DNA from: Deltaproteobacteria bacterium
Lineage (GTDB): Bacteria; Desulfobacterota; Desulfarculia; Adiutricales; Adiutricaceae
Direction: 5' to 3'
Length of the DNA stretch: 10,025 nt
Assembly (NCBI GenBank): GCA_031278795.1
Contig: JAITJT010000111.1
Coordinates: 1-10,025, forward strand
Shown here: positions 1-10,025 of the stretch, piece after piece
How positions within the stretch are numbered: position 1 is the first letter of the stretch
How the letters are laid out: each line of letters starts with the position of its first letter
The notes under the pieces: generated by a model
Database searches by the model: none
The model's input: only the letters and a program-made list of their open reading frames with translations
Told to the model about the DNA's origin: nothing
Made by a program: the position numbers and the translations under genes

Positions 1-213
1 TAGTTGGTCCTGTTACAAATGAACAAAAAACAATATTCAGATTATTTAAGATTGAAAAGTTGGAAAATATATGCAAATGGGATAAATATAAATTTTTAAA
101 ATAAAATATTTTTTGTTAGCATTGCAGTTAGGGGGGGCTATCTTAAAGGGAGAGGCGCGCGAGGGCATTTAAGCGATTGCATAAAAAGAGCCAAAACAAA
201 ACCAAAGCCAAAA

Positions 214-260
214 AGCCAAGGCACTCTTGAATGTTTATAAGAGTTGCTGATGACTTGGCT
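214..260 (-). terminator. nested hairpin, possible second terminator downstream of cobT
   Basis: The arms AGCCAAG (214-220) and CTTGGCT (254-260) are perfectly complementary and enclose a second 6-bp inverted repeat, ACTCTT (223-228) with AAGAGT (239-244). Read on the minus strand, the outer stem ends directly in TTTTT (complement of 210-214), as an intrinsic terminator should. It lies about 45 bases beyond the better-placed hairpin at 295-336, so it may be a back-up terminator for the gap-cobT transcript. The remaining sequence from 1 to 366 shows no gene that I can support. Confidence 0.45.
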
Positions 261-294
261 AAAAGAGAAAAGATTTTTTGATACTTGTTATAGC

Positions 295-336
295 AAAAAA
301 TGAATAAAGCTCGCTTTCGAAAAGAAAGGGGGCTTT
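295..336 (-). terminator. intrinsic terminator of the gap-cobT operon
   Basis: The 13-nt arms at 306-318 and 324-336 pair on the minus strand with one wobble and one mismatch, and a GAAAA-type loop lies between. Minus-strand transcription then enters a T-rich run, the complement of A295-A300. It starts about 30 bases after the cobT stop codon, the expected place for the end of that transcript. Confidence 0.6.
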
Positions 337-366
337 AGTCAAATGTGCGTGTTTCTTTTAGATAAT

Positions 367-1461
367 TTATTCGTAGCGGTTGGCCACGTCTGACTCGTTG
401 AAGGTCTTCATGTTGTTGAAGTGGGCACAGGCACACTGCAGTATCAGCATGGCAACGGCAGCGCCGCTTCCCTCACCTAGCCACATGCCAAGATCCAGAA
501 GCGGGGTGAGTCCCAGGGAGTCAAGCACTGCCTTGTGGGCATTTTCCTTGCTTTTGTGTCCGGCAATCATGAAGTTGCGAAGGCCAGGGGAGAGTTTGTC
601 GGCTATGAGGGCGGCAGCTGCGCCTATGAAACCATCTATTACCACACCGGCCCGGCGTATGGCGGCCCCCAGATACACGCCGGCCATGGCTCCTATCTCA
701 AGGCCGCCAACTTTGGCAAGGACGTCGATTGGGTCATTGGGGTCGGGCTTGTTGATTTCCAGGGCACGGGCTATGACCTTCACCTTGTTCTGGCGCTGCT
801 CTTCGTTAAGACCGGATCCGATGCCAGTTGCCTCTTCCGGCGATAGATTGGCAAGGACTGCAGCTATGCAAGACGATGGAGTGGTGTTTCCGATGCCCAT
901 TTCCCCTGCGCCAACTAGATCCACCCGGGGGTATGCCAGGACGGTTTCTAGTCCTGCTAGTATGGAGCTGATTGCCTGTTCCCGGGTCATGGCCGGGCCT
1001 TTGGAGAGATTTTTTGTGCCAAAGGCTATTTTGCGGCTTATACGCCTGGGTTTAAGGGGATCGCTTGCGCTTTCCTCGTCTGGGAAGGGGGGAAACTCGT
1101 AGTCCACGCCTACGTCTAGGAGCAGCACCTTTATGCCTGCTGACCTGGATATGGTTGTGATTGCGCCACCACCGGAGGAAAAATTCATAACCTGCTGGTA
1201 GGTGACGGATTTGGGCCAGGGGCTGACGCCTTCTTCCACCACACCGTGATCCCCTGCGCAGACCACCATGAGCTTGTGCTCATGGCGGGGGCGCAGGCAG
1301 TTTTGAATGGATGAGAGCTTGACAGCCAGGGTTTCCAGCATTCCCAATGATTTTGCTGGTTTGGCCAGCTCATCCTCCCTGGCGAGAGCTATTTCTTCGA
1401 GCACTGGGTTTAGAGGTCTGATTTGTATGAGGTACTCTTTCAGAGCTTTTTCAACTTGCAT
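367..1461 (-). CDS. cobT: nicotinate-nucleotide--dimethylbenzimidazole phosphoribosyltransferase (CobT)
   Basis: CobT transfers phosphoribose from nicotinate mononucleotide to a lower-ligand base such as 5,6-dimethylbenzimidazole, giving the alpha-ribazole phosphate needed to finish cobalamin. The 364 residues are close to the usual length of about 350. Family signatures run in order: KPAKSLGMLE (34-43), AGDHGVVEEGVS (69-80), a glycine-rich NFSSGGGAI stretch (93-101), GEMGIGNTTP (186-195), and near the C-terminus LGEGSGA, whose Glu330 corresponds to the catalytic glutamate of known CobT enzymes. The residue before this motif is Trp, where I recall Arg in most relatives. A slightly extended acidic loop lies at about 125-138. 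The ATG is 7 bases after the gap stop codon; AAAGGA within the last gap codons is the only plausible, somewhat distant ribosome site, so translation probably depends on gap. No riboswitch precedes the operon. Confidence 0.95.
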   Translation of the reverse strand: MQVEKALKEYLIQIRPLNPVLEEIALAREDELAKPAKSLGMLETLAVKLSSIQNCLRPRHEHKLMVVCAGDHGVVEEGVSPWPKSVTYQQVMNFSSGGGAITTISRSAGIKVLLLDVGVDYEFPPFPDEESASDPLKPRRISRKIAFGTKNLSKGPAMTREQAISSILAGLETVLAYPRVDLVGAGEMGIGNTTPSSCIAAVLANLSPEEATGIGSGLNEEQRQNKVKVIARALEINKPDPNDPIDVLAKVGGLEIGAMAGVYLGAAIRRAGVVIDGFIGAAAALIADKLSPGLRNFMIAGHKSKENAHKAVLDSLGLTPLLDLGMWLGEGSGAAVAMLILQCACAHFNNMKTFNESDVANRYE

Positions 1462-1468
1462 TAAATTT

Positions 1469-2494
<1,026 letters not shown>

Positions 2495-2528
2495 CTAGGA
2501 AGGTGGTAGTACGTATTTTTTGGGTGTA

Positions 2529-2541
2529 CCGGTTGAACCGG
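2529..2541. promoter_or_regulatory. operator-like palindrome in the gap leader
   Basis: CCGGTT and AACCGG flank a single G, making a perfect 13-bp palindrome about 17-29 bases downstream of the predicted gap start point. A regulator bound here would block early transcription. The RNA form is also a short hairpin. No binding family is recognisable, so the operator role is an inference from position and symmetry. Confidence 0.35.
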
Positions 2542-2564
2542 GTTATTTTTCTAGTGGACGTTTA

Positions 2565-2593
2565 ATATTAAAATTCAAAAGCTCCATTGTCAA
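2565..2593 (-). promoter_or_regulatory. sigma-70-type promoter of gap-cobT
   Basis: On the minus strand a perfect TTGACA -35 box (complement of 2588-2593) is followed after 17 bases by TAATAT (complement of 2565-2570), a good -10 box. Transcription would start near 2558, giving a leader of about 70 bases before the gap ATG. Confidence 0.75.
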
Positions 2594-3104
2594 GCTTCGC
2601 CAACTAAATATCAAAATCTATATTATTGTCAATTTAAATCGAAAAGAGGATCTTTAAAATTTGTTCACCATAATTTGCTTGCCTTTTATGCAGCTTAAGG
2701 AAGAAAAATTTTTGTGAAATCTAAAACTCCTATGTCAATTTGTTTTATACTCTTCCATAAAAAATTTTTCTCTTCTTATCTTCTTCAAAAAAATTTACCT
2801 CTCTCTTTTTTCCTTAGTCACAATAAAATACGGTGAAATGAGGCCCTTAGCGGATGTTTTGGGCATGGGGCTTAAGATTACGCCTCTCTTTTAGGTAATA
2901 TTAAATGGACTAAAGACAAGTTAAATTTTATCAAAACATAGCCCCAAAATACTTCCTCAAAATATTGCCTTTGGCCCTCTGGACAATCCCACAGCTTAGA
3001 ATATTTTTCTAATTATGCCTGTATACTCCAGATCTTTTCGGAAGCCGCCGCCATAATGCGGGAGTTTGCGAAGAGCTAAAAAAACGCTCCAAATACTCAC
3101 AAAC

Positions 3105-3143
3105 ACTAAACAACTGCTAAACAAGCGCTAAACAAGCGCTAAA
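3105..3143. repeat. 11-bp direct repeats (about 3.5 copies)
   Basis: The unit GCTAAACAAGC occurs back to back at 3116-3126 and 3127-3137. A diverged copy, ACTAAACAACT, lies before them (3105-3115) and a partial GCTAAA follows at 3138-3143. The period of 11 bases is close to one helical turn, so copies would lie on the same face of the DNA. No gene lies near enough to say what they serve. Confidence 0.6.
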
Positions 3144-3623
3144 GAGGACCCTATAAGGCCCTCTAAGGGCATATTACAATACTAGCTTCCTTATCTGGGA
3201 CTTCAAACATCGCTCACTCTTCCTTAATCATTTATTGACAAATTTATGAGAAAAGATGCCCGCAGCTTCAGCTTTTATTTGCTTTTTTCAAGCTTCTTTT
3301 TTTAGCCTCTTTTTTCTAGACTCTTTTTCTAGCCACTGTAAAGGCCTTTTTATATGGCCTCTTTATTTAGTCCCTTTATTAAGTCTTAGTATACAGCCTC
3401 TTCAAGAATTTTTTTAGAAATTCTCGCGGCCTATTAAGGAAAAAGATAGCCCTATTCACCATTGTTAGCTATTTTGGCGGCTTCCGTATGCGAGTGAATT
3501 CTTTTTGGAGGGATTTGGAGAGTATTGTAGAGAGAAATGAGAGAGCATGTTAGAGGTGAAAGCCTGAATTCTAGTTTCCAAGAGATGAAAAGAGAAAACA
3601 AGAAAGAAGTGAAGCGTACAAAT

Positions 3624-3649
3624 AAATTTCTCCACGAGTGGAGAAATTT
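3624..3649. repeat. perfect palindrome with 12-bp arms (bidirectional terminator or operator)
   Basis: AAATTTCTCCAC (3624-3635) and GTGGAGAAATTT (3638-3649) are perfect reverse complements separated by GA. The plus strand continues with CTTTT and the minus strand with TTATTTG, so the RNA could act as a weak terminator in either direction. It sits about 65 bases upstream of the -35 box of the LOG gene, so a protein-binding role is also possible. Confidence 0.55.
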
Positions 3650-3711
3650 CTTTTGAAAAGTGAAGACAGCCCCAAGCCTAGGCATTTTGGGGCGTCAGGC
3701 CTTGAAAAAAA

Positions 3712-3740
3712 TGGAAAAGTGCTCTCAAAATCTGTATAAT
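3712..3740 (+). promoter_or_regulatory. sigma-70-type promoter of the LOG/lytic transglycosylase operon
   Basis: A consensus -10 box TATAAT (3735-3740) has a weak -35 box TGGAAA (3712-3717) 17 bases upstream. The start point would be near 3747, about 65 bases before the TTG start codon of the first gene. Confidence 0.6.
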
Positions 3741-3812
3741 TAGCCGCTCCAGCTGGGGGAAAGCTAAGCTCAGCACACCATAAATCCAATCCAGGACATA
3801 AAAGAGGAAAAA

Positions 3813-4511
3813 TTGAGCGAAACAATCGACAAGTTTAGGAACCAAAGCGACATATACACGCTGCGTGACCCATATCCCGTGAACGCCCTGGGCCCGGGCG
3901 AGTCCTGGAGGCTCTTCTCCATCATGAGCGAGTTCGTGAGGGCCTTCACTGCCATGAGCGAGGTGGGCCCCTGCGTGAGCATGTTCGGCTCGGCCAGGGC
4001 CAAGCCCGAGGACGAGAGCTACAAGATGGCCCAGGAGACGGCCAGGTTACTCGCCCAGAACGGCTTTGGGGTGGTCTCGGGCGGTGGAGGCGGCATCATG
4101 GAGGCCGCCAACAAAGGGGCTTCCGAGGCCGGAGGCCTCTCCATCGGCCTCAATATTGAGCTTCCCCACGAGCAGGTTCCCAACAGCTTCAGTAATCTCA
4201 AGATGGACTTCCACTACTTCTTCATTCGCAAGGTGGTCTTTGTGAAGTACAGCCAGGCCTACGTCATCCTCCCCGGTGGCTTTGGCACCATGGATGAGCT
4301 CTTCGAGGCCCTAACGCTCATCCAGACCAGGCGTATCCGCTCCTTTCCGGCCTTTCTCATGGGAAGATCATACTGGGCGGGCCTCATCGACTGGATGAAT
4401 GACTCCATGCTTAAAGCTGGCTGCATATCTAAAGAGGATTTGGAGCTCTACAACATCTATGACGACCCGGAGGAGGTCGTGAAAATGATAAAGCGCACCC
4501 TGGTTCTGTGA
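3813..4511 (+). CDS. LOG-family Rossmann-fold protein (TIGR00730 type)
   Basis: Proteins of this family were long misannotated as lysine decarboxylases. Characterised members cleave the base from cytokinin riboside or other nucleoside 5'-monophosphates. The 232 residues show a glycine-rich nucleotide-binding turn SGGGGGIMEAANKGA (89-103), the conserved FFIRKVVFVKYSQA segment with Arg139-Lys140, and the hallmark PGGFGTMDE (154-162). The PGGxGT loop and its Glu162 form the phosphoribose site and catalytic centre in known LOG enzymes. The N-terminal 50 residues are extra to the minimal fold. The start codon is TTG, supported by AAAGAGG at 3801-3807 and by the lack of an earlier in-frame start with a ribosome site. 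The stop overlaps the next gene, so the two are co-transcribed. The physiological substrate cannot be told from sequence. Confidence 0.9.
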   Translation: MSETIDKFRNQSDIYTLRDPYPVNALGPGESWRLFSIMSEFVRAFTAMSEVGPCVSMFGSARAKPEDESYKMAQETARLLAQNGFGVVSGGGGGIMEAANKGASEAGGLSIGLNIELPHEQVPNSFSNLKMDFHYFFIRKVVFVKYSQAYVILPGGFGTMDELFEALTLIQTRRIRSFPAFLMGRSYWAGLIDWMNDSMLKAGCISKEDLELYNIYDDPEEVVKMIKRTLVL

Positions 4512-5713
4512 TGAAGATGAATAAAAGCCTCACGTTTTTACTTTTTTCCATTATGCTGGCCTCTCTCCTCTTTCTCTCCGGCTGCGGAGGGAAGACCAGG
4601 GGCACCCTACCGGAAGGATACCCTCCGGAGGGGCCAGAGGCCCCTCCGGAGAGGATCACTCCGGTTCCTCTTTCTGGAATCCCTTCCCCCTGGGGCTCCT
4701 TGGCCCAGAACTTGGCCCAGAAGGGCCTAGCCAGAGATAGGCTCCAAAGCTTTTTCCGGAGCTCTCAGCTCTCCTTTACGCCCTCTCCCATGGAAACCAA
4801 ACTAAGGGAGCTCTTTCCCATCTTCTTCCGCTCGGATTTAACCAAGGCCGTCCAGGAGAAGCTCTACCAGCTGGGCTATGACATTGTCATAGACGGCCGC
4901 AACGGCTCGGGCACCAGGGGGGTGATTAAAAACTTTCAGAGGGATAGGGGCCTTCCCCAGAGCGGTGCGGTGAACCAGAACCTCTCTCGGGAGCTGGACA
5001 AGGCCCTTGCTAGCGGCAAGGTGAGAAATCTAGCGGACTACAAGCCGCCTCCTCCCGCGAGCCCCAACCGCTCCAGCACCCACGGCCAGTTCACTAACGC
5101 TAGCGCCATCTCCCAGATAAGAGCCAAATATTTTGAGGACAAGGCCGCTTTTGATAGGGCCCAGAGGGCCTTCCAGGTGCCTGGTCCCCTCATAGCGTCC
5201 ATAATGTGGATTGAGACTGGCTATGGAAATTATTTCGGGAAGCACAAGGCGGCCGTGAATTTGGCCTCCATGGCCGCTGCCAAGGATTATAAGGTCATTG
5301 CCCCCTACGTGTCCGACCTGGACGTGGACTCTGAGGCCCATAGCTATTTAGTCAAGACCGCTAGCGAAAGGGGAGCCTGGGCCCAGGACGAGCTTCAGGC
5401 CCTTCTTCTCTACGCCTGGCAAAACGGACTCGATCCCATGGAGTTTCCTGGATCCATCTATGGGGCCATAGGCTACGGCCAGTTCATGCCCTCTAACATA
5501 AAAAAATTCGCAGTGGACGGTGACGGGGACGGAAGGATTGACCTTTTCAATAAAAACGACGCTATCTTTAGCATTGCCAACTATCTTAAGATGAACGGCT
5601 GGTCCGGGGACATGTCCTCTCTGGAGAAGAGGCGCGCAGCCATCCGGAACTACAACCGCAGCGGGGTTTACGTGAACACCGTCCTATATGTAATGGAGGC
5701 TATTTCCCGCTGA
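4508..5713 (+). CDS. MltB-like lytic murein transglycosylase lipoprotein with peptidoglycan-binding domain
   Basis: It probably cleaves the glycan strand of peptidoglycan between MurNAc and GlcNAc to form 1,6-anhydromuropeptides, anchored in the envelope as a lipoprotein. A signal peptide ends in the lipobox LSGC (Cys26 from the GTG), followed by glycines rather than an Asp retention signal. A proline-rich linker leads to an MltB-like start (about 62-102), then a PG_binding_1-like segment (about 107-168), then the catalytic domain (about 198-400). That domain has WIETGYGNYFGKH with probable catalytic Glu236, GYGQFMPS (322-329), a calcium-loop-like DGDGDGRIDL (337-346) and an ANYLKMNGW block. 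The binding domain seems to interrupt the catalytic module. GTG 4508, ATG 4511 and ATG 4517 are all possible starts. The overlap with the LOG stop and the lack of a near ribosome site suggest translational coupling, with ATG 4511 most likely. Confidence 0.88.
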   Translation: MMKMNKSLTFLLFSIMLASLLFLSGCGGKTRGTLPEGYPPEGPEAPPERITPVPLSGIPSPWGSLAQNLAQKGLARDRLQSFFRSSQLSFTPSPMETKLRELFPIFFRSDLTKAVQEKLYQLGYDIVIDGRNGSGTRGVIKNFQRDRGLPQSGAVNQNLSRELDKALASGKVRNLADYKPPPPASPNRSSTHGQFTNASAISQIRAKYFEDKAAFDRAQRAFQVPGPLIASIMWIETGYGNYFGKHKAAVNLASMAAAKDYKVIAPYVSDLDVDSEAHSYLVKTASERGAWAQDELQALLLYAWQNGLDPMEFPGSIYGAIGYGQFMPSNIKKFAVDGDGDGRIDLFNKNDAIFSIANYLKMNGWSGDMSSLEKRRAAIRNYNRSGVYVNTVLYVMEAISR

Positions 5714-5790
5714 GAATAGCCGCTAAGGTTTTATCGAACTGTACGTAAAAAAACGTAAGTATCTCATTTTTTCACATCCCTCCTCCTTTG

Positions 5791-5823
5791 AAAGGCCCCC
5801 TAAAGAGCCTTTTTTGGGCCTTT
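5791..5823 (+). terminator. intrinsic terminator after the lytic transglycosylase gene
   Basis: AAAGGC (5791-5796) pairs with GCCTTT (5807-5812), which runs into a six-T tract (5810-5815), about 80 bases after the stop codon. The same 5' arm can instead form AAAGGCCC/GGGCCTTT with 5816-5823, a competing, longer-range stem. Termination is the simpler reading. Confidence 0.6.
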
Positions 5824-6050
5824 AGAGATGCTTATTGAGGGGGACAAAAAGGCTGAAAAATTCTGATTTCTTTAGTGTTTTCGGGCACTTGCGGCCAAAG
5901 GCCCTTCGCTTTTTTTCCTCTCCTTTGGGGCATTTTTTTGGGGCAACAGGCAAAAAAAAGCCACAAAAAAAAATTTTAACCCCCAAAACCCAGGAAAACG
6001 GCTTGTATACGCGGTTTAGGAAAAAAAAATTCAGAGAGTGGAAAAAATAC

Positions 6051-6078
6051 TTGCAATTAGTCCGGAAATGAGTATACT
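6051..6078 (+). promoter_or_regulatory. promoter of cobalamin riboswitch RS1
   Basis: TTGCAA (6051-6056) and TATACT (6073-6078) are separated by 16 bases. The start point would be near 6085, four bases before the first paired base of the RS1 aptamer. The AAAAAATRCTTG context is shared with the RS3 promoter region. Between 5824 and 6050 I see only AT-rich sequence with A- and T-runs and no supported gene. Confidence 0.7.
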
Positions 6079-6088
6079 CACCTTATTA

Positions 6089-6299
6089 GGTAGACGGAAG
6101 AGGCTTTGTTTTAGGAATATGAGGAAGTCTCTTCAAAAAAGTCTGGGAATCTCGTTTTAATCGAGAGCGGGCCCGCCTCTGTAACCGGGTACTGAAGCGA
6201 AATGGATGGGTGAGGCATCCAAACGTCACTGGCTCTTTTTAAGGGGCTGGGAAGGCAATCGCCGAGGAACGATCCGGGAGCCAGAAACCAGAGTTTACC
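6089..6299 (+). promoter_or_regulatory. cobalamin riboswitch aptamer RS1
   Basis: The conserved B12-aptamer core is present in order: GGGAATCTCG, a GCGGGCCCGCCTCTGTAACC-like block around 6167-6186, the GTCACTGGC box (about 6225-6233), GGGAAGGC (about 6249-6256) and GATCCGGGAGCCAG (about 6271-6284). The closing P1 helix is GGTAGAC (6089-6095) with GTTTACC (6293-6299), with one wobble pair. P2 is GAAGAG (6097-6102) with CTCTTC (6129-6134). Aptamers of this family bind adenosyl- or other cobalamins and normally switch off B12 synthesis, transport or B12-independent enzyme genes. Here it is followed by a post-aptamer hairpin (CTTCCC 6307-6312 with GGGAAG 6320-6325), the word GCAGGGCATCCCGAA and a terminator, a layout repeated at RS3. 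No obvious protein gene follows. Confidence 0.93.
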
Positions 6300-6347
6300 A
6301 GTCATTCTTCCCCGTGGTCGGGAAGTAGGTTCAGGAATGCAGGGCAT

Positions 6348-6392
6348 CCCGAATACCATATATTGTATGTATGGAATTCGGGGTTTTTTTTT
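6348..6392 (+). terminator. expression-platform terminator of RS1
   Basis: CCCGAATACCAT (6348-6359) pairs with ATGGAATTCGGG (6371-6382) with a single A-A mismatch, followed by nine Ts ending at 6392. It is the probable transcriptional off-switch of RS1 and is homologous in sequence to the RS3 terminator. Confidence 0.85.
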
Positions 6393-6404
6393 AGGGAACT
6401 CGTG

Positions 6405-6500
6405 ATGATGAGGTTTCTGAAAATAATCCGCTTCTACATTCAGTTCTATAACTTCCCTCCGAAAACTTCACAAAAGTTGACCGCGGAAATCTCCCATTAG
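6405..6500 (+). CDS. possible very small ORF downstream of RS1 (31 codons)
   Basis: ATG 6405 (or the in-frame GTG 6402) opens a 31-codon frame ending in TAG 6498-6500. AGGGA at 6393-6397 is placed 7 bases upstream, a plausible ribosome site, and lies directly after the T-tract of the RS1 terminator, where a riboswitch-controlled gene would begin. The predicted peptide is basic, starts MMRFLKIIRFYIQFYN and resembles no family I know. A frame this short arises easily by chance, so this is a candidate only. Confidence 0.2.
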   Translation: MMRFLKIIRFYIQFYNFPPKTSQKLTAEISH

Positions 6501-6542
6501 GGATAGGCGGGGATGCTTGAAGGGTGAGTGTCTCAACCGGAG

Positions 6543-6558
6543 GAAACTTCAAAGTTTC
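6543..6558. repeat. 7-bp inverted repeat before RS2
   Basis: GAAACTT (6543-6549) and AAGTTTC (6552-6558) are perfect reverse complements with a two-base centre, flanked on both sides by GGAGG-like words. It lies about 40 bases before the RS2 aptamer. It could be an operator or an RNA hairpin in the RS1-RS2 linker; I see no strong separate promoter for RS2. Confidence 0.35.
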
Positions 6559-6596
6559 AAGGAGGTGCCCATATTACATTAACCAACGGCATTGAT

Positions 6597-6821
6597 AGTC
6601 CGGAAAAGGGAAGCGTCGTCAAATGCGACCACGGTCCCGCCGCTGTAGCCGGGGACGAAAACGGGATGACAGAGTAGATTTGTCCGATGAAAAGGTCAGA
6701 GCCACATCGAACAAGTCGAAAATCTAGCAATAGATCTCTGTTAAAGTCACTGTGGAACTTAAAAGCCACGGGAAGGCTCCGTAAGTAGGACGATCCGGGA
6801 GTCAGAAAACCTGGCCGGATT
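6597..6821 (+). promoter_or_regulatory. cobalamin riboswitch aptamer RS2 (divergent, with insertion)
   Basis: The core elements are clear: AAAAGGGAAGCG (about 6604-6615), ACGGTCCCGCCGCTGTAGCC (about 6631-6650), GGGGACGAAA, AGTCACTGTGG (about 6745-6755), CCACGGGAAGGC (about 6766-6777) and CGATCCGGGAGTCAG (about 6791-6805). P1 is AGTCCGG (6597-6603) with CCGGATT (6815-6821). Between the GGGGACGAAA block and the GTCACTG box there are about 85 bases, against about 40 in RS1 and RS3. They can fold as nested stems: ACAGAG with CTCTGT, AGATTT with AAATCT, and CGATG with CATCG. RS2 follows RS1 by about 205 bases after the RS1 terminator, so it may be read from the RS1 promoter or from a weak one of its own. 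Confidence 0.92.
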
Positions 6822-7130
6822 AAACTTTGCGTTATATAAGGCACGTGGAAATGCCTTACGTAAAGCCCTGGGTAATAGGGTAACCCCCGGGCCTGCTAAA
6901 GAAAAACCGACCATAGAAATGGAGATAGGCCCAAAAACAGCCATTGTGGCTGGTTCTACCTCCCCGGCCGAAACGGCTGAATTTATGGGAAAATGCCAGT
7001 TTCTACGAATTGTATGGGCGGTTCTTCTTTTAATAAAAGTGACAACATTCTTCTAATGAAAACGGCTCTCTTCAGGAGGAATGTTGAAACTTACTCTCTT
7101 CCAAGGGCCTCGGCCTTTGGAGATAGAAAG
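6822..7130 (+). other. structured region downstream of RS2 with a gene remnant or small ORF
   Basis: No family-assignable gene follows RS2. Hairpins include TAAGGCA/TGCCTTA (6837-6858), a GC-rich imperfect stem from GCCCTGGG to CCCCCGGGC (6865-6891), CAGCC/GGCTG around 6939-6953 and a strong 10-bp arm hairpin TCCAAGGGCC/GGCCTTTGGA (7100-7121). One frame stays open from inside the aptamer to TAA 7054-7056. Its only ATG with a reasonable downstream length is at 6919 (45 codons), without a ribosome site, and the product matches nothing I know. AGGAGG followed one base later by ATG 7081 opens a 23-codon frame with unfavourable spacing. The region may be a decayed gene, an untranslated RNA or both. 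Confidence 0.4.
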
Positions 7131-7167
7131 AGGCTTCCTGAAGTTGGAGTGAGCAGGGAGCCTTTTT
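7131..7167 (+). terminator. distal terminator of the RS1-RS2 unit
   Basis: AGGCTTCCT (7131-7139) pairs with AGGGAGCCT (7155-7163) with one wobble, and five Ts follow. Both the stem and the loop word TTGGAGTGAG recur in the terminator at 8296-8336, showing common ancestry of the two units. Confidence 0.75.
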
Positions 7168-7298
7168 CTTTTTCTGTGACATTTTTTTTCCATCACAACC
7201 CCTAAGCTCACTCTAAAGCTCCCCCAATCTAAGAATCCTCCCCTCCAAAAAAATCCCCCATTGCACCCACTCGCCCCTTTTCACATGGACTAAACATG

Positions 7299-7340
7299 CC
7301 CCAAGCCACCCCAAGCCATCCCAAGCATCTCCCCAAGCAT
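7299..7340. repeat. short tandem repeat CCCCAAGCNN (4 copies)
   Basis: CCCCAAGC starts at 7299 and 7309, a TCCCAAGC copy at 7319 and another CCCCAAGC at 7331, so the period is 10 then 12 bases. The surrounding stretch (7200-7440) is strongly C- and A-rich on the plus strand and contains no supported gene. Confidence 0.55.
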
Positions 7341-7361
7341 CCTCAAATATTCCAGAAATTG

Positions 7362-7396
7362 AAAATAATTCCCCCCCAAAACAATCCCAAAGCCTA
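7362..7396. repeat. duplicated segment, copy 1 (AAAATAAT/C-run word)
   Basis: AAAATAAT followed by a C-run, an A-run, CAAT, CCCAAA and CC matches 8384-8421 with only small insertions. It lies about 195 bases after the distal terminator at 7131-7167, as copy 2 lies about 50 bases after its own. It marks the right end of a duplicated unit. Confidence 0.5.
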
Positions 7397-7575
7397 ATCT
7401 CAGAGGCGGGAGAAAAATGCCTAAAGCGCACAAAAACACAGTTTATGAAAAAAAATGAAATTTACCTACTAGCTTTTGTGGATCTTAAGTGTTTGGGATT
7501 ACAAAACACGCTGACTAATTTTTTTTGGCTACTGAATAATTTTGTTTTTCTAAAATTTTGCTCAATATATCGTCC

Positions 7576-7632
7576 CTTTTTTCTATAGAGAAAAAAGCCA
7601 AGGAAAAAAGTGCGGAGTGTAAAAATTTTACA
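7576..7632. promoter_or_regulatory. hairpin and 15-bp palindrome upstream of RS3
   Basis: CTTTTTTCT (7576-7584) pairs with AGAAAAAAG (7589-7597) around a four-base loop. At 7618-7632, TGTAAAAATTTTACA is a perfect palindrome about one base. It is enclosed in a wider pair, CCAAGG (7598-7603) with CCTTGG (about 7640-7645). The palindrome resembles a dimeric-regulator site, but I cannot name the regulator, and it lies about 200 bases before the RS3 promoter. Confidence 0.35.
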
Positions 7633-7687
7633 ATCAGCGCCTTGGGGAAAAAATCTTGCTTCCCTTTGTATTAAACTGGCGGAAAGT

Positions 7688-7721
7688 GGCCCCAGAGGCC
7701 GGCTTTGGCCGGCCTGGGGCC
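7688..7721. repeat. very stable GC-rich hairpin
   Basis: GGCCCCA (7688-7694) pairs with TGGGGCC (7715-7721) and GGCCGGC (7697-7703) with GCCGGCC (7708-7714). The stem therefore has 14 GC-rich pairs with a two-base GA bulge and a TTTG loop. It stands alone in AT-rich DNA, has no T-tract on either side and lies about 110 bases before the RS3 promoter. It could be a palindromic repeat element or an RNA stability structure. Confidence 0.6.
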
Positions 7722-7832
7722 TAGCTTCGCGAAAGAATGCGGTCTAAGTGTAATTGGATTAGTTTTGGACGCTGGGGCGGCAAATTTTAGGGGAAATTTT
7801 ACAAAAAAATCCCCAAAAGGCGCAAAAAATGC

Positions 7833-7862
7833 TTGAAATCCCTCAAGAAAAAGTCATATAAT
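7833..7862 (+). promoter_or_regulatory. promoter of cobalamin riboswitch RS3
   Basis: TTGAAA (7833-7838) and a consensus TATAAT (7857-7862) are separated by 18 bases. The predicted start near 7869 is four bases before the P1 helix of RS3, exactly the arrangement seen at RS1. Confidence 0.8.
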
Positions 7863-7872
7863 TGACTTGTTT

Positions 7873-8067
7873 GGTGAACCTTTGGGAAAAAGATTTTTCC
7901 CAAAGCCACAATGCTAGGGAATCTCGTAAAGAATCGAGAGCGGGCCCGCCACTGTTGCCGGGGACAAGCGCGAGATGGAGATGCCTCCAAAAGCCACTGG
8001 CTGGAAAAGCTGGGAAGGCGATCGCCCTTGGAAGATCCGGTAGCCAGAAACCTAAGCTTTGTTCACC
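7873..8067 (+). promoter_or_regulatory. cobalamin riboswitch aptamer RS3
   Basis: This is the most canonical of the three. P1 is GGTGAAC (7873-7879) with GTTCACC (8061-8067), a perfect 7-bp helix. P2 is a perfect 12-bp-arm hairpin (7880-7905). The core follows: GGGAATCTCG, GAGAGCGGGCCCGCCACTG (about 7937-7955), GGGGACAAG, AGCCACTGGC (about 7992-8001), CTGGGAAGGCG (about 8010-8020) and AGATCCGGTAGCCAGAAACC (about 8033-8052). It binds a cobalamin by family. Large parts, including the post-aptamer hairpin (CCTCCC 8077-8082 with GGGAGG 8091-8096) and GCAGGGCATCCCGAA, match RS1. The next plus-strand gene starts about 500 bases after the aptamer, beyond two terminators, so its target is not evident. 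Confidence 0.95.
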
Positions 8068-8119
8068 ACTTACTTTCCTCCCCGAGGAACGGGAGGCAGG
8101 ATCAGGAGTTGCAGGGCAT

Positions 8120-8153
8120 CCCGAATCCCATTTTGTTGGATTCGGGTTTTTTT
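8120..8153 (+). terminator. expression-platform terminator of RS3
   Basis: CCCGAATCC (8120-8128) and GGATTCGGG (8138-8146) form a perfect 9-bp stem followed by seven Ts. It is the sequence homologue of the RS1 terminator and the probable transcriptional off-switch of RS3. Confidence 0.88.
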
Positions 8154-8295
8154 GTATCTAGCTTTCGGACTTAGCGTTTAAAAAAACGTCCACTAAATTG
8201 CGAATCCCAAAAAAATATAGCTCAAGTGTCTGAAGGTCTTTCTTTCGCTTGCGCATGAGTCACTTTCGAGGGGGCGACTTCTCGGAATGGGGAAA

Positions 8296-8336
8296 AGGCT
8301 TCCTAACAAATTGGAGTGAGGATAGGGGGCCTTTTT
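8296..8336 (+). terminator. distal terminator of the RS3 unit
   Basis: AGGCTTCCT (8296-8304) pairs with AGGGGGCCT (8324-8332) with two wobbles, followed by TTTTT. It is homologous to the terminator at 7131-7167, including the loop word TTGGAGTGAG. The 140 bases between the RS3 terminator and this one contain no gene that I can support. Confidence 0.7.
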
Positions 8337-8383
8337 CTTTGCCTTTTTACTCCCCGCCTTTAATCTTGAGGCCCCTTTTTACC

Positions 8384-8421
8384 AAAATAATCTCCCCCCA
8401 AAAAACAATTCCCAAAACCAA
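8384..8421. repeat. duplicated segment, copy 2 (AAAATAAT/C-run word)
   Basis: It matches 7362-7396 in order (AAAATAAT, C-run, A-run, CAAT, CCCAAA, CC) with a few inserted bases. With the shared distal terminators it supports duplication of a whole riboswitch unit rather than of the aptamer alone. Confidence 0.5.
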
Positions 8422-8504
8422 TGATTTAAAGTAATATTTTGGAAGCTGTGGATTTTGTCCATAATCTTTACGCGTAAAATTCATGGGCGCATAGATATTG
8501 CCTT

Positions 8505-8541
8505 ACTACTTAGGTAGTTCAAAATTTTTATTTTCAACTAC
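8505..8541. promoter_or_regulatory. operator-like inverted repeats before the ImmA/IrrE gene
   Basis: ACTAC (8505-8509) and GTAGT (8514-8518) form one small inverted repeat. The second half also pairs with a third site: 11-base arms at 8514-8524 and 8531-8541 match at 10 of 11 positions around a six-base AT centre. A TATACT -10-like box (8544-8549) follows immediately, though I see no good -35 box. The site is well placed for autoregulation by the downstream HTH protein, which is an inference. Confidence 0.45.
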
Positions 8542-8567
8542 AATATACTATAGCACAATGGCCGCTT

Positions 8568-9401
8568 ATGTCTGATAAAATGAACATAAATCCAGCGATC
8601 CTAAGCTGGATTCAAACAAGATGCGCTAAAAGCGACGCGGACTGTCATAGGTATTTTGGTGAAAAGAAATTTAAGGGCTGGAAGAGCGGCGTAGTTCAAC
8701 CCACATACGCTGAACTACAAAGGATAGGTGAATTTTTTCGTAAACCCATAGCTGTATTTTTTTTCTCAGAGATACCAATATACCAAGACACTAGAAAAAC
8801 TTTTAAAACTTTACCTGACTCTGCTTCAATTTTTAGAGAAGACTTTATCGCTCTTATTGATTGGGCACGAATCATGCAGCTAAATCTTTACGAGTTGCAC
8901 GAGGGAATTAATCCCTCTTCCAACTTAATCACCCGGAGTTCTTTTGACTTGTCCCATACAAACAAGCTGGCATCTCAGTTACGCTCTACTTTAGGCCTAA
9001 GCCTAGAAGAGCAAAAACAATTTGCGTCCCCTGAGCTGGCCTTTAAGCGTTTTCAAGAGGCCTTTTACCATGCGGGCGTGTTTGTTTTTAAAGGCATCTT
9101 TAAAAATAATAATATCGCGGGGGTTTCTCTAACTGATGAAGTATTCCCGGTTATATGCATTAATGATTCACTATCTTATACGCGACAGATTTTCACCCTC
9201 ATCCACGAGCTTTGCCACCTGCTTCATGGTACAAGCGGAGTGGATTTTCTTTCTTTGCCAAAAGATTTAAGCCTCAAAGAAAACAAAATAGAGGCAAAAT
9301 GCGCTGCCTTGGCCTGTGCCTTTTTGGCTCCAGAACTAAAATTTTTGGTGGATACTCTTGAAATACCAATTGATTGCGAAAATATAAAAACGATCTCTTA
9401 G
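8568..9401 (+). CDS. HTH-containing ImmA/IrrE-type metallopeptidase, 3'-truncated by frameshift
   Basis: Members of this family (COG2856/DUF955) couple an XRE-like DNA-binding domain to a zinc peptidase that typically cleaves a repressor. They are common in phage, conjugative-element and toxin-antitoxin contexts. A short HTH-like segment (about 5-66) ends in the family pattern WKSGVVQPTYAELQRIGEFF and PIAVFFFSEIP. The peptidase domain has LIHELCHLLHG with zinc ligands His213 and His217 and general base Glu214. Glu242 in KIEAKCAALACAFLAP is the likely third ligand. The frame stops after 277 residues, whereas relatives of this architecture are about 360-390, and the missing C-terminus is recognisable downstream in another frame. 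The ATG at 8568 lacks a clear ribosome site; ATG 8580 is an alternative. Base composition is more AT-rich than in gap or the LOG gene, compatible with transfer. The peptidase core could still fold, but the gene is probably inactive or phase-shifted. Confidence 0.85.
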   Translation: MSDKMNINPAILSWIQTRCAKSDADCHRYFGEKKFKGWKSGVVQPTYAELQRIGEFFRKPIAVFFFSEIPIYQDTRKTFKTLPDSASIFREDFIALIDWARIMQLNLYELHEGINPSSNLITRSSFDLSHTNKLASQLRSTLGLSLEEQKQFASPELAFKRFQEAFYHAGVFVFKGIFKNNNIAGVSLTDEVFPVICINDSLSYTRQIFTLIHELCHLLHGTSGVDFLSLPKDLSLKENKIEAKCAALACAFLAPELKFLVDTLEIPIDCENIKTIS

Positions 9402-9723
9402 TTATACTCCGCGAGATGCGAGTATATTTTCACAATACTTTTGAAAAATAAGATAATACCTAAGAGATATCTTTGAGAGCAAGGCCGCGGAGCACAACCA
9501 AGGTAATTTTAGAGATCTTAAAAAGAAAAAAGATGCAAGAGGCAAAAATCTAAAATCAGAAAGAGTTGAATATTTGCTAAGGAAAGTGTCCTTAAAAGAT
9601 GAACGCTACCTAGAAGTCGCCTTTAATTCATACCATGAGAATAATATCACCCTAACAGAGCTTGCGGATTATTTGGACATAAATATCCCCACAATCAAAC
9701 GCTTGGAGAAAACCCTCTACTAG
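9394..9723 (+). pseudogene. frameshifted C-terminal remnant of the ImmA/IrrE gene
   Basis: Directly after the early stop the +1 frame reads SLSYTPRDASIFSQYF, a plausible continuation of the family's post-peptidase helical segment. It is then interrupted by TGA 9442-9444 and TAA 9454-9456. From 9457 the same frame is open to TAG 9721-9723 and encodes DERYLEVAFNSYHENN, then a helix-turn-helix-like LTELADYLDINIPTIKRLEK. This matches the usual C-terminus of COG2856 proteins. Joined to the upstream frame it would give about 385 residues, a normal family length. A lost CT in the CTCT run at 9395-9398 would explain the first shift. At least two more lesions are needed, so this is decay or local sequencing error rather than a single phase switch. 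Confidence 0.65.
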
Positions 9724-9824
9724 GGCGACAATTGATGGATAGAAGCTTAGCCTGGTTTTCCCCAAAATAACAAAGACAATTCAAGATACTCTACTCGTAC
9801 TGTATCAGCTTTTTAGCGGCACTC

Positions 9825-10025
9825 TCACTCGGAGGCCCATTGGTCTTGCAAACTTAGGAGAAATTTCTCCGCGGATTTAGAGAACACTTGATATTTTTTC
9901 CAAACTATATTTATTGATGATTCTAAAGGTGGCGTTAGGGGCTTGAAACACATAGTCTGGCTCCCCGCGGCGCTCACTAGCTTATCGAGGCAAAGGGCGT
10001 AGCCCAGGCCTTCCTCAACCATAAG
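9825..10025 (-). CDS. LysR-family transcriptional regulator, C-terminal part (runs off the window)
   Basis: The frame is open to the window edge and ends in TGA (complement of 9825-9827). The 66 visible residues include LMVEEGLGYALCLDKLV, then CFKPLTPPL, INIVWKKYQVFSKSAEKFL. This is the end of the LysR substrate-binding domain: a helix beginning V-x-x-G-x-G-x-A, an F-x-P-L-x-x-P-L strand, and a last W-K-x-x-x-x-S-x-x-A-x-x-F helix. The DNA-binding domain and the effector pocket would lie beyond 10025, so neither the ligand nor the regulated gene can be told, and an internal ATG at 10022 is not a real start. The gene converges on the ImmA/IrrE remnant. I see no clear terminator in the 100 bases between them. 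Confidence 0.7.
   Translation of the reverse strand, partial: LMVEEGLGYALCLDKLVSAAGSQTMCFKPLTPPLESSINIVWKKYQVFSKSAEKFLLSLQDQWASE

What the first reader, a model, noticed from the sequence alone, without database searches (positions are those of the whole stretch)
6051..8336. Three cobalamin riboswitches in 2 kb with no recognisable target gene
All three carry the full conserved B12-aptamer core and complementary P1 helices, and all point the same way, yet 5714-8567 contains no protein gene I can assign. B12 riboswitches normally sit directly before B12 synthesis, transport or B12-independent isozyme genes. A cluster of orphan aptamers suggests B12-controlled non-coding RNAs, unrecognised small proteins, or genes lost while their control regions stayed. 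Listeria and Enterococcus have a precedent in which a B12 riboswitch controls a regulatory RNA in the ethanolamine pathway.
Basis: partly seen in the sequence, partly recalled or inferred. Interest (0 to 1): 0.87.

Follow-up and report, generated by a model that had tools for sequence, protein, structure and literature searches.

The report
Vitamin-B12-gated long noncoding RNA gene
Bacteria of one little-studied order carry a conserved, roughly one-kilobase RNA that appears to make no protein and holds two built-in vitamin B12 sensors; it looks like a regulatory RNA switched by B12 rather than leftover control regions.

Summary
In detail: three RF00174 cobalamin aptamers on the + strand (62.6, 56.0, 45.2 bits; cut-off 31.5), and 10 of the 13 ORFs of 50 aa or more within 5714-8567 gave no Pfam match (three not scanned). 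Relatives show that these are not relics. The first two aptamers (RS-A, RS-B) belong to one ~1.1 kb unit, window ~6051-7176: promoter-like site, RS-A, terminator, SD-like GGAGGUG, RS-B, a hairpin whose 10-nt loop ends ACCUCC, a second such hairpin, final terminator. I found the unit in 28 of 41 genomes of the order, one of them decayed, with differing neighbours and no ORF kept across units. Unit segments are more than 65% identical in 40 of 45 comparisons; flanks are 36-53% in 15 of 18. The ACCUCC hairpin covaries. The third aptamer (7833-8342) is a shortened second copy. Best reading: a B12-gated trans-acting noncoding RNA, in logic like Listeria Rli55/AspocR but another family: ANTAR proteins are absent from unit genomes and no recognised gene lies antisense. 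The effector step is inferred; a search for perfect Shine-Dalgarno targets was negative. There are no expression data.

The parts
6051..6078 (+). promoter-like site of the unit (TTGCAA-16-TATACT); start would be about 6085, at the P1 helix of RS-A
   Evidence: 9 of 12. Across units 14 of 26 reach 9 of 12, and 9 of 26 are matched by at most 5 of 100 shuffles; for the window 9 of 100 shuffles do as well
6085..6310 (+). RS-A, first cobalamin aptamer
   Evidence: RF00174 6094-6310, 56.0 bits
6307..6325 (+). P13-type hairpin of RS-A (CUUCCCC-GUGG..GGGAAG), loop motif CGNGG
   Evidence: motif in 27 of 27 units with RS-A, by a permissive pattern; folds
6346..6392 (+). intrinsic terminator of RS-A, with an alternative fold upstream
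   Evidence: fold; not flagged by the consensus scan, whose loop limit is 8
6559..6567 (+). Shine-Dalgarno-like AAGGAGGTG with no start codon behind it
   Evidence: before RS-B: GGAGG in 28 of 29 units that could be read, GGAGGT in 24, AAGGAGGTG in 9; ATG/GTG/TTG 3-14 nt downstream in 2 of the 23 that one search examined
6571..6830 (+). RS-B, second cobalamin aptamer, without a terminator of its own
   Evidence: RF00174 45.2 bits
6838..6857 (+). P13-type hairpin of RS-B (AAGGCA-CGUGG..-UGCCUU)
   Evidence: CGNGG-type motif in 30 of 30 units, by a permissive pattern; alignment A1
6865..6892 (+). conserved GCCCTGGGTAATAGGGTAACCCCCGGGC segment
6945..6972 (+). hairpin H1; 10-nt loop 6954-6963 TTCTACCTCC
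   Evidence: all 25 main-clade units had ACCTCC within 260 nt of the linker, by which H1 was cut out; the loop C at column 12 is invariant too; stem covaries
7052..7079 (+). hairpin H2; 10-nt loop 7061-7070 AACGGCTCTC
   Evidence: found by motif in 20 of 25 main-clade units; not seen by eye in the sister clade
7129..7176 (+). final terminator; loop holds TTGGAGTGAG
   Evidence: not flagged
7833..7862 (+). promoter-like site of the second copy (TTGAAA-18-TATAAT)
   Evidence: 11 of 12
7862..8073 (+). cobalamin aptamer of the second copy
   Evidence: RF00174 62.6 bits; same arrangement in L149
8120..8153 (+). terminator of the second copy's aptamer
   Evidence: by eye; direct repeat of the RS-A platform (D5)
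8292..8342 (+). 3' terminator of the second copy, like that at 7129-7176
   Evidence: D8; both copies match one Rfam model weakly, below its cut-off

Best explanation
Window ~6051-7176 is one gene for a structured noncoding RNA of about 1.1 kb. Shown from sequence: a promoter-like site directly before aptamer RS-A; RS-A followed by the hairpins of a transcriptional B12 OFF switch (P13-type, antiterminator, terminator); then a second aptamer without a terminator, set between an SD-like element and a 3' domain with two 10-nt-loop hairpins and a final terminator; the order of parts is conserved without a kept ORF. Inferred: with B12, transcription stops after RS-A (~300 nt); without B12 the ~1.1 kb RNA is made. 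RS-B is a second corrinoid check whose only evident output is the RNA's own fold, most simply whether the SD-like GGAGGU pairs with the ACCUCC loop of H1. The long RNA then acts in trans, through the exposed C-rich loop or the SD-like element on mRNAs or the translation apparatus, or by holding a protein. How likely: noncoding B12-gated RNA about 0.85; action in trans about 0.7; the SD/anti-SD switch in particular about 0.3.
For: Three aptamers. Same unit in 23 of 41 order genomes by model R1 plus five diverged ones found by pattern and read: 28 of 41. Nine pairs of relatives: unit segments above 65% identity in 40 of 45 values, flanks 36-53% in 15 of 18. Noncoding: 22 of 122 indels divisible by three; longest ORF beats 95% of shuffles in 1 of 27 units; no ORF kept in more than 9 of 22 other units. 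RS-A platform folds. H1 stem: 20 cells changed on both sides, shuffled mean 7.0, 0 of 500 as high, best slid version 9. MltB tree, labels by R1: 3 changes against 7.2 in shuffles. Facing genes differ between loci, which speaks against action in cis. Two RNAs of the same gating logic are known (passages of PMC8079631 and PMC5821096).
Against: No transcript, ligand binding or phenotype was measured. Promoter matches are modest (9 of 26 units stand out from shuffles). RS-B falls below the Rfam cut-off in 4 of 19 units. The pairing of the SD-like element with the H1 loop has no covariation support, and unit L162 (G033) lacks GGAGG but keeps the loop. On H1, the number of pairs with a change on both sides (5) is no better than shuffles (135 of 500 as high). 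Targets with a perfect complement of the loop before a start codon are not enriched: 13 listed places (two overlapping) in 11 of 41 genomes against 12 for the reversed pattern and 36 in 19 of 41 for a one-base-changed one. H2 is missing in 5 of 25 main-clade units. In three of nine pairs the 3' domain is only 49.5-57.4% identical.
Confidence: 0.68

Rival explanations
1. Relics: leader regions left after their target genes were lost.
For: No recognised gene follows in the window; two small genomes of the order have no aptamer (G001) or a decayed unit (G004: no RS-A seen, H1 loop changed).
Against: The gene-less unit is kept in 28 of 41 genomes with conserved parts and a covarying stem.
Confidence: 0.04
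2. The unit is an mRNA for a small protein, or a dual RNA, translated from the SD-like site.
For: An SD-like GGAGG lies before RS-B in 28 of 29 units.
Against: ATG/GTG/TTG 3-14 nt behind it in 2 of 23; no kept ORF; indels not in threes.
Confidence: 0.07
3. It acts in cis on a neighbouring gene, as a convergent or antisense transcript.
For: In L202 the convergent genes are a FecCD/ABC/periplasmic-binding set that could import B12; ORFs of like size face the unit in L164, L165, L173 and L174.
Against: The facing gene differs: phosphoribosyltransferase, then KARI, in L205, MipA in L162, MFS in L206; in the window the next recognised gene is ImmA/IrrE on the same strand; T-run terminator candidates end 20 of 23 units, the other three read by eye.
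Confidence: 0.08
4. The long RNA sequesters a protein, as EutX/Rli55 does with EutV, but another protein than an ANTAR factor.
For: A fixed loop on a covarying stem suits protein recognition; perfect mRNA targets were not enriched.
Against: No candidate protein is linked to the locus; ANTAR itself was not found in any of the 28 unit genomes.
Confidence: 0.25
5. The RNA is a corrinoid buffer: aptamers held for binding B12, not for regulation.
For: Two aptamers and no gene; the second copy in window and L149 is little more than an aptamer with terminators.
Against: A buffer needs no terminator switch, SD-like element or covarying 3' hairpin.
Confidence: 0.05

Closest known systems
Rli55 (Listeria) / EutX (Enterococcus)
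   Same: B12 aptamer plus terminator gates a noncoding RNA; short form with B12, long form with effector without (passages of PMC5821096 and PMC8079631).
   Different: Rli55 is about 450 nt, with an ANTAR site for EutV; here ~1.1 kb, two aptamers, 10-nt loops, and no ANTAR protein found in unit genomes.
AspocR (Listeria)
   Same: A B12 riboswitch shortens a noncoding RNA of 1,400 nt to 230 nt (passages of PMC8079631).
   Different: AspocR is antisense to pocR; I recognised no gene opposite this unit, and its neighbours differ between loci.
LhrC family (C-rich loop regulators)
   Same: UCCC motifs in loops that pair with SD regions (passages of PMC8079631).
   Different: No aptamer is described for them in those passages; targets here are unknown and perfect ones not enriched.
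Tandem riboswitches
   Same: Two aptamers in a row (review PMC9481103, passages).
   Different: Those control a downstream gene, as the tandem cobalamin aptamers before TonB-receptor-like genes in L211-L213 seem to do (by eye); here nothing recognised follows.
Ornate large RNAs (OLE, GOLLD, ROOL)
   Same: Large conserved structured noncoding RNAs (starts of abstracts in the listing).
   Different: No relation seen: within the units Rfam gives only RF00174 above cut-off.

Membership tests
Cobalamin riboswitch RF00174 | covariance score above gathering | tested here: met
   three hits in the window
Cobalamin riboswitch RF00174 | P13-type hairpin with a conserved loop behind the aptamer (its kissing role is recalled) | tested here: met
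   CGNGG-type motif: RS-A 27 of 27, RS-B 30 of 30, permissive pattern
Cobalamin riboswitch RF00174 | binds a corrinoid | not testable with these tools
   needs in-line probing
Cobalamin riboswitch as cis leader | gene on the same transcript | tested here: not met
   no kept ORF, no Pfam match for 10 of 13 ORFs of the window region, terminator behind
EutX/Rli55 | B12 aptamer and terminator before a noncoding effector part | tested here: met
   RS-A platform, by folding only
EutX/Rli55 | ANTAR-domain partner protein in the genome | tested here: not met
   PF03861 in 1 of 41 genomes (G041), none of the 28 with the unit; the window's own genome is not held
EutX/Rli55 | ANTAR site (paired hairpins) in the RNA | not tested
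   no dedicated scan; the two conserved loops seen are 10 nt
AspocR | antisense to a gene on the other strand | tested here: not met
   no Pfam match for the four minus-strand ORFs given in 6111-7431; two others listed there were not scanned

The most novel reading that the evidence does not exclude
A B12-switched RNA that carries both a Shine-Dalgarno mimic (GGAGGUG) and an anti-SD mimic (CUACCUCC in a 10-nt loop) around a second aptamer: corrinoid binding decides whether the two mask each other, and the unmasked form acts on ribosomes or on many mRNAs when B12 is short.
Probability: 0.2. Interest if true: 0.93.

Novelty: new variant of a known kind. Interest (0 to 1): 0.8.

Why it matters
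The B12-gated noncoding RNAs that I found in print are from Gram-positive bacteria, each tied to one pathway. This would be an order-wide family outside them, with two aptamers in one RNA and a conserved 3' effector domain, in bacteria related to Candidatus Adiutrix (termite-gut symbiont and acetogen, recalled). It also shows that 'orphan' riboswitches can be gene parts rather than debris, which can be checked elsewhere by asking for conserved terminators behind gene-less aptamers. G005 holds the unit on a single 4.48 Mb contig, so deletion and RNA-seq are conceivable if that strain can be grown, which I do not know.

Tried and rejected
Gene loss, small protein, cis action and the ANTAR model: see rivals and membership. 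Model R1 (linker behind RS-B) missed the sister clade, so a pattern was used as well; that pattern in turn misses six R1 genomes (G010, G012, G013, G020, G023, G033). The five pattern hits outside the order (G119, G208, G100, G115, G175) were read: L249, L252 and L253 lead into genes that look BtuB- or CbiK-like (by eye), L250 into a short ORF, L251 runs off its contig. R1 hits G019:C98 (inside an 862-aa ORF) and G435 (7.3e-4, not read) were not counted. RNAalifold on the linker gave only 10 pairs, 4 with changes on both sides, covariation term -0.39, so the linker helices are weakly supported. H2 is weaker than H1 (14 double-change cells against 7.8, 1 of 500 shuffles as high, but further pair types no better than shuffles). 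GGTCAGAG looked diagnostic of RS-B in the main clade (22 of 23 units) but occurs in 7 of 37 fetched aptamer loci, at least two of them not units, and I did not see it in the sister clade. SD-target search: negative. The unit has no match in plasmids or phages. Paper searches listed nothing on such an RNA in this order; I saw titles and starts of abstracts of the listed papers only (for example 10 of 70, 10 of 33), and passages of three papers. The direct searches are Adiutrix with riboswitch: one paper, on the Wood-Ljungdahl pathway, not opened; Adiutricales with noncoding RNA: none.
Full report
1. What is there. The window is a 10,025-base record with no whole genome held. Its recognised genes: CobT (-, 367-1461), GAPDH (-, 1469-2485), a LOG-type protein (+, 3813-4511), a lytic transglycosylase MltB (+, 4508-5713) and an ImmA/IrrE-type protein (+, 8568-9401) (gene names by family, recalled). 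Nearest relatives are records named Deltaproteobacteria bacterium and Candidatus Adiutrix; NCBI puts that genus in Candidatus Adiutricales, Thermodesulfobacteriota. That the window and the 41 genomes called 'order of G002' belong there is inferred: G001 holds a Candidatus Adiutrix record (L001), but groups of G handles are not told. The three aptamers are real, and 10 of 13 ORFs of the region, on both strands, have no Pfam match.

2. Relatives. L002 (Gx485_bin194) has LOG, MltB and then two RF00174 hits with no gene that I recognise. In the order of that genome RF00174 rings in 40 of 41 genomes and MltB in 29 of 41. I fetched 30 stretches around MltB. Rfam found RF00174 in 20 of 31 sources, the window included; one of the 20 (L157) only touches a unit at its edge, read later as L204. 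The other 19 each carry RS-A, RS-B, a GCACGwGG-type hairpin (ACACGTGG in L156) and an ACCTCC element. In 17 of these the unit follows MltB within about 2.5 kb; in L165 and L174 it lies 6-8 kb away, so it is not tied to that gene.

3. Distribution. A covariance model of the linker behind RS-B (R1) hits 23 of 41 order genomes (one extra hit in G019 is false), 3 of 395 in a phylum sample, all three from the order, and 24 of 63 in the class, the 24th at 7e-4 and unread. A sister lineage missed by R1 has the unit too: reading the tandem aptamers of G009 led to a pattern that matches 22 of 41 order genomes and none reversed. It adds G004, G005, G007, G008 and G009, giving 28 of 41. In G005, G007, G008 and G009 I read RS-A, terminator, GGAGG, RS-B, the CGNGG hairpin and H1 in the same order, with a longer H1 stem and CUACCUCC in the loop; H2 was not seen, and the last hairpin of G007 has no T-run. 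G004 shows no RS-A upstream and its loop reads TACTTTCC. G005 contig 1 has the length of the contig of C4J81_03380, 'Deltaproteobacteria bacterium Smac51', so it is probably that genome. The unit is single copy except in G028 (two). On an MltB tree with labels by R1, 22 of 24 rows of one supported clade have the unit (window included) and none of six in the sister clade; by pattern four of those six have it (G004, G005, G007, G009), and the tree was not recounted. The oldest inferred origin is before the split of both clades.

4. Anatomy. Promoter-like sites of 9 of 12 or better lie upstream of RS-A in 14 of 26 units; 9 of 26 are matched by at most 5 of 100 shuffles. Behind RS-A lie a CUUCCCC-CGNGG-GGGAAG hairpin (27 of 27), an alternative pairing of its 3' arm or of GGUUCAGGAU with the terminator's 5' arm, and a terminator (20 of 23 units folded, four of them with a wrongly cut stretch). 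This is the layout of a B12 OFF switch by termination; that B12 drives it is inferred. Before RS-B stands GGAGG in 28 of 29 units that could be read (missing in L162; L203 is cut), GGAGGT in 24 and AAGGAGGTG in 9, without a start codon 3-14 nt behind in 21 of the 23 that one search examined. RS-B keeps a CGNGG-type hairpin (30 of 30, permissive pattern). The 3' domain has H1, a 5-bp stem around a 10-nt loop ending ACCTCC. H1 was cut out by searching ACCTCC within 260 nt (25 of 25 had it), so that motif is partly by selection; the stem was not selected, and 84% of its cells pair, with 20 double-change cells against 7.0 in shuffles and at most 9 in slid versions. H2 was found by motif in 20 of 25. 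In 12 close units the final terminator loop TTGGAGTGAGC is invariant.

5. Constraint and coding. In nine pairs of relatives RS-B is 76-86% identical and the linker 75-94%; upstream flanks are 36-51% with one exception (L149/L148, 62.5%), downstream flanks 41-53% with two exceptions (71.8 and 81.4%) where the next gene begins. The 3' domain ranges from 49.5 to 80.5%. Of 122 indels in unit segments 22 are multiples of three. The longest ORF beats 95% of shuffles in 1 of 27 units. Of 132 plus-strand ORFs of 30 aa or more in 23 units, the best-kept is in frame and open in 9 of 22 others. In some loci (L158, L163) same-strand ORFs lie farther downstream; they were not identified.

6. The third aptamer. 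Window 7833-8342 has its own promoter-like site, aptamer, terminator and a 3' terminator like the unit's, but no second aptamer. L149 has the same. In L148 a promoter-like site and the 3' terminator remain without an aptamer (by eye). I read it as a shortened second copy; whether it works is open.

7. Mechanism. The layout matches the Listeria and Enterococcus RNAs in which B12 shortens a regulatory RNA (passages read). The effector differs. Candidates are the C-rich loop acting on SD regions, as loops of LhrC do, a switch between SD-like element and loop, or a protein partner. Against the first: perfect targets are no commoner than the reversed pattern (13 rows against 12) and rarer than one one-base control (36). 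Against the second: no covariation, and L162 lacks one partner. So the effector stays open.

8. Limits. No expression data; many genomes are in hundreds of contigs, so absences (13 of 41) are weak; kinship labels are withheld for G handles; R1 was scored with strict filters, on 10 candidates per genome in the phylum search.

Noticed in passing
window 8568-9401: ImmA/IrrE-type protein (Peptidase_M78) downstream of the array; no partner gene recognised beside it.
   Followed up: no
L002 15275-15941 and 18632-19765: Downstream of the unit lie two adjacent ORFs that look like a nucleotidyltransferase/HEPN pair and one that looks like a tyrosine integrase (by eye), hinting at an insertion spot behind the RNA gene.
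   Followed up: no
L211 100-2994, L212 1250-2645, L213 (reverse) 1284-2584: Other tandem cobalamin aptamers in the order precede TonB-receptor-like genes, with terminator-like stretches behind the aptamers (by eye); a contrast to the gene-less unit.
   Followed up: partly
L150, L152, L153, L155, L207, just behind the unit: A second terminator-like hairpin with a GGAGTG loop follows the unit's own terminator.
   Followed up: no
L202 1992-4653 (-): FecCD/ABC/periplasmic-binding genes converge on the unit; ORFs of similar size face it in L164, L165, L173 and L174.
   Followed up: partly
G001 and G004: Two small genomes of the order have no RF00174 match at all (G001) or a decayed unit (G004).
   Followed up: no
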